This document shows positions 1 to 64,000 of a stretch of 64,000 bases of DNA, piece after piece (within the stretch, counting starts at the first letter, position 1; every line of letters starts with the position of its first letter). The notes beneath the pieces were generated by a model. The model saw only the letters and a program-made list of their open reading frames with translations, was not told the DNA's origin and made no database searches. The DNA lies in contig NZ_FUYC01000003.1 in the NCBI RefSeq assembly GCF_900167125.1, forward strand, positions 310,001 to 374,000. Direction: 5' to 3'. The position numbers and the translations under genes are program-made. Source of the stretch: Paucidesulfovibrio gracilis DSM 16080 (GTDB taxonomy: Bacteria > Desulfobacterota > Desulfovibrionia > Desulfovibrionales > Desulfovibrionaceae).

Positions 1-548
1 GTGCAGGACGGAAACAAGCCTTGAAAAAGTTGGCCGAAGTACGCGAACGTGTTACCCCCGACGAACCCAAGAATGCGCCAGCTCAAACCGTACCCTTTGG
101 TTGGGATGATGTTCACGTTGATGGTCAAGTGCTTTATCTCCCGTGGGATAAGCGTGGCCGCGTCGTGGAAAAAGATGAAAAAAAACGACGTGTCAAGGTT
201 GATTTGGACGGGGTGGCCATGTGGGTCAACGGCTCCGATCTGGGACCAGCCTCCACCCGCGAGCAGAAAACACGTGTGGTGACGCCGAGCGCTCCCGCCG
301 CCGGTCCCACATTGACCCTTGATCTCCGGGGGATGCGTGCGGATGTAGCCATCAGTGAATTGGAGCGTTTTTTGGATGCAGCCTTGTTGCGCGGCGCCAC
401 AACGTTGGAAATCGTTCATGGACGCGGCACAGGCGCTTTACGTCGTGAGGTGCACCAGTTTTTGAAACAATTTCCTGCTGTTGAACAGTTCTCCCTGGCT
501 CCGGAGGATCGGGGCGGGGATGGTATGACCGAAGTGACCCTCAAATAG
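1..548 (+). CDS. mutS2: Endonuclease MutS2, C-terminal part (5' end outside window)
   Basis: The reading frame is open from the first bases of the window (frame starting at base 3), so this is the 3' end of a longer gene. What is visible is a charged helical stretch, a KOW-like beta segment (KRGRVV followed by VAMWV), and a complete C-terminal Smr domain with LDLRGM at bases 318-335 and HGRGTGAL at 417-440. In MutS2 the Smr domain is the nuclease that follows the MutS-type ATPase and coiled coil; MutS2 acts on branched DNA or, in some species, on collided ribosomes. The KOW-Smr order with this spacing is characteristic of MutS2. A stand-alone Smr protein is possible because the ATPase part is not in view. 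dnaG follows after 25 bases, so it is probably cotranscribed. Confidence 0.85.
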   Translation, partial: AGRKQALKKLAEVRERVTPDEPKNAPAQTVPFGWDDVHVDGQVLYLPWDKRGRVVEKDEKKRRVKVDLDGVAMWVNGSDLGPASTREQKTRVVTPSAPAAGPTLTLDLRGMRADVAISELERFLDAALLRGATTLEIVHGRGTGALRREVHQFLKQFPAVEQFSLAPEDRGGDGMTEVTLK

Positions 549-573
549 GGCAGACAGCCCGGAGGAGAGGGGA

Positions 574-2284
574 ATGCAGTCGGACGCCATACAACTTGTC
601 AAAAGTCGGCTGAACATCGCTGATGTGGTACGGCGCTATGTTGACCTGAAACCCGTTTCAGGTCGGTGGATGGGGGTATGTCCTTTCCACCAGGAAACCA
701 AGCCCTCCATGTCCGTCAATGAGCAGGAAGGTTTTTTCTATTGCTTTGGATGTCAGGCGTCCGGGGACGTTATTGATTTTTTTCAGCGCATCAATGGCTT
801 GGAATTTCGGGAGGCCTTGGAGCAACTGGCTGCCGAGGCCGGGGTTGATTTGCAGAATACCAAGCCGGATCCCCACGCGGATGAGCGCCGTAAAGCCAAG
901 CGTCTTTTTCTCGATATGCACACCTGGGCCGCAAAACATTACCAGGACAACCTTGGTCGGGCCGCCGGTCGCGTTGCGCGGGATTATTTGAAAAAGAGAG
1001 GCATGGTCGGAGCGGTGGCCCGGGATTTCGGCCTGGGATACAGCCTTGACGGTTGGCATGATCTTGATCAATTTTTGCAGTCCAAGGGGTTTACCCAACA
1101 ACAGGGGGTTGAATCCGGTCTCTTGTCAACCAATGCGAAAGGGTCTATATATGATCGTTTCCGCGGTCGTCTGATTTTTCCCATCCAAAATTTATCCGGT
1201 CAGGTTATTGCTTTTGGCGGAAGAATAATTACTGATGGAGAACCAAAGTACCTCAACAGCAGTGATTCGCCGATCTATAAGAAAGGGGAACATCTCTACG
1301 GGTTGTATCAGGCTCGCAGACATATGACCCGTTCCCGGCGGGCGTTGCTCACCGAAGGGTATGTGGACGTGCTTTCGCTGCAGCAGTTCGGTTACAAGGA
1401 CTCTTGCGGCGTGCTTGGAACCGCGCTCACTTCGGAGCAGGTTCGCCGATTGGCTGGATTTTGCAACAGGGTGGATTTGGTCTTTGACGGTGACGCCCCG
1501 GGGAGAAAAGCCGCGCTTCGCAGTGCGGAAATGATTTTGCTGCAGGGACTCAAGGTCAAGGTGGTGCTCCTTCCTGAGGGAGAGGATGTGGACAGTTTGT
1601 TGCAGCAACACGGCACCGATGGATTTGACGCTTGCCAGACAGATGCCCAGGACGGCCTCGGGTTTGCCATGCACACACTGCGTACCGAACATTCGCCCAA
1701 GGAAATTATGACCTGGGCACAGGATTTTTTACAAAAGCTCCAGGACGCCTCGCTCAAGGCCTACTACCTCCCGCGCATAGCGCAGGGGTTGGGACTTGCC
1801 GAGGCTGAATTGCGTTCCAGCGCCGGATTTTCTCCGCGTCGCGGACGTACACCAAGACCCCGGGCCACGACGAGCATGGGCCGGGAGGACAAGGACGATC
1901 GGTATTTTCTGAGTTTTCCCATTCAATATCCGGACTACGTGCCAAACCTAACGCAAAAGGGTTTTGGAACCATCCTTAAGACCTCCTGGGGCCAAGGGCT
2001 CTGGGCGAAGTTGGTGCAGCACCATGGGCAGGATGTCCTCCCCCACCTGGACGACCAGGAAAAACGGTTTTGGGCCGAGTGCCGGTTGAAGCTGGAACAG
2101 TCCTGCGCCCTATCGGGTGAGGAACTGGCCGGGGAGTGGAAACATATTTGTGGGCGCATTGAAACCGTGCGCGACAAGTGTCAGCGGCGGGAATTGATCC
2201 AAGCCCTTAAGCTGGCGCAAGAACAGGGCGATGAGCAGGCGGTGGCCGAATGCACCAAGGCTCTGAACGCATCCCTGGGGAGGA

Positions 2285-2295
<11 letters not shown>
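574..2295 (+). CDS. dnaG: DNA primase
   Basis: 573 residues, the usual size for DnaG, which makes RNA primers for the replisome. The N-terminal CHC2 zinc finger is intact (Cys36, His39, Cys57, Cys60, with CPFHxE and FYCFGC). The central RNA polymerase core contains the TOPRIM motifs EGYVD (261-265) and DGD (305-307), which hold the catalytic metals. The C-terminal third is the less conserved helicase-binding region. The ATG at 574 follows a GGAGGAGAGGG ribosome binding site, and initiator motifs start within 20 residues. The stop codon lies inside the start of rpoD (11-base overlap), so the two are translationally coupled, as in the classical macromolecular synthesis operon, but without rpsU in front. 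Confidence 0.97.
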
Positions 2296-4045
<1,750 letters not shown>

Positions 4046-4068
4046 TCGGTTCCCAATAGAAGACTCTA

Positions 4069-4104
4069 CGGGGAGAAGGGCGGCCCGCCTTTCTCCCCGT
4101 TTTC
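4069..4104 (+). terminator. Rho-independent terminator after rpoD
   Basis: A GC-rich inverted repeat (CGGGGAGAAGGGCGG against CCGCCTTTCTCCCCG, one G-T pair) is followed directly by TTTTC. It closes the mutS2-dnaG-rpoD transcript and leaves only about 35 bases before cbiB. Confidence 0.85.
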
Positions 4105-4140
4105 ATTTCCTTTGGGGTAACAACGACGCAGGAAGAACGC

Positions 4141-5076
4141 ATGGAATTATATGATTGGCTGCCGCTAACGGCCGTTGTGCTGGATATATTGTTGGGCGAT
4201 CCACCAGATTGGCCGCATCCGGTGCGTTGGATTGGATGGGGGGCGGAACGCCTGGAAGCCCTTGGTCGGCTGTTGTGCGCCGGAAATCCCGGACGCCGGT
4301 TCGGCACCGGGGCAGCCATTGCCTTGTTGCTATTGGTCTCCGCCGGTTACGGTGTTGTTGCCCTGTTGCCGGTTTTGGGGACTCTCGCAGCGGTCTATCT
4401 GGCCTATGCCGGATTAGCTTTAGGGTGCCTGCTTAACGAAACCAAGCGGGTTGCCGGTCTGCTTGATCGGGGCGATCTTACCACGGCCCGTTCGGCTCTT
4501 GCCATGTTGGTCAGCAGGGACACTACGGACATGAGCGAACAGGGATGCCGTCGTACTTTGGCAGAAACCCTGAGTGAAAACTTTAATGATGGATTTGTGG
4601 CTCCTTTCTTTTGGCTTTGCATTTTTGGCCCTGCCGGGCTTTGGCTATACAAAACGATCAGTACCTTGGACTCCATGTGGGGCTACCGGACGCCGCGATA
4701 TGAGAAATTGGGATGGTTCGCGGCTAAAGCCGATGATGTCTTGGCCTGGGTACCCGCTCGGGTGTCCGCCGGAGCCATGTTGGTATGTGGGACGGTGCTT
4801 GGTCTGAACTGGCGGGAGGCGTGGAAGAATGCGCCCGTGGAAGCCCTTCGCATGGAAAGTCCGAATGCGGGGTGGCCCATGGCGGCAGCCGCCTGGTTAT
4901 GCGCAGGGAGTATGGGAGGGGCGACACAGTATTTTGGAGTGATGAAGCAAAAACCATTGCTTGGCCCACCGGACCGTGCCTGGACTGCTCCGGCTTTGGC
5001 TTCGCTGCATCGGCTCGTCATGGGTGCCGCCCTGCTGGTAACGGTTTTGGGCCAATCCCTATGTCTGATGTTGTAA
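4141..5076 (+). CDS. cbiB: Adenosylcobinamide-phosphate synthase CbiB/CobD
   Basis: 311 residues, an integral membrane protein with several hydrophobic spans (for example near residues 58-100). The N-terminus carries the family signature LLGDPP...PHPVRWIG, and the central part has the conserved TLAETLSENFNDGFVAP and WGYRTPRYEKLG segments. CbiB attaches the aminopropanol arm to adenosylcobyric acid in cobalamin synthesis. The start ATG at 4141 follows GGAAGAACGC. There is no room for a B12 riboswitch between the rpoD terminator and this start. The downstream neighbours are on the opposite strand, so it appears to be monocistronic, away from other cobalamin genes in this window. Confidence 0.95.
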   Translation: MELYDWLPLTAVVLDILLGDPPDWPHPVRWIGWGAERLEALGRLLCAGNPGRRFGTGAAIALLLLVSAGYGVVALLPVLGTLAAVYLAYAGLALGCLLNETKRVAGLLDRGDLTTARSALAMLVSRDTTDMSEQGCRRTLAETLSENFNDGFVAPFFWLCIFGPAGLWLYKTISTLDSMWGYRTPRYEKLGWFAAKADDVLAWVPARVSAGAMLVCGTVLGLNWREAWKNAPVEALRMESPNAGWPMAAAAWLCAGSMGGATQYFGVMKQKPLLGPPDRAWTAPALASLHRLVMGAALLVTVLGQSLCLML

Positions 5077-5093
5077 CAGTCGGGAGGTGCGCA

Positions 5094-5555
5094 TCAGGCT
5101 TTGACGGCCTGAAGAATGCGTTCCGCCATAAATGCACCGGCGATTCGTTGCTTCGCCACCGTTGTGGTTTCCAGCACTTTTTTTTCATCCATGGGCGCAC
5201 TATCTGAGGATTGTCGGAGCATTTCTTCAAAAGCCTGTCGTAGCAGGCGGAATCCGGCATCAACTTCAGGATAGGCATTGTCCCGGCGCCAGGGGAGCAC
5301 CAAGCGTTCATTGAGAAAACCTGTCTTATGGGATGGTGTCTGCAAAAGATAAAATGATTTCGGAACCCAATCGTTTCGTTCGTTTGCTTCAGGCCAGCAA
5401 TGGGACATAAAGGATTCCGGCGGAACCGGAATTCTTGATTCCACCCGAACCATGGGCAGGCACAGGTCAATTTCATAGTTGTCCAACGTGATGGAATACG
5501 TAAGGACAGGACGTACATTGCCTCGTTTTTTTTGAATGTTCCATTCAATCCGCAT
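5094..5555 (-). CDS. Hypothetical protein coupled to the vWA/MoxR module
   Basis: 153 residues, no family recognised. I chose the ATG at 5555 because it sits in a TAATG overlap with the stop of the upstream vWA gene; a longer frame (from 5624) exists but would overlap that gene by 70 bases. The protein starts MRIEWNIQKKRG and is predicted soluble, with beta-rich N-terminal segments (YSITLDNYEIDLCLP) and a helical C-terminus. No signal peptide, metal motif or nucleotide-binding motif is visible. Tight coupling to the vWA and MoxR genes implies a shared function, possibly a substrate or regulatory partner. Confidence 0.75.
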   Translation of the reverse strand: MRIEWNIQKKRGNVRPVLTYSITLDNYEIDLCLPMVRVESRIPVPPESFMSHCWPEANERNDWVPKSFYLLQTPSHKTGFLNERLVLPWRRDNAYPEVDAGFRLLRQAFEEMLRQSSDSAPMDEKKVLETTTVAKQRIAGAFMAERILQAVKA

Positions 5556-6895
5556 TACCGGCTCTCCATGGGGATCAACTCGCCGAAAGGCGGCTGGTCT
5601 GTAGTCAGGTTCGGGGTTACCCAAAGAACCGGATATTCAGGTTCCACGGGAAATCTGTTGCAGTTGAGATCCGTAAGATAGATTAAGCAGGTCGGGAGCT
5701 GTCCGCGTTCCTCCACGTGGTTGAAGGCAGGACGATAATCCGTGCCGCCACCTCCTGCGGAGGCGATCTGCAAGGGCAGATCTTCCCGTTTCACTTCGAG
5801 TACTTGGTGTACTGCGGCATCAGACGTCAGCAGGGTTACGGACATATCGTAATCATCCAGCAGAGTCGTAATTTCGGCCCAAAAGCGTTGCAACGATTCT
5901 TCGTCCACACTTCCAGAGACATCCAGCACCACAACCACTTCGTCCAGTTCCTCACTTTGAAGGCCCGGGAGAATCAAACCGGTATGCAGGTAGCGTCGAT
6001 TGGGGCGCATCCAGGAAAAATCATTGCGTGCAGCCCGCGACAGGAAGCGTTGCAGTATTTCTCTCCAGGACAATGTCGGCACGAACCGGTCCTGAAGCAA
6101 TCGTTCCAGGCTGCCGGGTAATTCTCCGGCCTCGCGTTGCTTTCGAACTGCTTGACTGAGGGCTTCCGCCCACTGTTCCTCCTGCTCCGAATACAGAGCT
6201 TCCGGGTCCGCCAGGGATCCTTCAGGATTTTGTTCAGCGTCCCGTACCTCACCGGTCATACCGGGGTCGGAATTCCCTGACACATCGCTCGGCTCTTGTT
6301 GCCCCTCGCCTTCATTTCCTGGGCTGTTTCCCTGTCGATCTGGAGATTCCGAGGCTATTTCGTTGGAGGAGGTCTGCGCATCGTCCTCACCTTGTTCGGA
6401 GAGCGTGGAGGAACCGTTGTCTTCGCTCTCTTCCTCCCCATGGCCTGTTGCCGGATTGGCGCTTTGATAGTCGTTGCGCTCCCGGTCGATCTCACGGATG
6501 GCCGAATATATTTCCTCCGCGCTTTTGCCGTAATGCAATGGATCATCAAGAAAGCCCGTTGGCAGTTCTACCCCGGATTCCAATAGGATTGGATTGATCG
6601 CATAATCACAAGCCCGATTCCACGTCGCCTTGTCGCGTTTGTCCCGCCGCAGATGGTGGAGACAGGCCAGATGCAGTACTTCGTGGCAAAGCAAGCCCTT
6701 GAGTTTTTCCAGGGGCATGGCCTCGACGTAGCTGGGATTAAAAGCCAAAACGGAGCCGTTGGTCCAGGCCGAGGCGCACGATGCGTCTGGATAAAGCTCC
6801 AGTCGCATGGCTAAATGCGCGAAAAAGGGCATTTCCAGAACAAGTCCGCTTCTTGCTCGGACCATTTTTTCCCGGGCAACGTTGTCCCGAGTCAC
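5555..6895 (-). CDS. vWA domain metallopeptidase-like protein (DUF2201 type)
   Basis: 446 residues from a GTG at 6895 that overlaps the MoxR stop (GTGA); a start 30 bases further upstream is also open. The N-terminal third resembles putative metallopeptidases and contains HEVLH (about residues 71-75) in GLLCHEVLHLACLHH. A low-complexity acidic linker rich in Glu, Ser and Gly follows (about 145-240). The C-terminal domain is von Willebrand factor A-like with the MIDAS motif DVSGS (325-329) and a later TDLN. MoxR ATPases paired with vWA proteins act as metal-insertion or protein-remodelling chaperones in other systems; the target here is unknown. It is sandwiched by overlapping neighbours, so it is part of one operon. 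Confidence 0.85.
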   Translation of the reverse strand: MTRDNVAREKMVRARSGLVLEMPFFAHLAMRLELYPDASCASAWTNGSVLAFNPSYVEAMPLEKLKGLLCHEVLHLACLHHLRRDKRDKATWNRACDYAINPILLESGVELPTGFLDDPLHYGKSAEEIYSAIREIDRERNDYQSANPATGHGEEESEDNGSSTLSEQGEDDAQTSSNEIASESPDRQGNSPGNEGEGQQEPSDVSGNSDPGMTGEVRDAEQNPEGSLADPEALYSEQEEQWAEALSQAVRKQREAGELPGSLERLLQDRFVPTLSWREILQRFLSRAARNDFSWMRPNRRYLHTGLILPGLQSEELDEVVVVLDVSGSVDEESLQRFWAEITTLLDDYDMSVTLLTSDAAVHQVLEVKREDLPLQIASAGGGGTDYRPAFNHVEERGQLPTCLIYLTDLNCNRFPVEPEYPVLWVTPNLTTDQPPFGELIPMESR

Positions 6896-7875
6896 ATGAG
6901 CACCTGGTGGTTGGAAACAGCCCACCCTTCAAACGCTTCGGTCTGAACAATGGAAGGATCGGTGAATGCGGCGTCACGCATAAGCAGTACACCGAATTCC
7001 GTGGGCATGCGTTTGGCCAATGTTGCCAATTCCGGCATGGTTTCGCGAGAAGCCCTGCGTGCCAGTGACTCGCACAACGCGCAAACAACGGCAGGATCCG
7101 TCGGAATCGATGCCTGCTCTGGATTGGCCAGCATCTCATCAACGTTCGGAAGCTCTTCCCAAATCCGCAAATACCCGGAAAGTTCTGTTGCTGCGCCTTT
7201 CCCTACGGTCCCGGCAATGATCTGCACGGCTTCAGAGCGGTCGGGCGTTGCAGATAAGATGCGAGCGGAAAATTCCCAGGATCGGGGGGAAGGAAAGGCC
7301 CGTTCTTTCTTTTGCGGGTCGAAATCGTGGAGCAGCTTTGGCCGGAGCTGCAAAAAAGAGATGATTCTGGAGTCCAGCCCGTTGGATCTGGCCCAGGTTG
7401 TCCAATCTTCAAGATTTGGCTCAAAATCAAGATGAACCAATCTGTTGGCCAGAGCTGAGGGCATTCTGTGCGTTGAAGAGCGGTCAGAGTCGCGATTGCC
7501 GGCGGCAACAATGGTCCAGCCGTCAGGCAAGGCGTACTCTCCGAGTTTTCGATCCAGAATGAGTTGATAGCAGGCCGCTTGAACAAGTGGTGGCGCTGCG
7601 TTCAACTCATCAAGAAAAAGAATTCCTTTGCCGGAACGGGGGAGGAAGGAAGGGGGGCACCAAACCGTATCCCCGTCTTGCCCAATATGCGGCAGTCCCC
7701 GTAGGTCCACAGGATCGAGTAAAACAGCGCGTACGTCGATCAATTCCAGGTGCAGTTTTTGGGCGACTTGCTGGACGATCTGGCTTTTCCCGACACCTGG
7801 AGCACCCCACAGAAAGGTAGGTTGGCTGATGGAGATAAGCTTTTGAAGTGCCGACACGATATGGCTTGGGGTCAT
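6892..7875 (-). CDS. MoxR-family AAA+ ATPase
   Basis: 327 residues. It has Walker A GAPGVGKS (24-31), Walker B ILFLDELN (about 85-92), sensor 1 in IVAAGNRDSD and an arginine-containing segment after SALANRLVHLDF. This is the MoxR branch, whose members are typically encoded beside vWA proteins, as here. It probably hydrolyses ATP to drive remodelling of a client together with the downstream vWA protein. First gene of the three-gene module; start at ATG 7875 with GGAG eight bases upstream. The client is not indicated by the sequence. Confidence 0.9.
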   Translation of the reverse strand: MTPSHIVSALQKLISISQPTFLWGAPGVGKSQIVQQVAQKLHLELIDVRAVLLDPVDLRGLPHIGQDGDTVWCPPSFLPRSGKGILFLDELNAAPPLVQAACYQLILDRKLGEYALPDGWTIVAAGNRDSDRSSTHRMPSALANRLVHLDFEPNLEDWTTWARSNGLDSRIISFLQLRPKLLHDFDPQKKERAFPSPRSWEFSARILSATPDRSEAVQIIAGTVGKGAATELSGYLRIWEELPNVDEMLANPEQASIPTDPAVVCALCESLARRASRETMPELATLAKRMPTEFGVLLMRDAAFTDPSIVQTEAFEGWAVSNHQVLM

Positions 7876-7878
7876 GAA

Positions 7879-7898
7879 GTCTCCTTGTTTTTGGAGAC
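7879..7898 (-). promoter_or_regulatory. Stem-loop covering the ribosome binding site of the MoxR gene
   Basis: The perfect inverted repeat GTCTCC / GGAGAC (8-base loop) ends three bases before the MoxR ATG. The GGAG Shine-Dalgarno lies in the 3' arm, so the hairpin could hide it. If the nearby promoter call is right, transcription would start near or within the 5' arm, which would prevent the full hairpin; the two readings compete. Confidence 0.4.
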
Positions 7899-7927
7899 TG
7901 TTTATTGAAAATGAAAATCAAAGTCAA
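7899..7927 (-). promoter_or_regulatory. Candidate sigma-70 promoter of the MoxR-vWA operon
   Basis: On the minus strand TTGACT (7927-7922) and TAAACA (7904-7899) are separated by 17 bases in an AT-rich stretch just upstream of the first gene. The -35 box is good and the -10 box is moderate. Confidence 0.45.
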
Positions 7928-8057
7928 GTGGCGGGTGTGGTCGAATACGGGGGGGAATTATGCATCGTATTATTCAAAAAAAGTAGATGATAATGAACGG
8001 GAAAAGGATGATCTCAATGAGAAATATGGCACGAAAGGGCGCTCACAAGCGATGCAA

Positions 8058-8090
8058 AACGCCCCGCGACCAAAAAAGTCACGGGGCGTT
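8058..8090 (-). terminator. Terminator after proC
   Basis: Inverted repeat AACGCCCCGCGAC / GTCACGGGGCGTT with a CAAAAAA loop on the plus strand. Read on the minus strand it is followed by TTTTGC and lies 25 bases past the proC stop. Confidence 0.75.
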
Positions 8091-8115
8091 GAATGACATG
8101 GAGCATTGTAACTGG

Positions 8116-8907
8116 TTATTGCCCCAGTTCGATGCTTCGTTCGTAGCAGGCGCGTATTGCGTCGATCATGTTGGCCCGCATTGCAGTGCGATCCATGTGA
8201 ATAAGAGCTTCCACCGTCGTTCCAGCAGGTGAGGTCACCATTTCACGCAATACGGAAACGTGCTGGTCAGAGGTGGCCGCCAGTTGCGCCGATCCAGTGA
8301 ACAGCCCCTCAACCATTTGTGTGGCCATGGGGCGAGCTAATCCAAGTTCCACGGCCGCTTCAATACAAGCTTCCATCAGGTAGAAGACATAGGCTGGGCC
8401 GGAACCGATAACAGCGGTGAATGCATCGAAGTTCTGTTCCGGCAGAATGTGCACCTGACCCAGACTGTCGAAGAGGGAGCGGACGACATCCTTTTGCGAT
8501 GTTTTGAGTTTGTCATCCTCAAGGCAAACCGCAAAAACACCGTCACCCACCAGGGCGGGAGTATTGGGCATGACGCGAACCACAGGGCAGGCGTGGCCGG
8601 TCCACTCCGCCAATTTGTGCATGGGCAATCCGGCACAGATGGAAACCAGGCATTGCTCCTTGCGCAACAGCGGGGCAAGAGCCGTACAAACGGATTGAGC
8701 ATGCTGCGGCTTCACGGCGAGAACGAGGAAGTCGCAGCGGGAGGCCAGCTCCTCGGCGTTTTCCGCTGGAATCAGGCCGCACTCATTGGCCAAATTTTCC
8801 ACATGGGCGGCATTGAGATCCGTGCCATGGATTTCCACATTTTGTAGTCCACGCGCAATGGCGGCCCCCATGTTTCCCAGTCCGATGAAACCGATGCTCG
8901 TGGTCAT
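8116..8907 (-). CDS. proC: Pyrroline-5-carboxylate reductase
   Basis: 263 residues, the normal length. The N-terminal Rossmann motif GLGNMG (9-14) binds NAD(P)H. The C-terminal dimerisation domain has the family signature around SPAGTTVEALIHMD. It catalyses the last step of proline synthesis in the cytoplasm. Its ATG at 8907 immediately follows the ndk stop (8908-8910), so the two are cotranscribed, ending at the terminator at 8058-8090. Confidence 0.96.
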   Translation of the reverse strand: MTTSIGFIGLGNMGAAIARGLQNVEIHGTDLNAAHVENLANECGLIPAENAEELASRCDFLVLAVKPQHAQSVCTALAPLLRKEQCLVSICAGLPMHKLAEWTGHACPVVRVMPNTPALVGDGVFAVCLEDDKLKTSQKDVVRSLFDSLGQVHILPEQNFDAFTAVIGSGPAYVFYLMEACIEAAVELGLARPMATQMVEGLFTGSAQLAATSDQHVSVLREMVTSPAGTTVEALIHMDRTAMRANMIDAIRACYERSIELGQ

Positions 8908-9327
8908 TTATCCCACCATTTCCAAACGGTTGAAGAAGTAGGCCACCTCGGTTTTCGCTGTATCCGGTCCGTCGGAACCGTGGCAGGCATTGTTTTGGAT
9001 ATCCGTGCCGTATTCGCCGCGAATGGTTCCCTTGGGGGCTTCGGACGAATTGGTCGGTCCCATGAGATCACGATACTGCCTGATGGCGTCGTCACCCTCC
9101 AGTACGCTGACCACGCAGGGACCAGAGGTCATGAACTCAACCAACTCACCAAAGAACGGACGTTCCTTGTGGACGGCATAAAAGCCTTCAGCCTGCTTCT
9201 TGGTCATGTGAATCATCTTCATGGCCTTGATCTTCAGCCCGGCATCCAGGATCATCTGCAAAATGTTGCCGGTGTTCCCGGCAGCAACGGCGTCAGGTTT
9301 GACGATGGAAAAGGTCAGTTCCTTCAT
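8908..9327 (-). CDS. ndk: Nucleoside diphosphate kinase
   Basis: 139 residues, full length. The active-site histidine is His116 in NACHGSD, and the N-terminus has the typical FSIVKPDAV. It transfers phosphate from ATP to other NDPs and dNDPs. The start ATG has GAGGAGG about six bases upstream. It is followed directly by proC. Confidence 0.97.
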
Positions 9328-9376
9328 AAGTTCCTCCTCAATGTGTAGTTGACGTATCCCCTCAAAAGCAACCGGG

Positions 9377-10171
9377 TCAGCCGAGCAGTGCGCGATCCGT
9401 CACGCAGCCCTCAGCGCCCAGTTCATGAAATCGTTCCAAAAGGTCAGGTACGCGCAGCGCAGCCTTTTCTTCCCCTTCAATGTCCAGGATGATGCGGCCT
9501 TGATGAAACATGACCAGCCGGTTGCCGTAGGCGATGGCTTGGGCCATGTTGTGAGTGACCATCAGGGTCGTGAGGCGCTCGGAGCGAATCAGTTCATCGG
9601 TCAATTCCATAATCTGTACAGCGGTTTTGGGATCAAGCGCTGCGGTATGCTCATCCAGAAGCAGTACTTTGGGGCGTACCAGAGTGGCCATGAGCATGGT
9701 CAGTGCTTGCCGTTGTCCACCAGAGAGAAGACCAGTGGCATCCGTAAGCCGATCTTCCAACCCTAATCCGAGCATGGCCAGTTTTTCACGGAACAAAGCG
9801 CGGTCCGCACGACGGACGCCTTTGCGAAGGCCTCTGGACTTGCCGCGTTTGGCAGCAAGGGCCAGATTTTGTTCAATCGTGGCATGTGGGCAGGTGCCGA
9901 GCAGAGGATCCTGAAAAACCCTGCCCAAAAAAGCGGCCCGTCGGTGTTCCGGCCAGTTCGTCACATTCTGATCGGCTACGGCGATGTTGCCTTCTTCCAC
10001 AGGAAAAACACCGGCCAATGCGTTGAGAAAAGTGGACTTGCCCGCACCGTTGGAGCCGATTACCGTGATGAAATCTCCTTCCCGCACGTCCAGACTGACT
10101 TCTCGCAATGCAAGAACTTCGTTTATTTCTCCACGGTTGAAGAATTTACTCAGGCCTTTGACGTGAATCAT
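9377..10171 (-). CDS. ABC transporter ATP-binding protein (amino-acid/TrpXYZ-like importer)
   Basis: 264 residues with Walker A GSNGAGKS (39-46), signature [10 protein letters not shown], Walker [13 protein letters not shown] and the switch histidine in VTHNMAQA. The EHTAALDP variant is typical of the ATPase subunits that go with the DUF534-type binding protein upstream. It powers import across the inner membrane with the adjacent permease; its start overlaps the permease stop by 4 bases (ATGA). The substrate is not certain; related systems have been linked to aromatic amino acids. Confidence 0.9.
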
Positions 10172-11070
10172 GAGCGTGCCCCCTTCAGCAGGAGACGGCG
10201 TTTTATGCGGGGAGCCGTCAGCGCCAGGACAACAAGCAGAGCGGTGATGAGTTTTAGGTCGCTTGGGGTGACGGAAAAGATGCCCAGATCCATGGATAAG
10301 GCCAGGGCAATGGCAACCCGATACAGTACCGAGCCGAGCAATGCCGCGAACAGCGCTCGGCCAATCGTGCGGTCACCAAACACGGTTTCCCCGATGATGA
10401 CCGAGGCAAGTCCCGCCACGATGGTGCCTACGCCCATGTTGACGTCTGCCGCTCCCTGGCTTTGCGCTACAAGGGCACCGGAAAAGGCTACCAGGGCGTT
10501 GGATAGACCTACGCCGAAAATGATCACGTTGTGCGTATTCACACCTTGCGCCGTGATCATACGGGGGTTGTCGCCCGTGGCAAGGACGGCCATGCCGATT
10601 TCCGTCCGAAGAAACCAGATCAGAAGCAGCACCATAATGCAGCCGATCAGACCGAACAGCAACGGGGAGGACAGGTTGGATGCCATGCCGGTCCACCGGG
10701 CGAACTGATCAACTGCGGTCTCCTGGCCGAGCAATGCCGTGTTTGGGCGTCCCATGATGCGGATATTGATGGAGTAGAGCGCTATCATGGTAAGAATGGA
10801 GGCAAGCAGGTGAAGGATTTTGAGCTTCGTGTTCAAAATTCCAGTGACCATTCCGGCCAGAAATCCGGCTCCTGCGGCCAGGACACAGGCAAGCCAAGGA
10901 GAATGTCCGGAAGAAATCACCACTGCGGAAATAGAAGCGCCCAACGGCAGACTGCCGTCTACGGTCAAGTCCGGAAAATCCAGCACCCGGAAGGTCAGAT
11001 AGACTCCAAGCACCATGATCCCGTAGACAAAGCCCTGTTCCACGGCTCCGGTAAAAGCATATAATGTCAT
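10168..11070 (-). CDS. ABC transporter permease (branched-chain/TrpY-like)
   Basis: 300 residues from the ATG at 11070 (MTLYAFTGAV). The open frame extends 28 codons upstream, but that stretch runs through a hairpin and lacks membrane-protein character. There are about eight or nine hydrophobic spans, in the layout of the LivH-like permease family. A conserved FRVLDFPDLTVDGSLPLGA segment lies near the N-terminus. It forms the channel of the importer encoded with the flanking ATPase and lipoprotein genes. Confidence 0.9.
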   Translation of the reverse strand: MTLYAFTGAVEQGFVYGIMVLGVYLTFRVLDFPDLTVDGSLPLGASISAVVISSGHSPWLACVLAAGAGFLAGMVTGILNTKLKILHLLASILTMIALYSINIRIMGRPNTALLGQETAVDQFARWTGMASNLSSPLLFGLIGCIMVLLLIWFLRTEIGMAVLATGDNPRMITAQGVNTHNVIIFGVGLSNALVAFSGALVAQSQGAADVNMGVGTIVAGLASVIIGETVFGDRTIGRALFAALLGSVLYRVAIALALSMDLGIFSVTPSDLKLITALLVVLALTAPRIKRRLLLKGARS

Positions 11071-11111
11071 GTGAGTTTTCCCGTTTGTTTGGGGGCGATG
11101 CCGCGACGAAC

Positions 11112-11141
11112 GAAAATGGGCGCGGCAGTCACCGCGCCCAT
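11112..11141 (-). terminator. Hairpin between binding-protein and permease genes (possible partial terminator)
   Basis: ATGGGCGCGG / CCGCGCCCAT with a 6-base loop, followed on the minus strand by TTTTCG. A leaky terminator here would give more binding protein than permease, a common arrangement in ABC importer operons. Confidence 0.5.
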
Positions 11142-11172
11142 ACATCGAATCCAAAGGAATCGCAATGTGAAC

Positions 11173-12180
11173 CTATTCAATGACCTTGGCGGCTCGTTCC
11201 AACAGGTCGGCGGGAATGCGTATCCCCATAGCCTCGGCAGCAGCGGGATTCACATGCAGAAGCAGGTCGCGAATGCTTTCAACCGGCGTTGTGGCAGGGT
11301 CAGCCCCTTCTTCAAGGATACGCAGGGCGATATCCGCCGTTTGGATTCCCATTTTGTAGTAATCAACGGCCAGAGCCGCGACGGTGCCGCGAGCCACGGA
11401 GTCGGTATCCCCAGAGAACAACGGCAGATCGTTTTCCTCACAGACTTTGATGGCCGACTCCAGAGCGGACACCACCGTATTATCCAAAGGGATGTAGACG
11501 GCTTCACAACGCCCCACCAAACTCTTCGCTGCCTGATATACGCCGCTGGAATTGTCGATGGTGGCCTCTACAACGGTGATGCCGAAGGGAGCGCATTCTC
11601 GTTTGAGCGCGTCCACCAGCACCACGGAGTTGGTTTCCCCGGCATTGTAGATCACGCCGAGTTCATGAAGATCAGGAAGGAATTCCCGAATCAGGGCCAC
11701 GTGTTGGTCCATGGGACTCATGTCGGTCATGCCCGTGACATTTGCGCCGGGTTCTTCCAGGCTTTTGACGATTCGGGCGCTCACAGGATCGGTTACGCCG
11801 GTAAAGACGACCGGACGATCGTCCACGGCCTGTACCACAGCCTGAGCCGAAGGAGTGGTGATGGCCAGCACCAAGTCCGGCTCTTCGCCTTTGATTTGCT
11901 TGCCGATCTGGGCGTTGATGGCCATGTCGCCCTGAGCGATGTGGTCACTGAACGTGGCCTGAACGCCTTTTTCCGCGAAGCGGTCTTTAAATCCCTGACG
12001 CATGGCATCCAACGAAGGATGCTCGACGATTTGGGAAATGGAAATGTTGTAGGAAGCGGTTTGTTGCTCCGAGGGTTGGGGGACAGTATCGGAAGCTTTG
12101 TCCGCAGCGGGCTGATCGCTGCCGCACCCTGCACAAAGCGCAAGGCAAAGCAGCGCTGAAATCAGGAAAATACGTTTCAT
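11173..12180 (-). CDS. ABC transporter substrate-binding lipoprotein (DUF534/TrpX-like)
   Basis: 335 residues. It starts with a lipoprotein signal peptide whose lipobox LCAGC places the lipid-modified cysteine at Cys19, so the mature protein is membrane-anchored on the periplasmic side. A Ser/Gln/Pro-rich linker precedes the two-lobed periplasmic-binding fold of the DUF534 (COG2984) family, with conserved AITTPSAQA and FTGVTDPV segments. It should deliver substrate to the downstream permease and ATPase. Related TrpX proteins bind tryptophan or tyrosine; the ligand here cannot be read from sequence. It is first in the operon, separated from fliM by a terminator. Confidence 0.9.
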   Translation of the reverse strand: MKRIFLISALLCLALCAGCGSDQPAADKASDTVPQPSEQQTASYNISISQIVEHPSLDAMRQGFKDRFAEKGVQATFSDHIAQGDMAINAQIGKQIKGEEPDLVLAITTPSAQAVVQAVDDRPVVFTGVTDPVSARIVKSLEEPGANVTGMTDMSPMDQHVALIREFLPDLHELGVIYNAGETNSVVLVDALKRECAPFGITVVEATIDNSSGVYQAAKSLVGRCEAVYIPLDNTVVSALESAIKVCEENDLPLFSGDTDSVARGTVAALAVDYYKMGIQTADIALRILEEGADPATTPVESIRDLLLHVNPAAAEAMGIRIPADLLERAAKVIE

Positions 12181-12230
12181 AGAGGATACCTTTGGTTGAA
12201 ATTAGCTTGATGTGGATCAAAAAACATAAT

Positions 12231-12259
12231 GCAAAACAGGCCGGTGTTCAACCGGCCTG
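12231..12259 (-). terminator. Terminator after fliM
   Basis: CAGGCCGGT / ACCGGCCTG, a perfect 9-bp stem with a 5-base loop, followed on the minus strand by TTTTGC. It is 31 bases past the fliM stop and insulates the ABC operon. Confidence 0.8.
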
Positions 12260-12289
12260 CTGTATGAAATGCTCGTTGAACAGGAAAGG

Positions 12290-13267
12290 TCAGAAGCGGA
12301 TTTCTTCTTCCTTCATCACTTGAAAGGCTTTGTTTCCCTTGACCCTGCCGGGTAAGCCCATGAATTTTCGGACGCCTTCCACCTCTGCTTCAAGCAGGTT
12401 GTCTTCGTCCGTGTCCAACAGGAGAATGTCACCAGGCGTAAGGTCCAGCAGTTGTCGGCCGGTGATGGTGGTATGGCCAAGTCGGACAACCAGTTCTACC
12501 GGCGTCTCCATGAGACGTTCCTTAAAGCGGTTGATCCAGACGTGGTCCACTTCCAAACGTTCCGACTGAAAAGAGGCGTGCAGTTTAGAGCGGATTGGCT
12601 CCATCGTGGCATAGGGAAGGCAGACGATAAGGGAGCCGATGGCGTTTTCCAGTTCCACTTCGAACGTCACGACAATGACCACATCCGAAGGGGGGACAAT
12701 GGCGGCAAATTGTGGGTTAACCTCGGTGCGGACCATTTCCACGTGGACTTCGTGCACCGGCTTCCAGGAGTCTTCCATATTCGTCAACGCGATTTTTACC
12801 ACGCGGTCCACAATGGCCTGCTCAATAGGTGTGAAATCGCGCCCTTCCACCTTCGGCTGACTGCCTGCGCCGCCAAAAAAACTTTCCACAAGCGCAAAGA
12901 CCAGTCTAGAATCCACCACAAGAATGGCATTGCCGCGCAATGGATCCATTTTAAAAATAGAGATCGAAGTGGGAACCGGCAACGAACGCATGAAGTCGCC
13001 GAATTTGGACATATCGATGGAGATAGGGTTGATGTCAACCCGTTTGCGCATCGTGTTGGCCAGGGCATTGGTGGCAAGACGGGCAAAGCGGTCGTTGACG
13101 ATTTCCAGGACCGGCATACGGCCCCGAATGATGCGGTCCTGGTTGGCAAGGTCAAAAGACACAACGCCGGAATCATCTTCCGGCAGGTCGGTCTCGGTCT
13201 CTACGTCCCCCCCGGAAAGTCCGCGCAGCAGCGCATCAACTTCATCTTGTTCAAGAATTTTGCTCAT
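12290..13267 (-). CDS. fliM: Flagellar motor switch protein FliM
   Basis: 325 residues. The N-terminal EQDEVDALL (5-13) is the segment that binds phosphorylated CheY. The middle domain has the GxG-containing face (FFGGAGSQPKVEGR) and the C-terminal SpoA/FliN-like domain ends at LPGRVKGNKAFQV. It forms part of the cytoplasmic C-ring with FliG and FliN and sets rotation direction. It stands alone here, away from other flagellar genes, and is bounded by a terminator downstream. Confidence 0.96.
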   Translation of the reverse strand: MSKILEQDEVDALLRGLSGGDVETETDLPEDDSGVVSFDLANQDRIIRGRMPVLEIVNDRFARLATNALANTMRKRVDINPISIDMSKFGDFMRSLPVPTSISIFKMDPLRGNAILVVDSRLVFALVESFFGGAGSQPKVEGRDFTPIEQAIVDRVVKIALTNMEDSWKPVHEVHVEMVRTEVNPQFAAIVPPSDVVIVVTFEVELENAIGSLIVCLPYATMEPIRSKLHASFQSERLEVDHVWINRFKERLMETPVELVVRLGHTTITGRQLLDLTPGDILLLDTDEDNLLEAEVEGVRKFMGLPGRVKGNKAFQVMKEEEIRF

Positions 13268-13466
13268 AGCCCGTAATCCTCAATGCGTTTGGACAATATC
13301 CCGGGTTGGCCTGGGCGTGTTTTGGGGCATTGCCTATAAAACAAGCAAAAAACGCGCCGATTTTGGACGGATCATGCGTGGGTCTATTCAGCCTACACCA
13401 TGCCGCGCAAGAATGGCAATGGGCACAAAAGCGGTATGAAAATTTTTGAGTCAAAAAGACGACGGG

Positions 13467-14708
13467 TTATTGTGGGGACAACGATGTCAGCCGAACGACG
13501 GATACGCCGGGATCCCGATGCTGCAACCAATCTTGCAACGCCCGAACCGTCTGGTCATGGGGGTGCCCGATAGCGATGGCAACGCCTTGGCGTTGGGCAA
13601 GACGTTCCGTTTTTTTGAGTTGAAGCAAAATGTCCTGAATAGCAAGTGAGTTGTCAAGAAACACGTCCCGACCATAAAAAGGCAGGTTCTTTTCCTGAGC
13701 GGCGCGATAGCCTGCAGACCGGGAAGTGGTGCGGCTGTCGAGGAAAAAAAGTCGTCTGGACTTAAGTTGCTCCATGAGGCAGCGCATTCCGGAGAGGTCT
13801 GAGGTAAAACGCGATCCCATATGATTATTGACACCAACGGCCTCGGGAACCTGATCCAGATTCCAACGGATGGTTTTGTCGAGGGATTCTCGAGTCATGG
13901 AAGTGAACAATGCGTTTTTACCAGGATTGTCTCCGGGGTATCCAATGGGTTCCATAGGCAGATGCACCAGGATGTCGAGGTCGTGCTGCCGGGCCAACGC
14001 ACGCACCTCGGCAGCGTGCGACGAAGCGGGCCAGACCGCAAAGGTCACAGGGGCTGGTAATGCGGCAAGCGCACGTGCAATCCGCATGTTTTCTCCCATA
14101 TCATCAATGACGATCACAACCTTTGGTCCGCGCACCGTGGGTTGATACGGTGGAGGGGCGCCGACGAAACGGTGTGTCTCCACGCCTGCTATACGTATCA
14201 CCACCGCACCGTGGCTTTCGAGCGAAACGGAAAACGTGTCGTTCGGCAAAACAGCTTCAAGCGATGTTTTGAGCTGTGTCGCGGAAACGGCCTCTGGCAG
14301 GTGCAAAACCTGACGGGTATAGGGATCGCCATTGCAGCACAAAAACTGGACATCCTCAAATTCTATATCCGACGTGGGCGCGCCAGCCACCCGCAAAACT
14401 TCCAGCAACGCGGAATCTGCAATTTGAACATAGTGCTCCATGCTGCCTGGCTGGTAAATCTCCGTACCCTGAGAGATCACCGGAGTACGCACGATTCCTT
14501 GTCTTGCGGAATGAACGGCGGCGTCTGGCGACTCGTTCCAAACACTTTGCAGCAGCAAAAGAAAGATGAGAGCCAGCCCAAGGGTAATAAGTGGGGCAGG
14601 CCGCAATAGTCCTGTTGCCAGAGACTTCCACCGCATTCTCCGCGGGGAGGAGTCCTGGTTGGAATCCTCCCCACGGAGGGGGATTTTCTTGTCGGGATCG
14701 TGTGACAT
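13467..14708 (-). CDS. Divergent polysaccharide deacetylase family protein (YibQ/DUF610)
   Basis: 413 residues. The N-terminus is cytoplasmic and basic, followed by one transmembrane helix near residues 34-53 (LITLGLALIFLLLLQSV), then an extracytoplasmic region. The C-terminal half is the divergent polysaccharide deacetylase domain with VIDDMGENMRIA, ILVHLPMEP, NNHMGSRFT and AIGHPHDQT. The catalytic details of this family are not established; homologues are usually encoded next to an EnvC-like protein and a carboxy-terminal protease, exactly as here, suggesting a role in peptidoglycan remodelling. Third gene of that cluster, 39 bases after the protease gene. Confidence 0.88.
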   Translation of the reverse strand: MSHDPDKKIPLRGEDSNQDSSPRRMRWKSLATGLLRPAPLITLGLALIFLLLLQSVWNESPDAAVHSARQGIVRTPVISQGTEIYQPGSMEHYVQIADSALLEVLRVAGAPTSDIEFEDVQFLCCNGDPYTRQVLHLPEAVSATQLKTSLEAVLPNDTFSVSLESHGAVVIRIAGVETHRFVGAPPPYQPTVRGPKVVIVIDDMGENMRIARALAALPAPVTFAVWPASSHAAEVRALARQHDLDILVHLPMEPIGYPGDNPGKNALFTSMTRESLDKTIRWNLDQVPEAVGVNNHMGSRFTSDLSGMRCLMEQLKSRRLFFLDSRTTSRSAGYRAAQEKNLPFYGRDVFLDNSLAIQDILLQLKKTERLAQRQGVAIAIGHPHDQTVRALQDWLQHRDPGVSVVRLTSLSPQ

Positions 14709-14747
14709 GAAGCGATGCGTCGAGCCGTTGCGGTTGTCAGCGGTCGA

Positions 14748-16046
14748 TTAGTTGATCTCAGAAATCCTGGGCAGGCTGCGCACGATTTCCAAGGCCAAAC
14801 GGAGCTGGTTGTCCTTACGCAACATTTCAGCCCCCTTGCTTTCCTTGGAGTCCTTGTCACTGGACTCGCTGGAACCGTTGGCATTTTCCAGGTGGCCGGA
14901 CAAATCTTTCTCCCGCAGAGTCATGCGGCGGAACATTTCCGTGTCCTTATCTTCCTTGGGGGGAACCACGAATGGAATGCGAAGGTCCGGCATAATGCCC
15001 TCCGCCTGGATAGAACGACCGCTGGGCGTATAATAGAGTGCCATGGTTAATTTAATACCGGATCCGTCGGGCAACGGCACAATCTGCTGCACCGAGCCTT
15101 TGCCGAAACTGCGATCGCCCAGCAGAAGCGCGCGGTTGTGATCCTGGAGCGCTCCAGCCACAATTTCTGAAGCGGATGCGGAACCGGCGTTGATCAACAC
15201 AACCATGGGAGCCGTGATGTCGGAGGACTGGGCTTTGGCCATGTAGTCCCGGCGGCCTCGGCCTTCACGGCCCTGAATGTAGACCAGCAAGCCCTTGTCC
15301 AGAAAAGTGTCGGAAACCTGAATGGCTTGATCAAGCAATCCACCGGGGTTGTTTCGCAGATCCAGAACAACGCCCTTGATTTCATGATCGGCCCGGTATT
15401 CATCAATCTTGGAATGCAGGTCTTCGGTCGTGGTTTCATTAAAGCGTGTCAGACGAATGTACAGATAGCCGCTGTCAAGTTCCTCGGTTTTGACGCTGAT
15501 CAGTGGGATGGTGCCTCGCGTGATATTCACTTCCACAGGTCGGTTTTCCTCGGGATGCAGCACTGTGAGGCTGACGTCGGTTCCTTCTTTCCCTCGGATT
15601 CTGTCCACCGCATCCATGAGCGACATGCCTTTCGTGGATTCTCCATTGATTTCAAGAATAAAATCGCCGGCAAGCAGACCCGCCTTGTATGCGGGAGTAT
15701 CCTCAATGGGGGAAACCACGATGAGTTGGCCATTGTCCATGCTGATTTCAATGCCGATTCCAGAAAAACGTCCACTGGTGCTCTCTTGCATTTCCTTGAA
15801 TTCTTCCGAAGTCAGATATGCGGAGTGCGGATCAAGCTGCTCAAGCATGCCTTTTATGGAGTCTTCAATGAGCTGTGTGCGGGAGATGTCTTCAACATAG
15901 GAGCTTTCCACGATGTCCAATACCTGACTAAAACGCTTGAGCGCGTCCAGATGGTTTGTTTCCGCAGCGCTGGAGGCAGCAGGGCCGCTTGAAATGGTCA
16001 GACCGAACATCAGCAGAAAGGTACACACCCAAAGGGCAAGTCGCAT
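14748..16046 (-). CDS. ctpA: Carboxy-terminal processing protease (S41 family)
   Basis: 432 residues from the ATG at 16046, chosen because a GGAGG site lies five bases upstream; the frame is open 16 codons further. A signal peptide (MRLALWVCTFLLMFG) is followed by a PDZ domain (roughly residues 85-170) and the S41 protease domain. The catalytic serine is in GSASASEI and the lysine in SFGKGSVQ. A charged Ser/Lys tail (SSESSDKDSKESKG) precedes a helical C-terminus. It degrades or trims exported proteins, often cell-wall hydrolases. It is in an operon with the EnvC-like gene upstream and the YibQ-like gene downstream. Confidence 0.95.
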   Translation of the reverse strand: MRLALWVCTFLLMFGLTISSGPAASSAAETNHLDALKRFSQVLDIVESSYVEDISRTQLIEDSIKGMLEQLDPHSAYLTSEEFKEMQESTSGRFSGIGIEISMDNGQLIVVSPIEDTPAYKAGLLAGDFILEINGESTKGMSLMDAVDRIRGKEGTDVSLTVLHPEENRPVEVNITRGTIPLISVKTEELDSGYLYIRLTRFNETTTEDLHSKIDEYRADHEIKGVVLDLRNNPGGLLDQAIQVSDTFLDKGLLVYIQGREGRGRRDYMAKAQSSDITAPMVVLINAGSASASEIVAGALQDHNRALLLGDRSFGKGSVQQIVPLPDGSGIKLTMALYYTPSGRSIQAEGIMPDLRIPFVVPPKEDKDTEMFRRMTLREKDLSGHLENANGSSESSDKDSKESKGAEMLRKDNQLRLALEIVRSLPRISEIN

Positions 16047-16100
16047 AATATCCTCCAAGAAAGGGGTGCTTGAGAGTATGGGGTGGACACCCAAACTCGA

Positions 16101-17195
16101 TTACTCCGGAAAAAGCCACACAACGGGGTTAATGGGTTTCTGACCAAAACGCAATTCGAAATAAAGTCCGGAGCCTTGCACGGCCGGATAAACGCCTGCC
16201 GTTCCCAAAGGCTCATCCTTTTCTACTTCCTGTCCCACTTGAACCATACTCGTGCCTAAAAAGGCATAGAGACTGTAATAGTCGTGGCCGTGGTATACGA
16301 TGACTACGCGGCCAAAGCCGCGCAATACGTCATTGTGTACCACTTTCCCCCAAAATACGGAACGGATTTCCTCTCCCGGGTCGGTGCGTATGCCGATTCC
16401 TCGGTGGGGCGGGGATGCGCCGGGTTCGAAGGAAACCGTTACGGCGCCATGCACAGGCCAGGGCAGAAAACCTTTATTCTCGGCAAACCGTTTGGTTTTT
16501 TGGCTTTTGAGGCGATAGTTCAGTTCCTTGATGGTGGCCAGGATGGAGCGTAACTCTTCTTCCAGGTTGTGCCGTTTGCCGCGTACACGTTGTAGAATGG
16601 AACGGAGCTGCAGTCGTTTACGGAGCAATTGGTCCTTGCTTTGGTTCACTTCAGCCAGCCGAGCTTCGGCCTTGATGCTCAACGTCTGCTGCCGGGCAAG
16701 GTTTTCAGCCCGCTCGCGGGTTGCTTGAACCGCTTGGGCAAATACGGACAAAACACGGCGATAGACCGCAGCCAGCCATTGGAAACGGCGATCCGCTTCT
16801 TCCCAGGAGGTAATTCCGGAAAAACGATTCCGCAGATTGCGCATATGGACAGGCCAAATACCGCGTACCAATCGTACTAAATCCTTCCCGATGGCCTTGC
16901 GCCGGGCCTGCAGACGAAAATATTCCGCGCGCAGTTCCTCTTCGCGGGTCCGCAGGGAATCAAGAGCGTCTTGTCGTTGGGCAACCTCTTGAGCCAACAT
17001 TTTGATTTCCTGCTCTGTCTGTTGAAGATCCTGCCCTAGAGCATGCTCCTGGCTTTTCAGTTCCTGGAGCGATTCCTGGCGTTCTCCGGCCTGTTCCCGG
17101 TTCTGTTCCAAAGCCTCTTGGAGATCCTGGGCCGAAACCGGGACGGCTATGCACAGCAAAAGGCAAAAGGGTACAAGGAACAGGCAGCAACGCAT
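16101..17195 (-). CDS. envC: EnvC-like murein hydrolase activator (M23/LytM fold)
   Basis: 364 residues. A signal peptide ends near PVSAQ (residue 23), followed by about 180 residues of coiled coil rich in Gln, Glu, Arg and Lys, then a C-terminal LytM domain. The zinc-binding residues of active M23 peptidases look incomplete: the first motif is HRGIGI rather than HxGxD, the expected YAHL is YAFL, and LHFE is LYFE. This points to a non-catalytic activator of amidases, as for E. coli EnvC. Acts in the periplasm at division. It lies four bases after the upstream glycosylase stop, so it is cotranscribed. Confidence 0.92.
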   Translation of the reverse strand: MRCCLFLVPFCLLLCIAVPVSAQDLQEALEQNREQAGERQESLQELKSQEHALGQDLQQTEQEIKMLAQEVAQRQDALDSLRTREEELRAEYFRLQARRKAIGKDLVRLVRGIWPVHMRNLRNRFSGITSWEEADRRFQWLAAVYRRVLSVFAQAVQATRERAENLARQQTLSIKAEARLAEVNQSKDQLLRKRLQLRSILQRVRGKRHNLEEELRSILATIKELNYRLKSQKTKRFAENKGFLPWPVHGAVTVSFEPGASPPHRGIGIRTDPGEEIRSVFWGKVVHNDVLRGFGRVVIVYHGHDYYSLYAFLGTSMVQVGQEVEKDEPLGTAGVYPAVQGSGLYFELRFGQKPINPVVWLFPE

Positions 17196-17198
17196 TAT

Positions 17199-17861
17199 TC
17201 ACTCCAAAAATGATTCCAGGGGGCAGCCTGAACAGTGAGGTGCCTTTTTTGCGCACCAGCCATTGCCTACCCTGACCAAAAGGGCATGAAATTCATTGCA
17301 TAGCTTGAAGTCTAGGTGAAGGGAATCCATGAAAAGAGCCTGGAGTTCATGATAGTCGGCCTCCTCATGAATCAATCCATGCCGTTGCGCGATGCGAGCC
17401 GTGTAGGCATCGACGACGAACACGGGGTGTTCCAGCGCGTAACACAAAATCGAGTCCGCGGTTTCCGGTCCCACTCCTTTAATGGAGAGGAGCAACGGGC
17501 GGAGATCCATCCAGGAGTATTTTCGCAAAGCACTCAGTTGTTCGTCGGGTTCCCCTTGAGAATGCGTATCCAGAAAGTCGAGTAGAGCCATGAGTCGGGC
17601 GGCTTTCATACGATAGTACCCTGAAGGGCGTATCAATATCTCCAGTTGATCTTTGGAAAGTTTGCAAAGTTCGGTCGGGGACAGCAGGTCGGCGGATCGA
17701 AGGTTGCCAATGGCTTTTGCTGCGTTGGACCAGTTGGTATTTTGTGCCAGGATGGTCCCCACGGCAACTTCAAAAGGTGTTCGTGCGGGCCACCAGCCAC
17801 TGGGGCCGAGCCGGTCCAGCATGGTTTGATACATGTCTGCAAGGGTCCGCCCCGGGCGCAC
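17199..17861 (-). CDS. Endonuclease III-like HhH-GPD DNA glycosylase
   Basis: 220 residues from a GTG at 17861; an ATG nine codons later (17834) is an alternative. The helix-hairpin-helix is IKGVGPETADSIL, with the catalytic aspartate in FVVDAYT. The position of the Endo III lysine (GRKTA) is a glutamate here (GPETA), so it should be a monofunctional glycosylase rather than a lyase. The C-terminal iron-sulfur motif has three cysteines (C-x6-C-x2-C), but the fourth is replaced by the LESFLE end of the protein. It removes damaged bases; which ones is unknown. It lies directly after prmA and before envC. Confidence 0.9.
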   Translation of the reverse strand: MRPGRTLADMYQTMLDRLGPSGWWPARTPFEVAVGTILAQNTNWSNAAKAIGNLRSADLLSPTELCKLSKDQLEILIRPSGYYRMKAARLMALLDFLDTHSQGEPDEQLSALRKYSWMDLRPLLLSIKGVGPETADSILCYALEHPVFVVDAYTARIAQRHGLIHEEADYHELQALFMDSLHLDFKLCNEFHALLVRVGNGWCAKKAPHCSGCPLESFLE

Positions 17862-17864
17862 GGA

Positions 17865-18731
17865 TTAAGCCTCCGTCCAGATCAGAGCCACCCATTCCCC
17901 CTGAACCCGACGTTCCGGTTCACCGAGACCGCAGGCCATATAAGCGTCCACAACGGCCTGCCCCTGTTCTTCCAGAATTCCGGAAAGAATTAGGCTTCCG
18001 CCGGGGGCCACGGTACGGCGCAACCGTGGAGCCATCTCAATGAGTGGGCCGGAAAGGATGTTGGCGACAACAACTTCGAATTGTTCGTCATCCTCCAACA
18101 ACTCCAGACTCCCGGTGGCCAGTTCGATATGTTCGGCCATACCGTTGGTTTCCACGTTTTCTCTGGCGCAGGCGACCGCGTCGGGATCTATGTCCAGTCC
18201 TTTCCCGTTCCGTCCCAGCATGGCCAGGCCAATGGAGAGAATGCCGGACCCTGTACCCAAATCCAAAAAATTGCCGGGCTGGGGGGCATCGGACCCAAAG
18301 AGATCCGACAATGCAGCCAGGCACAAGGACGTGGTCGCATGATGCCCGGTGCCGAACGCCATTTTGGGTTCAATGATGATGGGCGTCATGTCGGGCGAGG
18401 CCTTGTCCTTAAGCCAGGGGGGCAACACTTCAAAGCGTTCACCGCAGGCAACGGGAACAAAAAAATCCATCCACCCCATGGCCCAGTTTTCTGGAACGCG
18501 TTCTTCTACTGTAGGTTCGGATTCCGGCCAGCGTTGCCGGGCTTGTGCGGCTACAGCATCGGCCTTGGCAGGCGTTTCAAAAAATACCCGACAGCGGACC
18601 CCTTCGGGGGTCTCCTCCTCCTCCCAGCCTGCTCCGGTCCGTTCGGACAGAAAAGCAGCCACATCTTCGGTGGTATCAATCTCTTCGCGGGAGGGAACCG
18701 TAAATTGTACTTGGTAGAGCATGATGGTCAT
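17865..18731 (-). CDS. prmA: Ribosomal protein L11 methyltransferase
   Basis: About 288 residues. The N-terminal substrate-recognition domain starts LYQVQFTVP and the C-terminal Rossmann methyltransferase has FLDLGTGSGILSIGLA, GLDIDP and VVANILSGPLIE, the PrmA hallmark. It trimethylates L11. I place the start at the ATG at 18731; the ATG at 18722 is also possible, and neither has a strong ribosome binding site. A perfect 7-bp hairpin sits just upstream at 18748-18769. The glycosylase gene follows three bases after the stop. Confidence 0.93.
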   Translation of the reverse strand: MTIMLYQVQFTVPSREEIDTTEDVAAFLSERTGAGWEEEETPEGVRCRVFFETPAKADAVAAQARQRWPESEPTVEERVPENWAMGWMDFFVPVACGERFEVLPPWLKDKASPDMTPIIIEPKMAFGTGHHATTSLCLAALSDLFGSDAPQPGNFLDLGTGSGILSIGLAMLGRNGKGLDIDPDAVACARENVETNGMAEHIELATGSLELLEDDEQFEVVVANILSGPLIEMAPRLRRTVAPGGSLILSGILEEQGQAVVDAYMACGLGEPERRVQGEWVALIWTEA

Positions 18732-19090
18732 CTTCAATTGGAGTTGCGACCTGAACAGCAGATCAGGTCTTGGTGTAGATGGTGGAGCGTTTTCCTGTGT
18801 ATGCAGCCTGAGGAAGGGTCGCTACCCAGGCGTGTTTCTTTCAGAATACGAGGCATGAGGATCCGTTTGATGCATATAGGGGAAAAACGGGTTCCACGCC
18901 ATCCTGACAGGCGAGGCGGTCCAAGGGAAACGGTTCGTTGTTTCGTGTGGACTTAATGCTCGGCACGGACTTCTCTCTAACTGGTCCGCACCATAGCCGG
19001 GTCCGTGGCTTTTGGTCAATGCAGGCTGATAAAGCCCAGTCCGGGACGGCACCGGAAGTGGTATTGCGGTGCCGTCCCGAAGATAGTGGG
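18732..19090. other. Intergenic region, no gene recognised
   Basis: About 360 bases between argD and prmA (both on the minus strand). It holds a perfect 7-bp hairpin GACCTGA / TCAGGTC (18748-18769) in the prmA leader and the long GC-rich hairpin at 19042-19079. The stretch 18770-19041 contains several short inverted repeats, but I could not match it to a known RNA or find a convincing short ORF. Confidence 0.5.
19042..19079 (-). terminator. Terminator-like hairpin after argD
   Basis: CGGGACGGCACC / GGTGCCGTCCCG, a perfect 12-bp stem with a 14-base loop, located 12 bases past the argD stop. There is no T-run after it on the minus strand, so it may act with Rho or as an mRNA 3' stabiliser. Confidence 0.55.
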
Positions 19091-20293
19091 CTACAAAGCG
19101 TTCAGAACATCATCAAGCGCTGAGGCAAAAAGCGCCAAGTCCTGTTCTTCGATGATCAAGGGCGGAAGCAGGCGCAAGACATTGCCCTGTGTCAGGTTCA
19201 GAATGAATCCCCTGTCGAGCAGAGCCTTCCATACTTCCTGACCGGGAAAGGCCAACTCCACACCGATCATCAGTCCCTGTCCACGAATGGATACAATAGA
19301 ATCGGGATGTCGGTCAGCCACATCGCTGAGATGATGCACTGCCAATTCTCCCACTTCCCTGGCCCGTTCGTCCAGACGTTCTTCCCGCATAATTTTTACG
19401 ACTTCATTTGCAACGGCGGCAACCACCGGTCCCCCACCGAACGTGGTGGCATGGCTGCCGGGTTCGAACCCACGAGCGACCTCGTCGGAAGCCAGGACCG
19501 CTCCCATGGGCAGGCCGTTTGCCAACGCTTTGGCCGTTGTGAAGATATCGGGCCGCAAATTGAATTTTTGATGCGCCCAAAACCGTCCCGTACGGCACAA
19601 TCCCGTCTGCACTTCATCCACGATAAGCAGGAAGTTCTGATGTTCTCGCAGGGTCTTGAGTGTTTCCAAAAATTCCGGAGCCAGAGGACGGACACCGCCT
19701 TCTCCCTGAACGACTTCGACCATGACGGCGGCGGTAGCCGGGGAGATGGCATCGCGAAGCGCCTGAGCGTCGTTGAAGGGAATGGTCCGGAATCCTTCCG
19801 GCAGTGGGCCGAAACCGTCCTTAATTTTTCCTTCCTGCCCCGTGGCCGTTAGGGTCGCAAGGGTACGGCCATGAAAGGAGCCTTCCAGGGTGATGATTTC
19901 ATGGGCGTCGGCATGGCGAATATGGTGCATATACCGTCGCGCCAACTTGATGGCGCCTTCATTGGCTTCTGCACCGGAATTGCAAAAAAAGACCTTGTCC
20001 GCATGACAGGTTTCCAGCAGTGCTTCAGCCAGCAGGATTTGTGGCTCTTGATAAAAAAGGTTCGAAATATGCCCCAGTGTGGCGGCCTGTTTCAGCATGG
20101 CTTCCTGCAGACGGGCATTGCAGTGGCCCAGTCCATTTACAGCGATGCCAGCGAGCAGGTCGATATATTCACGCCCCTCGGGGTCGTAGAGTCGGCATCC
20201 CGCGCTTTTGGCAACGGCCAAGGGATACCGGCCATAGGTGTGCATGATGCTGTTTTGTTCCCGTTGCACCCATTCCTGATAGGTCGACGACAT
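19091..20293 (-). CDS. argD: Acetylornithine aminotransferase
   Basis: 400 residues, a full-length class III PLP aminotransferase. It shows FCNSGAEANEGAIKLAR, the PLP-contact VDEVQTGLCRTG, and the Schiff-base lysine in TTAKALANG. It converts N-acetylglutamate semialdehyde to acetylornithine in arginine synthesis and may also serve as succinyl-DAP aminotransferase. The ATG at 20293 lies 30 bases after the dut stop, so cotranscription is likely. Ornithine or GABA aminotransferase is less likely given the length and motifs. Confidence 0.93.
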   Translation of the reverse strand: MSSTYQEWVQREQNSIMHTYGRYPLAVAKSAGCRLYDPEGREYIDLLAGIAVNGLGHCNARLQEAMLKQAATLGHISNLFYQEPQILLAEALLETCHADKVFFCNSGAEANEGAIKLARRYMHHIRHADAHEIITLEGSFHGRTLATLTATGQEGKIKDGFGPLPEGFRTIPFNDAQALRDAISPATAAVMVEVVQGEGGVRPLAPEFLETLKTLREHQNFLLIVDEVQTGLCRTGRFWAHQKFNLRPDIFTTAKALANGLPMGAVLASDEVARGFEPGSHATTFGGGPVVAAVANEVVKIMREERLDERAREVGELAVHHLSDVADRHPDSIVSIRGQGLMIGVELAFPGQEVWKALLDRGFILNLTQGNVLRLLPPLIIEEQDLALFASALDDVLNAL

Positions 20294-20323
20294 GATAGAA
20301 TGATCCTCCGTGCGAAGTGTTGT

Positions 20324-20797
20324 TCAGAAGGTACCGGTATGACCGAATCCACCCGCACCACGGTCCGTGTCCGAAAGTTCGTCCACGGGCAGGATGCGGG
20401 CTTGGCGCACGGGCAGCAGCACCAGTTGAGCGATGCGTTGTCCGCGCGCCACAACTCGTCGCTCCCCGGAGGTGTTCAGGAGGGAGACGATGATTTCGCC
20501 ACGGTAATCGGGATCAATAACACCGACTCCCTGGCTTACGGTGAGTCCCTGCTTAGTGCCGAGTCCGCTTCTGGAAAAAATAAATCCGGCCCAACCCGGT
20601 TCTGAAATTTCCATGCGGATTCCCGTGCTGATGGCCAGGCGTTCCCCCGGGGCAAGGTGTTTTTCGGACTCGTCGAAACAGGCTCGCAGATCAAGTCCGG
20701 CGGAATGGATTGTTCCGTAAGCGAGTTCTTGTTTCTGCCAGACAGGGTGGGTAAAATGAATTTTGACGTCTATTGGGGTCGTGAAATCCTGGGTCAT
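20324..20797 (-). CDS. dut: dUTP diphosphatase (dUTPase)
   Basis: 157 residues, trimeric dUTPase size. Conserved motifs are SRSGLG, the uracil-binding GVIDPDYRGEI, RGQRIAQLVLLP and the C-terminal arm RGAGGFGHTG that closes over the triphosphate. It hydrolyses dUTP to dUMP, preventing uracil incorporation and feeding thymidylate synthesis. ATG start with GGAG seven bases upstream. It is divergent from glgP and followed by argD. Confidence 0.96.
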   Translation of the reverse strand: MTQDFTTPIDVKIHFTHPVWQKQELAYGTIHSAGLDLRACFDESEKHLAPGERLAISTGIRMEISEPGWAGFIFSRSGLGTKQGLTVSQGVGVIDPDYRGEIIVSLLNTSGERRVVARGQRIAQLVLLPVRQARILPVDELSDTDRGAGGFGHTGTF

Positions 20798-20945
20798 TTA
20801 TGCTCCTTCATGATACTGACGGTTGTAAATGAACCGAAAGCGTCCTGGTGTCAAACCGTGATTGCCTGTCGAAGCGTATTGCGCTTTCGTTCCGCTGTCG
20901 ATAGACGAATAAGAAAAGAAAAATCCATCACGCAAGGAGTGTCCC

Positions 20946-23510
20946 ATGCGTCCGTTGAAAACATTTAGTGCCGTACCCCGACTTCCCGACTCCCTTTTCG
21001 GCCTTTGGGAGTTGGCGTATAATTGCTGGTTTGCCTGGAATAGTGAAATATCATCTCTTTTCGCCACCATGCATCCTTCCCTGTGGGAAGAATGCCGTGA
21101 AAATCCCGTCATTTTCCTCCACCGTCTGCCCCAGAAGATATTGGTGGAATTGAGCGAAGATGACTTTTTTCTTCAGCGTCTCCAGGAGGCGTTGGCCTCT
21201 CTCCGCCACTACGTCAGCAAGGCGGGCAACAGCACCAGTTTGCCCGACATGGACGATGCGCGTCCGGCCGTGACGTATTTTAGTCTGGAATATGGTATTG
21301 CCACATGCCTGCCCATCTATTCCGGCGGGTTGGGCATTTTAGCGGGCGACCATCTGAAGTCCGCATCGGATCTGAACCTGCCCCTGAACGGGGTGGGTCT
21401 CTGCTATAGGGAAGGATATTTCCGGCAGTATATGACGCCGGACGGCTGGCAACAGGAGCGATATCCAGATTATGATTTTGAGGAGTTGCCGCTTCAGCCG
21501 GTAAAGGACGAGAAAGGGAATCGAATCACCGTGGATGTGGATCTGGCTGGTCAACGTCTGCTCGCCCAGGCATGGCTTTGTCGGGTCGGGCGTATCTCCC
21601 TTTACCTGCTGGATGCCAATATCCCTGAGAATCCGCCGGAGCTTCGGGCCATAACCTCCAGACTCTACGGCGGAGATCTTGAAATGCGCCTGTGTCAGGA
21701 GATGTTGCTTGGTGTTGGCGGAGTTCGTCTTATGCATCGGCTTGGCCTGCCGCCGACCGTCGTCCATATGAACGAAGGACACTCCGCGTTCGCAGCTCTC
21801 GAACGGATTCGTATTTTTATGCGGGAACATGGTCTCAGCTTTGAAGCCGCGCAGGAAATGGCCGCTTCCACAAGCGTATTCACCACACATACTCCGGTTC
21901 CGGCAGGGAACGACCGCTTCCCACCGGAGCTTATGGCCCGCTATTTTGAGCCGTACGCCCGGGACATGGGACTGTCATTCAAAGTGTTTTTGGCACTTGG
22001 GAGAGAGGATCCCCGCAACGACCAGGAAGCGTTTTGTATGACGGTGCTGGCGTTGCGGCTTTCACGGTTCAACAACGGAGTCAGCCGGCTGCACGGCAAG
22101 GTCTCCCGCAAGATGTGGAAACGAGTCTGGCCTCAATTTCCAGTGGAGGATGTTCCCATCGGGGCCATAACGAACGGTGTGCATATGCCGACCTGGGTGG
22201 CCCCAGATATGGCCCTCGTTTATGACCGATATCTTGGTTCCAATTGGCGAGAAGATCCGGACTGTACACGCGTATGGAACAATGCGGATACCATTCCTGA
22301 TGCTGAGTTGTGGCGCACGCACGAGCGAATGCGGGAGCGCTTGGTGGACTTCGTTCGCAAACGTCTGCGTCGGCAGCTTCTGGAAAAAGGAGCCAGAGCC
22401 AGGGAATTGCAGGCCGCTGATGAGGTGTTGGATCCTCGTGCTCTGACCATCGGGTTTGCCCGGCGTTTTGCTACATATAAAAGAGCCAACATTTTGCTTT
22501 TGGACGAGGAGCGGTTGTTGCGGCTTCTGTCAAACCGTCAACGTCCCGTACAGTTTATTTTTGCGGGCAAGGCCCACCCAGCCGACAACGACGGAAAACG
22601 ACTCATTCAAAAGCTCATTGAATTATGCCGTCGGAAAGAAACCAGATACTCCCTGGTGTTTTTAGAAGATTACGACATGAAAATCGCCATGCACATGGTC
22701 CAGGGGTGCGATGTTTGGCTGAACACGCCGCGCCGCCCTTTGGAGGCCTGCGGCACGAGCGGGATGAAGGCCATGGCCAATGGCGTGCTCCAGCTTTCCA
22801 CATTGGACGGCTGGTGGGATGAGGCTTTTCAGCCCGACAATTCGGTGGGCTTCTCCATCGGCATGGGAGAGGAATACGAGGACCACGCATATCAGGATTT
22901 CGTTGAAAGCCAGACACTGTACACGGTGTTGGAGAGTGATGTGGTTCCGGATTTCTATGATCGTGGTCATGGGAATCTGCCGCGAAGCTGGATCCATAAA
23001 ATGAAAAAAGGCATCGGGGAACTGGGACCGTTTTTCAATGCGCACCGAATGGTCGAGGATTATGCCGAACATGCCTATTCTCCTGCGTATAACAGCGGGG
23101 TTGCCCTTGCGCGGGACGCGTTTGGACCAGCAAAAGAGTTGGCCTCCTGGCGCATGAATCTGATGACGCAGTGGGGCGGTCTGGCCATACGCAATGTGCG
23201 GGCCGAGGCCACGGAACGCGTTTATGTTGGAGAGCCGATTACGGTTTGGGCCGAAGTGCAACTCAATGGTGTCTCCCCGGCGGATGTGCGGGTGGAGGCA
23301 TATCATGGATTGTTGGACAAGGACGGCGAGTTTTCGTTTCGAAAGACCACGGAAATGTACGAAAATCAGGGCATGGATGACGGCTGGCGGTTGTATCGTT
23401 GTGAAATTCAACCCAGGGATCCGGGGCGATTCGGTTTTACGGTCAGAATAATGCCCAGCCATCCACTTTTGCCTGATCCGCATAGCCTTGGCTTAATTCG
23501 GTGGGCGTGA
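20946..23510 (+). CDS. glgP: Alpha-glucan (glycogen/maltodextrin) phosphorylase
   Basis: 854 residues. The N-terminal DUF3417 domain marks the short, Thermotoga/archaeal-like phosphorylase branch. SLEYGI and IYSGGLGILAGDHLKSASDL carry the conserved catalytic-domain segments, and the PLP lysine is in GTSGMKAMANG. It releases glucose-1-phosphate from glycogen. The start ATG follows AAGGAG. It is divergent from dut with 148 bases between. No other glycogen genes are in the window. A weak hairpin (23546-23561) may end the transcript. Confidence 0.95.
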   Translation: MRPLKTFSAVPRLPDSLFGLWELAYNCWFAWNSEISSLFATMHPSLWEECRENPVIFLHRLPQKILVELSEDDFFLQRLQEALASLRHYVSKAGNSTSLPDMDDARPAVTYFSLEYGIATCLPIYSGGLGILAGDHLKSASDLNLPLNGVGLCYREGYFRQYMTPDGWQQERYPDYDFEELPLQPVKDEKGNRITVDVDLAGQRLLAQAWLCRVGRISLYLLDANIPENPPELRAITSRLYGGDLEMRLCQEMLLGVGGVRLMHRLGLPPTVVHMNEGHSAFAALERIRIFMREHGLSFEAAQEMAASTSVFTTHTPVPAGNDRFPPELMARYFEPYARDMGLSFKVFLALGREDPRNDQEAFCMTVLALRLSRFNNGVSRLHGKVSRKMWKRVWPQFPVEDVPIGAITNGVHMPTWVAPDMALVYDRYLGSNWREDPDCTRVWNNADTIPDAELWRTHERMRERLVDFVRKRLRRQLLEKGARARELQAADEVLDPRALTIGFARRFATYKRANILLLDEERLLRLLSNRQRPVQFIFAGKAHPADNDGKRLIQKLIELCRRKETRYSLVFLEDYDMKIAMHMVQGCDVWLNTPRRPLEACGTSGMKAMANGVLQLSTLDGWWDEAFQPDNSVGFSIGMGEEYEDHAYQDFVESQTLYTVLESDVVPDFYDRGHGNLPRSWIHKMKKGIGELGPFFNAHRMVEDYAEHAYSPAYNSGVALARDAFGPAKELASWRMNLMTQWGGLAIRNVRAEATERVYVGEPITVWAEVQLNGVSPADVRVEAYHGLLDKDGEFSFRKTTEMYENQGMDDGWRLYRCEIQPRDPGRFGFTVRIMPSHPLLPDPHSLGLIRWA

Positions 23511-23768
23511 GCACGTCATTCTCGTCAAACGCTGTGCGTGCCTTTGGCATCCTTTGATGCCAGCTTTGCTGTTTCTTTCTTCATCTCAGTCGATTACCTC
23601 TCATTTTTTTTGGGGGGGCAGGTGGGATTCCACAAGGGGATCTCACCTGATTGATAATGGCATTTTACAATTCCAAAGAAATGAGGTCAAAAAAAAAGCT
23701 TCCAAACAGTCTTGATCACATTTTTGTCAAAAAAACAGTGTTGACGTGGGGGGAGAATTGTGGTTTTT
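23511..23768. other. Intergenic region upstream of the glutamate synthase promoter
   Basis: AT-rich with several homopolymer tracts. It contains the small hairpin GGCATC / GATGCC (23546-23561) followed by a T-rich stretch, a possible weak terminator for glgP, and an imperfect inverted repeat around 23617-23650. I see no gene in it. Confidence 0.5.
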
Positions 23769-23797
23769 TTGCCGTCCTGATCAAAATGGGGTATACA
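23769..23797 (+). promoter_or_regulatory. Sigma-70 promoter of the glutamate synthase operon
   Basis: TTGCCG (23769-23774), 17-base spacer, TATACA (23792-23797). Transcription would start near 23804, which argues that the most upstream GTG (23802) is not the real start of the first gene. Confidence 0.6.
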
Positions 23798-23852
23798 GCA
23801 GGTGATTCGTCACCCACAGCAACCTCCAAACATCCCCAACGAGGTGTTCAAA

Positions 23853-25379
23853 GTGCTGTTTCAGCCGATCAACAAAAATTATCATGAATTCGTCATCGAC
23901 AGGGACAAGGATCGTTGCATCAATTGCAAGGTCTGTGTCCGGCAATGTTCCTACGAGGCGCATTATTGGGATGAAAACCGGCAAAAGGTCATGCACGACA
24001 ACAGCAAATGCATCGGTTGCCATCGCTGCGAAGCGCTTTGTCCCACTGCGGCCTTGACCATCCGCCGGAACCGTTCTGAATTTCGCCCCAACGCCAACTG
24101 GCGACCAGTGTTTTTGCAAAACATTTACAAACAGGCCGACACCGGTGGCGTGCTTCTGGCAGGCATGGGAAGTCCCGTGGATATCCCTGTCTACTGGGAT
24201 CGGCTGTTGTTGGATGCCAGCCAGGTGACCAACCCTTCCATCGACCCGCTGCGCGAGCCAATGGAGCTGCGTACGTTTCTTGGTGCCAAGCCTGACAAAG
24301 TGGAACTGGGCAACGATGCCGAAGGCAAGCCGGTTTTGAAAACCAAGCTGGCTCCCCAGATCAAGCTGGACACCCCCATCATGTTTGCGGCCATGAGCTT
24401 CGGCGCCATCAATTTCAATTTGCATCGGGCCATGGCTCGGGCCGCCACGGAATTAAAGACTGCCTACAATACCGGAGAAGGCGGACTGCATCGTTCTCTT
24501 TTCAAGTATGGTCAGCACACCATCGTGCAGGTTGCTTCGGGACGTTTTGGTGTTCACCGGGATTATCTCAACGCCGGATGCGGCATTGAAATCAAGATCG
24601 GCCAGGGAGCCAAACCGGGTATCGGTGGCCATCTGCCGGGCGAAAAGATCAACGATAAGGTCTCTGAAACGCGCATGATTCCCATTGGATCGGATGCGAT
24701 CAGCCCGGCACCACACCACGACATTTATTCCATTGAGGATTTGCTCCAGCTTATTTTTGCGCTCAAGGAGGCCAGCGAATACAAGGTTCCGGTTTCCGTG
24801 AAGATTGCAGCCGTGCACAATGTCGCGGCCATTGCGTCGGGAGTTGTCCGCGCCGGAGCCGACATCATCACCGTGGATGGCATGCGAGGCGGCACCGGTG
24901 CCGCTCCCGCCATGATTCGAGATAATGTAGGCATCCCCATTGAATTGGCACTGGCCTCGGTGGATCAACGCCTACGGGACGAAGGTATCCGACACAAAGC
25001 CTCCGTGGTGGCGGCTGGTGGTATCCGTTGCTCTGCGGACGTGGTCAAGGCCATCGCTCTTGGAGCCGACGCTGTATACATCGGAACAGCCACCCTGCTT
25101 TCTGTGGGGTGTACATTATGCGGTCGTTGTTACACAGGGAAGTGTCCTTGGGGCATCGCAACCAACGACCCGCGACTTTCCAAACGCCAGAATCCCGATG
25201 TAGCCTCCGGCAAGCTGGTAAATCTGGTACAGGCCTGGAGTCATGAAATTCAGGAGATGCTGGGCGGCATGGGACTCAATTCCATCGAAAGCCTGCGTGG
25301 AAACCGTGACAAGCTTCGCGGGGTCGGCCTGAGTGAAACGGAACTGGACATCCTCGGCGTCAAGCACGCCGGAAGGTAG
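23853..25379 (+). CDS. Glutamate synthase FMN-binding subunit with N-terminal ferredoxin domain (archaeal GltB2 type)
   Basis: 508 residues from the GTG at 23853, which has GAGG eight bases upstream; the frame is open to a GTG at 23802, but that coincides with the predicted transcription start. The N-terminus carries two 4Fe-4S motifs (CINCKVCVRQC and CIGCHRCEALC). The rest is the glutamate synthase FMN barrel with FAAMSFGAIN, GEGG, VDGMRGGTGAAP and AGGIRCSADV. A 3Fe-4S motif follows as C-x5-C-x4-C in VGCTLCGRCYTGKCPWGIAT. It reduces the imine of 2-oxoglutarate to glutamate using electrons from the ferredoxin modules. First gene of the split glutamate synthase operon. Confidence 0.9.
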   Translation: MLFQPINKNYHEFVIDRDKDRCINCKVCVRQCSYEAHYWDENRQKVMHDNSKCIGCHRCEALCPTAALTIRRNRSEFRPNANWRPVFLQNIYKQADTGGVLLAGMGSPVDIPVYWDRLLLDASQVTNPSIDPLREPMELRTFLGAKPDKVELGNDAEGKPVLKTKLAPQIKLDTPIMFAAMSFGAINFNLHRAMARAATELKTAYNTGEGGLHRSLFKYGQHTIVQVASGRFGVHRDYLNAGCGIEIKIGQGAKPGIGGHLPGEKINDKVSETRMIPIGSDAISPAPHHDIYSIEDLLQLIFALKEASEYKVPVSVKIAAVHNVAAIASGVVRAGADIITVDGMRGGTGAAPAMIRDNVGIPIELALASVDQRLRDEGIRHKASVVAAGGIRCSADVVKAIALGADAVYIGTATLLSVGCTLCGRCYTGKCPWGIATNDPRLSKRQNPDVASGKLVNLVQAWSHEIQEMLGGMGLNSIESLRGNRDKLRGVGLSETELDILGVKHAGR

Positions 25380-25387
25380 GCACGAGT

Positions 25388-25840
25388 ATGAAGCGCGTTT
25401 ACCCGAACAGGGAATATTGTATCGGCTGCCATCTGTGTGAGCTGGCCTGCATCACGGCCCATTCCAAATCCGGCGATCTCATCATTGCGTATACTGAGGA
25501 ACGTCCGGATGACGGGCTTTCCCCGTGCAAAAAAATATTCCAGAAGGGATCGGAGTGTGTGGCGATCAGCTGCCGGCATTGCGACGATCCCTCCTGCGTT
25601 GCCGCTTGCATTTCCGGGGCGTTGCACAAGGATCCGGAAACCGGCGAAACCGTTTACGACCGTGAAAAATGCGTGGGTTGCTGGTCTTGCCTTATGGCTT
25701 GCCCGTATGGGGCTATTCGCCGTCACCCCGCGGAAAATAAAATCGTGAAATGCGATTTGTGTCACGGCAGGGAAGAGGGACCGGCGTGTGTGCAGGCCTG
25801 TCCGAACCAGGCTTTGAAATACGAAGACCGCGACGACTAA
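25388..25840 (+). CDS. 4Fe-4S ferredoxin-type electron transfer subunit (HycB/CooF-like)
   Basis: 150 residues, rich in cysteine, with four cluster motifs: CIGCHLCELAC near the N-terminus, CRHCDDPSCVAAC, CVGCWSCLMAC, and CDLCHGREEGPACVQAC. This is the DMSO reductase/HycB-like iron-sulfur subunit pattern. It probably passes electrons between the FAD oxidoreductase encoded next and the FMN subunit encoded before. It starts eight bases after the previous stop. No signal peptide, so it is cytoplasmic. Confidence 0.9.
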   Translation: MKRVYPNREYCIGCHLCELACITAHSKSGDLIIAYTEERPDDGLSPCKKIFQKGSECVAISCRHCDDPSCVAACISGALHKDPETGETVYDREKCVGCWSCLMACPYGAIRRHPAENKIVKCDLCHGREEGPACVQACPNQALKYEDRDD

Positions 25841-25876
25841 TTCGCCGAATCCATCGAACGCACGCAAGAGGGCAAC

Positions 25877-27163
25877 ATGAAATATGTACTCATTGGAAAT
25901 GGCGTGGCCACCATTGGGGCCATCGAGGGAATCCGTAAGCATGATCGAGAATCCGAGATTGTTGCTGTCGGGAGCGAACAGTCCGCCCCCTACGGCCGGC
26001 CGCTGATCTCCTATCTCTTAGCCGGAAAAATTAATCGGGAACAGCTGGCGTTGCGACCGGAAGAATTCTACCGCAAAAATAAAGTGCAACTGCGCTTGGG
26101 CACCACTGTAACGGGCATTGACGCAAAGAAAAAACGGATTAGCACCGATGCCGGGGAAAACATTGAATATGATCGTCTGCTCGTTGCAACGGGCGGCAAG
26201 CCGTTCACTCCGCCTATCCCCGGTGGTGACGGACCGGATGTCTATAACTTCACCAATCTGGACCATGCGCAGACATTGATCGGCATGGCCAAGGACGTGC
26301 AAAAAGCCGTCGTTGTCGGCGGTGGACTTATCGGACTCAAGGCCGCGGAATCCTTGTTTGACAGAGGGGTCGAGGTTTCCATTCTGGAGTTGTCGCCACG
26401 TATTCTTTCGTTGGCGTTCGATGCCAATGCCGCCCGGCTTGCGGCGCGGCGCCTGGATGAAGTCGGCTTGTCCGTCCATTGCGGAGTCACGGCAAAACAG
26501 ATCGATCGTGATGCATCGGGGCGCGTTTGCGGCGTAAGATGTACCGACGGTACGTATATTCCTACGGAAATTGTGGTGATTGCCATCGGTGTTGTTCCTA
26601 ATACGGAGCTTGCTGAAGCTGCAGGACTCAACGTGGATCGCGGTATCGTGGTGGACGATCTGATGCGGACCAGTGATGCGGACGTTTTTTCCGCCGGAGA
26701 CGTGGCCCAGGCCCGGGATCTGCTTCACGACGAAAACCGCGTTGTGCCGATTTGGACCAATGCCTACAATCAAGGCTACTGTGCGGGAAAAAATATGGCC
26801 GAGAAAGAAACGCCCTATATCGGCGGATTGGCCATGAACTCCATCAGTTTTTACGGGTTGCCCACGATTTCCGTTGGCACAGTGAATCCCCCCGACGATG
26901 ACACAGGGTACGAAGTCGAGGCCATGCTCGACGAACGCAAGCAAGCCTACCGTAAGCTTGTGTTCCATGAGAATCGACTTGTGGGGTACGTGCTGGTGGG
27001 GGATATCGACCAGGCCGGGCTATACACGTCCTTCATCAAATTCCAGATCAACATTACTCCGGAGATGCGGCAGGGGCTGGCACAGGGGCAACCCGACGTG
27101 CTCATGTGGCCTGACCGTTTCTTTGACGATACCTGGAATCCCAACTGGGTCGACAAGGATTAG
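25877..27163 (+). CDS. NAD(P)/FAD-dependent oxidoreductase (NADH oxidase-like)
   Basis: 428 residues. The FAD motif at the N-terminus is GNGVATIGAIEGI, the central NAD(P)H motif is VVGGGLIGLKAAESL, and the second FAD motif is ADVFSAGDVAQA. No redox-active CxxC pair is seen, which places it with the NADH oxidase/rubredoxin reductase class. In this operon it likely supplies electrons to the ferredoxin subunit and hence to glutamate synthase, replacing the usual GltD. NADH versus NADPH cannot be decided from the motif alone. Confidence 0.88.
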   Translation: MKYVLIGNGVATIGAIEGIRKHDRESEIVAVGSEQSAPYGRPLISYLLAGKINREQLALRPEEFYRKNKVQLRLGTTVTGIDAKKKRISTDAGENIEYDRLLVATGGKPFTPPIPGGDGPDVYNFTNLDHAQTLIGMAKDVQKAVVVGGGLIGLKAAESLFDRGVEVSILELSPRILSLAFDANAARLAARRLDEVGLSVHCGVTAKQIDRDASGRVCGVRCTDGTYIPTEIVVIAIGVVPNTELAEAAGLNVDRGIVVDDLMRTSDADVFSAGDVAQARDLLHDENRVVPIWTNAYNQGYCAGKNMAEKETPYIGGLAMNSISFYGLPTISVGTVNPPDDDTGYEVEAMLDERKQAYRKLVFHENRLVGYVLVGDIDQAGLYTSFIKFQINITPEMRQGLAQGQPDVLMWPDRFFDDTWNPNWVDKD

Positions 27164-27184
27164 CCCCGCTTATCAGGAGGAACA

Positions 27185-28282
27185 ATGAAAGCGCCAGAAC
27201 GCTATTACGATTTTCAAAAGGATATTTCCGGTTGCGGGGTCTTCGGGGTCATCGACACCAAGCGTGGCTTGATCCCCGGACAGGTACCCATCGACGGCAT
27301 GGCCTGCATGCATGACCGGGGAAACGGTCTTGGTGGTGGGTTCGCCGCTTACGGCATTTACCCGGAGCATGCGGAAGAATACGCGTTGCATCTCATGTGC
27401 GACCACAAACAAGCGCTTGATAAGGCGAGAGAAATAATTTTTGCCTATTTCGACGTCGAACATGATGAACCAATCCCGACCCGCCAAACACCGGTGATTA
27501 CTGATCCACCCACTGTATGGCGATTTTTTGCCACTCCACGGGCCGACTGTCCCCAGGATTGCCGGGGGCTTCCCGAGGAGGACTACGTGGTTGCCCTGGT
27601 GATGAAAATTAATACCACGGTCGCAGGTGCCTATATTTTTTCCAGCGGAAAAAACATGGGAGCCTTCAAAGGCGTTGGCTACCCTGAAGACATTGCGGAA
27701 TTCTTCCGTGTAGACGAATATTCCGCCTACCTGTGGACCGCCCACAACCGATTCCCGACGAACACGCCGGGCTGGTGGGGCGGAGCGCATCCCTTCACGC
27801 TTTTGGACTGGTCCATCGTGCACAACGGGGAAATCAGTTCCTACGGCATCAACCGGCGTTGGTTATGCGAAAACGACTATCTTTGCACCATGATGACCGA
27901 CACCGAGGTCGTTGCCTATGAACTGGATCTGTTGGTGCGCAAACACGGGTTGTCCCGACGCATGGCAAGCAAGGTTTTTGCTCCGCCCTTTTGGGATGAA
28001 ATTGAACGCATGCCCAAGTCCGAGCAGGATGTGTATTCCGCACTGCGCATGACCTATGGATCCGGAATGTTGAACGGACCATTCGCCATCCTGGTTGGCA
28101 ACAGTAAAGGGTTATGGGGGCTCAACGACCGAATTAAATTGCGTCCGCTGCTGGTTGCGGAAAAAGGCGACCAGGTGTTCATGTCCAGCGAAGAGTCTGC
28201 TGTGCGAAAGGTGAGTCCTGAACTGGACAGAGTCTGGATGCCCAAGGCCGGGGAGCCGGTGATCGTCGATTTGGAGGCCTAA
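27185..28282 (+). CDS. Glutamate synthase glutaminase subunit (class II amidotransferase, GltB1 type)
   Basis: 365 residues, an Ntn-hydrolase glutaminase. The nucleophile is Cys17 in SGCGVFGV, so the first 16 residues must be cleaved to expose it. Other family segments are HNRFPTNTPGWWGGAHPF and IVHNGEISSYG. It releases ammonia from glutamine and channels it to the FMN subunit. GGAGG lies four bases upstream of the ATG. The stop TAA abuts the ATG of the next gene. A homologous domain is the N-terminus of bacterial GltB; here it is a separate protein, as in archaea. Confidence 0.92.
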   Translation: MKAPERYYDFQKDISGCGVFGVIDTKRGLIPGQVPIDGMACMHDRGNGLGGGFAAYGIYPEHAEEYALHLMCDHKQALDKAREIIFAYFDVEHDEPIPTRQTPVITDPPTVWRFFATPRADCPQDCRGLPEEDYVVALVMKINTTVAGAYIFSSGKNMGAFKGVGYPEDIAEFFRVDEYSAYLWTAHNRFPTNTPGWWGGAHPFTLLDWSIVHNGEISSYGINRRWLCENDYLCTMMTDTEVVAYELDLLVRKHGLSRRMASKVFAPPFWDEIERMPKSEQDVYSALRMTYGSGMLNGPFAILVGNSKGLWGLNDRIKLRPLLVAEKGDQVFMSSEESAVRKVSPELDRVWMPKAGEPVIVDLEA

Positions 28283-29047
28283 ATGAATGTAATCAAGGAC
28301 GACGTCGCGGTATTGGATGCCGCGGACATCTACTATCGGGAGTTCAACGAGCAGATTCGGGAACTGATCCGCCAGGGCGTCACCAGGTTCCAGCTCGACA
28401 ACGTCAATGGGCATCGCTACATCGCCACTGGGCTTGAAGGGGAGTTCCATTTTGTCATCAACGGCCTCCCGGGGCAGGATCTAGCCGCTTTCACCCGTGG
28501 GTCCGTCATCAGGGTGAACGGCAACGTTCAGGATGGTGTCGGCAACACCATGGATGACGGTAAAATTGTGGTGGACGGCATGGGTGGCGACGTTGTGGGC
28601 TACGCCATGCGAGGCGGTAAGATTTATATCCGTACCGATGTTGGCTACCGCGTGGGAATTCACATGAAGTCCTACCTCGACAGACGGCCCGTTATTGTTG
28701 TTGGCGGCAAGGCCGGGGATTTCCTCGGGGAATATATGGCCGGTGGAATTATTTTGCTTCTCGGGATGTTTTCTGATAAGCCAGATGCGCCGATTACGGG
28801 ACGAGGTCTTGGAACCGGTATGCATGGCGGCGTTATTTTCGTACGCGGCACCGTGCCGGAGCATCAGCTTGGGCCGGGATTGCGTGCGCAGCCGGTCAAT
28901 GCCGAAGACCTGGAAACCATTCGGGAACTTGTGCGGGACTATGCGACGGAACTGGACTTGGACCCCGAGGCCATTCTCGACGAGTCCTTTACAAAGATCC
29001 GTCCGTTTTCGCATCGTCCCTACGGCAATATGTATGTGCCGACCTAA
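28283..29047 (+). CDS. Glutamate synthase GXGXG-domain subunit (GltB3 type)
   Basis: 254 residues. It shows the repeated Gly-rich beta-helix of the glutamate synthase alpha-subunit C-terminus: GNVQDGVGNTMDDGKIVV, MGGDVVGYAMRGGKIYI, GKAGDFLGEYMAGGIILL and GRGLGTGMHGGVIFV. The domain is structural and helps hold the ammonia tunnel. The ATG directly follows the stop of the glutaminase gene (no gap), so coupling is strong. Last gene of the operon; yajC starts 25 bases later, so read-through into the Sec genes is possible. Confidence 0.92.
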   Translation: MNVIKDDVAVLDAADIYYREFNEQIRELIRQGVTRFQLDNVNGHRYIATGLEGEFHFVINGLPGQDLAAFTRGSVIRVNGNVQDGVGNTMDDGKIVVDGMGGDVVGYAMRGGKIYIRTDVGYRVGIHMKSYLDRRPVIVVGGKAGDFLGEYMAGGIILLLGMFSDKPDAPITGRGLGTGMHGGVIFVRGTVPEHQLGPGLRAQPVNAEDLETIRELVRDYATELDLDPEAILDESFTKIRPFSHRPYGNMYVPT

Positions 29048-29071
29048 GACGCACCGATTTCAGGAGGAATC

Positions 29072-29407
29072 ATGTTCACTTCCATCGCTCACGCCATGGG
29101 CGCCCAGCCGGGCGGCCAGGCCGCTGCCCCGGACGGAATCGCGGGCCTGCTCGCCGGGCCTTTGCCTATGCTCATTCTCATGTTCGCCATTTTCTATTTT
29201 CTGCTCATCCGTCCGCAGCAGAAAAAAGCCAAGCAGCATAAAGAAATGCTCGCGGCTTTGAAAGTTGGCGACAAAGTCATGACCGGCGGCGGCTTTTACG
29301 GTCGCATCAAGGCCATCGATCAAGATGTCCTGACCGTGGAACTCTCCGAAAATGTTGAAGTCAAACTCAATCGGGGATACATCGCCGGACCGTCCGACAC
29401 CAAGTAA
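29072..29407 (+). CDS. yajC: Preprotein translocase subunit YajC
   Basis: 111 residues. A Gly/Ala-rich N-terminus is followed by one transmembrane helix (LPMLILMFAIFYFLLIRPQQ) and the typical basic stretch KKAKQHKEMLAALKVGDKV, then a small cytoplasmic beta domain. Accessory subunit of the SecDF complex. AGGAGG lies seven bases upstream of the start. It is followed by a 127-base leader and secD. Confidence 0.95.
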   Translation: MFTSIAHAMGAQPGGQAAAPDGIAGLLAGPLPMLILMFAIFYFLLIRPQQKKAKQHKEMLAALKVGDKVMTGGGFYGRIKAIDQDVLTVELSENVEVKLNRGYIAGPSDTK

Positions 29408-29437
29408 TACGTCTGCGGCCTTCACGATTGACGAAAG

Positions 29438-29490
29438 GGCAAGCATGCGGCTGCGTCGGGCTTACCGTCCTCCGGTCGCACTTGCCTTTT
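29438..29490 (+). terminator. Terminator/attenuator-like hairpin between yajC and secD
   Basis: GGCAAG (29438-29443) pairs with CTTGCC (29481-29486), extended by TGCG/CGCA, and is followed by TTTT. A second perfect hairpin ATGCGT / ACGCAT lies at 29491-29506. It could end some transcripts before secD. Confidence 0.5.
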
Positions 29491-29510
29491 ATGCGTCTTT
29501 ACGCATGTGA
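29445..29510 (+). CDS. Possible 21-residue leader peptide upstream of secD
   Basis: ATG at 29445 with AAGGG a few bases upstream, 21 codons, then TGA. The peptide is basic at the start (Arg2, Arg4, Arg5), contains Arg-Pro-Pro at residues 8-10, and a hydrophobic Val-Ala-Leu-Ala-Phe-Tyr stretch after it. The ORF covers almost all of the terminator-like hairpin, so its translation would open that structure. No homology is known to me; it may be a chance ORF. Confidence 0.3.
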   Translation: MRLRRAYRPPVALAFYASLRM

Positions 29511-29534
29511 GAACCCTCGCCAAGGAAACTCTCA

Positions 29535-31106
29535 ATGAATTCGATTCTGCGCTGGAAAATCGTCCTGACTGTGGCGGTCGTTGTTCTGGGCGTCTACCTT
29601 GCTTTGCCTTCGCTTCCCGGCGTCAAAGGCTCCGCAATGGATAAATTTTTGCCCAACGACGCCATTAACCTGGGCCTGGATCTCAAGGGCGGCATCTTTC
29701 TGACCCTTGAAGTAGATATGGATAAGGCCGTAGAAACCAAACTGGGCAGATTGGCTCAAGAGCTTAAGGATTACGCCGAAGAACGTGGTGTGGGATTCCT
29801 GAATCCCAAGGTGCTTGAGGATCGTTCCGTCGAAGTCAATCTGCACGACACCTCACATCAGGACACCTTCGACGCCTTGTTGGAGGAAAATTTCTCCGTA
29901 TTCACCCCCACCATCACTCCCCTGTCCTCAGGCGGGGTGAGCTACTCCCTGCGTGTTTCCCAAAACTACCTGGATCGTTTCAAGCAGGAAACCATGCGGC
30001 AAACCGTGGACATCGTTCGGAACCGAATCGACCGTCGGGGAGTTGTTGAACCGGACATTCGCCAGCAGGAAGGCAACCGGATTCAGATTCAGTTGCCCGG
30101 TATGGAAGACGCGGAGCAGGCTATCAGCGTCATCACGCAGATGGGACAGCTTGAGTTTAAGATCGAGGCCTCAGGCGTGAGCGTGGAGCAGGCCCGAAAC
30201 AACCCACTCGAATACGAAGTCGCCTTTGTTCAAGACGATCCCGGCGCTCCCATCGTACTGCGGAAAAACCCGGTGCTTACCGGCGAGTACATCGCTGACG
30301 CCGCACCGAACTTTGATCGCAACAACCGTCCCTACGTCTTGCTGGAGCTTGACGGACGCGGCGCCACCATCTTTGAACAAGTTACCGCGGCAAACGTGAA
30401 CAAGCGTCTCGCCATTATCTTGGATGGAAAAGTCTATTCAGCTCCGGTAATCAATGAACGCATCGGCGGCGGCAGGGCCAGCATCAGCGGCAACTTTACC
30501 GTGCAAAAGGCCAAGGATTTGGTCACGGTGCTTAAAGACGCGTTGCCCGCGCCCGTTGAAAAGGTTGCCGAGTCCACCATCGGTCCGTCTCTCGGACAGG
30601 AGTCCATTGATAAGGGCATCAACGCTGCCGTGATCGGTCTCTCCCTGGTGATCATATTCATGGTCATCTACTATGGAATGGCCGGTGTGTTTGCGGACAC
30701 GGTGTTGTTGCTCAACCTGGTTTTGATCATGGCGGGACTCGCCGCTTTCGGGGCCACCCTGACCTTGCCGGGCATTGCCGGTATTATCCTGACCATCGGT
30801 ATGGCTGTGGACGCCAACGTGATCATCTTCGAGCGCATACGTGAAGAGTTGCGTCGCGGACTTACACCTAAGGCCGCTGTTCAGGAAGGATTTGGGCGAG
30901 CTACGTTGACCATTTTGGACGCCAACGTGACCACGGTTATCGCTGCCATCATCTTATATCAATTCGGTACCGGTCCCATTCGCGGTTTTGCCGTGACTCT
31001 GACGCTCGGTATCATCACCTCCATGTTCACGGCCATCTTCGTTTCCCGCGTCTTTTTCGACATCTACACGCGGAACAAGGGTTCCCAGGCCAAGATCAGC
31101 ATTTAA
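29535..31106 (+). CDS. secD: Protein translocase subunit SecD
   Basis: 523 residues. One N-terminal transmembrane helix, the LGLDLKGGIFLTLEVD motif, the large periplasmic P1 domain, then five helices in the RND fold (IGLSLVIIFMVIYYG, LTLPGIAGIILTIGMAVDANVIIFERIREE). The conserved aspartate and arginine of the proton path are in GMAVDANVIIFERIRE. It uses proton motive force to pull secreted proteins from SecYEG. secF follows after 12 bases. Confidence 0.97.
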   Translation: MNSILRWKIVLTVAVVVLGVYLALPSLPGVKGSAMDKFLPNDAINLGLDLKGGIFLTLEVDMDKAVETKLGRLAQELKDYAEERGVGFLNPKVLEDRSVEVNLHDTSHQDTFDALLEENFSVFTPTITPLSSGGVSYSLRVSQNYLDRFKQETMRQTVDIVRNRIDRRGVVEPDIRQQEGNRIQIQLPGMEDAEQAISVITQMGQLEFKIEASGVSVEQARNNPLEYEVAFVQDDPGAPIVLRKNPVLTGEYIADAAPNFDRNNRPYVLLELDGRGATIFEQVTAANVNKRLAIILDGKVYSAPVINERIGGGRASISGNFTVQKAKDLVTVLKDALPAPVEKVAESTIGPSLGQESIDKGINAAVIGLSLVIIFMVIYYGMAGVFADTVLLLNLVLIMAGLAAFGATLTLPGIAGIILTIGMAVDANVIIFERIREELRRGLTPKAAVQEGFGRATLTILDANVTTVIAAIILYQFGTGPIRGFAVTLTLGIITSMFTAIFVSRVFFDIYTRNKGSQAKISI

Positions 31107-31118
31107 GGGAGGCACAAT

Positions 31119-32192
31119 ATGGGACTGCAAATCATCAAACCGAACACCAGGATCGACTTTATCGGGTTTCGCCGCATAGCGTTCCTGATTTCCGCTCTGG
31201 TTATCGCCGTGGGCATCGTCTCCCTGGTTGGAAAGGGCGGCCCTCGCTACGGCATCGACTTTGCCGGGGGCATCATCATTCAGGCCAAAGTACACGCCGA
31301 GGAGCACCTGGATGTGCGAGACGTGCAGGACGCCATGAAGGCCGTGGAATTGCCTGGCCTTGTGGTCCAGGAAATCCTGAATGAAAAAAACGAATTCCTG
31401 ATTCGCACGTCGGCATCCGATGTGGATACGGAAGTGGTGCGCAACCAAGTTATGGAGAATGTCTCATCAGCCTTCAATGGTGCCGAAGTGGAAGTTCGCC
31501 GCACGGAGATGGTGGGACCGAAAGTATCCGACGACCTGCGCACAAAAGCTCTGGAAGCTCTGTTTTATGCGGTTTTGCTCATTGCGATCTATATTTCCGG
31601 ACGCTTTGAACAACGATGGATGGCCGCCGCGATCATGGCTGGGGGACTCTTCGCCGGTATTACAGCGCTTCAGTTCCTCGGTCTGTCCATCACCTTCCTG
31701 ATCTTCGGCGCCCTGGCCATTACTCTTGGTCTTTGTTGGTACTTGAAGCTCAATTACGCATTGGGAGCCGTTGCCGCGCTTCTACATGACGTCATGATCA
31801 CCGTGGGTGTTTTCTCCTTGCTCGACAAAGAGTTCGATTTGACCATCATCGCGGCTTTGTTGACCATTATTGGATACTCTCTCAACGACACCATCATCGT
31901 CTTTGACCGTATCCGTGAAAACATCAAAGGCCAGAGCGACGAACACCTCAAGGACATCATCAACATCAGCGTGAACCAGACCTTGTCACGAACCATTCTG
32001 ACATCTGGTACCACGTTGTTGGTTGTGGCCGCGTTGTTCATTTTCGGTGGAGGCGCTATCCACGATTTTGCGCTGGCACTGCTTGTCGGCATTTTTGTGG
32101 GAACCTATTCCTCGGTCTTCGTGGCCAGCCCGGTTCTGCTTGGCTTCGGACCGACTATGCCAGCGGATGCCCCAAAGGAAGCAGCCGCGTAA
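31119..32192 (+). CDS. secF: Protein translocase subunit SecF
   Basis: 357 residues. It has an N-terminal helix, GIDFAGGIIIQ, a short periplasmic domain and the five-helix RND bundle with ALLHDVMITVGVFSLL and IGYSLNDTIIVFDRIREN. It partners SecD. AGGGAGG is in the right position before the ATG at 31119. A strong terminator lies 21 bases after the stop. Confidence 0.97.
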   Translation: MGLQIIKPNTRIDFIGFRRIAFLISALVIAVGIVSLVGKGGPRYGIDFAGGIIIQAKVHAEEHLDVRDVQDAMKAVELPGLVVQEILNEKNEFLIRTSASDVDTEVVRNQVMENVSSAFNGAEVEVRRTEMVGPKVSDDLRTKALEALFYAVLLIAIYISGRFEQRWMAAAIMAGGLFAGITALQFLGLSITFLIFGALAITLGLCWYLKLNYALGAVAALLHDVMITVGVFSLLDKEFDLTIIAALLTIIGYSLNDTIIVFDRIRENIKGQSDEHLKDIINISVNQTLSRTILTSGTTLLVVAALFIFGGGAIHDFALALLVGIFVGTYSSVFVASPVLLGFGPTMPADAPKEAAA

Positions 32193-32213
32193 CCGTTTAC
32201 TGAGTAACAATAG

Positions 32214-32250
32214 AGCCGCTCTGCACCTTCGGGTGTGGAGCGGCTTTTTT
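32214..32250 (+). terminator. Terminator after secF
   Basis: AGCCGCTC / GAGCGGCT with inner CACC/GGTG pairing around a TTCG loop, followed by a T-run. A textbook intrinsic terminator. Confidence 0.92.
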
Positions 32251-32277
32251 ATATCGTATTGGGAAAAAGATAATATA

Positions 32278-33348
32278 TCAGTGATGGACCAAGCGGTTCC
32301 AAAATGAAGAGAAGACACGAGGGGCTGCGGCGCGTTCTAACACAAAGCATCCTACGACAAAAATCGGGAAAAGCAGAAGATAGGGAAGGATATTGATGTC
32401 AGATGTTCCTGAAAATAATGAAACCCGACTCAACGCCGTGGTATACATCCCTTCATAAATGTAGATGGCCAAGGAGATTTTACCCATAAAGCAGAAGATC
32501 GATGCAAGCGGAAGTTTCCAATCATGCTGGAAGAAAAGCACCGCAACAAGGAAAAGCATGGCATACAATCCTATCGGGATCGCGATTTCCCAAATCGGGG
32601 GCAACGTTTGCAGTTTTGGTACAGTTGTAGCTGCCGCTTGTGTCAGTCGGGCAATGATGCAAAGTGCTGCAAAGCAGAAGCAGGAAATCACAAAAAGCGG
32701 AGTGGATCGGCGCCATTGTCGATAGTACAACACTTTAGCGTAGTACATGCCAAAAGCAAAAAGAAAGATATGCCCACAATAGACAAAAAGATACATCCAA
32801 CAGCGAATCTTAGGAACATCCAGGAAAGAAAATGCAATATTGAGAGCCATAACACTTCCAATTGAAAAGAATAGGAAATGTTTCTCTAATAATTGCAAAA
32901 GCCAAAATAAGATTGGTGCCGCAATATAACACATGACAATCGCAGGTAAAAACCAGTGGTAAGCTGGGTCATGAAATTGCAGCAAAAGAATTTGCGATAG
33001 CTGCAAATTCTGCAAGGTTACCCCTGGATCAAACAAAAGATTCAATATGAGCCAAAGCCAATATAATGGAAAAAGCCGAAGTGCTCGTTTGCCAAAGAAG
33101 CTGATCAGTCCGTGGCCGATGCCATTGTTTGCAAGACGGTTGTTAAGGGAATGGTAAATTCCGTAACCGGAGACAATAAAAAAGAAAGCGATCAAATAGC
33201 CCGGATGCGTCGGGATCGAATGTTCCATAAAGCGCGAAGAAAAATGCCCAATCGCCACGGCAAACACTGCGAGACCGCGAATGTAGTTGATTCGGCGCGA
33301 TAGCCCGGTCTGGGCTTTGGGTATGCCTTGTGCCTCGATTTGTGACAT
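32278..33348 (-). CDS. Acyltransferase family 3 membrane protein
   Basis: 356 residues with about ten hydrophobic helices. The N-terminal INYIRGLAVFAVAIGHF resembles the RxxAxxxVxxxH signature of acyltransferase-3 proteins, with the likely catalytic His in AIGHFSS. Such proteins O-acetylate or O-acylate surface polysaccharides or lipid-linked sugars; the target here is unknown. It is visibly AT-richer than its neighbours, with more Ile, Phe and Tyr codons, and stands alone between secF and adk with its own promoter, so it may have been acquired by transfer. Confidence 0.88.
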   Translation of the reverse strand: MSQIEAQGIPKAQTGLSRRINYIRGLAVFAVAIGHFSSRFMEHSIPTHPGYLIAFFFIVSGYGIYHSLNNRLANNGIGHGLISFFGKRALRLFPLYWLWLILNLLFDPGVTLQNLQLSQILLLQFHDPAYHWFLPAIVMCYIAAPILFWLLQLLEKHFLFFSIGSVMALNIAFSFLDVPKIRCWMYLFVYCGHIFLFAFGMYYAKVLYYRQWRRSTPLFVISCFCFAALCIIARLTQAAATTVPKLQTLPPIWEIAIPIGLYAMLFLVAVLFFQHDWKLPLASIFCFMGKISLAIYIYEGMYTTALSRVSLFSGTSDINILPYLLLFPIFVVGCFVLERAAAPRVFSSFWNRLVHH

Positions 33349-33379
33349 GCTGCAGCCTCACTTTATTCCATGCTGGCAT

Positions 33380-33409
33380 TGTATAGCCTGCTTATGGAAA
33401 CCGTGTCAA
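33380..33409 (-). promoter_or_regulatory. Sigma-70 promoter of the acyltransferase gene
   Basis: On the minus strand TTGACA (33409-33404), 18-base spacer, TATACA (33385-33380), 31 bases upstream of the ATG. The -35 box matches consensus exactly. Confidence 0.65.
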
Positions 33410-33429
33410 AATGGAACCCATGATGCAAA

Positions 33430-33459
33430 CAGCCCGTGAGAGCGAACTCCCACGGGCTG
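33430..33459 (-). terminator. Terminator after adk
   Basis: CAGCCCGTG / CACGGGCTG with a 12-base loop, 26 bases past the adk stop. It is followed by TTTGC on the minus strand; on the plus strand a TTTTTTT tract begins two bases after the stem, so it could work in both directions. Confidence 0.75.
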
Positions 33460-33484
33460 TCTTTTTTTGAAACGAAGCCGGAGA

Positions 33485-34156
33485 CTAAGAGAGCTGGCCC
33501 AACAGGGTCTGCTTGATTTCGTCAATCGTTCCTTCGCCGTCCAGTTCAATGTACGTGAAGCCGGCATCGGCGGCCTTGTTCTTGTAGAAGTAGGCAGCGG
33601 CCAGGGTGCCGGTTTCATCGTTGTAGTAGATGTCGTGGCGCTTGTTAATGGCCTCTTCGTCCACGTCATCGGCGCGCTCAGAAAGCTCGCCACCGCAAAC
33701 ACGGCACTTTCCGTCCTTAGGAGCGATGGCCGGGATACCGACGTTATTGGGATGGTTGGGATCGTTGGCGCAGAGGCGGCGGCCCATGATGCGGGCGGCA
33801 GCCACCTGGCGCGGCAACAGGATCTCGATCACGTAGTCGAGCTTGACGCCATCCTTCTGCAAAGCATCCCAGAGCTTCTCCGCCTGCGCGATGGAGCGGG
33901 GGAACCCGTCCAACAGCCACCCATTAGGGCTTGCGTTTTTGAGCACGTCCAGCACCATGGGGATGGTGATGTCATCCGGGACCAACTCACCCTTATCGAT
34001 GTATTCCTTGGCCTTGAGGCCCAGTTCCGTGCCGCCGCCAATGTGCTTGCGGAAAATGGCACCGGATTCAATGTGATCCAGGTCGTATTTTTCTTTGACC
34101 AGGGAACCCTGCGTACCTTTACCGCTACCGTTGGGGCCGAAAATCAGAATGTTCAC
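33485..34156 (-). CDS. adk: Adenylate kinase
   Basis: 223 residues from the GTG at 34156, which has AGGAGG six bases upstream; the open frame continues 15 codons further but without support. P-loop GPNGSGKGTQ, the AMP-binding LLDGFPRSIAQAE and a lid region with Cys residues (GRRLCAND..., CRVCGGEL) that could bind zinc. It interconverts ATP, ADP and AMP. It has its own promoter and terminator and lies opposite to the membrane protein gene upstream. Confidence 0.95.
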   Translation of the reverse strand: MNILIFGPNGSGKGTQGSLVKEKYDLDHIESGAIFRKHIGGGTELGLKAKEYIDKGELVPDDITIPMVLDVLKNASPNGWLLDGFPRSIAQAEKLWDALQKDGVKLDYVIEILLPRQVAAARIMGRRLCANDPNHPNNVGIPAIAPKDGKCRVCGGELSERADDVDEEAINKRHDIYYNDETGTLAAAYFYKNKAADAGFTYIELDGEGTIDEIKQTLLGQLS

Positions 34157-34200
34157 GCTCTTCCTCCTAGAAAAATCGATTGTGCAAAACGTAACAAGCA

Positions 34201-34229
34201 TCCATATCCCTTGATAGAAAGGCTGTCAA
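34201..34229 (-). promoter_or_regulatory. Sigma-70 promoter of adk
   Basis: TTGACA (34229-34224), 17-base spacer, TATGGA (34206-34201) on the minus strand, 45 bases upstream of the GTG start. Confidence 0.65.
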
Positions 34230-34303
34230 TGCCCGCCCTGTCGCGGGGTTGCGTGTTTTCATTTATCCATATCTCTGATACGTAGTTTTGCAGAGGTGCG
34301 TTA

Positions 34304-34711
34304 ATGAGTGGAATGAATTTGGAACGATGTGGCCGCGCTGCCTGGTTACTAGGACTTGTGGGAGTTGCCATCTGGTTGCCCATCGTGGCCTGGGCGCTGC
34401 TGGAGGCCGGAGACGTTACAGGTGGAATCGTTGCCACGGCTTGGTTTGGTGCTGGAGTTGGTCTGGCCTGGTATCTCGCTCCATGGCGAAACAAAAACAC
34501 ACCGCTCTGGAAACCGCTGAGTATCTGCTTGGGAAGTGTGGTCATTGCGGCCACATTTTTCACTTACCGCTATGATCTGCATGAGGGGCAGGGCAGTTCT
34601 TTCCTCTGGAGCATGGCTGTCCTGTTGGTCATGTTTTTGCCAGCGTTTCTCGCCGGACGTAAGCGGTGGTATGAACTTTTTCCTGACCAGAAAGATGAAA
34701 AGGCAAGGTAA
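34304..34711 (+). CDS. Small four-helix membrane protein, function unknown
   Basis: 135 residues. There are four hydrophobic segments at about residues 12-35, 39-61, 71-88 and 101-119, with a basic, charged C-terminus. No family recognised. A GAGG lies eight bases upstream of the ATG. It stands alone between divergent adk and convergent tilS. I see no sign that it belongs to a known transporter class. Confidence 0.7.
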   Translation: MSGMNLERCGRAAWLLGLVGVAIWLPIVAWALLEAGDVTGGIVATAWFGAGVGLAWYLAPWRNKNTPLWKPLSICLGSVVIAATFFTYRYDLHEGQGSSFLWSMAVLLVMFLPAFLAGRKRWYELFPDQKDEKAR

Positions 34712-34744
34712 ACCCCGAAGCAGAATCTGCCCGATTTGGATTCC

Positions 34745-35770
34745 CTATGATGGATTCCACCGGGGATCCGGTCCAAAATGAATTCCTTTGGAATCGCTCC
34801 GACCGACTTTCCGTCCGGGAAATTGCAATGTGGCAGGTTTGCCGGAGAGAAACGCCGCGTCCAACCGAAGTAAAGTGTCCGTCAACACCTGTCCGGGACC
34901 GAGCTTATCCAAGGCTGATTTATAGAGTCGGAGTCGTTCGGCTTGGTGTAGGTTCGCCAATCGGTCCCGGGACAAAAAGAATGGCTCATCCTTACTACCA
35001 GGGAAATTTCCAAGACGCTGCTCCCAATAGGCACGGTCCACCCCGGCTTGCCGCCAAATGCGGTTGATTCCTTTCAGAAAATTTGGATTTTCTTCCAAGA
35101 TCAAGGGCAACAAGGAGTGGCGTATGCGATTTCTTGCAAACCGTACGTCCGTGTTGGAATCATCTTCCCGCCAGGGAATGTGAAGTGTCTGAAGAAAATG
35201 GATTAGATCGGATCTAGGGATCGACAATAGCGGCCGAACCAATCGGCGTTGCGCGTCATGGGCCGTCATGCCGCCCAGGCCGGGCCAGCCTGTTCCACGG
35301 CACAACCGTAGCAGCACGTCTTCCGCCAAATCATTGAGGTGATGCGCCGTTGCCACAAACGGCAACCCTGTTTCCATACGAATTTTTTCAAAAAAAGCAT
35401 AGCGCAGCTTCCGTCCGGTCTCCTCCCAACCCAAGCCGAGCCGGGAAGCTGTAAAAGCTACGTCCGCACGTTCGGAAAAAAAAGGCACATCCAATGCAAC
35501 GCAGAGATCCTTGACAAAAACGGCGTCTTCCGATGATTCGACCCGAAGGCCGTGATCAAGATGCGCCACGGCCATGCTTCCACCGTGGCGTTGCATCAGG
35601 CAATGCCAGATAATGGTCAGAGCCGTGGAGTCCGCACCACCGGAACACGCGACCACGAGGCCGGTTCTGGGGTCGATCCCAAGCTCTTCAGAAACAAAAC
35701 GCTCCACGTCCAAACAAAGGTGTGCGGCCCAGGGAGGCAGTTCCTGAAGAAAGCGGGGGACTGAGAACAT
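34745..35770 (-). CDS. tilS: tRNA(Ile)-lysidine synthase
   Basis: About 341 residues from the ATG at 35770 (MFSVPRFL); a GTG four codons upstream is open too. The PP-loop is CSGGADST, followed by HLDHGLR, TAHHLNDLAEDVLLRL and GGM, and RFARNRIRHSLLPLI, all TilS features. It converts C34 of tRNA-Ile(CAU) to lysidine so that it reads AUA. The C-terminal substrate domain is short. It is followed by no other gene on this strand; the upstream unknown gene ends 20 bases away. Confidence 0.93.
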   Translation of the reverse strand: MFSVPRFLQELPPWAAHLCLDVERFVSEELGIDPRTGLVVACSGGADSTALTIIWHCLMQRHGGSMAVAHLDHGLRVESSEDAVFVKDLCVALDVPFFSERADVAFTASRLGLGWEETGRKLRYAFFEKIRMETGLPFVATAHHLNDLAEDVLLRLCRGTGWPGLGGMTAHDAQRRLVRPLLSIPRSDLIHFLQTLHIPWREDDSNTDVRFARNRIRHSLLPLILEENPNFLKGINRIWRQAGVDRAYWEQRLGNFPGSKDEPFFLSRDRLANLHQAERLRLYKSALDKLGPGQVLTDTLLRLDAAFLSGKPATLQFPGRKVGRSDSKGIHFGPDPRWNPS

Positions 35771-35790
35771 CAAACCGGCCACCCTGTCGA

Positions 35791-36138
35791 TTATGCAGGG
35801 ACGTCTTGTGCCTGGAAGATCTCGTCAATGAGATTGATGGCCCATTCCCGAGCAGCGGGGGAGGCGTAGGCAACGCAGGAACAACGCATCCGGTTGCGCG
35901 CCCGGACCAAAAGTTCCAGTTTAAAATCAGAGCATTCAGGTCGGTCGATCCGTTCAAGGGCCATCATGTACGGACCGCAAGAATCCAGATGTTCCTGTTG
36001 TTCCTGCTCAAGCAATGCTTCGGAAATAGGAACATACCAAATGCCTTCAATGGGACCTTTCCATCCACGCTGGTCAAGTGTCTTGGCGATGATATCAGCG
36101 TGTTCCCGGGGTATATCTTCAATACAGTAGGTGCGCAT
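35791..36138 (-). CDS. Conserved-looking hypothetical protein
   Basis: 115 residues, MRTYCIEDIPREHADII at the N-terminus, predicted soluble alpha/beta. Residues Cys54, Cys69, Cys85 and Cys87 do not form a recognised metal motif. It lies 11 bases after hemA and 20 bases before tilS on the same strand, so it is likely cotranscribed with the hemA cluster. I do not recognise the family. Confidence 0.75.
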   Translation of the reverse strand: MRTYCIEDIPREHADIIAKTLDQRGWKGPIEGIWYVPISEALLEQEQQEHLDSCGPYMMALERIDRPECSDFKLELLVRARNRMRCSCVAYASPAAREWAINLIDEIFQAQDVPA

Positions 36139-36149
36139 AAAATCCTCGT

Positions 36150-37529
36150 TCAGTGATCGTTCAAATCGTTGGAAAGGCCGAACTCATCTTCCCGACATTC
36201 GCAGGAATCCCTGGATCGTCGCTCCGCATGAGCTTCCGGCGGAATACAGTCGTTATCGAGATTGAAAAAACGTCGCGCCGTATCAATGACCGTATCGGCC
36301 ACGCCTTCTTCCCGTGTACGGCGTTTGAGATAGCAAACCGGTTCATGCAAAACCTTATGGCTTACGGACAGCACAAGACACTCCAAAGCTTCACGTGTGC
36401 TTTCATCCACATCGCCAATTCGTCGCAAGGTTTTGCTCAGTTCCTTACGCGCAACGTCCTCTGCCTTACCCAGCAAATCCACTATGGTCGGCTGGAGGTC
36501 CAATGTTTGCAACCAATGCTCAAACGCACTGGTTTCATTGTCTACCAACGCACGCGCCTTGACGGCCTCGTCCTGACGTTGCGCCATATTCTCTTCGACC
36601 ACCTCTTTGAGATCGTCGATATCATAGAGATAGACATTGTCCAGGGCGTTTACGTCCGGATCAATATCCCGGGGTACAGCGATATCAATAAAAAACATGG
36701 AGCGGTGTTTCCGTCGTTTCAAGACCTTTTGCATCTCTTTGGCCCGAATCACGGCAGTTGGCGATCCCGTGGAGCTGATAACGATGTCGGCTTCGGGCAA
36801 CCGATCCATAAGATTTTCGATGGGAATCGGTTCGCCTCCGAGCGTTGCGGACAATGCCTTGGCCCGTGACAATGTTCGGTTGGCAATAATGAGTCGTTCC
36901 ACACCGTTGCGCAATAAATGCGTAGCAGCCAGCTCTGCCATTTCTCCGGCGCCTACAAGCATGGCGGTCTTTCCCTGAAAAGAGCCGAAGATTTTCCGAG
37001 CAAGCTCAACAGCGGCAAAGCTGATGGATACTGCGCTGGAGGCCACAGCGGTCTCTGTCCGAACCCGTTTGGCAACGGAAAACGATTTGTGCAGCAGTCG
37101 GTTGATGATGACTCGCGCCGTATTGTTGTCCACGGCTCGGCGATAGGCATCCTTAAGTTGTCCCAAAATTTGAGGTTCTCCCATAACCAGGGAGTCAAGG
37201 CTTGCCCCAACCATAAAAAGGTGTCTGACTGCGGAAATTCCTTCATAATTATAGGTGTGCTCTGCCAACTCTTCCGGCTGACCGCCGCAACGTTCGGCCC
37301 AATACGCCCGCATGCATCCAAGCACATCCACATCGGATTCCGGGGAATGCTCACTGACACACAGCAGTTCGACGCGGTTGCAGGTGGAAAGAACCATGAC
37401 TTCCCGCACCGGGCATTCCGACATGATGCCGAGTTCCATGTCCTCCACATTGGTCAGGGCGTAACGCTCACGGATGTCCACTTCGGCGGTGCGGTGGTTG
37501 AGACCTGTAAGATAGATAAATTTATTCAT
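36150..37529 (-). CDS. hemA: Glutamyl-tRNA reductase
   Basis: 459 residues. The catalytic cysteine is Cys50 in LSTCNRVE, GLNHRTAEVDIRE is at the N-terminus, and the NADPH domain has VGAGEMAELAATHLL and IANRTLSRA. It makes glutamate-1-semialdehyde, the first committed step of tetrapyrrole synthesis by the C5 route. The C-terminal dimerisation domain is followed by a short, charged extension with extra Cys residues that I cannot assign. It starts three bases after the ccsA stop. Confidence 0.96.
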   Translation of the reverse strand: MNKFIYLTGLNHRTAEVDIRERYALTNVEDMELGIMSECPVREVMVLSTCNRVELLCVSEHSPESDVDVLGCMRAYWAERCGGQPEELAEHTYNYEGISAVRHLFMVGASLDSLVMGEPQILGQLKDAYRRAVDNNTARVIINRLLHKSFSVAKRVRTETAVASSAVSISFAAVELARKIFGSFQGKTAMLVGAGEMAELAATHLLRNGVERLIIANRTLSRAKALSATLGGEPIPIENLMDRLPEADIVISSTGSPTAVIRAKEMQKVLKRRKHRSMFFIDIAVPRDIDPDVNALDNVYLYDIDDLKEVVEENMAQRQDEAVKARALVDNETSAFEHWLQTLDLQPTIVDLLGKAEDVARKELSKTLRRIGDVDESTREALECLVLSVSHKVLHEPVCYLKRRTREEGVADTVIDTARRFFNLDNDCIPPEAHAERRSRDSCECREDEFGLSNDLNDH

Positions 37530-37532
37530 AAG

Positions 37533-38342
37533 TTACGATTTGAACGTAATGGTGTGGTGGATGAGGGAAATAACCATGAACAAGAAAACCCAAATAACCA
37601 TCCAGGCTGTCTTGCGTCCCCGCCACCCCAGCACGAGGCGCTGGTGGAAGAGAACAGCATACAGCAACCAGACCCCGAGGGAGGTAAACTTCATGGCATC
37701 CCATTGAAAGGTCTTTTCCGGATCGATCCAATACCAAATGGCCAAAGAAAAGATGCCAAGGGTATACAAGGGGAATCCGAGGGTAACGGCCAGGTGGTTG
37801 ACGCGATCGACAACTTCCAACGATGGCATGGATTCGTTCATGCTGCCGAGGGCAGCCTTGCTCTTGATCTTACGATTCAAGTGCAGCCAAACAAAGGCTG
37901 CGCCGCATCCCAGGGCGAGCAGGGCGAGCGCAACAGCCAGGCTGCCGACATGCAGACCAAAAAATAACCCAGTCAATTGCGGGGGGATTTTGATAGTCAG
38001 ACTGCCAGCTCCCAGGGATGAGGCGTAGAGCAACAATCCCAGCGGAAAAGCCGTGAACGAAAGGAACGACGAGCGCAGTCTCCAGCGGAGAACCAAAAAA
38101 AGGGCGAAAAGCGTCCAGCCCACAAAACTAAAATAAAAGGTACCGCGGAGTAAAACCATTTTGCCGGATAAAACCGGCATGATGGCAAGGTCAAGAGTGT
38201 GCAGGGCGAACCCGCCGATGGCCAGCGCACCGGCAACGGTTGAAAGCCGCTCATTGCCGAGGGTAAGCCCCACAAAGAACAGCATTGCGCCCAGAAAATA
38301 GAGTCCGATGATGGCCAGGGGAAGTAGATCAAAAAACTCCAT
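37533..38342 (-). CDS. ccsA: Cytochrome c biogenesis/HemX-like membrane protein (CcsA family)
   Basis: 269 residues from the ATG at 38342; upstream codons in this frame run antiparallel to nothing and lie inside the previous gene, so they are not used. About eight transmembrane helices, with His residues at helix ends (HTLDLA, HVGSLAVALALL, FHQRLVLGW, IHHTITF) as expected for heme-handling CcsA/HemX proteins. Its position between siroheme synthase and hemA matches the hemX placement in other bacteria. It overlaps the upstream gene by 14 bases. It might either aid cytochrome c maturation or control HemA level. Confidence 0.85.
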   Translation of the reverse strand: MEFFDLLPLAIIGLYFLGAMLFFVGLTLGNERLSTVAGALAIGGFALHTLDLAIMPVLSGKMVLLRGTFYFSFVGWTLFALFLVLRWRLRSSFLSFTAFPLGLLLYASSLGAGSLTIKIPPQLTGLFFGLHVGSLAVALALLALGCGAAFVWLHLNRKIKSKAALGSMNESMPSLEVVDRVNHLAVTLGFPLYTLGIFSLAIWYWIDPEKTFQWDAMKFTSLGVWLLYAVLFHQRLVLGWRGRKTAWMVIWVFLFMVISLIHHTITFKS

Positions 38343-39024
38343 CCAGCAACTCCGGAAGGTTGGAATGCAAGGCGCTGGGCAAGCGCTCCCGTAGGGAGCG
38401 TTTCGCCGCGTCCACATCGTTGGTTTCAATGTCGCGCAACAGGTTTGACGTGGTAATAGACCGAAAAATCTCCGTGTTTTTTTGGGTCGGCAGACCGAGT
38501 TCCAGCAACATAGGGCGCAGCCTGCCCAAAATAGTGAGCAAGTCAGCGTATTCGGATCCAAAGGTTTCTTCAAGATCGGAACGAACAAGCCGGGCCAAAG
38601 CCGGGCTCTGGCCACAAGTGGAAACCGAAAGGGTCAAATCGCCGCGGCAGACGGTTGCCGGGACGATGAAATTTCCAAGTTTCGGCGCATCCGCCACGTT
38701 GCAAAGCAAGCCGCGCTCCCGGCAGGCTTCGGCAATGGTCCGATTTACTGCCGCATTGGACGTCGCCGCCACAACGAGAAATGCATTATCCAAATCTGAA
38801 AGTTGGAATTCTCGTTCCTCAAACCGAACTTCGGGTCGGTTCAGCAGCATCTGCAACTCATGCCCAGTTTGATCCGCCGGGTAGCATCGATCCAATGCCA
38901 GGACCGTTCGGGCACCATTGTCCAGGAGGCCGCGAATTTTTCGTATTCCCACGGCGCCGGCCCCGACCACGAGGCACTGTTTGTCCGTAAGATTCAACAA
39001 AATAGGATAATAGCGCATCCCCAT
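38329..39024 (-). CDS. Precorrin-2 dehydrogenase / sirohydrochlorin ferrochelatase (siroheme synthase N-domain type)
   Basis: 231 residues. The NAD-binding motif is VVGAGAVGIRKIRGLL and the conserved RGDLTLSVSTCGQSPALARLVRSDLE identifies the Met8/CysG-B family. It lacks the CysG methyltransferase domain, which must be encoded elsewhere. It oxidises precorrin-2 and may insert iron to make siroheme, needed for sulfite reductase and, in Desulfovibrio-type bacteria, as a precursor of heme itself. ATG at 39024 or 39018. First gene of the hemA cluster. Confidence 0.93.
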   Translation of the reverse strand: MGMRYYPILLNLTDKQCLVVGAGAVGIRKIRGLLDNGARTVLALDRCYPADQTGHELQMLLNRPEVRFEEREFQLSDLDNAFLVVAATSNAAVNRTIAEACRERGLLCNVADAPKLGNFIVPATVCRGDLTLSVSTCGQSPALARLVRSDLEETFGSEYADLLTILGRLRPMLLELGLPTQKNTEIFRSITTSNLLRDIETNDVDAAKRSLRERLPSALHSNLPELLDGVF

Positions 39025-39165
39025 ATACTATACCATGGCCCTCGGGGTGTAAAACAGGAAAAAGGTGTCCCGCTTGCCAGGGATAGGCCGATTCGGTACA
39101 CCACAAGCATTGGGGAACCTTTTAGAATCGAGCGGTCCGGAAAACAAGGGAGGGGATGGCGTCCT

Positions 39166-40452
39166 ATGGGACGAGAGTTGGTGGTGCAACTGGCACGCTT
39201 TGGCGATCTGGTTCAGACCAAACGTTTGGTGCGGTCCCTGGAACTCTGCGGCTCCGAGGTTCATCTTTGCGTGGACCGGTCCCTGCGGGGTCTGGCGAAA
39301 TTATTGTATCCTCATGCTGTGGTGCATGGCGTGTGCGCTCATGGTGGTGGCACCAATGCCGGCGAGGTCGTGCTGAACAACCGTGCAGCCTTCGACACAC
39401 TCGCGGACTTGAAATTTGATACGGTTTATAATCTCAATTTTTCCCCGCTCAATTTTCGTCTTGCGAGCCTTTTTGCTCCGGAAACCGTTCGAGGCTATCA
39501 ATCGTTTGACGGTCAGGACGTGGTCAGTCCTTGGGCGGGCATGGGAATCCGGTGGTCCAAAGAACGGCGCATTGCACTGAATCTTGTCGATTTTTGGGGT
39601 GGGTATGCTCCTCGTCCCTGCCCGCCGGAAGCAGTCAATCCTGTTGCGAGACCAGGAGGCAACGGCATCGGCATTGCTTTGGCAGGCCGAGAGTCCCGCC
39701 GTTCTCTGCCTGTTCCAACACTACGTGAGGTGGCAAAAACAGCCTGGAACATACTGGGAAAACCACACGTAAAACTGCTCGGAACCGCTACGGAAGCAGG
39801 AGCCGCTCGAGCGCTGCGTAAGGAATTGCCTTCTGAAATGCAGGAACGGACCTCCGATCTCACGGGGAAAACCGATTGGGCTACATTGATTGAAGCAGTC
39901 CAGGGCATGGATCTTCTGCTCACACCCGATACCGGGATCATGCACCTCGCCGCCCACTTGGGTGTACCGGTGGCCGCTTTTTTCCTTTCCTCGGCCTGGT
40001 GCTTTGAAACAGGTCCGTACGGTAAGGGGCATACTGTCTTTCAGGCGCTTCAACCTTGCTTGCCCTGTCTGGAGCATGAGTCCTGCCCTTATAACGTGCG
40101 TTGTGGAGAAGGGTTTGATGACCCCATGTTTTTGCGTTTTTTCACTACCCGCAAGGCGGAACATGCCCCTGCAGGCATTATGGGATTGCGCAGCGATCTT
40201 GATTCCCTTGGGGTGGAGTTTATTTCTTTTGGCGGCGAAGATGCCGATACCCGAAGCAGGGTCGCGTTACGCACGTTCGTGGCAGAACATCTCGGTATCT
40301 CCGGTCCCAATCTCGATTCCAAAAGCAACATCTCCCTGGCACAGCGCTTGTATCATGAACGCGATTGGGTTGTGGCTCCGAAGGAAAAGCAGACCCCGGA
40401 TCTGCTGACAAACGGCGAATATGATTCTCAACAAAAGCTAGAAAATATCTAG
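39166..40452 (+). CDS. Glycosyltransferase family 9 (heptosyltransferase-like)
   Basis: 428 residues from the ATG at 39166, which follows GGGAGGGG. It starts LVVQLARFGDLVQTKRLV, typical of ADP-heptose-type GT9 enzymes, and has the donor-site segment LLTPDTGIMHLAAHLGVPVAAFF. The C-terminal 100 residues have a Cys-rich part (CLPCLEHESCPYNVRC) often seen in this family. It transfers a sugar to a lipopolysaccharide core or a glycoprotein such as flagellin; the acceptor is not evident. A second glycosyltransferase follows after 15 bases. Confidence 0.88.
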   Translation: MGRELVVQLARFGDLVQTKRLVRSLELCGSEVHLCVDRSLRGLAKLLYPHAVVHGVCAHGGGTNAGEVVLNNRAAFDTLADLKFDTVYNLNFSPLNFRLASLFAPETVRGYQSFDGQDVVSPWAGMGIRWSKERRIALNLVDFWGGYAPRPCPPEAVNPVARPGGNGIGIALAGRESRRSLPVPTLREVAKTAWNILGKPHVKLLGTATEAGAARALRKELPSEMQERTSDLTGKTDWATLIEAVQGMDLLLTPDTGIMHLAAHLGVPVAAFFLSSAWCFETGPYGKGHTVFQALQPCLPCLEHESCPYNVRCGEGFDDPMFLRFFTTRKAEHAPAGIMGLRSDLDSLGVEFISFGGEDADTRSRVALRTFVAEHLGISGPNLDSKSNISLAQRLYHERDWVVAPKEKQTPDLLTNGEYDSQQKLENI

Positions 40453-40467
40453 ACTAAGAGTAGTACA

Positions 40468-41721
40468 TTGAAAATACTCATTGTTTTGCCAATGTATGGG
40501 GGGTCGCTTCCTGTTGGAGAATTTTGCGCAACAGCCTTGCGCCAGGAAGAGCATGTCGTGGAGGTTTTCCAGGCGGATCAGTTCTACGACGCATACAGCG
40601 CCCTCAAAGGACTGCGGGTTACTTCGGATCGTCTCGAATTTCTCCAGAACAATTATGTTCAACTCCTTTCGCAAGCCGTGCTGGCCAAAGTGCATAGCTT
40701 TGAGCCTGATCTTGTGCTGGCAATGGCCCAAGCCCCTCTTTCGCGCCAGATTCTGCGGCGGCTCCGAAAGGATGGTGTCGCCACGGCAATGTGGTTTGTG
40801 GAAGACTACCGATTGTTCACGTACTGGAAAAGCTTTGCACCGCTTTATGACGTTTTTGCGGTGATTCAAAAAGATCCCTTTTTTGAAGAACTGCAATCCG
40901 CAGGGCAACACAATGTCCTGTATCTGCCCATGGCGGCGCAACCGGATTTCCACCATCCCCAGGAAGTGTCCGCTGTAGAGCGGCGGAAATGGGGGGCAGA
41001 GCTTTCCTTTATGGGAGCTGGCTATCCCAACCGGCGAAAGGCCTTTCGCGAATTGCTGCAGTACGATTTTAAGATCTGGGGATCAGACTGGGACGGCGAC
41101 CACGTGTTGGCACCTTACCTTCAAATGGGGGGGCGTCGAGTGACATCGGAGGAGTGCGTACGCATCTTCAACGCAAGTACCATCAATTTGAATCTGCATT
41201 CCTCAATCCATCCTGACCAGTTGATAAGCCAAGGTGATTTCATCAACCCTCGCACCTTTGAAGTGGCCTGCTGCGGAGCATTTCAACTCGTGGACAGGCG
41301 GTCCCTTCTTGCTGAGGCGTTTGCCGAGGATGAATTGATTACCTTTGAATCACTTACGGATTTGAAAGAAAAAGTAGAATATTTTCTGCACGCTCCGGAA
41401 CAGCGCCAGGCCATCGCTGAAAAAGGGCGTAGGCGGGTGCTCATGGAACACACCTATGCACACCGCATGCGGCGGTTGCTCGAGTTTACCGCAGAACGCA
41501 TCCCCAATTGGCCGCTACCACGGCAGGGCAACGAAGCCTTGGCCGTACTCCCAAAAGAATTGACCACGGAGGTCAATGGCCTTCTGGAGCGGTTGAATCT
41601 TCCGAAGAACGTCACTTTTCCCGATTTGGTGTGGGCTGTTCGTCAACAGCAAGGCCGACTTTCAGGACTCGAAACATCCATTCTCTTTTTGGATGAATGG
41701 AAAAAAATGTACGAAAAATAA
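40468..41721 (+). CDS. CgeB-like glycosyltransferase
   Basis: 417 residues. The start is a TTG at 40468 giving MKILIVLPMYGG, the expected first beta strand of a GT-B fold; no in-frame ATG precedes it. The C-terminal region contains INPRTFEVACCGAFQLVDRR and the CgeB-type SMTH-like HTYAHRMRRLL. It likely glycosylates the same product as the preceding GT9. It ends six bases before the convergent rarA stop. Substrate unknown. Confidence 0.83.
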   Translation: MKILIVLPMYGGSLPVGEFCATALRQEEHVVEVFQADQFYDAYSALKGLRVTSDRLEFLQNNYVQLLSQAVLAKVHSFEPDLVLAMAQAPLSRQILRRLRKDGVATAMWFVEDYRLFTYWKSFAPLYDVFAVIQKDPFFEELQSAGQHNVLYLPMAAQPDFHHPQEVSAVERRKWGAELSFMGAGYPNRRKAFRELLQYDFKIWGSDWDGDHVLAPYLQMGGRRVTSEECVRIFNASTINLNLHSSIHPDQLISQGDFINPRTFEVACCGAFQLVDRRSLLAEAFAEDELITFESLTDLKEKVEYFLHAPEQRQAIAEKGRRRVLMEHTYAHRMRRLLEFTAERIPNWPLPRQGNEALAVLPKELTTEVNGLLERLNLPKNVTFPDLVWAVRQQQGRLSGLETSILFLDEWKKMYEK

Positions 41722-41727
41722 AGCGGT

Positions 41728-42975
41728 TCAACGACGAGGCGGTTTTCGTAAAGACCGTAAATGCCCTTTGATCCAAGCGAGCAATCGCGGTTCCGCACCT
41801 TGTTCTTTCGGCTCATAGAAACGGCGTTCCCCGAGGGACTCCGGCAAATAACGCTGTTCCACCCAGGAGCCGGGAAACGAGTGAGGATATTGATAATTTC
41901 GCCCATAGCCCCATTCTTTTTGAAGCGATGTGCTGGCATTACGCAAATGAAGCGGCACGGGCTGTACCCCATTTTGGCGCACTTCCTTTTGCGCTGTCGC
42001 GTAAGCGGCGTATGTGGAGTTACTTTTGGGAGCCAAGGCCAGATAGACAACGGTTTCCGCCATAGGGATGCGCCCTTCGGGCATGCCCACCGCCTCCACT
42101 GATTGGTGACAAGAAACAGCCATCGGCAGCGCCTGCGGATCGGCCAGGCCGACATCCTCGCTGGCTGAAATCATAAGCCGCCGTGTGACGAAACGGGGAT
42201 CTTCCCCGGATTCCAATAGACAAGCCAGATAATACAACGCCGCGTCCGGATCGCTACCGCGGATTGATTTGATCAAAGCGGATGCCAATTCATAATGAGA
42301 ATCGCCGCCACGATCCCCGCGAATGATCACTTCCGGCAGATTTTTAGCCAAATGCTCGGGCGTGCGCGACTCTTCAGGCAGACCAAGAGCATATTCGAGC
42401 AGATTCAGCAGGCTACGGGCATCCCCGCCGGAAATACCGCACAAGTACTCTCTGGCAGCATCTGTAAGCGAGTCCCCGAGTTCGGATTCTCCACGTTTGG
42501 CCACGTCCAGCAATTCGTCATGACTTAACGGGCGAAAACGGAGCACATGCAGACGGGAAAGCAATTGCCGGGTAATGCTGAAAGATGGATTTTCCGTGGT
42601 GGTGGCGATGAGGGTTATGGTGCCGTTTTCCAAACCAGGAAGGAAAAAGTCTTGCTGCGCCTTGGAAAAACGATGCAGTTCATCCAGAATCAACAGTTTG
42701 TGGCCCGCCAGTTTTTTTCGCAATACGGGCAATCCGGCCTCCGGGGCACTCACACGTACAAAGGGACGGCCTGTGGCTTGCGCCAGAAGCAAGGCCAATG
42801 TGGATTTCCCACAGCCAGGAGGCCCAAAGAAAAGCAGACTCGGAAGTCGATTGGCCCGCAGAAAGGCGTCAACACGTTCCCGGAGTTGCGGTTGCCCGAT
42901 AAACTCCGTCATGTTTTTGGGACGAATACGGTCCGCCAGGGGCTGATTGTCGTTCTCCGTCAGCGAAAGCTGCAT
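41728..42975 (-). CDS. rarA: Replication-associated recombination protein A (AAA ATPase)
   Basis: 415 residues from the ATG at 42975, which overlaps the rsmE stop (TAATG). Walker A FFGPPGCGKST, Walker B LLILDELHRF, sensor TTTENPSF, and the MgsA C-terminal tetramerisation domain with ALYYLACLLESGEDPRFVTRRL and KSNSTYAAYA. It acts at stalled forks and in recombination. The C-terminal basic tail (KGHLRSLRKPPRR) is slightly longer than usual. Confidence 0.94.
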   Translation of the reverse strand: MQLSLTENDNQPLADRIRPKNMTEFIGQPQLRERVDAFLRANRLPSLLFFGPPGCGKSTLALLLAQATGRPFVRVSAPEAGLPVLRKKLAGHKLLILDELHRFSKAQQDFFLPGLENGTITLIATTTENPSFSITRQLLSRLHVLRFRPLSHDELLDVAKRGESELGDSLTDAAREYLCGISGGDARSLLNLLEYALGLPEESRTPEHLAKNLPEVIIRGDRGGDSHYELASALIKSIRGSDPDAALYYLACLLESGEDPRFVTRRLMISASEDVGLADPQALPMAVSCHQSVEAVGMPEGRIPMAETVVYLALAPKSNSTYAAYATAQKEVRQNGVQPVPLHLRNASTSLQKEWGYGRNYQYPHSFPGSWVEQRYLPESLGERRFYEPKEQGAEPRLLAWIKGHLRSLRKPPRR

Positions 42976-43727
42976 TATACATCTCCGTTGGTCTGCGACG
43001 CCGTCATGAGGCCGTGGAAAGCCAAACTCAGGCAGTGCAGTGCCGCGGTTTCCCATCGAAGGACGCTTTTCCCCAGGCTGACGGGCAAAAAATCTGCTTC
43101 CTGTAAGTGCTCCGCTTCTTGTTCCGTAATGCCGCCTTCCGGTCCGATCACGGCCAGACTCCTCCCATGGGAAAGCATGTCAGGTTGCAGCAGTGTTCCG
43201 AGCTGCGGGGATTCCCAAAGTAAAAAACGCTGCTCAAATCCAGCAGCAAAGGTAATCAGATCCTGAATTCCGCCAATAGTGTATAGATGGGGAAGCCAAG
43301 GATTGCCGCACTGTTTGGCAGACTGGACGATTTTTTCCTTCCAGGAGTCTTTTACTGTTTTGGGAAGGGCGCCTTGGCTTCGTTCGGAACGCCAAAACGC
43401 CACACCGTTTCCGTACAGCTCCACACTTTTTTCCAACAGCCAACCCCGCCGGGAGGCTTTACTCCAGGCTAAAGCAAGCGTTACGCCCGACCTGCGGGCA
43501 GGGTGGCGACGGACGGACCCGGGACGCAACACAGCTTTTCGCTTGGCGGATTCGACCAAAACAAAATGCCCGGTGCGCCCCTCGCCGTCAAAAAGGCGCA
43601 CCTCGGTTCCCGGCATGGTGCGAAGAACCTGAAGCATGTGGCGTGCTTCCGGTCCTTCAAGCAGGATATCTTCTCCAGCCCTGGGCCAATGGTCCGATGC
43701 CAGAAAAAACGAATTCAAGCGAGACAT
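42975..43727 (-). CDS. rsmE: 16S rRNA (uracil1498-N3)-methyltransferase
   Basis: 250 residues of the SPOUT fold. N-terminal PUA-like region (DILLEGPEARHMLQVLR), then the knot motifs IGPEGGITEQE and VSLGKSVLRWETAAL. It methylates U1498 of 16S rRNA. It overlaps rarA by one base and lies 20 bases after lysA, so the three genes are probably cotranscribed. Confidence 0.94.
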   Translation of the reverse strand: MSRLNSFFLASDHWPRAGEDILLEGPEARHMLQVLRTMPGTEVRLFDGEGRTGHFVLVESAKRKAVLRPGSVRRHPARRSGVTLALAWSKASRRGWLLEKSVELYGNGVAFWRSERSQGALPKTVKDSWKEKIVQSAKQCGNPWLPHLYTIGGIQDLITFAAGFEQRFLLWESPQLGTLLQPDMLSHGRSLAVIGPEGGITEQEAEHLQEADFLPVSLGKSVLRWETAALHCLSLAFHGLMTASQTNGDV

Positions 43728-43747
43728 GAGCGCTTCACTTCAGCAGG

Positions 43748-44986
43748 CTATGGCTCCAGGGCCACAAGATCGTCATAGGTTTCACGGCGTCGCGCCAGCT
43801 GTACTTCCGTGCCGTCAACGATCAATTCCGCTGGCCGCGGCCGCGAATTGTAATTGGAGGCCATGGTAAAGCCATACGCTCCGGCCGAATACACGGCCAG
43901 CAATTCTCCCTGACGAGGTTCCGGCAATTCACGATCCCGAGCCAGGAAATCACTTGTTTCGCAGATGGGTCCCACCACATCGTACGACTTAGCCGGACGG
44001 GAATGTTGCTCAACTTCACCGATGGCATGGAAGGATTGATACAGGGCCGGGCGGACCAGATCGTTCATGGCCGCATCCACAATGACGAAATTTTTGCTGG
44101 GCGTACTTTTAAGGTATTGTACTTCGGTCACCAGAATGCCTGTATTTCCGGCAATGACCCGGCCCGGCTCCAAAATCAGCGTCAAAGGAAGGCCTTGCAG
44201 GGCGTTGGTCAGGGCGTTGCCGAACTCCTCGGGGTGAGGCGGCTCCTCCTGGTCGTAGGTGATGCCCAGCCCTCCGCCAAGGTCGAGATAGCGAATCTTG
44301 ATCCCCTGCTCGTCCAGTTCACGGTAAAAAGCGAGCAGTTTTTCCAGTGTTTCCAGGAAGGGGTCGATGCTCGTAAGCTGTGAACCGATATGACAATCCA
44401 TGCCTACCGGTTCAATGCCCGGCAATTGTTGAGCCAATTTGTAGGCCTGACGGGAGTGGTCGATATCTAGTCCAAATTTGTTTTTTTTCATCCCCGTGGA
44501 AATGTAAGGGTGGGTCTTGGGATCCACATCCGGATTGATGCGAAAGCTGATGCGTGCCACCCGTCCCATGTCCTGAGCTATTTCATTAATGCGCTCCAGT
44601 TCCTGCATGGATTCCACATTGAACATAAGGATGTCGGCTTCCAAGGCTTCCCGGATTTCATGATCCTTCTTGCCCACGCCGGAATAGACTATTTTTTCCG
44701 AAGGAACGCCTGCCTTGAGTGCGCGATACAGTTCACCGCCGGAAACGATGTCAACGCCTCCACCAAGTTCCGCCATCAGACGCAGGACGCTGAGGTTCGA
44801 GTTGGCCTTAACGGAAAAGCAGGTCAAATGATCCAACCCACGGAAAGCGGAGTCAAACGCCTTGAAATGCCGACGGATAGTGGATGCGGAATATACATAT
44901 AGTGGCGTTCCATACTCGGCGGCCAAATCTGCGACCGGAACATCCTCGGCATACAGCCGTCCATCGCGATATTCGAAATGATGCAT
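43748..44986 (-). CDS. lysA: Diaminopimelate decarboxylase
   Basis: 412 residues from the ATG at 44986, placed eight bases after GGAG; a TTG two codons upstream would be too close to that site. The PLP lysine is in CFSVKANSN, GGGVDIVSGGEL and LDLGGGLGI bind phosphate, and PICETSD supplies the second-subunit cysteine. It makes lysine from meso-DAP. With the aminotransferase at 54706 this window holds two steps of the lysine/peptidoglycan branch. Confidence 0.96.
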   Translation of the reverse strand: MHHFEYRDGRLYAEDVPVADLAAEYGTPLYVYSASTIRRHFKAFDSAFRGLDHLTCFSVKANSNLSVLRLMAELGGGVDIVSGGELYRALKAGVPSEKIVYSGVGKKDHEIREALEADILMFNVESMQELERINEIAQDMGRVARISFRINPDVDPKTHPYISTGMKKNKFGLDIDHSRQAYKLAQQLPGIEPVGMDCHIGSQLTSIDPFLETLEKLLAFYRELDEQGIKIRYLDLGGGLGITYDQEEPPHPEEFGNALTNALQGLPLTLILEPGRVIAGNTGILVTEVQYLKSTPSKNFVIVDAAMNDLVRPALYQSFHAIGEVEQHSRPAKSYDVVGPICETSDFLARDRELPEPRQGELLAVYSAGAYGFTMASNYNSRPRPAELIVDGTEVQLARRRETYDDLVALEP

Positions 44987-45067
44987 TATCAACGCTCCTT
45001 GTGCTCTCGGGTAATCGTTCTTAAATCCTGACCTGTCAGCTCGGAGAAATCAAGTTCGGGCAACAGA

Positions 45068-45502
45068 CTATGGTTCGGCGATCAAGACACCGCTCTTTCG
45101 CTCTGGAATTGAACGAAGGGAATTGTGTCCCACAATGCGGAATTTATACGTCAAATCACGCTCCAATCCGCAAACCGTCAATCGGACGTACGGACCGATT
45201 TCGCTGTATCCCTGATCGCCCCGACGCATGTCCAGGATTTTTCGGGGAGTAAACGGGCATTCCACACATCCAGCACCGGGAACCAGCGGCTCAAGTTGCA
45301 CCGTGACGAAATCCAGCCGTTGATAGGCGCCCTGCAACCGACCTTCAATAACGAGGCAACCGTCCTTACGCTCCGCAGTAACCAACCGCCAGGAAAAGGT
45401 GTCTTCCTTTTCAACAGGCTCGGGCCAAGCCTTGTAGCCAAGTGTGCAGGCGGAGCAAACCAAACAAAAAACCGCGAGCAACAACGGCAGGAATCGAGAC
45501 AT
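45068..45502 (-). CDS. Putative lipoprotein
   Basis: 144 residues. The signal peptide (FLPLLLAVFCLV) ends in the lipobox VCSAC, so the mature protein is lipid-anchored at Cys19. The remainder is beta-rich with four further cysteines, two of them in GCVECPF. No family recognised. It lies between lysA and mutS on the same strand, starting 20 bases after the mutS stop. Confidence 0.78.
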   Translation of the reverse strand: MSRFLPLLLAVFCLVCSACTLGYKAWPEPVEKEDTFSWRLVTAERKDGCLVIEGRLQGAYQRLDFVTVQLEPLVPGAGCVECPFTPRKILDMRRGDQGYSEIGPYVRLTVCGLERDLTYKFRIVGHNSLRSIPERKSGVLIAEP

Positions 45503-45521
45503 AAAGGCTCCCGCGTGTGGG

Positions 45522-48149
45522 TTAATGAAGATTTTGCTTCCAATGGTGGAGCATGGTCAAAGCCTGCAACGGAGTCAAGCCGTCCAAGTCCAATGCCCGG
45601 ATTTCCTGGAGCAGGTCTTCCGCCTGGGAATCGACGTTAGACGCAACGGGATCTTCGTTTTCCACTGCCATGCCTGGAAGCAGTGTCTGCGAAGCCCGCT
45701 CCATAGCCTGTGCTCGCTCATCGCCGGCCTTGTCTTCCAGGTGGGAAAGCAATTCACGAGCACGTTGCACAACGGATAGAGGGACTCCTGCCAAGCGGGC
45801 CACTTCAATGCCGTAACTTTTGTCAGCCGGTCCAGGGATGAGTTTACGCAGAAAAACAATGTCCCCTTTCCATTCTTTGACTGCAATGTTTAGATTTCGC
45901 AGCCCATCAATGCGGCCCTCAAGGGATGTCAGTTCATGGTAGTGGGTCGCGAATAATGTTCTGATGCCGCCCTTGGCTCGGCGGGCAAGTTCTTCCACAA
46001 CAGCCCAGGCCAGAGCCAGGCCGTCAAATGTACTGGTGCCACGACCAATTTCATCCAGGATAACAAGACTTTTTTTGGTGGCCAGGCGAAGAATGCGCGC
46101 CGTCTCCATCATCTCCACCATAAAGGTGGATTGGCCCTGGCTCAGATTGTCGGACGCACCGACGCGGGAAAAAATACGATCCGCCAATCCCAAACGCGCC
46201 TGCTTGGCGGGAACAAAGGAACCGATTTGCGCCAGCAGTACAATGATGGCCACCTGGCGCAGAACTGTTGATTTTCCCGCCATATTAGGTCCGGTAATAA
46301 GCAGGATCCGACGGTCGGGGGTGATGGTCAAGGAGTTGGGGATATAATTGCCTCCGACCGATGCCTCTACCACGGGATGCCGTCCGTCCGTGATCTCAAT
46401 ATCCATCCCGTCATGCAAGTCCGGCGCGGTCCAGGCCTGGGCGCGGGCAGTCTCTGCAAGTCCCTGCCAATAGTCCAATGCCGCCAGGGTTCCCGCCATG
46501 TACATAAAGCGGTCCCGAGCTTGGGAAAGAATTTCACGCAACTCCATAAACAAATTATATTCCATGGCCTTGCGTTCATCTGAAGCCGAAAGAAGTCGTT
46601 CTTCCATCTCCTTAAGAGCGGGAGTGACGTAGCGTTCCGAGTTGACCAGGGTTTGACGGCGAATAAAATGATCAGGGACTTGTCCCTGATACGCCTTGGA
46701 CACTTCAAGGAAGTAGCCGAAGACCTTATTGAATCCCAATTTTAGCTTTGGAATCTCCGCGTCTGTTCGTTCCTGTTCCAGAAGTCGCTGGATTGCGGCT
46801 TCTCCGTGTTCTGTCAGCTCGATAAGTTCATCAAGCTCCGGTCGGTATCCGCTTCGAAAAAGGCCGCCCTCTGTAATATGCGGGGGAGGGGAGTCCACGA
46901 ACGCCGCAGAAAGCAACTCTCCGACATCTTTAAGGGAATCCCAGTTGCGGTACACATCCTGAAGGCCAGTTGGAAGATTATCAATGCGTTGCAGCAGGTC
47001 TTGGATCGGCGGCAATGTCTGAAGACTGCGTCGCATGGCAACCATGTCTTTTGGGGTGGCCCGCCCCAAAGCAATGCGCGTGCTGAGGCGTTCCATATCA
47101 TATACGGCGTCCAGCAGGCGGCGGAGATCCGCTCGCAGCGAATCGTTGTCGGCAAAAAGAGCCACGCATTCTTGACAGGTCCGAATGGGAGCCATATCCC
47201 GCCAAGGTCGTTTGAGACGTTCTTCCAAAAGTCTGCCGCCCATGGGGGTCATGGTCCTGTCCAGCACGTTCCAGAGCGTACCGGCTCCTCCGCGACCGTC
47301 CAGCCGACGAAAAAGCTCGAGGTTGCGTTCGGTGACTTCATCCAAGAGCAGATGGCGGGAGAGGTTCAACTGTTGAAATTCACCAAGATGGTCGGCATCG
47401 CGCATCTGGGTTTGACGCAGGTAGGAGAGTTGCGCCCCGCAAGCCCGCACCAGTTCAGGACGATTCGAAAGATCAAGGACATCAAGATGTTCCACTCCTT
47501 GATTCTGCAACAAGGCTCGTTCCGCCGTTGTTATATCAAAATGGGGCAGGGAAGGGAGAGTGGTACAGACCAGGGCAAGATCCGCATATGCCGAAGGTGG
47601 TTTTGTTCCCTTGGGCAGCAATAATTCACTGGGATTGATCTTGACGGCCCACTGCCATAATTCCTCCTCGCGGCGCGAGGTCATGCCCGACCATTCTCCT
47701 GTGGAGAAATCCAGCCAGGCCAGGCCGCCCCGCCCCTTGTCCGGATTCCAATACAGTGATGCAAGATAGTTATGAAATTTTGCCGTCAGGTCGTCGTCTT
47801 CGGAAAGGGTTCCTGGTGTAAGGACACGAGTGACTTCACGTTTTACAAGCCCCTTGGCCTGTTTTGGATCCTCCACCTGGTCGCAGAGGGTCACCTTGTA
47901 CCCTTTTCCCAGCAGTTGCCCAACGTATCGGCGTACCGCATGGTGCGGAACTCCGCACATGGGAACCTTGTTTTTGGAATTGGGATTGCGACAGGTCAGG
48001 GCAATCTGTAACTCCCTGGCCGCCACTTCAGCGTCCTCGAAAAACACCTCGTAAAAGTCGCCCATGCGGTAAAGGAGCAGCGTATCGGGGTGCTGCTTCT
48101 TGACCTGAAGGTAATGCTCCAGCATGGGGGTCAGTTTTTTTCCTGCCAC
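45522..48149 (-). CDS. mutS: DNA mismatch repair protein MutS
   Basis: 875 residues. The mismatch-reading motif is MGDFYEVF (Phe-x-Glu), and the ATPase has Walker A TGPNMAGKST near residue 620, LVILDEIGRGTST and the later FATHYHEL. It starts at a GTG (48149) with no good ribosome binding site; an ATG eight codons later would trim the N-terminus that normally precedes MLEHYL, so I prefer GTG. It binds base mismatches with MutL. lapB precedes it with 18 bases between. Confidence 0.97.
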   Translation of the reverse strand: MAGKKLTPMLEHYLQVKKQHPDTLLLYRMGDFYEVFFEDAEVAARELQIALTCRNPNSKNKVPMCGVPHHAVRRYVGQLLGKGYKVTLCDQVEDPKQAKGLVKREVTRVLTPGTLSEDDDLTAKFHNYLASLYWNPDKGRGGLAWLDFSTGEWSGMTSRREEELWQWAVKINPSELLLPKGTKPPSAYADLALVCTTLPSLPHFDITTAERALLQNQGVEHLDVLDLSNRPELVRACGAQLSYLRQTQMRDADHLGEFQQLNLSRHLLLDEVTERNLELFRRLDGRGGAGTLWNVLDRTMTPMGGRLLEERLKRPWRDMAPIRTCQECVALFADNDSLRADLRRLLDAVYDMERLSTRIALGRATPKDMVAMRRSLQTLPPIQDLLQRIDNLPTGLQDVYRNWDSLKDVGELLSAAFVDSPPPHITEGGLFRSGYRPELDELIELTEHGEAAIQRLLEQERTDAEIPKLKLGFNKVFGYFLEVSKAYQGQVPDHFIRRQTLVNSERYVTPALKEMEERLLSASDERKAMEYNLFMELREILSQARDRFMYMAGTLAALDYWQGLAETARAQAWTAPDLHDGMDIEITDGRHPVVEASVGGNYIPNSLTITPDRRILLITGPNMAGKSTVLRQVAIIVLLAQIGSFVPAKQARLGLADRIFSRVGASDNLSQGQSTFMVEMMETARILRLATKKSLVILDEIGRGTSTFDGLALAWAVVEELARRAKGGIRTLFATHYHELTSLEGRIDGLRNLNIAVKEWKGDIVFLRKLIPGPADKSYGIEVARLAGVPLSVVQRARELLSHLEDKAGDERAQAMERASQTLLPGMAVENEDPVASNVDSQAEDLLQEIRALDLDGLTPLQALTMLHHWKQNLH

Positions 48150-48167
48150 CGTATTCGCTAAGCTTGG

Positions 48168-49364
48168 TTAAGTGTCGATGCTGGCGCGGAAGGTGATGGA
48201 GTGCCAGCTTTTGCAACGCGGACAAACAAAGAAAAGAGTATCGCGCTTAAGTCCACAGCGTTTACAAACGAAACGCTTCACCGTCCTGGCCTTCTCAATA
48301 AAAAATACCAACTGTTCTTCAAAAAAAGGCGTAAGTTGCTGGTCAGCCCGTGCCAAATTAAAAAGTTCCAGCCGTGCCAGCCAGAAATCTGGATCCAGCT
48401 TCAGCGCCCGTTCAAACCATGCCCTGGCCACAGCGGCATATCCGCCTGCCTGAAGCAGCAACGCTCCGTAATAACTGAGCATAGCATCAGGTTGACGTTC
48501 ATCGATGACAGGCAGGATTTCCCGCTTGAGTTCTTCGTCGTCCAGGCCGCCATGCGAAACCTGGCGAGCGTCTTCCACATCGCAGCCCTCTTCATCACTG
48601 GCGGGGAGTGCGGCATCGCGCCAATGGCGAACATGGTCCATGAGTCCTTCGAGCACGGCAAAACGCATGGCTTCCGGCACGTGGTCCAATGCCTCCCGCA
48701 TGGCTTTGCCAAAACGTTCAGCGTCGTTGAGGTCGTGCAGCCGAATCAATCGTTCCAACCATGCTTCCACAGAGCCGGGATGTGCCTTGAGAGCATGGCG
48801 CAGAGAGCGTTCAGCCTGTGAGGTATTACCGGCACGCCGCTCCTCCTGGGACTGACGCACGAGGTAATGCGCCTGTGCAGGTGAAAAATTCAACTCACCA
48901 TACAGTTTGGCAGCCAAACCATAGTCATTGCCCTGCGCTGCCAACCGCGCACGCTCAAGAAGAATATGGGGATTACGCCCACCGAGTTTTTCAGCCTGAT
49001 CCAGCGCGGTCGCAGCGCGATCGAGAAAGCCCCCACGCCGGAAGTCACGCCCAAGCTCGTAGTACGCCCTGGCCCGGAATTCCGGAGCCAAACCCGGGCG
49101 TACCGTGATGTTGTTGCGGATTTGAATGGCCCGTTCAATTTCACCCTGGGCGCGATACAGGCTGCCCAGCGCAAGGTAGATTTCAACCACTTCGGAATTG
49201 TTCCGCACCACCTTACTAAGTTCGTCGATGGCCGCCTTGGTGTCCAGATCCGAAGCAAAGTCGAATCGGCCCTCAGGTTGGGACAGATCGGGCAGCCGGT
49301 TCGAATCGAACCGTCGTCGGGATCGAAACAAATTGCGCAACAAGGGATCCCCCTTATGAGTCAA
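48168..49364 (-). CDS. lapB: LapB-like tetratricopeptide protein with C-terminal rubredoxin-type metal site
   Basis: 398 residues from a TTG at 49364. Tandem TPR-like helices fill residues 60-350, and the C-terminus carries two CxxC pairs (CKRCG and CPRCK) that form the rubredoxin-like zinc or iron knuckle of LapB/YciM. In E. coli LapB regulates LpxC turnover and LPS transport. Here no N-terminal transmembrane helix is visible, unlike the E. coli protein; the frame is open back to the lapA stop but has no ATG and no hydrophobic stretch. The neighbour lapA supports the assignment. Confidence 0.8.
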   Translation of the reverse strand: MTHKGDPLLRNLFRSRRRFDSNRLPDLSQPEGRFDFASDLDTKAAIDELSKVVRNNSEVVEIYLALGSLYRAQGEIERAIQIRNNITVRPGLAPEFRARAYYELGRDFRRGGFLDRAATALDQAEKLGGRNPHILLERARLAAQGNDYGLAAKLYGELNFSPAQAHYLVRQSQEERRAGNTSQAERSLRHALKAHPGSVEAWLERLIRLHDLNDAERFGKAMREALDHVPEAMRFAVLEGLMDHVRHWRDAALPASDEEGCDVEDARQVSHGGLDDEELKREILPVIDERQPDAMLSYYGALLLQAGGYAAVARAWFERALKLDPDFWLARLELFNLARADQQLTPFFEEQLVFFIEKARTVKRFVCKRCGLKRDTLFFVCPRCKSWHSITFRASIDT

Positions 49365-49397
49365 TAAGTGAACAGTGCAAAGGGTAACTGGCGGACT

Positions 49398-49775
49398 TTA
49401 TTTCCCTTCCTCGGATTCAGCGGCCGAAGCATTTCCTTCCCCGTCAAATCCATTGGAATAACCAGTGTCGTTCAGAGGGAGGTTCCGAAGGGAGTTCAGT
49501 TCCTGCTCAAGGCTGCGCATTTTTTTGTTGCAGGCGCGCAGCTGGCGAGAGGAGCCGATTTTTTCAGCCACAAAATAGAGCAGCCCAAGCAGCACGCCAA
49601 GTAGAAACGCGGAAATCACGACCGCATACAGCGGAATTCCCATCCCTACAAATTTCACTGCATAGAGATCAAGCTTAATATTCAAAAGCGCCGTGAACTG
49701 GGCATCGTTTTGCATGAAGAAAAGGACGCCCGCGGCGACGCAGAGAGCCAAAATGGCCAGTTTGACGTAGCGCAT
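49398..49775 (-). CDS. lapA: LapA-like inner membrane protein
   Basis: 125 residues. Two transmembrane helices (about 5-22 and 45-68: IPLYAVVISAFLLGVLLGLL), then a charged coiled coil (CNKKMRSLEQELNSLRN) and an acidic, Gly/Ser-rich tail. This matches LapA/YciS (DUF1049), the partner of LapB in lipopolysaccharide assembly. It precedes lapB by 33 bases, the same order as in E. coli. Confidence 0.85.
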   Translation of the reverse strand: MRYVKLAILALCVAAGVLFFMQNDAQFTALLNIKLDLYAVKFVGMGIPLYAVVISAFLLGVLLGLLYFVAEKIGSSRQLRACNKKMRSLEQELNSLRNLPLNDTGYSNGFDGEGNASAAESEEGK

Positions 49776-49789
49776 GCTTTGCTCCGAAG

Positions 49790-50281
49790 TTAGAGGGTTT
49801 CAAAGTAGGGTTTAAGTTGATCGTAGGTGGATTCCAAATGCTGCGGAATCACGGTTGTTTCTCCAAACACGGCCATAAAGGAAGCGTCTCCGTTCCAGCG
49901 TGGCACGAGTTGCCAATGCAGGTGCGCGGCAATGCCGGCTCCTGCAGCCTCCCCCAGATTCAATCCCACGTTGATCCCTTGAGGCTGAAAAGCCATTTTA
50001 TAGATAGAAACGCACGATTGGATCAGTTGCACTGATTCGTGGGTCTCCTCGGCCGACAGTTCCGTAATACAGGAAATGTGCCGGTACGGGCAAATCATGA
50101 GGTGGCCGTTGTTGTAAGGAAATTTGTTCATGATCACAAAACAATGATCCGCACGATGCAGGATCAGCCGCTCCCGGTCCTCGGAATCGTCATTGCGCGG
50201 TACGCAAAACACACATTCGTCGGGCTTGGGTCCAAGAATATAGTTCATGCGCCATGGCGCCCAAAGAACTTCCATTGCCAT
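49790..50281 (-). CDS. HIT family nucleotide hydrolase/phosphorylase
   Basis: 163 residues. Histidine triad motif HLHWQLVPR; N-terminal WAPWRMNYI and CVFC are typical of the AP4A phosphorylase-like HIT branch found in many bacteria. It cleaves AMP-linked nucleotides; the true substrate is unclear. ATG at 50281, with a second ATG two codons on. It lies 14 bases before lapA on the same strand. Confidence 0.92.
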   Translation of the reverse strand: MAMEVLWAPWRMNYILGPKPDECVFCVPRNDDSEDRERLILHRADHCFVIMNKFPYNNGHLMICPYRHISCITELSAEETHESVQLIQSCVSIYKMAFQPQGINVGLNLGEAAGAGIAAHLHWQLVPRWNGDASFMAVFGETTVIPQHLESTYDQLKPYFETL

Positions 50282-50334
50282 CGGTTAAAGTAACCTTTCC
50301 TTGAAGATGAAAATATGTTCCCGTTTCGGCGTTT

Positions 50335-50814
50335 TCACGCGGAAAAGGGAGCCATTTTACGGATAAGAGTCACGGCTTCGGACGCGTCCCGGGCCGGGAG
50401 TACACCCGGCAGTTCGCTCCAGCGGCCAATGGCCACTACGGGAATTTCAGCTTTAAGCGCGAGCCCCACCTCGGAGAGGGTGCCGTTTCCGCCTTCTACG
50501 GCAACCACGGCAAATCCGTTGCGAACAACCAGGCTGTTGCGCATTTGACCGAGTCCCGTAGCAATGGGGATATCCACGTACGCATTGGCGGTCGCACGAT
50601 CCGTGCCTGGAAGGATTCCGATGGTTAGTCCCCCGGCGCTTCTGGCTCCCTTGCATGCAGCCTCCATGACTCCGGAAAGGCCACCGCAAACCACGGAAAA
50701 GCCGGTTTCGGCCAACAGTCGGCCCAACGATTCGGCCAATAAGCTGGTTTGATGCCCACATTGCCCCGCACCAATGACGGCCACGGTGCGCAGTCGTTGT
50801 TCCATTCGTGGCAT
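50335..50814 (-). CDS. LOG-like / TIGR00725 family protein
   Basis: 159 residues from the ATG at 50814, five bases after GGAG. The Rossmann-like fold has AVIGAG, VVCGGLSGVMEAACKGA and the EGGNGTLSEV motif, a variant of the PGGxGTxxE of LOG phosphoribohydrolases. Members of TIGR00725 are distant from cytokinin-releasing LOG enzymes, and their reaction is not settled; a nucleotide-binding or nucleotide-salvage role is likely. Standalone between the HIT and tRNA nucleotidyltransferase genes. Confidence 0.82.
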   Translation of the reverse strand: MPRMEQRLRTVAVIGAGQCGHQTSLLAESLGRLLAETGFSVVCGGLSGVMEAACKGARSAGGLTIGILPGTDRATANAYVDIPIATGLGQMRNSLVVRNGFAVVAVEGGNGTLSEVGLALKAEIPVVAIGRWSELPGVLPARDASEAVTLIRKMAPFSA

Positions 50815-50936
50815 GGCGGCTCCTTTGGTTCCCAAACTTGCGCCCGCTCGAAAACGTAACGTCCTTTACTACACGCCTCGCAGAGCAAGGGCAAGGGTGC
50901 GGCCGGCCACGAAAACAAGGAAAAACCACTGTTGCG

Positions 50937-53594
50937 CTACCGCATCTTGACCAATCTGGCGGCCATGGCGAGTTGGTCTTCGCGCCCTGGTGCTTCTCCA
51001 TCAATGGCAGCAGCCAGAATACGGCGTAAAATACGGGTGTAGTCCGGGCCAGGGGATAAGCCGAGCTGTTTTAAATCTGTGCCGGAAACCTCCAGTGTAT
51101 GGAAGCGCCACGTGGTAAGATACTGGGATATATGTTTCCGTACAGCGTCCTTTCGGCTTTTGGCCATTAAAAACAAAACGCCCTCCAACGGAAGCCTTTC
51201 CAATGCGAAATAAATATCACTCGGCCGGGAAACCCCTTCCCGCCACTGCATGAGCTTGCCCAAGGCTTTCCCGACCATCTCCCGAGTGGAAAGATGTTCG
51301 CGCTCCTCTCGCGGGGCAACACCCAACCGCCGAAGCAGTTGAGCAGCTTCGTTGCGTTCCATGTTCATGGTCAAGCCCTGAAAGAACAACTTCCAGCCGG
51401 TAACAGGCGGTTCCACGTAGAGCAGCGTATACAGAGTCCGGACTTTTTCAAGCTCCTCCAGGATGTCGATACGTTTGGCCGTCAATTGAAAAAGAGGATG
51501 GATAGCCTGTAGCACCTTGAGTTCCTGGAGCCGCTTCAGGCAATCCGTGGGATGTTCCTCTTCCATAATCAGTTGAAGTTCATGAAAAATTCGAGCACCG
51601 GAAAGCCGGTTGAACAGGTTGAGTTGCAGTGCATTTTTGATCAGCCGTAGCGTCTGGCCGCCGATTTGGAATTCAAAACGACGTTCAAAACGGACGGCAC
51701 GAAGAATGCGCGTGGGGTCTTCCACAAAACTGAGCGAATGCAACACTCGGATATTACGACCCTTGATGTCGCGTTGCGCACCAAAAAAATCAACTAATGT
51801 CCCGAAACTGCCGGGCGTCAGGTTGACCGCCAGGGCGTTGACGGTAAAATCTCGCCGGTAGAGGTCCATTTTGATGGATGACAACTGTACCGTGGGCAAC
51901 GCCGCAGGTCGTTCATAATATTCAAGCCTTGCCGTGGCTACGTCGATACGGGTGTTGTCCGGAAAGATAACCACCGCGGTTTTGAACTTGTGGTGCGCCT
52001 TGACACGGGCATTGTGCTGCTCGGCAAAAGCACGGGCAAAGGCGATGCCGTCTCCCTCCACCACGAGATCCAAATCCATGTTGGGACGGGCCAGCAGCAA
52101 ATCCCGAACAAATCCTCCCACAGCGTATACTCCGTACCCCAAGGATTGCGCGAGTTCTCCGGCTCCGCGCAACATCTCCACCAAAGGGCGCGGCAAGCGT
52201 TCGCGCATCACGGAAACGATGCTGCGTTCCCTGTTGCGCTCTGGTTTGAGGGACTCGGGAATACGGGCAGGTTCTTCGATCAGCAGGTTGAGCAGGTCGG
52301 TCTTGGTAATGATCCCAACAACCTGGTCGTTCTTGATCACGGGCAACAGGCGCTGGCGCTTGCCCAGAATGATCTCCATTACCTTATAGAGATCCGTATC
52401 AGGTGGAACCGTAGCAAAGCGGGTTCCCATATAGTCGCTGACGGGCTGCTCTCCCAGTTGATGCGCCAAGGCTTTGTCGGCAACCGCATGTTCCAACAGT
52501 CCCACACATTCCATCCCGCCCTCGCGAACAACAGGGAGTCCCTTGAATCCATAGCGAGTCATGATTTCCACGGCATCCCGCATGGGGGACGTGTCCTCCA
52601 CCACCACGGCGGGACGTGACATGATGCTGTTCACAACCAGTTGTGGATTGATCAGCGAGTAGAGCAGGGCAAACAGGTCATCACGGGTTTCCGCGAGGGT
52701 TTTGTCCTTGATTGTGGCCGAAGCAGCATAAGGGTGTCCGCCCCCACCGAACGAAGAGCAAATTTGTCCGGCATCAACATCTGGACTGCGCGAACGTCCC
52801 ACAAGGTGAATCCGGTCACCCATGCGGCCCAGGGCAAAAAGAACCCGAATATTCTCCATGTCCACAAGCTTATGGATCAGCAAAGCAAAGTCGTTCACAT
52901 AGTGATCGGCACTCATTTGGGTGATGACGACTTCAACGCCATTGATGTCATGGGTGGTGGCCGACTCCAACAATTCTCCCAGAATGGCGATCTGCTGGGC
53001 CGACAACTCACGGCTCAACAGGTCGGAAATGACGTTCAAATCCATTCCTCGGCCCCGAAGCCAGGAAGCTGCCTCAAAATCCTCGGGTACTGTTGAATTG
53101 AACGTGAAGGAGCCGGTGTCCTCAAAAATACCCAACCCCAAAACAGTGGCTTCCTCACTATTTATTTCACACTCTTGTCGCATCATCTCATGAACGAGAA
53201 TCGAGGTAGTGGAACCCCAGCTTTTCACAACCTCCCGAACGGCAGGCACATCCTCGTCGGAGTCGGGGTGATGATCGTAGCTGTGGATTTCAATGTCGCT
53301 CCGATTCAGCAAAGGTTCCACATGCGGCACCCGGGAACGCTGGCGGGTGTCGACCAGTACCAAAAGCTCCACGGCATCTTGATCAATCTCCTTAAAATTA
53401 CGAAAGTTGAAAAGGTAGATTGTACTTTGGATATAAAAATTTCGCAGATCCTTTTCCTGGGTTCCCGGAAAGATAAGCACAGCCCCAGGGTACAGTTTCG
53501 CCGCGGCCACCATGGCGGCCAAGGCATCAAAGTCCGCGTTGGCGTGTCCGGTAATGACGGTATGTGCTTGAATCTTTTTGCCTTTAGTAGACAT
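50937..53594 (-). CDS. tRNA nucleotidyltransferase (A-adding type) fused to DHH and CBS domains
   Basis: 885 residues. N-terminal DHH phosphoesterase domain (GHANADFDALAAM, SYDHHPDSDED), the DHHA1 segment (SSFGGGGHPYAASATI), two CBS domains (about residues 315-430), then a class II nucleotidyltransferase with YAVGGFVRDLLL and DLDLVVEGDG, RRDFTVNALAVNL and FVEDPTRILRAVRFERR. This architecture is that of the A-adding enzyme found in bacteria that split CCA addition between two proteins. The DHH part may act as a nuclease. The ATG at 53594 overlaps the xerD stop (TAATG). Confidence 0.9.
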   Translation of the reverse strand: MSTKGKKIQAHTVITGHANADFDALAAMVAAAKLYPGAVLIFPGTQEKDLRNFYIQSTIYLFNFRNFKEIDQDAVELLVLVDTRQRSRVPHVEPLLNRSDIEIHSYDHHPDSDEDVPAVREVVKSWGSTTSILVHEMMRQECEINSEEATVLGLGIFEDTGSFTFNSTVPEDFEAASWLRGRGMDLNVISDLLSRELSAQQIAILGELLESATTHDINGVEVVITQMSADHYVNDFALLIHKLVDMENIRVLFALGRMGDRIHLVGRSRSPDVDAGQICSSFGGGGHPYAASATIKDKTLAETRDDLFALLYSLINPQLVVNSIMSRPAVVVEDTSPMRDAVEIMTRYGFKGLPVVREGGMECVGLLEHAVADKALAHQLGEQPVSDYMGTRFATVPPDTDLYKVMEIILGKRQRLLPVIKNDQVVGIITKTDLLNLLIEEPARIPESLKPERNRERSIVSVMRERLPRPLVEMLRGAGELAQSLGYGVYAVGGFVRDLLLARPNMDLDLVVEGDGIAFARAFAEQHNARVKAHHKFKTAVVIFPDNTRIDVATARLEYYERPAALPTVQLSSIKMDLYRRDFTVNALAVNLTPGSFGTLVDFFGAQRDIKGRNIRVLHSLSFVEDPTRILRAVRFERRFEFQIGGQTLRLIKNALQLNLFNRLSGARIFHELQLIMEEEHPTDCLKRLQELKVLQAIHPLFQLTAKRIDILEELEKVRTLYTLLYVEPPVTGWKLFFQGLTMNMERNEAAQLLRRLGVAPREEREHLSTREMVGKALGKLMQWREGVSRPSDIYFALERLPLEGVLFLMAKSRKDAVRKHISQYLTTWRFHTLEVSGTDLKQLGLSPGPDYTRILRRILAAAIDGEAPGREDQLAMAARLVKMR

Positions 53595-54538
53595 TATTCA
53601 TCCTTGGAGAGTTGGGCGCGGGGGTGAAAGCGCTCATGAATGCGGAGAAGGCGGCCTGTTTCAACATGGGTATAGATTTCTGTGGAGCTGATGTCCGCGT
53701 GACCCAGAAGAATTTGTACACTCCGAAGGTCCGCTCCACCTTCCAGCAGGTGCGTGGCAAAAGAGTGCCGGAAGGTATGCGGAGAAATTTCCCGCCTGAT
53801 ACCGGCTTCCAGGGCATAACGCTTCACAGCCTTCCAAACGGCCTGTCGTGTTAAGCCTTTCCCGGAACGATTGAGAAAAATCCGATCCTCTTTTGGAGAA
53901 AAATCTTTCCGCCAAGTGGTTAAATATTCATGCAGTACCTGTTGGGCTTGGTAGTGTACCGGCACCAGGCGTTCTTTGCCGCCCTTGCCGAAAATCCGCA
54001 ACAGGCCGACCTGATCATCAAAATCAAGGGGACGCAGGGCAATCAGTTCCGAAACCCGAAGCCCCGACGCATAGAGCAATTCCAACATGGTCCGGTCCCT
54101 GGCACCGAGTTTGGTCCCACGTACCGGTCGTTGCAGGATGGCGGCCACTTCCTTTTTGGTCAAAACCTCGGGCAATGCTTTCGGAGTCTTGGGACTCCGT
54201 AACAAACGAGCCGGATCATCACTCAACATTTTTTCTTTATAAAGATAGCCAAAGAAGCCGCGCAACGTGGAAACATGACGGCTCAATGAGCGGCTGCTCA
54301 ACCCTTGTGCACGCAGGTGAACAAGATGAAGCGACAAGACTTCGGCGGTGACGCGTTTCAAATCCCCCTGGCGATCATCCAAAAACGCACACAAGGAGGA
54401 CAAATCCTGTGAATAATTTTGCAGGCTGTTTTCGGAAAGTCCTTTATCGATCAGTAAAAACTGAAGATAGGCGTCAATCCATGGATGTCCATGCAGGGCA
54501 GAGCTGCTCAAGCTTTGTGGATTCTGGCTGTTGTTCAC
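53594..54538 (-). CDS. xerD: Tyrosine recombinase XerD
   Basis: 314 residues, standard Xer size. The N-terminal SAM-like domain is followed by the catalytic set: Arg in SGLRVSEL, Lys in GKGGKERLVP, HTFRHSFATHLL, and LGHADISSTEIYTHV with the nucleophilic tyrosine. It resolves chromosome dimers at dif with XerC under FtsK control; ftsK is also in this window. XerC cannot be excluded on sequence alone. Confidence 0.92.
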   Translation of the reverse strand: MNNSQNPQSLSSSALHGHPWIDAYLQFLLIDKGLSENSLQNYSQDLSSLCAFLDDRQGDLKRVTAEVLSLHLVHLRAQGLSSRSLSRHVSTLRGFFGYLYKEKMLSDDPARLLRSPKTPKALPEVLTKKEVAAILQRPVRGTKLGARDRTMLELLYASGLRVSELIALRPLDFDDQVGLLRIFGKGGKERLVPVHYQAQQVLHEYLTTWRKDFSPKEDRIFLNRSGKGLTRQAVWKAVKRYALEAGIRREISPHTFRHSFATHLLEGGADLRSVQILLGHADISSTEIYTHVETGRLLRIHERFHPRAQLSKDE

Positions 54539-54646
54539 TGTTGGTCACCGGCGTAGCCTACTGAGTGTACTGTGGAAACAAAAAAACATTTGGGGCATCA
54601 GCAACAGGGTACCTGGGGTGCCTGCCGGGTGCAACCGGCCGCAACA

Positions 54647-54675
54647 TTGACAGCGCGGCCTTGCCATTTTAAAAG
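54647..54675 (+). promoter_or_regulatory. Candidate promoter of the dapL-folK operon
   Basis: TTGACA (54647-54652), 17-base spacer, TAAAAG (54670-54675), 30 bases before the ATG. The -35 box is consensus and the -10 box is weak. Confidence 0.45.
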
Positions 54676-54705
54676 GCAGCTTGCAAAATTTTCAAGGAGT
54701 TCTTC

Positions 54706-55875
54706 ATGCCAAACTTTGCACTTGCCGAGCGAGTCGCCAGTCTGCCTCCCTATCTGTTTGCCGCCATCGACAAGGCCAAGGCCGAAGTCGCGGCACAGGG
54801 AGTGGACATCATCTCTCTGGGAATTGGGGATCCGGATCTGCCCACGCCCGAATTCATTATTGACGCCCTGTACGAGGCGGCCAAAAATCCTGCTAACCAT
54901 CAATACCCATCCTATACGGGCATGATGCGTTTTCGGGAAGCCGTTGCACGGTGGTATGCGCAACGCTTCGACGTGGAAGGACTTGATCCCGCAACCGAGG
55001 TCATCACCCTTATCGGATCCAAGGAAGGCATTGGTCACCTGCCATGGGCGTTCATCAATCCCGGGGACTTGGCGCTGATTTGTCCCCCTTGCTACCCTGT
55101 GTATGCCACGGGAGTGAAATTTGCCGGGGGCGAGGTGCAGGAACTGCCGCTCCTGGAGGAGAACGACTATCTTCCCGACCTGGACGGCCTTGATGAAGAG
55201 ACCTGGAACCGGGCCAAGATGATTTTTGTAAACTATCCCGGGAATCCCACGGCGGCCACTGCCACAACGGAATTCTACGCACGATTGGTGGAAAAGGCCA
55301 AAGCCACAAACACCATTGTGGTTTCCGATCTGGCATATTCCGAAATTTATTACGATGCTGCTCAAAAGCCGCCGTCCATCCTCGCGGTTCCCGGTGCCAA
55401 GGATGTGGCCATCGAATTCCATTCGTTGTCCAAAACGTATAACATGACGGGGTGGCGGATCGCCATGGCCGTGGGCAACGAACAGCTCATCAATGGGCTG
55501 GGCAAGATCAAGGAAAACGTTGACTCTGGCGCGTTCAACGCGGTTCAGGAAGCGGGGATCGCCGCCTTGGAGCAGGGCGAACCACATGTGGAGAAAGCGC
55601 GGGCCATTTACAAGGAACGCCGGGACGCCACGTGCGCCGCTCTCAGTGCGGCGGGCATTGAGCACCGTGTTCCAGAGGCCTCTGTATTTGTCTGGGCCAG
55701 GGTGCCGGGCAACAAGACCTCTGCGGAATTCGTCACGCATCTGCTCAAAAAAACCGGTGTGGTCGTGACGCCCGGAAGCGGTTTTGGCGAATGCGGTGAA
55801 GGCTACTTCCGTATTTCCCTTACCGTGGACACGGACAGACTCAAGGAGGCGGTATCTCGTATCTCCCAACTGTAG
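54706..55875 (+). CDS. dapL: LL-diaminopimelate aminotransferase-type class I/II aminotransferase
   Basis: 389 residues, PLP fold type I. ISLGIGDPDLPTP at the N-terminus, IFVNYPGNPTAA, SDLAYSEIYY and the lysine motif FHSLSKTYNMTGWR, plus the C-terminal YFRISLT, all match DapL, which turns tetrahydrodipicolinate directly into LL-DAP. Its presence with lysA suggests the one-step aminotransferase route to lysine. Another branched aspartate or alanine aminotransferase activity is possible. AAGGAG lies before the ATG. folK is coupled downstream. Confidence 0.88.
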   Translation: MPNFALAERVASLPPYLFAAIDKAKAEVAAQGVDIISLGIGDPDLPTPEFIIDALYEAAKNPANHQYPSYTGMMRFREAVARWYAQRFDVEGLDPATEVITLIGSKEGIGHLPWAFINPGDLALICPPCYPVYATGVKFAGGEVQELPLLEENDYLPDLDGLDEETWNRAKMIFVNYPGNPTAATATTEFYARLVEKAKATNTIVVSDLAYSEIYYDAAQKPPSILAVPGAKDVAIEFHSLSKTYNMTGWRIAMAVGNEQLINGLGKIKENVDSGAFNAVQEAGIAALEQGEPHVEKARAIYKERRDATCAALSAAGIEHRVPEASVFVWARVPGNKTSAEFVTHLLKKTGVVVTPGSGFGECGEGYFRISLTVDTDRLKEAVSRISQL

Positions 55876-55883
55876 ATGTCTTC

Positions 55884-56369
55884 GTGAGCCTGGGGACCAA
55901 TCTGGGCGACCTGGAGGACAATCTCAATCAGGCGTTGGCTCGTATGGAAGCGTATGGCGAAGACATTACGCTGCAGGCCATGTCTTCGACGTACTTCACC
56001 AAGCCGCAAGGACCGGTGCAGGAACAGCCATGGTTCCTGAACCAGGTTGCGTGGTATCGTGTAGATTCGGAAATCTGGTCTCCGGAAGGATTCCTGTCCG
56101 CACTCATGGCCATTGAGGATCAAATGCACCGCGAGCGGGGAGAACCGGGCGGACCGCGCATCATTGATCTGGATGTGCTGCTATTCGGCGACCTGGAGCA
56201 GACCACGGGCTTCTTGGATATCCCCCATCCTCGGATGCTGGAGCGGGCTTTTGTGCTTGTTCCGCTGACGGAAATTGCACCTAATCTGGTTCTGCCCAAT
56301 GGAATCAAAGCCGTAGACGCATTGAATCAGCTTACGTATGAACTCAAGGGCGGCAAGATTTCTCAGTAA
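55884..56369 (+). CDS. folK: 2-amino-4-hydroxy-6-hydroxymethyldihydropteridine pyrophosphokinase
   Basis: 161 residues from GTG at 55884. HPPK motifs are SLGTNLGD, PWFLNQVA and the catalytic RIIDLDVLLFGD, with IPHPRMLERAFVLVPL. It pyrophosphorylates the pterin in folate synthesis. The assigned start cuts short the first beta strand (VFV before SLG); the frame is open upstream into dapL and lacks an ATG, so the true start is uncertain. It lies eight bases after dapL. Confidence 0.88.
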   Translation: MSLGTNLGDLEDNLNQALARMEAYGEDITLQAMSSTYFTKPQGPVQEQPWFLNQVAWYRVDSEIWSPEGFLSALMAIEDQMHRERGEPGGPRIIDLDVLLFGDLEQTTGFLDIPHPRMLERAFVLVPLTEIAPNLVLPNGIKAVDALNQLTYELKGGKISQ

Positions 56370-56408
56370 CAAGTCCCTACGCCACCATACAAGTAGAGGA
56401 GGGCGGAC

Positions 56409-56753
56409 ATGTCCCGGTTCCTGTTCATCGCTATTGCCATTGGTATCATTTACCTGCTGCTCAAAGGCGATAAAAAGAAGAAAGTGGAACGGCAGCGCAA
56501 AGAGGAGGAACGGCTCAAGGCCTCGGGCGATCTTGTCAAGGATCCCATTTGCGGTGCCTATGTGGACAGGAACGGTCAAATCCGCGTACGCCAGGGCGAC
56601 CAAGTCCATTTTTTTTGTTCATACGAATGCCGGGACAAATTCCTCAAACGCCTTGAAGGGGGCGAATCAGCGGAAGAACAGGCCTCGGCCGATTCAAAAT
56701 CCGTTGCAGACGATTCTGACGCGTCTTCGGACGCATCCGGTTCGAAACAATAA
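56409..56753 (+). CDS. Membrane-anchored YHS/TRASH-like metal-binding protein
   Basis: 114 residues. One N-terminal helix (FLFIAIAIGIIYLLLKG), a basic cytoplasmic stretch (KKKKVERQRKEEERL), then a small cysteine domain with DPICGAYV and HFFCSYECRDKFL, similar to the YHS/PP0621 family. The acidic Ser/Asp tail is low complexity. It may bind a metal ion; no function is established. AGGAGG precedes the ATG. It is followed by a strong terminator. Confidence 0.8.
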   Translation: MSRFLFIAIAIGIIYLLLKGDKKKKVERQRKEEERLKASGDLVKDPICGAYVDRNGQIRVRQGDQVHFFCSYECRDKFLKRLEGGESAEEQASADSKSVADDSDASSDASGSKQ

Positions 56754-56778
56754 CGGATCAGGATTCAAAAAATGAAAA

Positions 56779-56809
56779 AAGCGCGGGGAGCCTTCTCCGC
56801 GCTTTTTTT
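56779..56809 (+). terminator. Terminator after the YHS-like gene
   Basis: AAGCGCGG...CCGCGCTT hairpin flanked by A and T tracts, followed by TTTTTTTG. Confidence 0.88.
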
Positions 56810-56845
56810 GAGTAGTAACCTTTTCAGACCAACAAGCCGCTTAAT

Positions 56846-56974
56846 TCAGATGCTTTGTTCCATGGAAGAAAACAGCGGAAGGATGTCGTTATTTATCCTA
56901 TTGGTTACGATTGGTTCTTCGGAACAATGCGTAATATTGTAGGGATGCCCGGTCCAGGCCGCGCAAAGCGCTTC
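56846..56974 (-). CDS. Possible small protein downstream of tRNA-Met
   Basis: A short minus-strand frame from a GTG at 56974 gives about 42 residues (VYGEALCAAWTGH at the start), ending at a TGA at 56846. There is no clear ribosome binding site, and it lies beyond the tRNA terminator. The composition is protein-like, but no family is recognised; it may not be expressed. Confidence 0.2.
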   Translation of the reverse strand, partial: EALCAAWTGHPYNITHCSEEPIVTNRINNDILPLFSSMEQSI

Positions 56975-57055
56975 ACCGTACACGTTTTCCGAGGGAGGGA
57001 ATGTTTTAGGACCAGCCACCTTTGATGACTTACCAATTCGGACAATACCGCCACG

Positions 57056-57090
57056 AAAAAGCCCCGTTGAACCAATGTCCAACGGGGCTT
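57056..57090 (-). terminator. Terminator of tRNA-Met
   Basis: AAGCCCCGTTG / CAACGGGGCTT with a 10-base loop, followed on the minus strand by TTTTT. It starts nine bases beyond the tRNA 3' end. Confidence 0.9.
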
Positions 57091-57098
57091 TGAAGTCT

Positions 57099-57175
57099 TG
57101 GTAGCGAGGGAGGGACTTGAACCCCCGACGCTGCGGATATGAGCCGCATGCTCTAACCAACTGAGCTACCTCGCC
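57099..57175 (-). tRNA. tRNA-Met (anticodon CAT)
   Basis: 77 bases, with CCA encoded. Acceptor GGCGAGG / CCTCGCT (one G-T pair), D arm GCTC AGTTGGTTA GAGC, anticodon stem TGCGG / CCGCA with loop CTCATAT, T arm GGGGG TTCAAGT CCCTC. The CAT anticodon fits elongator tRNA-Met; an Ile tRNA to be modified by TilS is the alternative. It has its own promoter and terminator. Confidence 0.93.
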
Positions 57176-57210
57176 ATGCGTTCAGGGCTTTCCCCCCGAA
57201 GCGGAACCGC

Positions 57211-57239
57211 TGTATATCCCCTCTCTTTTTCGTTTGCAA
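57211..57239 (-). promoter_or_regulatory. Sigma-70 promoter of tRNA-Met
   Basis: TTGCAA (57239-57234), 17-base spacer, TATACA (57216-57211) on the minus strand, with the expected start about 29 bases before the tRNA. Confidence 0.7.
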
Positions 57240-57264
57240 GGGGAAAAAGACATTTTTTTCCGAT

Positions 57265-58059
57265 TTAGAAAAAAAACCATAAAACCAAGCAAGCAAGGGC
57301 TATGCGATACAAGGCGAACGAACGGAGCGTCAATCGGCCCAACAGAAAAATAAAACCTCGAATCGCTACCCAGGCGGACAAAAAGCTTACGATGAAGCCG
57401 ATTGCCAGGAAGACGAGATCGCTTGGCCCAAACAGTTGGTAATTTTTTAAAAAATCATACCCAGTGGCAGCAAACATGATCGGAACCGCAGCAATGAACG
57501 AATATTCCGCCGATGTTTTGCGTTCCACTCCCAAGAGCATTCCACCCATGATCGTGGAAGCTGAACGCGAAAACCCCGGCCAAAGAGCCAAGCATTGGCA
57601 GAAGCCGATCCCAAGAGCAATCTTTGGTGTAATGGTGTCAAGGTTTCGGACAACCTCCCGACGCGGTAAGGCTTCCACAATGAAAATGCACACGGCACCC
57701 ACCAGAAGGGCAAGAGCCACGGGAACAGGTTTGAAAAGCTGCTCCTTGATGTAAGAGTGTGCCAAAAGCCCAACGATCGACGCTGGCAAACTGGTGAGAA
57801 ACAAAAGCCACAGCCCTCGTACGCCGGACAATCCTTCGGGGCAGGTAGGGCGGAGCAGGCCGATGAACCGAGACCAATACAGCAAAAGTACCGCCAGTAT
57901 GGCCCCCAATTGGATTACGATTTGAAATGTTTCGGCCTTTAGCCCGGTAAATGACAGAACGTGTCCGGCGATGATGAGATGTCCAGTGCTGGAGATCGGC
58001 AAAAATTCGGTCAGCCCTTCCACAACACCCAATATCGCGGCCACAATCCATTGATCCAA
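57265..58059 (-). CDS. uppP: Undecaprenyl-diphosphatase
   Basis: 264 residues from a TTG at 58059, seven bases after GGAG; the frame is open 44 codons upstream but without a signal. About eight transmembrane helices, with the catalytic motifs GVVEGLTEFLPISSTGHL and PGFSRSASTIMGG. It recycles undecaprenyl pyrophosphate for peptidoglycan and polysaccharide synthesis and confers bacitracin tolerance. It is monocistronic between tRNA-Met and the divergent lptF operon. Confidence 0.95.
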   Translation of the reverse strand: MDQWIVAAILGVVEGLTEFLPISSTGHLIIAGHVLSFTGLKAETFQIVIQLGAILAVLLLYWSRFIGLLRPTCPEGLSGVRGLWLLFLTSLPASIVGLLAHSYIKEQLFKPVPVALALLVGAVCIFIVEALPRREVVRNLDTITPKIALGIGFCQCLALWPGFSRSASTIMGGMLLGVERKTSAEYSFIAAVPIMFAATGYDFLKNYQLFGPSDLVFLAIGFIVSFLSAWVAIRGFIFLLGRLTLRSFALYRIALACLVLWFFF

Positions 58060-58346
58060 AACAAAACTCCTTTCTCTGAAGAACCGCCGCGTCAACTGAG
58101 CCGGGGTATCCCGACAAGGCGAAAGTTGCAAGGCAAAGGAAGGTGGTGTACTTCCTAACCACCCGCAAAGGTCCGTGAAAAACGAGGACATTGGTGTTGC
58201 CCGGCAAAGCTGGCGCTGAGCGGAGCGATTTCCTTGAACACGACTTTATTGTATACATTTTGAATGTCGCGTTGCCGAGCCTTTTCGGTGACAATCTTCA
58301 AAAACCCCGGACTGAACCTTTCGAAACCGGGGGGGAGGCTCCAATC

Positions 58347-58526
58347 ATGAGTACCGTCATGTCTCAAAGCGCGCAGTGCAAAAAAGCCATGGCCTGGATC
58401 GACGAACAGCGCCGTGACACGGACACGCCTCTTCCTAAACTGCTTGAAGAGGCGTCAATGCGTTTTAATCTCGGCCCGAACGATTGCGCATTCCTCCAGC
58501 GGTTTTATTCCGAAACGCAAGACTGA
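58347..58526 (+). CDS. 59-residue hypothetical protein upstream of lptF
   Basis: 59 residues from the ATG at 58347, preceded by a GGGGGGAGG site; a longer frame reaches back to 58191 without one. Helical, with two cysteines (Cys11, Cys47) and a PLPKLLEEASMRFNLGPND core. No family recognised. It sits 24 bases before lptF, so the two are likely cotranscribed and it may serve the LPS export complex. Confidence 0.65.
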   Translation: MSTVMSQSAQCKKAMAWIDEQRRDTDTPLPKLLEEASMRFNLGPNDCAFLQRFYSETQD

Positions 58527-58550
58527 CCGGTCGTATACAGGTAGAACGGC

Positions 58551-59717
58551 TTGCTCAAGCTCGTCCATCGACAGATCCTCAAGGAACTGCTGCACCTCTT
58601 TGCCCTTTCGCTGGGCTGCCTGCTGGGTATCATCCTGCTCGGGCGAATGCTCCAGTTGCGCGATGTCCTGCTGGCGCAAAACGTGGGCGGTATGGATCTG
58701 CTCACACTGTTTTTTTTCTTGGTCCCCACCATTTTGCTCATGATCATGCCCATTGCGAGCATGCTGTCCGTCTTTTTGACTTTTCTGCGTATGAGTACGG
58801 ATCGCGAAATGGTCGCTCTCAAGGCCAGTGGTGTGAGCTTATATCGAATGCTTCCCGCCCCCTTGATTTTTGCGCTGCTTTGCAGTGCGGGCGCGCTGTT
58901 TATTTCGCACCACGGCATCTCCTGGGGGATGAATCATTTCAAGAGCACCTTGATGAACTTGGTGAGTTCTCAAACCAGGTTGGCTCTCCAAGCCGGGATA
59001 TTTAACCAGGATCTTTCCGGACTCACACTCTACGCCCATAAGGTGGATGAGCAGTCCGGAGTGATGGAATTCGTGTTCGTACAAGACAAACGACAAAAAA
59101 ATATCACCGTGAATATTGTCTCGGAGCGGGCCAAGGTGGTCACTGATGTCACGCAGGGAGACCTCCTGATCACTTTTGACCGGGGCCGTATTTATCGTCG
59201 AGAAGGAACTCGTCTCGATGTGCTGCGGTTTGGGACGTATGTGATACGTTTACCTCTGGCGGAACTCTTCGGCGGCGGGTACGATCCGGGGGAGCGGAAG
59301 GCCAGCGAACTTTCCGTGGCGGAATTACGTTTACTGCAAGAAGATCCTGAGGCCTTGGAACGCGTGGATACCACGGCAAACAAGGTCGATGTGGAGTTGG
59401 TAAAACGCTTTGCATTGCCTGCGGGGTGTTTTGTGCTGGCCCTCTTCGCCATGCCCATTGCCTGCGCTTTTCAAGGACTGCGGCAACATTGGGGACTTAT
59501 GCTCTCATTGGGACTTTTCATTGTTTACTATACGATGTTCTCTTTCGGCGTAAGTCTTGGAGAAACTGGGGTGCTTGATCCTCGCATCGGCCTTTGGGTG
59601 CCCAACATACTGTTCTTGTTAATATTTGGAATGGGTCTTTTCCTTTCCGCCGAGGAAAGGGTGCCGAGAATTTCGCTACGGCTTCCGCGTTGGCGTTTCG
59701 GGGGAACCAATTCATGA
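58551..59717 (+). CDS. lptF: LPS export ABC transporter permease LptF
   Basis: 388 residues from a TTG at 58551. Three N-terminal and three C-terminal transmembrane helices flank a periplasmic beta-jellyroll domain. Family features are the HRQILKELLHLFALSL start and MPIASMLSVFLTFLRMSTDREMVALKASGVS. With LptG it forms the inner-membrane channel that lifts LPS onto the Lpt bridge. lptG follows with a 4-base ATGA overlap. Confidence 0.92.
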   Translation: MLKLVHRQILKELLHLFALSLGCLLGIILLGRMLQLRDVLLAQNVGGMDLLTLFFFLVPTILLMIMPIASMLSVFLTFLRMSTDREMVALKASGVSLYRMLPAPLIFALLCSAGALFISHHGISWGMNHFKSTLMNLVSSQTRLALQAGIFNQDLSGLTLYAHKVDEQSGVMEFVFVQDKRQKNITVNIVSERAKVVTDVTQGDLLITFDRGRIYRREGTRLDVLRFGTYVIRLPLAELFGGGYDPGERKASELSVAELRLLQEDPEALERVDTTANKVDVELVKRFALPAGCFVLALFAMPIACAFQGLRQHWGLMLSLGLFIVYYTMFSFGVSLGETGVLDPRIGLWVPNILFLLIFGMGLFLSAEERVPRISLRLPRWRFGGTNS

Positions 59718-60850
59718 TCGGAATCCTGCGCGGTTATCTTGTGCGCCAAAACCTTTTTTTGCTTGGAGTGTGCCTGAGCATCGGTATCGGGGTGTATCTC
59801 TTAGCGGACATGTTTGATCGCCTGGACGATTTTGTGGACGCCGGTTTAGGCGTCTCCACGGTGGCTGCCTATTACGGATACAAGCTTCCTCTCATCATCT
59901 CCCAAATTTTACCCGCAGTCTTTTTTCTTTCCTTTATCATTCAACTTGGCCTGCTGGCCCGCAGTCGGGAGATGCTGGCTTTACGGGCTGGGGGTTGCTC
60001 GTTCGGACGACTCGTACGCTTTTTTTTCATCTATGCCGTGCTGTTGAGCCTCGTTCAACTCAGCTTTTCACAATTCGTGGGCGCGTGGGGGGAAAACCAA
60101 TCCCGACGAATTTGGAAAGAAGACGTGCGGAAAAAGCAATTGGATGAACTGGTCATGCGGGATATCTGGTTCCGTAGTGGAGAGTTCATCGTTCATAGCG
60201 AAGAAATCGCTCCAGGAAAGATGTCCGCAAAAAACGTCACCGTCTATGAGTTTGACCTGGATAGTCGCAAGATGATCCGCGTGCTCAATGCGGAGCGGGT
60301 CAAGGTCGAAGAATTCGGATGGCGTGTCTTTTATCCTGTGATCCTGGACACACAAAGTTTTTCGTCGGATACAAGACGAAGTATGCTTTTGCCCGTGATG
60401 CAGGACGTTAAGGCGCTTGCTGCGGTCAATGAAGCTTCGGGACGTGAGAAATTGCCTTTGCTCGCTCTAGGGAAAGCCATCAAGGATCTTGAGGCTTCCG
60501 GGTCAAATGTAGAGCGGCTGCGCACCATTTGGCACGCCAAAATATCCTATGCGTTTACTATCGCCTGTATGGCACTTATGGCCCTGGCCCTAAATTCCTG
60601 CACGGAAAATATGTATTTGGGGGTCGGCTTGGGATTAGCCCTTATTTTCGCGCAATACGGCCTGCACATGGTGGGGGTGGCCGCAGGGCAGCAAGGCGTA
60701 GTACCCCCGCTCATCGGTGCATGGGTCGGCAATGCGGTCTTTGGAACGCTTTCCCTTTTTCGGCTTCTTTACGTTGGATCCCCTTTGGTGGAGCGTGTGG
60801 TAAGTGCTCCATTTCGGTATCTGGCACCACCGGTCAGGGATTTGGAATAA
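59714..60850 (+). CDS. lptG: LPS export ABC transporter permease LptG
   Basis: 378 residues from the ATG at 59714, overlapping the lptF stop. Same fold as LptF: GILRGYLVRQNLFLLG at the N-terminus, SREMLALRAGGCSFGRL, and C-terminal helices with AWVGNAVFGTLSLFRL. Pairs with LptF and an LptB ATPase encoded elsewhere. The 3' end overlaps the convergent engB gene by 17 bases. Confidence 0.92.
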   Translation: MIGILRGYLVRQNLFLLGVCLSIGIGVYLLADMFDRLDDFVDAGLGVSTVAAYYGYKLPLIISQILPAVFFLSFIIQLGLLARSREMLALRAGGCSFGRLVRFFFIYAVLLSLVQLSFSQFVGAWGENQSRRIWKEDVRKKQLDELVMRDIWFRSGEFIVHSEEIAPGKMSAKNVTVYEFDLDSRKMIRVLNAERVKVEEFGWRVFYPVILDTQSFSSDTRRSMLLPVMQDVKALAAVNEASGREKLPLLALGKAIKDLEASGSNVERLRTIWHAKISYAFTIACMALMALALNSCTENMYLGVGLGLALIFAQYGLHMVGVAAGQQGVVPPLIGAWVGNAVFGTLSLFRLLYVGSPLVERVVSAPFRYLAPPVRDLE

Positions 60851-61418
60851 CGGCTTCCACAAGCCGATTCCAGAGTTTTTCCCGCCCCCGTCCCGTTTTG
60901 CTGGAAAAATGAACCGGGATATTCGAACCAAGCAGCTCTTTCCATTCATTGCCGCGTTTGGCCAAATCTTTTTGTTTGCATTTATCGACCTTGGTCAGAA
61001 CAGGAATCAGCCGAATGGATGCTGCCTTGAGGTAGGCGATGAGTTCCAAATCAATTTTTTGTGGTGGCAATCGTCCATCCAGCAACACGGCAACGGCACA
61101 CAGATGTTGCGAGTCGCGAATATAGCTTTCGATGAGCCGTCCCCACTTGGCACGTTCTGTTTTGGACGTTCTTGCGTATCCGTATCCGGGCAAATCAACC
61201 AAATAGAACTGTTCCGGGTGGACCAGATAAAAATTCAGGCTTCGGGTCTTTCCCGGTGTGGAGCTGATGCGTGCGAGGGCTTTTCTTCCGGCAAGGCAGT
61301 TGACGAGCGAAGATTTGCCAACATTTGACCGACCAGCCAGCGCAACTTGCGGTGCTTCCATCGGTTCCAGTTGATTTATTTCAAAAATTGTTTTTACGAG
61401 TTCCAAAGAATGGTTCAT
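60834..61418 (-). CDS. engB: Ribosome biogenesis GTPase EngB/YsxC
   Basis: 194 residues from the ATG at 61418; a long upstream extension of the frame is open but lacks a ribosome site. G1 GRSNVGKSS (29-37), G3 DLPGYG, G4 LTKVDK. It acts in 50S subunit assembly and is usually essential. GGGAAG lies six bases upstream. The gene is convergent with lptG and divergent from aroQ. Confidence 0.95.
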   Translation of the reverse strand: MNHSLELVKTIFEINQLEPMEAPQVALAGRSNVGKSSLVNCLAGRKALARISSTPGKTRSLNFYLVHPEQFYLVDLPGYGYARTSKTERAKWGRLIESYIRDSQHLCAVAVLLDGRLPPQKIDLELIAYLKAASIRLIPVLTKVDKCKQKDLAKRGNEWKELLGSNIPVHFSSKTGRGREKLWNRLVEAVIPNP

Positions 61419-61513
61419 AATTTGCTTCCCATGCAATCTTGCAGGTGGTCGGGTTCCAAAGGACAGAGGCGATATACGGCCTGTGTTGCCTCCTTTGCCT
61501 TGCCGCGTCAAGG

Positions 61514-61543
61514 TTGGCATAATGGGGTTTGCTGAGATATAAT
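61514..61543 (+). promoter_or_regulatory. Sigma-70 promoter of aroQ-efp
   Basis: TTGGCA (61514-61519), 18-base spacer, TATAAT (61538-61543), a perfect -10. A 6-bp hairpin GTGATC / GATCAC (61549-61567) sits at the expected 5' end of the transcript. Confidence 0.7.
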
Positions 61544-61614
61544 GAAACGTGATCTTTTCATGATCACAACGCAACAACGGTGTCTGCCAGATAATTCCGG
61601 GAGAAATCTACAGC

Positions 61615-62076
61615 ATGCAACACTATACTATGTTGGTTCTCAATGGACCGAATTTGGGACACTTGGGGGAGCGGCAACCCGAAATATACGGATCGCAAGG
61701 CATGGATGCTGTCCCCAACCTTGTGAAGGATCTCTTGGGAGCAAACGCCGACAGAGTTGGGTTGGAATTTGATCAGCATAACTCCGAGGGAGCCCTCATT
61801 GACCGTTTGGAGTTAGCTCGCGCTCAAGGAGTGGACGGCGTCGTCTTCAATGCTGGTGCCTACACCCATACCAGCTTGGCGATTGCGGATTGCCTTGCCT
61901 GGATTCAAATCCCTTGCGTGGAGGTCCATTTATCCAATATCTGGGCCAGAACCGATCAGCCCCTGCGACAACAAAGCCTGTTGGGAAGGCAGGCCGTGGG
62001 AGTTATTGCCGGATTTGGCATTCTCGGTTATGCCATGGCTGTCGCGGCGCTGGTCCAACGATTGGACAAGGCATGA
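61615..62076 (+). CDS. aroQ: 3-dehydroquinate dehydratase, type II
   Basis: 153 residues. LVLNGPNLGHLGERQPEIYG carries the catalytic tyrosine, HTSLAIADCLAW and EVHLSNIWAR the substrate-binding residues, including the catalytic His. It converts 3-dehydroquinate to 3-dehydroshikimate in the shikimate pathway. GGGAGAA precedes the ATG by nine bases. The stop overlaps a short ATG-started frame of 19 codons (62073-62132) that I do not treat as a gene. Confidence 0.95.
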   Translation: MQHYTMLVLNGPNLGHLGERQPEIYGSQGMDAVPNLVKDLLGANADRVGLEFDQHNSEGALIDRLELARAQGVDGVVFNAGAYTHTSLAIADCLAWIQIPCVEVHLSNIWARTDQPLRQQSLLGRQAVGVIAGFGILGYAMAVAALVQRLDKA

Positions 62077-62241
62077 CCGAGGCATCCCTGACGATCCGCC
62101 CCTTCTTCGGGCTGACGGATGATGCTGTGTAGCAACAACGACACGTTCTAATGAGCATCTCGGATCGTCGCCATATAGAAGGCAATGGATATTTTATATG
62201 CGGCGTAAGCCGGTAATTGCAATGAAGAAGGAAGTAACACC

Positions 62242-62799
62242 ATGTATTCCACTAAGGACTTTCGCGTCGGCCTGAAAATTGAAATTGACGGCAAGCCCTT
62301 TGAAATTGTTGAGTTTCAGCACTTCAAGCCCGGCAAAGGCGGCGCTATGGTCCGCACCAAACTCCGTCAGATGATTACGGGCCAGATGCTGGACAATACG
62401 TTCCGTTCCGGTGAAAAAGTCGCCAAGCCTGATCTGGTTTCTCAGGATATGCAATATCTTTATAAGGATGGTGAGGATTTTGTATTCATGGACCTGGAGT
62501 CCTATGAACAAATGAACGTGCAGGCTGAAGCCCTGGGCGATGAAGGCGGGTTCATCAAGGAAGGGGATACCGTCAAGACGTTGTTGTACCAAGGTCGGCT
62601 CATCGGCGTGGAATTGCCTGCTTCCGTGGTGCTCACCGTGGCTGAAACCGAGCCAGGCATCCAGGGAGACCGCGTCAGCGGTGCCACAAAGCCAGCCATC
62701 CTTGAAACGGGAAAAAAGATCAATGTTCCCCTGTTCATCAATACGGGTGATTCCATCAAGGTGGACACCCGGAGCAGCGAATACATTGGTCGAGAATAG
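62242..62799 (+). CDS. efp: Elongation factor P
   Basis: 185 residues. Three beta-barrel domains; the tip loop of domain I is KPGKGGA with Lys32 as the likely modified residue. C-terminal [33 protein letters not shown] is typical. It rescues ribosomes at polyproline stretches. No modification enzyme is encoded in the window. A hairpin lies between this gene and ftsK. Confidence 0.96.
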
Positions 62800-62825
62800 T
62801 TCATAATTTTAGATAAATACAAATA

Positions 62826-62856
62826 TTGGGGTCAAGAAGCATCATCTTGGCCCCAA
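62826..62856 (+). other. Hairpin between efp and ftsK
   Basis: TTGGGGTCAAGA / TCTTGGCCCCAA, 12 pairs including one G-T, with a 7-base loop. There is no T-run after it on the plus strand, so it is at best a weak terminator or an RNA-processing site. Confidence 0.45.
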
Positions 62857-62877
62857 TGTACGGTATGGGAGAAGGGT

Positions 62878-64000
62878 TTGGCCAAAAAATCCGCGAAAAA
62901 GACGACCAAAACTCCGGCTGCGGAAGAAGCCAAAAACCTTACGCCAGAACTGGCTGGGCTGGCCTTCATCTTTTTGGCGGCCTTTCTTTTTCTCAGCGTC
63001 TTTTCTTTTGATTCTGCCGACCCGACATTCAATCAGTCCGTAGCCGTTCCAACCATCAACAACCTCGCAGGTGCGGTCGGTGCCTATGCTTCAGGGTTGC
63101 TGGTCAATTTTTTTGGCCTTGGTGCGACTCTGTGGCCCGTGCTGTTCCTGTATCTTGGGTTGTCCCGCTTTGTCCGCCGAATTCGACTCACGCCTCGGCA
63201 ATGGTCAGGCACGCTGCTTTTGTTTGTTCTACTCACGGCTTGGATGCAACATCCGTGGTTGGCACCGGATCCGGAACATTCCTATGCCATCATAAGCGGA
63301 GGCTGGCTGGGGAGGGGGCTTAATGCCTTGGTCGTCCCCTATTGCCGAAGCTGGGGCAGTTTCTTGATTTGGCTGTTTCTCACGTTGGTAGGCGCTCATT
63401 TGCTGATCGGCTTCAGTTGGCGGAGGATAGGAAAACGCGTCACGACAGCCCTGAACAACATTTGGCAGGCATGGCATGAGCAACATCGTAAAGCTGCTGC
63501 GCGTCGGAAATTTGTGCGTGAAGAAAGACAGCGCGCCCCCAAAAAGCAAGGGAACGACGTGGCGTTTCCAGAGCCGCCCCAACCGGTGCGTGAAGACTTG
63601 GTGCTGGAGCCGTTCCAGGAACGGCCCGCTCCCCAATCGTCAAAAGCAGGCACCAAAGGAAACCGATCTTCCCACTCACGACAACGCGGAACTCTTCCGG
63701 CAACGACGCTCCTCAGTGAGCCGAACGCCAAGCAGCCCAAGGAATCTCCACAGGAGTTGGCGGCCCAGGCCGACCGCTTGCAAGCCTGCCTCTCCGATTT
63801 CGGTGTTCAAGGTGAAATTCAGAAGGTAGTCCCCGGTCCTGTCGTGACGATGTTTGAGTTCAAGCCGGCCCCCGGTGTGAAGGTCAGCCGCATCGCCGCA
63901 CTTTCTGACGACATCGCCCTGGCGCTCAAGGCCATGTCCGTCCGTATCGAGGCTCCTATCCCGGGAAAAGACAGCGTGGGCGTGGAAATTCCAAACACCA
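62878..64000 (+). CDS. ftsK: DNA translocase FtsK, N-terminal part (3' end outside window)
   Basis: The frame starts at a TTG (62878) six bases after GGAG and is open to the window's end, about 374 residues. A basic N-terminus (AKKSAKKTTKT) is followed by about four transmembrane helices between residues 20 and 190, a charged Pro/Gln-rich linker, and the start of the alpha domain (VVPGPVVTMFEFKPAPGVKVSRI, IEAPIPGKDSVGVEIPN). The ATPase and gamma domains are outside. It pumps DNA at the septum and activates XerCD recombination. Confidence 0.93.
   Translation, partial: MAKKSAKKTTKTPAAEEAKNLTPELAGLAFIFLAAFLFLSVFSFDSADPTFNQSVAVPTINNLAGAVGAYASGLLVNFFGLGATLWPVLFLYLGLSRFVRRIRLTPRQWSGTLLLFVLLTAWMQHPWLAPDPEHSYAIISGGWLGRGLNALVVPYCRSWGSFLIWLFLTLVGAHLLIGFSWRRIGKRVTTALNNIWQAWHEQHRKAAARRKFVREERQRAPKKQGNDVAFPEPPQPVREDLVLEPFQERPAPQSSKAGTKGNRSSHSRQRGTLPATTLLSEPNAKQPKESPQELAAQADRLQACLSDFGVQGEIQKVVPGPVVTMFEFKPAPGVKVSRIAALSDDIALALKAMSVRIEAPIPGKDSVGVEIPNT

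Follow-up and report, generated by a model that had tools for sequence, protein, structure and literature searches.

The window, which is the whole 64,000-nucleotide stretch of DNA analyzed here, comes from the sulfate-reducing bacterium Paucidesulfovibrio gracilis and carries, on the forward strand, the protein-export genes yajC, secD, and secF. The yajC gene (positions 29072 to 29407; YajC, PF02699, Pfam E-value 7.5e-31, also in the ORF list) lies 5' of the element described below. It is separated from secD (29535 to 31106; Pfam SecDF_P1_head, SecD_1st, and SecD_SecF_C) by a forward-strand gap of 127 nt (29408 to 29534), whose size and borders, as given in a first-pass annotation made from the sequence alone, were confirmed; secF (31119 to 32192; Pfam SecD_SecF_C) follows. 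In the upstream segment from 27185 to 29407, a GXGXG-domain gene lies 24 nt 5' of yajC and is itself preceded by a class II amidotransferase gene (glutamate-synthase type, Pfam). Of 30 loci examined, 17 (three of them in the window's genus) carry a relative of this glutamate-synthase-type GXGXG gene no more than 1.5 kb upstream of yajC, which fits with an operon ending at yajC. Behind secF, a terminator scan picked up a terminator-like site (32212 to 32247) whose stem has 16 pairs and is followed by T-rich sequence, and the secDF transcript therefore seems to end in the standard way.

The yajC-secD gap contains a terminator-type hairpin on the forward strand (hairpin 1; 29434 to 29490), which in predicted folds is built from outer arms AAAGGGCAAG and CTTGCCTTTT (the GGCAAG..CTTGCC arms), an inner 8-bp stem, and an apical stem, with a T-tract TTTT at 29487 to 29490. 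The first-pass annotation had pointed out the GGCAAG/CTTGCC hairpin and the TTTT behind it, and both are present, with a stem that is longer than first described. Its position had been given as almost entirely inside a 21-codon ORF, which is incorrect, as the outer 5' arm (29438 to 29443) and an AAGGG motif precede the ATG of that ORF. Hairpin 1 is G+C-rich and stable and lies on the transcribed strand, as expected of a Rho-independent terminator; the terminator scan of the window, which considers loops of up to 8 only, did not list it. The segment from 29400 to 29540 had a predicted folding energy of -46.6 kcal/mol (z = -2.16), and 3 of 200 shuffled sequences folded as well.

To place the hairpin in its family, 119 genomes drawn from the larger family were searched, a yajC match was found in 109, and the yajC-secD gap was taken for all 109, with secD starts estimated by similarity, so that some gaps are possibly misbounded (e.g., locus L192 with 5 nt, and those of >200 nt). 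A lax terminator score separated poorly at a cut-off of ≤-12 (100/109 real gaps, 38/109 on the reverse strand, and 0.606 of the shuffles). With a strict score, written after the result of the lax one was known and demanding a single hairpin directly before a T-tract (cut-off -12 kcal/mol, 20 dinucleotide shuffles per gap), a terminator-type hairpin was observed in 88 of the 109 gaps, a family count inflated by related species, compared to 8 of 109 reverse complements and 0.269 of the shuffles. The occurrence in the family is thus strand-specific, and 21 gaps lacked such a hairpin by this score. While 62 gaps, including that of the window, scored better than every one of their 20 shuffles, 47 did not; hairpin 1 itself scored -26.3 kcal/mol, compared to -15.1 kcal/mol for its shuffles. 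The terminator-like hairpin annotated earlier between yajC and secD is beyond chance, and its position is kept across the family. When loci beyond the family were grouped by hand from their record titles, leaving out 12 loci of the window's family and 2 without secD, a hairpin was found in 8/12 gaps of other Desulfovibrionales families (reverse strand, 1/12) and in 6/54 gaps of more distant relatives (reverse strand, 1/54), which makes it a feature of this lineage.

The arms are common to 11 genera: GGCAAG..CTTGCC was found in 25 of the 109 family gaps, compared to 12 of 21800 mononucleotide shuffles. The sequence between the arms differs between genera yet still folds, with no more than 20 of 200 shuffles as good in 22 of these 25 hairpins. 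Genome-wide, the arm pattern (spacer of 10 to 40; 37 in the window's own hairpin) gave 0 to 3 matches per genome in the eight genomes searched, six of which have one in the yajC-secD gap. With the pattern this rare elsewhere and found at yajC-secD, the hairpin does not look like a stock terminator of these bacteria and appears to have been inherited at this place.

Two further hairpins are predicted between hairpin 1 and secD. Hairpin 2 (ATGCGT-CTTT-ACGCAT, 29491 to 29506, forward strand) is the second perfect hairpin that had been noted as overlapping the end of the ORF, and it was found as described; two changes at its paired columns in the genus keep a standard or G-U pair. Hairpin 3 (GTGAG-AACC-CTCGC, 29507 to 29520, forward strand) is weak and has one pair broken in the sister species G001. 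The likely ribosome-binding site of secD, AAGGAAA (29522 to 29528, forward strand), lies outside the predicted hairpins (unpaired probability 0.51 to 0.53), and the start codon is unpaired at 0.69 to 0.75. We considered whether hairpin 1 hides this site and rejected the idea, since blocking hairpin 1 in silico did not free it in the predicted pairing (0.53 to 0.51 and 0.51 to 0.50 in two species, and 0.51 to 0.37 in G001). The start region of secD is thus predicted not to be hidden by hairpin 1.

The T-tract is short in the two sister species. The window has 5 T in the 8 nt behind the stem, an ordinary number (fewer are present in 20 of 89 hairpins), and the sister species G001 and G002, where TTT is followed by CG, have 4; this is the lowest class, common to 20 of the 89 hairpins, and the scorer itself demands T. 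In G001, CGAAGGGCAAG/CTTGCCTTTCG lengthens the stem of hairpin 1, and no T-tract is left behind it. With no more than TTT in the sister species, termination may be weak in this genus. Several other genera have longer T-tracts after the same GGCAAG/CTTGCC arms.

Hairpin 1 is most simply a member of the intrinsic-terminator kind. It resembles Rho-independent terminators in its G+C-rich hairpin and, less clearly, in its T-tract, placed on the sense strand between co-directional genes, and differs from them in the short T-tract of the sister species and in an inner hairpin kept beyond what termination is expected to need. Our preferred reading, which we hold with moderate confidence, is that hairpin 1 is a terminator, probably a leaky one, that stops the yajC transcript and reduces secDF transcription, with the 21-codon ORF as a chance frame. 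Hairpin 1 would then mark the 3' end of the yajC transcript, yajC would probably be read together with the split glutamate-synthase cluster upstream, and partial termination would leave transcription of secD-secF below that of yajC. This scheme implies termination in the cell, leakage, and a secDF pair that would rely on read-through and not on its own promoter, all of which we infer. In E. coli, the abundance of SecDF relative to SecYEG varies widely between studies (PMC8082313), and such figures do not decide the read-through question.

The same features could instead point to an element for RNA stability or processing, in which the longer uninterrupted stem of the window's genus halts 3'-5' exonucleases or serves as a cleavage site; of a shared mRNA, the yajC segment would then be preserved and the secDF segment lost more quickly. 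The short T-tracts of the two sister species, the lengthened stem of G001, and three predicted hairpins in a row within conserved sequence would all agree with this, and intercistronic protective structures are known (PMC5927463, whose reference list names puf). Like such protective stem-loops, hairpin 1 is stable and lies between one gene and the next; it differs from them in the longer, terminator-like T-tracts found behind the same arms in several other genera. We regard a stability element as rather unlikely.

The ORF itself (21 codons plus TGA, 29445 to 29510, forward strand; MRLRRAYRPPVALAFYASLRM), with its ATG and the Shine-Dalgarno-like AAGGG (29435 to 29439) before it, had been correctly described. 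The first-pass annotation went further and saw an attenuator layout, in which translation of the ORF melts hairpin 1 and RNA polymerase continues into secD. In keeping with this, all three species of the genus compared have the ATG with an AAGG in front, and the start of the peptide, MRLRRA[YH]RPP, is kept, its Arg-Pro-Pro part reading YRPP or HRPP. Arg accounts for 5 of the 21 codons (6 in G002), including one Arg-Arg pair, and we know of no link of arginine to secDF.

Several observations speak against such coupling. ATG-initiated ORFs of at least 10 codons run across the hairpin in 22 of the 89 hairpin-bearing relatives, compared to 0.226 of shuffled gaps, and in 46 of 89 compared to 0.631 when GTG and TTG starts are allowed; the shuffling does not preserve the hairpin. 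Such an ORF is thus not beyond chance in the family and is not a family feature, and chance alone should place a short ORF over a conserved hairpin in roughly one of four such gaps. Of the start and stop examined in the gap alignment of the genus, the start held in 3/3 species, whereas the stop is present in 2/3: in G001 (locus L090), TGC replaces TGA, and the prolonged frame stays open up to a TAA that abuts the secD ATG (TAAATG). The eight variable columns of the ORF in the three species fall 3/2/3 on codon positions 1/2/3, while approximately 71% of the variable columns of secD fall on position 3 (three or fewer of eight at position 3, given 0.71, has P = 0.05), indicating that changes in the ORF show no codon periodicity.

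Moreover, the AAGGG is paired inside hairpin 1 in the predicted folds, with a mean unpaired probability of 0.12 over AAGGGCAAGC, and the 10 nt before the ATG are unpaired at 0.12, 0.17, and 0.10 in the three species; an accessible leader ribosome site ahead of the terminator, as a leader-peptide attenuator would have, is absent from these predictions. With the AAGGG and start codon mostly paired, translation would have to begin before RNA polymerase has advanced another 45 nt or so. Taken together, the chance-level ORFs in the family and, in the three species of the genus, the lost stop, the missing periodicity, and the paired ribosome site make leader-peptide control unlikely, and we consider melting of hairpin 1 by translation of this particular ORF highly improbable. 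The ORF, which we judge fortuitous, is probably an accidental reading frame over the hairpin. What stands of the earlier proposal, as a reading, is some action at the level of termination, with which the kept position of the hairpin across the family agrees; its coupling to translation of the ORF found no support.

Leader-peptide transcription attenuators of the trp/his type form one comparison class. The locus is like them in the overlap of an ORF with a terminator-type hairpin and in the frequency of one codon type, here Arg, and unlike them in that the ribosome site of the ORF lies in the hairpin stem and no antiterminator fold was seen in the folds computed.

A short ORF with Pro-Pro upstream of secD is also reminiscent of the Sec/YidC arrest peptides (SecM, VemP, ApdA/ApdP, and RAPP-like uORFs). 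Published searches for arrest peptides have asked for a localization signal, a conserved sequence at the C terminus, and a spacer of >30 residues that reaches to where the arrest sequence ends, and stallers from random libraries carried RxPP (x = Ser, Ala, Gly, or Pro) or HGPP (PMC7897499/PMC10987492); in PMC7897499, a Shine-Dalgarno-hiding hairpin is described for SecM and predicted to be absent for ApcA, ApdA, and ApdP. The ORF here, with 21 codons and Pro-Pro at residues 9 and 10, cannot provide a spacer of >30 residues. Its YRPP or HRPP stands mid-peptide and is neither a RAPP-like C-terminal motif nor RxPP with Ser, Ala, Gly, or Pro, and no localization signal was evident by eye in the 21 residues. 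The locus also differs from one with a SecM-type hairpin in that hairpin 1 does not cover the secD ribosome site in the predicted pairing. An arrest peptide of the Sec/YidC kind (SecM, VemP, ApdA/P, or RQH) was rejected on all three counts of spacer, C-terminal motif, and Shine-Dalgarno hiding.

If hairpin 1 were instead a full terminator, secD would have a separate promoter or DNA operator in 29487 to 29534, and conservation there would be that of the promoter region. The stretch from 29492 to 29534, up to secD, does keep 37 of 43 columns in the genus, and the stretch behind the hairpin is 0.61 to 0.94 identical in genus g8. In addition, 8 of the 28 gaps with TTGCCT in the 3' arm, belonging to five other genera (loci L100, L102, L106, L108, L115, L122, L125, and L130), have a TA-hexamer exactly 17 nt past it. 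This 17-nt signal is, however, absent in the window's genus, none of the eight hexamers has 4/6 consensus matches plus A2 and T6, and spacings of 10, 12, 14, and 24 give 5 to 6 TA-hexamers each. As these counts are similar to that at 17 nt, an overlap of terminator and secD promoter in the five genera can be called possible at most. No sigma70-like promoter was found by the promoter scan in the yajC-secD gap of the window, and sigma70-like sites behind the hairpins of 83 gaps were not in excess (mean score 5.27, compared to 5.48 in shuffles). We consider a separate promoter or operator very unlikely. It was also noted that conservation of the gap in the genus starts at about TTGACG (29428 to 29433), which resembles a -35 hexamer; a -10 to go with it at 16 to 18 nt was seen neither by eye nor in the sigma70 scan.

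Returning to hairpin 1 as a leaky terminator, its conservation within the genus is higher than this reading accounts for. In the three-species alignment, 101 of the 127 columns of the gap are identical, with 10/23 in its first 23 nt, 51/58 in the hairpin (29434 to 29491), and 33/36 in the inner hairpin (29445 to 29480), while four-fold degenerate sites of secD are identical in the three species at 0.35. The hairpin is not the best-kept stretch, as 217 of 7316 segments of 58 nt equal or exceed it in conservation; the 60 of these that were listed start at 28697 to 28756, inside the GXGXG gene. In pairwise comparisons (14 genera chosen by hand; 18 of 100 pairs dropped for lack of a called hairpin in both), the inner hairpin is 0.89 to 0.91 identical in the window's genus at a four-fold identity of 0.45 to 0.55. 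Among other genera, none of 37 pairs with a four-fold identity of up to 0.60 reaches 0.89 (range, 0.04 to 0.74), compared to 5/27 pairs at 0.60 to 0.80 and 6/15 closer pairs. Changes at paired columns mostly keep the pairing (four one-sided, one two-sided, and two broken), and two bases of the apical loop of the inner hairpin differ in G002. From these three species, the RNA structure seems to be kept for more than termination, or under some other constraint. A plain terminator leaves the identity of 0.89 to 0.91 in the inner hairpin unexplained, and this conservation hints at an extra, genus-specific RNA role.

One such role would be that of a regulated attenuator, with a protein or small molecule recognizing the conserved inner hairpin of the genus and no leader peptide involved. 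The contrast of the inner hairpin with the four-fold sites of secD, and the fact that diverged pairs of other genera stop at 0.74, would fit with this. Against it, the pattern is found in three species only, with the two differing apical-loop bases in G002, no alternative fold was seen in the folds computed, the gap has no Rfam match up to an E-value of 5, and no partner is known; we consider such an attenuator quite unlikely. A more specific version, in which an ancestral yajC-secD terminator gave rise to a genus-specific sensing RNA, a three-hairpin secD leader whose inner hairpin would bind a protein or metabolite and set read-through into secDF, is a speculative idea to which we give slightly less credence still. 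If the inner hairpin were a sensor, it would offer a way of controlling SecDF without an arrest peptide.

For the preferred reading of a leaky terminator, the family comparison carries a broader implication, as a terminator-type hairpin usually stands between yajC and secDF in the family, unlike in most of the more distant relatives examined. With this hairpin in the majority of family gaps, and yajC often found after a gene of the glutamate-synthase type, the level of SecDF may be set apart from that of YajC. Overall, hairpin 1 is real and largely ordinary, and the oddity is how little the inner hairpin has changed within this genus.

We found no description of the element in the opening parts of abstracts on secDF control, Desulfovibrio transcription, and yajC. 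A known RNA family was rejected, given the lack of an Rfam match on the gap; covariance models run on 28900 to 29900 gave two minus-strand matches (E-values of 1.8 and 3.8), both far below the gathering scores and outside the gap. A repeated or mobile hairpin was likewise rejected, since the genome has one full copy and the three other matches span just 14 nt. When 297 genomes of the order were searched, the element turned up in the three species of the window's genus and nowhere else; five further matches were short and had no yajC or secD within the 1.7 to 3.0 kb examined around each.
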